From: an uncultured Eubacteriales bacterium
Lineage (GTDB): Bacteria; Bacillota; Clostridia; Oscillospirales; Oscillospiraceae
NCBI GenBank assembly: GCA_900554625.1
Contig: USHP01000094.1
Span: 1-7,312 of the forward strand
Direction: 5' to 3'
Length of the DNA stretch: 7,312 nucleotides
Part shown: in pieces, positions 1 through 7,312 of the stretch
How positions within the stretch are numbered: the stretch's first letter is position 1
Layout of the letters: every line of letters starts with the position of its first letter
The notes under the pieces: model-generated
What the model was told of the DNA's origin: nothing
Database searches by the model: none
Seen by the model: only the letters and a program-made list of their open reading frames with translations
Made by a program: the position numbers and the translations under genes

Positions 1-409
1 CAAAACAAAGGTGCATATGGGGCGTTTTCTCGTCCATATGCACCACGGCGGATATGATCGTGTCTTTCGATTGATGTTTTTGAATAAAGTCCAGCGCTTC
101 GGCGAAATATGCTTTGACCTCGGATTTTTTCTTGCCCTTGAAAAACTCCGGGCTGGCGGTCACCAGCGCCTCCACCACCCGCACACTGTCGGAACGGGTG
201 CGGCAGCCTGCTTCTGCAATCTGCTTTTCAGATTCTGCCCGGTACTTTCGTTCCGGTGTCACCAGATGAAAGTTGAGGCTGCTGCGAGTGGTATCGATAT
301 CGGGATTGCTGGCGTATTTTTCTTTGGTGCGCTCGTTGTGAGATTCGATGTGACCGATCTCCGGCCCCTTGTACTTGGCAAAGCGAAGAATGGCGTACTG
401 TGCTTTCAT
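1..409 (-). CDS. MobV-family relaxase (plasmid mobilization / Pre protein), N-terminal part, runs off window
   Basis: This is the amino-terminal 136 residues of a MobV (Pre/Mob) relaxase, which nicks one DNA strand at an origin of transfer and pilots it into a recipient. The gene continues past the left window edge, so the truncation is artificial. The reading frame begins MKAQYAILRF. Near residues 24-27 is SHNER, matching the HNxR motif whose histidine is the proposed catalytic nucleophile in pMV158 MobM (H22). Residues 34-48 (SNPDIDTTRSSLNFH) match the conserved NxDID..RS..N block. Residues 124-133 read HMDEKTPHMH, the metal-binding HxDExTPHxH motif; H124, E127, H131 and H133 keep the spacing of the MobM ligands. 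Its ATG overlaps the stop of the upstream small gene (TAATG), so the two are probably translationally coupled. Family assignment is strong; the mobilized element and transfer partner cannot be told from here. Confidence 0.95.
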   Translation of the reverse strand, partial: MKAQYAILRFAKYKGPEIGHIESHNERTKEKYASNPDIDTTRSSLNFHLVTPERKYRAESEKQIAEAGCRTRSDSVRVVEALVTASPEFFKGKKKSEVKAYFAEALDFIQKHQSKDTIISAVVHMDEKTPHMHLCF

Positions 410-624
410 TAGCGATCCCTCCGTTTCTGCCATACGATGTCGTAGCCCAGCACATCGGCCAGTTCCACGACTTCTCTATAACGGATGCTCTCCCGCTGCA
501 GCTTGGCGGAAAGGTTGGAAACGCTGTCGCTCCAATCGTATTCATCGGACAGCCTGTCCACCAGTTCCTGCATGGTAAAACCTGCACGGATGATCTGCGC
601 TTTGATCTCGTTTCTGATGTCCAT
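409..624 (-). CDS. Small helix-turn-helix-like protein upstream of the relaxase
   Basis: A 71-residue protein beginning MDIRNEIKAQ. The frame stays open further upstream to 720, but the ATG at 624 is preceded on the minus strand by a strong AGGAGG site, so this start is preferred. The order of predicted helices (IRNEIKAQIIRAG, TMQELVDRLSDEY, SVSNLSAKLQRES, YREVVELADVLGYDIVW) resembles a compact lambda-repressor/XRE fold in which SVSNLSAKL would be the recognition helix. It has no other domain, signal peptide or membrane segment. Its stop overlaps the start of the MobV gene, so it probably regulates the relaxase gene or acts as a relaxosome accessory DNA-binding protein. The exact family was not recognised; the DNA-binding role is inferred from the pattern and position. 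Confidence 0.8.
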   Translation of the reverse strand: MDIRNEIKAQIIRAGFTMQELVDRLSDEYDWSDSVSNLSAKLQRESIRYREVVELADVLGYDIVWQKRRDR

Positions 625-900
625 TTCGTTCCTCCTGATTTTGGAAATGAAAACAGCAAAGCCGATGCACTCTCTGGCAAACCGACTTTGCTGTATTGTG
701 TAAATCTCGATTGACTGCAAATTCGTTCAGATTTGACGGTGTAATGTCCTGCCCGTAGGTGGGCATATCCGACTTTGCGGAACCGTGGGACAGTTCACAA
801 AACCGTGCAGATGCACACTTTTTAGTAATGCCGGTGCTCGTTTCCAAGACGCGCGGTTCCACGAAGTCTTTTCGTCCTGCAGAAAAATTCTTTCCTGTTT
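625..900. other. Structured spacer upstream of the relaxase genes, candidate transfer-origin or regulatory region
   Basis: No convincing gene lies here. On the plus strand there are two direct copies of AACCGTG 20 bp apart (781-787 and 801-807). Three small inverted repeats are also present: TGCCC/GGGCA (750-754 and 761-765), GTGCA/TGCAC (805-809 and 812-816) and GCAAAG/CTTTGC (656-661 and 686-691). Read on the minus strand it contains CTAAAAAGTGTGC (825-813), which resembles the AGTGTG nick-side sequence of MobV origins. MobV origins of transfer usually lie just upstream of the mob gene, so this is a reasonable place for one, but no full match to a known site was seen. A weak ORF (542-904) crosses it and is judged spurious. 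Confidence 0.4.
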
Positions 901-1107
901 TCATCTATCTTGAAAATACCCCCGCTTTTTCAGTTCCTGCAGATCAAAGATCACATCCTCAGCTCGGAGCTTGGCAAGGCAGCCGAGGGTATAAATGTCG
1001 TAGGTGTCGTCAATCAGAAGCAGCGTCATCAGCAGTTTCTGGCTTCCGGTCAGATTGCTGTCATAGATGTGAAACAGCGGCAGTTCCTTGTAATACAGCT
1101 TCTTCAT
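901..1107 (-). CDS. Small winged-helix-like hypothetical protein
   Basis: A 68-residue protein starting MKKLYYKELP. The ATG at 1107 has a run of six G residues (minus strand, 1118-1113) five bases upstream that can serve as a ribosome binding site. Residues 20-34 (TGSQKLLMTLLLIDD) form a hydrophobic helix; residues 38-65 (IYTLGCLAKLRAEDVIFDLQELKKRGYF) fit helix-turn-helix plus the start of a wing, with the closing LQELKKRGYF typical of small winged-helix proteins. That suggests DNA binding, perhaps in replication control or relaxosome assembly, since it lies between the replication and mobilization genes on the same strand. It is separated from the helicase gene by a repeat-rich, terminator-like spacer, so it may have its own promoter. 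Specific family not recognised. Confidence 0.65.
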   Translation of the reverse strand: MKKLYYKELPLFHIYDSNLTGSQKLLMTLLLIDDTYDIYTLGCLAKLRAEDVIFDLQELKKRGYFQDR

Positions 1108-1134
1108 TAAATCCCCCCATTTTTACTTGGACTG

Positions 1135-1189
1135 AAAAACATCCATCCCATCCGCCCATCTATCCCATTTGGGATGCTTGGGATGGATG
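1135..1189 (-). terminator. Possible Rho-independent terminator after the helicase gene
   Basis: In the minus-strand transcript, CATCCATCCC (from 1189-1180) pairs perfectly with GGGATGGATG (from 1149-1140) and is followed at once by TTTTT (1139-1135). It lies about 25 bases past the helicase stop codon. The long loop contains its own hairpin. It would separate the replication genes from the small gene and mobilization genes downstream. It occupies the same DNA as the ATCCC/GGGAT cluster, so which role matters is unclear. Confidence 0.45.
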
Positions 1190-1197
1190 GGATAGGG
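1140..1197. repeat. ATCCC / GGGAT short-repeat cluster
   Basis: The first half of this segment repeats ATCCC-type units (1140-1168, with CATCCATCCC at the left) and the second half the complementary GGGAT units (1171-1195, including GGGATGGATG). The two halves can fold on each other: ATCCCA-TT-TGGGAT at the centre (1162-1175), and a perfect 10-bp pairing of 1140-1149 with 1180-1189. Clusters of short units beside a replication helicase could be replication iterons, but they may equally be a repeat-rich terminator. Confidence 0.6.
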
Positions 1198-1213
1198 CTT
1201 TTCGTGTTTGATC

Positions 1214-2527
1214 TCATAAAATTGGCGGCGTGACCAGCGCCTCGATGCCCCAGAATCCGTTGACCCGTTTGCCGAGGCGGTTGGTAATGTGGTTGTCGTG
1301 TTCCAGGCCGAATTCGTCGGCGTGCTTTTTGAGCGTCATGCTCACCGTCCGTGCCGCCAGCGGTTTGTAGGCGTTGTCCTCACACCACATGGAATAGATG
1401 GCGTAGAGATCGACGGAGGTAATGGTGCTGTCGGCCTTCAACCGGATGTACCCCTCCGAGCGCAGGAACAGGAGAACATTGTCCGCCTCCTGCTTGGCCT
1501 CCACACGGTTGTCTCTGGTGCGGGCACTTTCGGTGAACCGGTAGCTGTTTCCAATCAGCCTCCGCAGACCATCCAGACACCAGAGGAAGATCCCCTCGAT
1601 TTCGGCACAGAGCTTGTCCGCAAGAAAAGGATCGTCCTCACGGTCGAGGGGCTTCTTTTTCACCGACAGAATCAGCTGCCGCCGGTAGAAGCCGTCCGAG
1701 TGGTCGTATAAGGATTCCAGATCGCCGTTGGAAAAGGCCAGAAACCGGACATACATCTGCCCCTGATAGCTCTGCTCGCCCTTTCGCTCCAAGTCCATGG
1801 GCATCTCGGCGGTGATCAGCGATTTGAGATAGTGGGTGGATTTCAACGCTTCCATCTTCATGTCATCGTCTACCATGAGAAGTTGATGCTCCAGATCGGC
1901 TCGTGCAAAGGGACTGCGCTCTACTTTGGCGATACTGCCATTTTTCAGATTATCGCCCAGCATCTTCTGCATCACCACGCCGATTCGGCTCTTGCCCTCG
2001 CCGCCGTTTCCTTTGAGCAGCATCATGGTTTGACCTCGGTTGGTGGGGAGTAGACAGTAGCCGAGATACTCCTGCAGGGTCAACACATCCTCGTCCTCCA
2101 AAAGTTCCGATAAAAAATGCAGCCATGTCACAGGCTGCGGAGCGTTGGCATCATATTTGACGGGCAGGCGGTTGCGGCAGAACTCCTTGTGATCGGTGAA
2201 CTCACCGTTCAGAAACAGCGTGCCGTTGGCCACATGGAGCCTGTCTTCGTGTACCGGCAGGTTCGGTGCATAGGCCTCCAGCTTCAGCATTTCCAGAAGC
2301 GCAGACGCCCGCTTTGCAAGGCCACAGCTGAGATAAGGGCGGAGCATCTCGTAGATAGCTTTACGGACGCTTTCTTCATCGTTGATGCGTCCCTCCCTGG
2401 TAAAAAAACTGCCGCCCACCCGGACCATAGGGTGCTTCTGCAGAAAGTCCTCACAGAATCCAACCTCATTTACCATTTTACCGTCGTACCAAAAGGGCCT
2501 TTCGACGGTGTATTCATGTTTGTTCAT
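1214..2527 (-). CDS. D5/P4-type SF3 helicase (phage/plasmid primase family C-terminal type)
   Basis: A 437-residue protein of the poxvirus D5 / phage P4 alpha-like family, whose members form ring helicases at replication origins of phages and plasmids. Residues 1-165 match the D5_N type of region. Walker A is GNGGEGKS (173-180), Walker B LLMVDDDM (216-223), the sensor-like FLAFSNGDL lies at 262-270, and FYRRQLIL (280-287) supplies the likely arginine finger. Residues 370-430 look like the C-terminal winged-helix domain. An AEP-type primase catalytic domain is not visible, so this is a helicase-only version; the length is short compared with fused primase-helicases. The ATG at 2527 has AGGAGG six bases upstream and overlaps the end of the CHC2 gene by 14 bp, indicating a coupled operon. 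Proposed role: replication of the element. Family call is firm; being the replication initiator is inference. Confidence 0.9.
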   Translation of the reverse strand: MNKHEYTVERPFWYDGKMVNEVGFCEDFLQKHPMVRVGGSFFTREGRINDEESVRKAIYEMLRPYLSCGLAKRASALLEMLKLEAYAPNLPVHEDRLHVANGTLFLNGEFTDHKEFCRNRLPVKYDANAPQPVTWLHFLSELLEDEDVLTLQEYLGYCLLPTNRGQTMMLLKGNGGEGKSRIGVVMQKMLGDNLKNGSIAKVERSPFARADLEHQLLMVDDDMKMEALKSTHYLKSLITAEMPMDLERKGEQSYQGQMYVRFLAFSNGDLESLYDHSDGFYRRQLILSVKKKPLDREDDPFLADKLCAEIEGIFLWCLDGLRRLIGNSYRFTESARTRDNRVEAKQEADNVLLFLRSEGYIRLKADSTITSVDLYAIYSMWCEDNAYKPLAARTVSMTLKKHADEFGLEHDNHITNRLGKRVNGFWGIEALVTPPIL

Positions 2528-3104
2528 TCGATTCCTCCTTGATCTCTCGCAGGTGATCCTGCAAGAGCGTGATTTTGTTGTCTTTCATCATGTCGTTTAC
2601 CAAGTCTGTTCGTTCTTCCGGAGAACCTATCGTCAGTAAATCCAACATATACTGCGTACATTCGAGCATATGGCAGGCTTCCACAAAGCGGTCGTCCGGA
2701 TCATCCTCCAGTGTCTGAGGCGAAAAGCGCACCTTCCAATCCTGCAGGATTTGCAGATACTCCCGTAGAACGCGGAAACAAAGACGCTCGTTGTCTGCCT
2801 GCGTCCTGTACAAGTTCAGCTTGGTGAGGATGGACGGCTTGTCCTCTTGAACACCGAAGTCTGCCCTCAGTTTCTGCACTGCCTCCATGGCTGTGATACC
2901 GAACAGCTTGGATGTGAATTCAATCACATCTCCCTTAGCACCACAGCCGAAGCAATAGAAGTAATCCTCATTTAGCTTCATGCTGGGGTGTCGGTCATTG
3001 TGGAATGGACAGCAGGCCATTCCGTTTCGGCTGACGCTCAGCCCGAAGTGTTCCGCCGCCATCCTCGGCGTGACCGTGGATTTGACGGCTTCAAAAATTG
3101 TCAT
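2514..3104 (-). CDS. CHC2 zinc-finger protein (DnaG-type zinc ribbon, no TOPRIM)
   Basis: A 196-residue protein starting MTIFEAVKST. An ATG two codons earlier and a TTG at 3134 are also in frame, but GAGAGGAG sits eight bases before the ATG at 3104. Residues 11-64 are a DnaG-like CHC2 zinc ribbon: C32-x2-H35 (CPFHNDRHPS) and C51-x2-C54 (CFGCGAKGDVIEF) supply the four zinc ligands. In bacterial primases this domain recognises the template. Residues 65-85 continue the typical helical part (ITAMEAVQKLRADFG). The remaining 110 residues are charged and helical with no TOPRIM motifs, so primer synthesis by this protein alone is unlikely. Pairing with the overlapping SF3 helicase gene suggests a split primase-helicase module working at the element's origin. 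It is the first gene of the minus-strand operon. Confidence 0.9.
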   Translation of the reverse strand: MTIFEAVKSTVTPRMAAEHFGLSVSRNGMACCPFHNDRHPSMKLNEDYFYCFGCGAKGDVIEFTSKLFGITAMEAVQKLRADFGVQEDKPSILTKLNLYRTQADNERLCFRVLREYLQILQDWKVRFSPQTLEDDPDDRFVEACHMLECTQYMLDLLTIGSPEERTDLVNDMMKDNKITLLQDHLREIKEESNEQT

Positions 3105-3202
3105 AGGCATTTCTCCTCTCGATTTTTCTGACAAATTCTCTTTGTCATCTGAATATACGGAGAAAAAGTCTTAGACCGAAAAAATCAGGCTCTTGTGCAA
3201 GC

Positions 3203-3251
3203 AAACAAAAAAGCCCTCCCGAATTCTTGCAAAAATGCAAGCCGGAAGGGC
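3203..3251 (-). terminator. Intrinsic terminator or attenuator upstream of the replication operon
   Basis: A long hairpin: CTTGCA (3226-3231) pairs with TGCAAG (3236-3241) around an AAAA loop, and GCCCTCCCG (3213-3221) pairs with CGGAAGGGC (3243-3251) with one mismatch; a small internal loop separates the two stems. Only on the minus strand is it followed by a T-tract (TTTTTTGTTT, 3212-3203). That direction leads into the CHC2 gene about 100 bp further on. It can be a leader attenuator if the operon promoter lies to its right, or an insulator if the promoter lies to its left. Confidence 0.75.
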
Positions 3252-3264
3252 GAAACAAATCACC

Positions 3265-3283
3265 AATCATTCACTTGATGATT
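3265..3283. promoter_or_regulatory. Operator-like palindrome upstream of the AlbA_2 gene promoter
   Basis: AATCAT (3265-3270) and ATGATT (3278-3283) form a perfect inverted repeat with a 7-base centre, ending five bases before the -35 box of the rightward promoter. Its place between divergent genes fits a regulator binding site; the binding protein is unknown, though the AlbA_2 or XRE products of this window are candidates. Confidence 0.4.
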
Positions 3284-3288
3284 AGAAG

Positions 3289-3317
3289 TTGACAAGAATG
3301 ATTATAATGACTATAAT
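3289..3317 (+). promoter_or_regulatory. Consensus sigma-A promoter of the AlbA_2 gene
   Basis: TTGACA at 3289-3294 and TATAAT at 3312-3317 are separated by exactly 17 bases, a perfect housekeeping promoter. A second TATAAT lies at 3303-3308 as part of a TATAATGA direct repeat with a 9-bp period. A start of transcription near 3324 would give a leader of only about 20 bases. Such a strong promoter implies that repression rather than activation sets expression. Confidence 0.85.
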
Positions 3318-3344
3318 GATGATAAGAAACACTGGAGGTGCCTT

Positions 3345-4649
3345 ATGAACTATATCGAAAGTGAGACTGTGGAACTCAAAGCGGAAGTGGTCAGCGATAT
3401 CTGCAAAGAAATCATCGCATTTGCCAATACAAAAGGCGGTACCCTGTATATCGGCGTTCAGGACGATGGGCAGATCATCGGTGTGAACGATGCCGACCGT
3501 GTCACGCTGCAGATCAGCAATATGGTTCGGGACTCCATCAAGCCGGACGTAACCATGTTTGTTGGGTATAAAACGCAGGAAGAGAACGGCAGGCAAGTCG
3601 TTGCGGTAACGGTTCAGAAAGGGACGGACCGGCCTTATTATCTTGGGAGCAAAGGTCTGAAACCCAGCGGTGTCTATGTTCGGAACGGCACCTCTACCGA
3701 TCCTGCCACCGATACAGCTATTCGAAAAATGATCAAGGAGACGGATGGCGACACATTTGAAGATATGCGTTCTTTGGAGCAGAATCTGACCTTTGAGGCA
3801 GCAGCGGAACTGTTTGCCAAATGCAAAATACCCTTTGATGCTTCAAAGATGCGAACCCTTGGTTTGGTGTCTTCTGACGGTATCTATTCCAATGTCGCCA
3901 TGCTGTTATCCGATCAGTGCAGCATAACGGTCAAAGCAGCGACATTTACCGGAACTGAAAAAGTCAACTTTCATGACAGACGCGAATTTACCGGCTCCCT
4001 ATTCCGGCAGATGGAGGAAATATACGCCTACCTTGACCTGAGAAACAGCACGAAGTCGACCATTGAGGGCTTGTACCGCAATGATTTGCGCGACTATCCG
4101 GAAGAAGCCCTTCGGGAAGCGCTGATGAATTCGCTGGTTCACAGAGACTATTCCTTCCGTGCCAGCACCTTAATCAGTGTATACGACGACCGAATTGAAT
4201 TTGTATCCATAGGCGGTTTACCCAGCGGCATTGAGCTCGATGATATTATGCTCGGCCTTTCCGTATGCCGAAACCCAAAGTTGGCGGCGGTATTTTACCG
4301 ACTGAAGCTGATTGAGGCCTATGGTACCGGTATGCCGAAAATCATGAGTTCTTATGGGGGCAGCGGGCTGGAACCCAAAATTGAAGTCACCAATAATGCC
4401 TTCAAAATTACTTTGCCCAATCGCAATGCCGCAGAAAAGAAGGTGACCGCAGCCTCGATTGCCCGCAGAACCAATGAGCAGCAGATCATGGAAGTTGTCG
4501 AGAGAAATGGGTTCATCGTTCGCAGCGATGTGGATTCTTTGCTCAGCGTCAGCCAGGCGACAGCAAGCCGTATTCTGAAACGCATGGTTGCCGATGGGCT
4601 GCTCTATCAGGATGGTGTTGGGAGAAAGACGAAATTCCTGAAAAAGTGA
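3345..4649 (+). CDS. AlbA_2/Schlafen-domain ATP-binding transcriptional regulator
   Basis: A 434-residue protein of the COG2865 type (often called a RecG-like or putative transcriptional regulator). Residues 5-125 form the AlbA_2 (Schlafen-like) domain, with the recognisable ETVELKAEV start, DICKEIIAFANTKGGTLYIGV (18-38) and GVYVRNGTSTDPA (109-121). Residues 250-345 match a GHKL-like ATP-binding domain: YPEEALREALMNSLVHRDYS (251-270) is the N-box-like helix, and RNPKLA (309-314) and EAYGTGMPKI (324-333) the later conserved pieces. Residues 375-430 end in a winged helix (DVDSLLSVSQATASRILKRMVADGLLY). GGAGG lies six bases before the ATG, under a consensus promoter. It is divergent from the replication operon and upstream of the XRE/sigma pair, so it probably regulates element genes. 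Family members also occur near defence or toxin systems, so a wider role is possible; no catalytic nuclease motif was seen. Confidence 0.9.
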   Translation: MNYIESETVELKAEVVSDICKEIIAFANTKGGTLYIGVQDDGQIIGVNDADRVTLQISNMVRDSIKPDVTMFVGYKTQEENGRQVVAVTVQKGTDRPYYLGSKGLKPSGVYVRNGTSTDPATDTAIRKMIKETDGDTFEDMRSLEQNLTFEAAAELFAKCKIPFDASKMRTLGLVSSDGIYSNVAMLLSDQCSITVKAATFTGTEKVNFHDRREFTGSLFRQMEEIYAYLDLRNSTKSTIEGLYRNDLRDYPEEALREALMNSLVHRDYSFRASTLISVYDDRIEFVSIGGLPSGIELDDIMLGLSVCRNPKLAAVFYRLKLIEAYGTGMPKIMSSYGGSGLEPKIEVTNNAFKITLPNRNAAEKKVTAASIARRTNEQQIMEVVERNGFIVRSDVDSLLSVSQATASRILKRMVADGLLYQDGVGRKTKFLKK

Positions 4650-4650
4650 T

Positions 4651-4684
4651 TTGTCCAATGATATGCAAGTACGGATTATCGTAC
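4651..4684 (+). promoter_or_regulatory. Possible promoter and operator of the XRE-sigma operon
   Basis: Just after the AlbA_2 stop, TTGTCC (4651-4656) and GATTAT (4674-4679) are 17 bases apart, a moderate sigma-A match. The -10-like hexamer is flanked exactly by GTACG (4669-4673) and CGTAC (4680-4684), a perfect inverted repeat. A repressor binding here would cover the -10 box, and autoregulation by the XRE product is the simplest guess. Read-through from the AlbA_2 gene is also possible. Confidence 0.45.
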
Positions 4685-4746
4685 AGGAAGAAAGTTATTA
4701 TGAAATATAAATTCTGATCTGAATTACTTGGTAGGAGGTGTGGTGA

Positions 4747-5553
4747 ATGAGCAACGAGAGTGTTTATCTCCCCGGTAAAATCCGTGACCGTATTCAGGAC
4801 CTGATGAAATCACGCAAGGTCACACAGGCAGAACTTGCCACCCGGATCGGTTGTTCGGAAAGTGCGCTGAGTCGTTTCATCAGCGGCAAGACGGACAAGC
4901 TGGGCGATGAAAATATCATCCGCATTGCCCGTGTGTTTAACGTCTCCACTGACTTCCTGCTTGGGGAAGTCGATGTCCCCGACCGCCTGAATTATGATAT
5001 TTCCGAGCTTGGCCTGTCGGTACAGGCGGCAAGAAATCTGTACACCCATAAAGTGAATCCACAGGTGGTCAATGCACTGCTTGAAAATCCGGAGTTTTCC
5101 AACACCACCAATCTGATCTCCGGTTACCTGGATGACGAACTCGCCAAGGGCTTTGCGGCACAGAATCAGTTGTACGCAACCGTCGCCGGTATGCTGAAAT
5201 GTGAGCCAGATGCGGTAAATGACGTTAAGAAATTACAGACGCCTGTGTATCAGGCAGACCTGACGGCGATCCAGCGGTCATTTATGGCAGCGGTACAAGC
5301 AGTCAAGAAAGAGGTTGGCAACGATCTGTCTGCCACCCGTGAACTGACCGCGCAGGCAGCGAAAAAGATTTATGACGAGCTGACAAAGGGGCAGAAAAAG
5401 CGAAACCGCAAAATCACCCCGGAACAAATCAGCGAGGCGGTGGCACAATCTGTTTCCCATTTGCCTGGTGTCGATACGGAAATGGTCAAGCAGATGTTCC
5501 TTGCGATGACCGGCACGGTAACGAATCATGAAAAGAGACCAGATGACCAATGA
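4747..5553 (+). CDS. XRE-family helix-turn-helix transcriptional regulator
   Basis: A 268-residue protein. Residues 11-74 are a lambda-repressor/Cro-type domain (KIRDRIQDLMKSRKVTQAEL, then ATRIGCSESALSRFISGK with the recognition helix at about 38-47, closing IIRIARVFNVSTDFLLG). Residues 80-268 are mostly helical, with a basic stretch KGQKKRNRKITPEQI (214-228), and match no domain I recognise; there is no LexA/CI-type protease motif visible, so release by self-cleavage is unlikely. AGGAGG lies eight bases before the ATG. The end of the gene overlaps the sigma factor frame, so both are one operon. Likely role: controls its own operon, and through the sigma factor other element genes. A palindrome around the -10-like hexamer upstream fits autoregulation. 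Confidence 0.9.
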   Translation: MSNESVYLPGKIRDRIQDLMKSRKVTQAELATRIGCSESALSRFISGKTDKLGDENIIRIARVFNVSTDFLLGEVDVPDRLNYDISELGLSVQAARNLYTHKVNPQVVNALLENPEFSNTTNLISGYLDDELAKGFAAQNQLYATVAGMLKCEPDAVNDVKKLQTPVYQADLTAIQRSFMAAVQAVKKEVGNDLSATRELTAQAAKKIYDELTKGQKKRNRKITPEQISEAVAQSVSHLPGVDTEMVKQMFLAMTGTVTNHEKRPDDQ

Positions 5554-6259
5554 ACAGCTCTGTGCATTGGCCAAGCAGGGCGACGCTGATGCGCAGAATC
5601 TGCTGATTGAGAAGAACCTCCGCTTTATCAAAAAGACCGCGTTCGAAGTATGGAATACGCGTGCACAGTTCAACCGCTCCCTGTGTATTGACGTCGAGGA
5701 TCTGGTACAGGAAGGATCAATAGGGCTGTATGACTGTATCGAAAAGTTTGATCCGGACAGCGGCAACCAGTTCCTGACCTATGCTGTTCCGGCAATCAAA
5801 AACGCCATGCTCGACTATGTTCGCTCGCAGAGTTCATTCTTTGAAGGCAAGAATCAGAGCGAGATTATGTCTCTGGATGAATTTGCAAAGGATGAGGTAC
5901 AAAGCAAACATACCTTCATTCCCGATCCCGCGACACAAACACCGGAGCAAGTTTATCTGGCGCAGGAACGACTGAACGATCTCCATCATGCCCTGGATAG
6001 GATCGAGGCCAGAGAAGAACAGTATTTGCGCTATCGGTTCGGATTCGTTGATGACATTGAGCATCCGCTGACGGAAACGGCGCAGCACTTCAACCTGTCC
6101 GAAAGCAGAGCAAAACGCACCGAGGCGCTGGCTCTGGATAACGTGTGGCTGGAGCTGCCGTGGTGGTATGAGCAGCAGAGAACTTTTCTCCTGTCTGCCA
6201 TCATGGAAGCGCTTCTTGCGATTGAGAAATTGATCAACGAAAGAGTGTCGCTCGGATAA
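5543..6259 (+). CDS. Sigma-70 family RNA polymerase sigma factor (mobile-element type)
   Basis: A sigma factor of 238 residues from the ATG at 5543 (MTNEQLCALA); an in-frame ATG at 5528 would add five residues. Neither has a strong ribosome site. I prefer 5543 because AGAG lies just before it and MTNEQL-like starts suit the family. Both overlap the XRE gene, indicating translational coupling. Numbered from 5528, region 2 spans 29-101, with DVEDLVQEGSIGLYDCIEKF (55-74) and FLTYAVPAIKNAMLDYVRSQ (82-101). Region 4 spans 160-207, ending in the helix-turn-helix LTETAQHFNLSESRAKRTEA (181-200). Region 1 is absent. The tail PWWYEQQRTFLLSAIMEALL and beyond is hydrophobic and of unknown use. It probably directs core polymerase to element promoters, such as transfer or excision genes. 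Its target promoter is not known. Confidence 0.9.
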   Translation: MTNEQLCALAKQGDADAQNLLIEKNLRFIKKTAFEVWNTRAQFNRSLCIDVEDLVQEGSIGLYDCIEKFDPDSGNQFLTYAVPAIKNAMLDYVRSQSSFFEGKNQSEIMSLDEFAKDEVQSKHTFIPDPATQTPEQVYLAQERLNDLHHALDRIEAREEQYLRYRFGFVDDIEHPLTETAQHFNLSESRAKRTEALALDNVWLELPWWYEQQRTFLLSAIMEALLAIEKLINERVSLG

Positions 6260-6391
6260 GAGTGCGATTCGCTGCGGCGGGTTTTATATCCCTTTTGCTC
6301 CCCCGGTGATGCAGCATAGCGTCGGCCTATGACCTCCGCTTTGCCGCACCACCTACACCCGAACAGTCGGATTTTCTCATAGCAAATCCCT

Positions 6392-6420
6392 GGTTTTGTG
6401 TCCCTTCCAGCCACAAAATC
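6392..6420. repeat. Inverted repeat around TTTTGTG / CACAAAA
   Basis: Bases 6392-6400 (GGTTTTGTG) pair with 6412-6420 (CACAAAATC) over nine positions, one of them a G-T pair, leaving an 11-base loop. It is about 70 bp from the origin-of-transfer-like site and could be part of the same relaxosome region. There is no T-tract. Confidence 0.5.
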
Positions 6421-6488
6421 CGCCTGTTCTGCTGCCGCCGAAAACTGCCTGTCTGGTGTGGGACAGCCCCTTTTCAGCGTCAGCGGTC

Positions 6489-6516
6489 GCAAAAGGTATA
6501 ACACACTAGACCTTGC
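6489..6516 (-). other. Candidate MobV-type origin of transfer (pMV158-like relaxase recognition site)
   Basis: Read on the minus strand, 6508-6496 is TAGTGTGTTATAC, identical over 13 bases to the core of the pMV158 MobM recognition site as I remember it, where the nick falls within GTGTG/TT. It is flanked by an imperfect inverted repeat, GCAAGGTCTA on one side and TATACCTTTTGC on the other (6516-6507 and 6500-6489), with one mismatch and two unpaired bases, leaving the GTGTGT nick region as the loop. The orientation agrees with the minus-strand MobV gene, although that gene is about 6 kb away. The match to pMV158 is from memory and was not aligned by program. Confidence 0.65.
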
Positions 6517-6587
6517 AAGCAAGATCGTGTGCCAACAGGGATGCTCCGCGCCCCCATTGGAAACCCCGTGCCAAGGTGATTTTTCCC

Positions 6588-6629
6588 TTTGGATACCCCT
6601 TTATTTTTGACTGCAAAAGGGTACCCAAA
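6588..6629. repeat. Inverted repeat around TTTGGATACCC / GGGTACCCAAA
   Basis: TTTGGATACCC (6588-6598) pairs with GGGTACCCAAA (6619-6629), ten of eleven positions matching, and can extend by three A-T pairs past a bulged C. It is the first of three strong hairpins in 170 bp. Neither side has a clear terminator T-tract. Confidence 0.5.
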
Positions 6630-6667
6630 CCATCAAAACCGGTTTGGCACTTGTGCCGTCAAAAATA

Positions 6668-6717
6668 GAAAATCCGAAAAATCTCCTCGTAGCGGCTTGG
6701 AGAAATTTCGGATTTTC
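6668..6717. repeat. Long inverted repeat, possible minus-strand terminator
   Basis: Bases 6668-6686 pair with 6699-6717: 12 bp, two mismatches, then 5 bp, with a 12-base loop (6687-6698). The outer stem includes GAAAATCCGAAA and TTTCGGATTTTC. On the minus strand the stem is followed by TATTTTTG, so it could end leftward transcription coming from the ATPase side. On the plus strand no such tract follows. Confidence 0.65.
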
Positions 6718-6719
6718 GT

Positions 6720-6756
6720 CCATGGGAGTTTGCTGCGGATTTGCAAATTCCCATGG
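6720..6756. repeat. 14-bp inverted repeat around CCATGGGAGTTTGC
   Basis: CCATGGGAGTTTGC (6720-6733) pairs with GCAAATTCCCATGG (6743-6756) over 14 positions including one G-T pair, with a 9-base loop. It begins only three bases after the preceding hairpin, so the two form a tandem. No T-tract follows on either strand, which argues against a simple terminator. Confidence 0.65.
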
Positions 6757-6892
6757 AGGAGCTGCGGTGGAAACGAGGGGGCAGTTGCCGATCTGTGCGC
6801 CGCTGCTTTTATCGCCGATATTTGTCGATTGTCTTTATCGCTTGTTTCCTCAAATGCAAGCGCTAAACAATACGATCGGAAGTAAATATAAA

Positions 6893-7013
6893 TAAAAGTG
6901 TGATCTGGCGCCGTGAAAACCATTAAATTTTGTGATTGGGGTTGTATTTTACATCCTTCGTGCATATAATAAAAGTGTGAACACACGACACAAAAACTCC
7001 AGTAAAAGTGTGA
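6893..7013 (+). repeat. Three direct copies of TAAAAGTGTGA upstream of the ATPase gene
   Basis: Exact copies at 6893-6903, 6970-6980 and 7003-7013. The middle copy begins at the last base of the TATAAT box, so it covers the expected transcription start. The third copy runs into the ribosome binding site. The spacing (77 and 33 bp from start to start) is irregular, which fits binding sites better than slipped-strand repeats. Confidence 0.8.
6942..6970 (+). promoter_or_regulatory. Promoter of the ATPase gene
   Basis: TTGTAT (6942-6947) and TATAAT (6965-6970) are separated by 17 bases, giving a good sigma-A promoter with a perfect -10 box. The expected start near 6977 lies inside the second TAAAAGTGTGA repeat, suggesting that the repeats act as operators. 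Confidence 0.7.
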
Positions 7014-7024
7014 GGAGTGTAGCT

Positions 7025-7312
7025 ATGGAACGATTTATTTTGAAAAAGCTGCTGGACTGGAAGAATTCTCCCTACCGCAAGCCCCTGATCATGAAGGGTG
7101 TACGTCAGGTGGGCAAGACTTGGATTCTGAAAGAGTTTGGTAAGCGTTACTATGAAAATATCGCCTATTTCAACTTCGATGAAAACGAGGAATACAAGCA
7201 GTTCTTTGAAACCACCAAGGATGTTGACCGCATCCTGCAGAACCTGATGCTGGCCAGCGGTCAGAAGATCGTACCGGAAAAGACGCTCATCATTTTTGAC
7301 GAGGTGCAGGAT
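7025..7312 (+). CDS. AAA_14/DUF4143-type P-loop ATPase, N-terminal part, runs off window
   Basis: The first 96 residues of a P-loop ATPase that continues past the right edge. It starts MERFILKKLLDWKNSPYRKP; GAGGAG (7012-7017) is seven bases before the ATG. Walker A is GVRQVGKT (25-32) and Walker B LIIFDE (88-93), followed by VQD as in the FDEVQ motif of this family. The whole N-terminal arrangement fits the large AAA_14 plus DUF4143 family. These proteins are abundant in gut anaerobes and their cellular role is poorly known. Whether this gene belongs to the mobile element or to flanking chromosome cannot be decided here, since no integration junction was seen. It appears to have its own promoter and three repeat elements. 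Confidence 0.88.
   Translation, partial: MERFILKKLLDWKNSPYRKPLIMKGVRQVGKTWILKEFGKRYYENIAYFNFDENEEYKQFFETTKDVDRILQNLMLASGQKIVPEKTLIIFDEVQD

Follow-up and report, generated by a model that had tools for sequence, protein, structure and literature searches.

A probable pMV158-type MOBV transfer origin situated about 6 kb from the relaxase gene in DNA of an uncultured Eubacteriales bacterium

The window, the whole stretch of 7,312 bp that was analysed, carries at positions 6496-6532 of the minus strand a match to the pMV158-type origin of transfer (oriT) of MOBV relaxases, and judged from sequence the element's own MobV most likely uses it in cis as its oriT, a reading to which we assign a probability of about 0.87. 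The predicted nick lies 6.09 kb from the likely MobV ATG (409), on the same strand, and the site is thus not, as is usual for MOBV, directly upstream of mob and over its promoter. We regard a promoter-adjacent position as a usual and not a defining trait of a MOBV or pMV158-type oriT, and the window site is most likely a MOBV oriT that has moved out of the mob promoter. The initial annotation of this DNA had reported a pMV158-like core on the minus strand some 6 kb from the MobV gene and in the same orientation, and both observations stand. While the type of site is known, a MOBV oriT that is conserved at a distance from mob and has dyads next to it is rated here as a new variant. Such a family would begin DNA transfer at a distant site and not beside the relaxase gene; oriTs are usually sought beside relaxase genes, a rule that would miss the whole lineage. 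The features of the window are as follows.

2..409, minus strand: MobV relaxase, N-terminal part only (Mob_Pre, E 3.1e-35; frame open to 433)
409..720, minus strand: small HTH-like frame (DUF6471, E 2e-4, below the Pfam cut-off), one-base overlap with the mob start
1214..3134, minus strand: replication block, DUF5906/D5-like helicase (1214-2527) plus CHC2 primase (2514-3134) (Pfam)
3345..4649, plus strand: AlbA_2/Schlafen-type gene, predicted leading region (Pfam)
4747..5553, plus strand: XRE regulator, predicted leading region (Pfam HTH_3)
5528..6259, plus strand: sigma-70-like factor, ending ~240 bp before the nick core; anchor for the comparison (Pfam)
6493..6514, minus strand: IR2-like repeat, AAGGT (6514-6510) with ACCTT (6497-6493), spanning the nick; paired in the window, imperfect
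6496..6508, minus strand: nick core TAGTGTG/TTATAC, exact single match, identical to part of the pMV158 oriT (available text of PMC5863519)
6502..6531, minus strand: IR3-type extended stem, CACAC (6531-6527) with GTGTG (6506-6502), TA bulge (DNA fold)
6509..6526, minus strand: IR1-type hairpin GATCTTGC-TT-GCAAGGTC (covariation and fold)
6532..6560, minus strand: dyad 1, CCAATGGGGG...ATCCCTGTTGG, adjoining CACAC (upstream stem survey)
6571..6592, minus strand: dyad 2, CCAAAGGG...CACCTTGG, second unit of the array (sequence)

The core TAGTGTGTTATAC is present exactly on the minus strand (6508-6496), and no other match occurs in the window even with three mismatches allowed. The chance of an exact 13-mer in 7,312 bp, both strands counted, is ~0.0002 by an order-0 estimate; shuffled sequences are expected to hold 0.67 matches at ≤3 mismatches, a figure that does not test the exact match. 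Read along the minus strand the full feature consists of GCACAC (6532-6527), an 18-nt hairpin (6526-6509) and TAGTGTG/TTATAC, the IR1/IR3 geometry of pMV158, with the predicted nick between 6502 and 6501. The spacing from the end of the stem (AAGGT) to that nick is 8 nt, equal to that given for pMV158 (PMC5863519, as far as its text was available), and in the DNA fold the nick sits at the foot of the 3' arm of the IR3-type stem. Folded as single-stranded DNA, the feature forms a stem interrupted by a 2-nt bulge, with an energy of -6.1 kcal/mol (z -2.2; 9/200 shuffles were equally good). The stability of dyad 1 was unremarkable against shuffles, either alone or together with the hairpin (z -0.9 in both cases), and relatives carry from one to about four dyad-type units, as counted by eye. 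The imperfect inverted repeat that the initial annotation placed at 6489-6516 does exist, but it is the weaker, IR2-like one, and the stronger IR1/IR3 structure (6532-6502) had been overlooked. The site occupies a gap of ~765 bp with the sigma gene (5528-6259) on one side and an AAA_14 gene (from 7025) on the other. Rfam returned no family for the window at gathering thresholds, and comparison of the window with plasmids gave no near match. To the right of the dyads, at 6602-6760, are three more inverted repeats, in a stretch alignable to ~6755 in the relatives L028, L033, L034 and L040.

MobV is represented in the window by its N-terminal part alone, and both ends of the element lie outside. 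The MobV frame aligns to the structures of pMV158 MobM (4lvi and other PDB chains, E 3.1e-15) and retains the MOBV motifs HNER and HxDExTPHMH. The stop codon TAA (411-409) of the frame before mob shares a base with the likely MobV ATG at 409, which leaves no room for an oriT immediately ahead of mob. A local oriT beside the window's mob was therefore rejected, there being neither a second core match at ≤3 mismatches nor a gap before the start codon. At the other end of the window the AAA_14 gene (7025-7312) matches the PADLOC candidate PDC-S01; the gene and its upstream region are 81% identical to positions 6934-7283 of L006, where they occupy a different slot, between primase and XRE, and AAAAGTGTGA occurs in three copies ahead of the gene (6894-6903, 6971-6980 and 7004-7013), a possible operator.

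The oriT of pMV158 (MOBV1, MobM) is described as GCACAC, an 18-nt IR1, a spacing of 8 nt to the nick, and TAGTGTG/TTATAC, and it shares with the window the order GCACAC, 18-nt hairpin and TAGTGTGTTATAC, as well as an IR3-type stem with a bulge; however, the pMV158 site lies over the mobM promoters and its IR2 is complete, whereas the window site is 6 kb off, behind the sigma gene and beside dyads (accessible parts of PMC5863519). The integrative mobilizable element IMESag-rpsI, with the relaxase MobSag, has an oriT with three inverted repeats and a nick at GTGCG/TT demonstrated in vitro; it is a MOBV site like that of the window but is directly upstream of mobSag (PMC5090054, excerpted text). 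Similarly the Staphylococcus aureus MOBV plasmid SAP085B (L088) has TAGTGTGTTATACCTT behind a hairpin, as in the window, but only 75 nt from the mob start. A remote oriT is already known from another family, that of pLS20, which differs from the window in its relaxase (MOBL) and in being a conjugative plasmid (PMC5313138, from the sections available). No remote MOBV oriT was recognised in the literature, as judged by titles and the openings of abstracts, with most subscription journals outside the scope.

Evidence that the structure is under selection came from an alignment of 57 distinct sites, longer-loop sites such as that of L074 falling outside the pattern. In the IR1/IR3 layout pairing was found in 97.0% of cells versus 91.8% in shuffles, 29 cells had changed on both sides versus 7.3, and the covariation score was 0.157 versus 0.076; for each of these three measures 0/500 shuffles were as high. 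The remaining two of the five measures were weaker, namely four pairs with a double change (25/500 shuffles) and seven pair types (332/500). CACAC and GTGTG were invariant in 57/57 sites, both having been fixed beforehand by the search pattern. As GCACAC and the core are fixed by the pattern, and GTS by the genome scan, the evidence derives from the inner pairs, where double changes occurred at column pairs 11/25 (8) and 14/22 (16). The IR2 layout of the same 57 sites showed no excess over shuffles and its column pair 25/42 was unpaired in 48/57; covariation thus does not favour IR2 as the functional repeat. In this the aligned sites differ from pMV158 with its full IR2, which has been proposed as an off-state for mobM expression and transfer in that plasmid (text of PMC5863519 available in part). 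Upstream of the core structure a stem of at least 9 pairs (one mismatch and G-T allowed) ended exactly at CACAC in 53/79 distinct 70-nt upstream sequences versus 7% of base shuffles, the 79 copies being related and the 53 stems thus not 53 events.

Relatives of the window were sought in several ways. Of the phage records 11 were matched by the window with blastn and five of these, all faecal scaffolds, were matched within the block 6463-6574; in one of the five (L001) a complete MobV begins 1.3 kb from the site. The sigma protein had no relative among viral contigs. Fetching sigma-gene relatives from genome contigs yielded 75 loci in which MobV was located by tblastn, the main count being of mobs on the minus strand to the left of sigma; an unfiltered count adds only a second Mob in L013. 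The loci comprised 21 with a close MobV (≥35% identity, L019 being so classed by a 36% match limited to the C-terminal part), 26 with a distant Mob (22-28%) and 28 with no detectable Mob. A site was scored when found on the minus strand no more than 5 kb 3' of sigma. It was present in 21/21 close-MobV loci versus 0/26 distant-Mob loci (0/23 among those with at least 400 bp to inspect), counts which are not independent events since the loci share kinship, the sigma tree giving about four. The initial annotation had made its reading depend on conservation of the core in relatives with conserved flanks, and in all 21 of these loci the core is kept. In 20/21 the site lies 192-262 bp past the sigma match, with L044 having it 3.9 kb past and a MatE gene in between, and the mob-to-site distance ranges over 3.4-9.4 kb. 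Among the loci with no detectable Mob the site was present in 13/28 and absent in 15, and four of the 13 (L032, L033, L041 and L072) have at least 7 kb on the mob side. An opposite-strand site 5.0 kb beyond sigma in the distant-Mob locus L063 was left out of the count.

The sigma tree was built from 43 proteins, those of the window, 20/21 close-MobV loci and 22/26 distant-Mob loci; L062 and L070 (short sigma frames) and L055, L057 and L060 (no sequence 3' of sigma) were left out. The label close or distant switches four times on this tree, and well-supported branches force at least three switches. The tree argues against the idea that presence of the site simply follows sigma descent; in these sequence comparisons the site varies with the relaxase type and not with the sigma backbone, which supports the proposal of the initial annotation that it serves the element's own MobV. 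The distant-Mob loci have a nick-like motif of their own, TAGTG[GT]GTTATTAC, which 24/26 carry no more than 160 nt ahead of the mob match; in the other two it was 1.0 kb upstream (L053) or was not found (L020). Among the 22 close-MobV loci, the window counted, this motif occurred only in L013, next to its second, distant Mob. A second relaxase-site pair is seen on the same backbone, the distant Mob together with GCACTTTGC...GAAAGTGT-ATAGTGGGTTATTACACTT near the mob upstream (24/26; L009, L017, L029, L030, L048-L066 and others). In the distant-Mob locus L009 (10600-10900) the block is kept through the hairpin and the nick core is lost, possibly a fossil of the remote site.

A scan independent of sigma used the pattern GCACACN{8,30}GTSTAGTGTGTTAYAC, a simple pattern that finds sites across genomes, including stretches without MobV. 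It was found at 51 places in 29/295 genomes sampled evenly from one order and at 19 places in 8/9 genomes reached via loci of this analysis, 7 already known to hold the site; the two sets share two genomes and five places. Of the 65 distinct places 64 were fetched, the one omitted being the L024 site; some of the 64 were already in the sigma set (by contig, L146, L154, L172-L175, L177 and L178 among them) and L137, L149 and L155 are near copies within the 64. The reversed control pattern gave 0 matches. That the window feature matches by chance, or is some regulatory inverted repeat of another kind located after the sigma gene, is hardly credible: the core is short and repeats are common in the window, but conservation, covariation, the empty reversed control and co-occurrence with MobV all contradict it.

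A MobV was detected by profile in 33/64 fetched stretches, and in 32/33 it lay downstream on the strand of the site, at 0.53-11.3 kb (median 4.7 kb; 31/32 beyond 1 kb), the exception being L166, whose MobV is on the opposite strand and behind the site. The order sample alone gave MobV in 26/51, with 25/26 downstream on the same strand. Stretches without MobV included 13 with <4 kb downstream and 18 with at least 10 kb (12 of these 18 from the order sample); among the 51 fetched sites with >5 kb downstream, MobV was missing in 18 by tblastn or profile. The 18 long stretches indicate that the site can occur without MobV in cis and rule out that every site is paired with a MobV. They also favour the view that the window holds a true MOBV oriT used in trans by the MobV of another element, in the manner of the oriT-only (iOriT) hitchhikers, which are a recognised class (PMC11389934, available portion). 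For the window copy this is nevertheless unlikely, as its MobV is correct in subfamily and strand and lies at a usual distance, and the C characteristic of that subfamily is present. The suggestion of the initial annotation that the site may instead serve another relaxase beyond the window accordingly becomes a less likely alternative here, even though sites lacking a MobV in cis exist. The C in question is the base preceding TAGTGTG. Sites whose MobV is of the window type have C there in 17/17 cases, and those with an L086-type MobV have G in 15/16 (exception L151); types were assigned by best match and L166 was counted. In the window this base is C, and the MobV there shares 78% identity with that of L034 and 57% with that of L086. 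C versus G offers testable relaxase-site pairs and would predict which gut elements are able to share a relaxase.

MobV proteins are also called plasmid recombination enzymes, and the site could be mainly a target of MobV recombination for fusing or resolving elements and not an oriT. Mob_Pre is described by its plasmid-recombination activity, and L009 breaks off between hairpin and nick core, a possible junction; however, recombination at such sites is an expected by-product of nicking and the fixed orientation towards mob (32/33) suits transfer, so that this explanation is very improbable.

With the site taken as the cis oriT of the element's MobV, the CACAC...GTGTG hairpin would extrude and MobV would bind IR1, cut GTGTG/TT at 6502/6501 and stay on the 5' end, then pilot the strand through the mating channel of a helper. 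Entry would proceed towards lower coordinates, with sigma, XRE and AlbA_2 first, then the replication genes and then mob; from the polarity of the site, sigma, XRE and AlbA_2 would form the leading region, as the initial annotation had it. An integrative mobilizable element with its own relaxase (iMOB) would be expected to encode an integrase, which here would lie outside the window, and in the relatives L034, L062, L013 and L044 a serine recombinase is found on the far side of MobV. L034, L062 and L006 carry restriction-modification genes behind the site; should this cargo belong to the element, it would be the last part to be transferred. Circularisation would bring mob, recombinase, cargo and site onto a single arc and would make relaxase and oriT exchangeable together. 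A site outside the mob promoter fits an apparent loss of constraint on IR2, and the start of transfer and mob expression are likely to be uncoupled. The dyads adjoining CACAC are perhaps, as a guess, a site for an accessory protein or for second-strand priming.

A wider scenario can be put forward tentatively, at a little under even odds. In a MOBV lineage of gut Firmicutes the oriT would have been relocated from the mob promoter to where the backbone meets the defence cargo, keeping IR1/IR3, dropping self-control through IR2 and gaining the dyad array; relaxase and oriT would swap as a pair, though kilobases apart, over a retained replication-sigma core, and relaxase-less Faecalibacterium islands would carry the same site.

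The 18 MobV-less sites with at least 10 kb downstream are those of L156-L159, L183, L185-L189, L136, L145, L148, L153, L164, L167, L168 and L170. They are candidate oriT-only islands, and some may be relaxase-less hitchhikers. TTACAC variants recur among MobV-less sites, including in the genome of Faecalibacterium sp. I4-1-79. A serine recombinase was found 0.5-1.6 kb behind the site in the four MobV-less loci tested (L158, L185, L186 and L187), and no relaxase domain was seen in 20 other frames from the same loci. Near the L183 site there is a relaxase of MobP type. Gut plasmid records (L084-L087) also include the GTG form of the site. Three of these (L084-L086) have an annotated aadE ~0.4 kb from the site, on the side predicted to enter first, and in L085 and L086 a MobV, a partial match only in L085, lies at least 4.4 kb further on.
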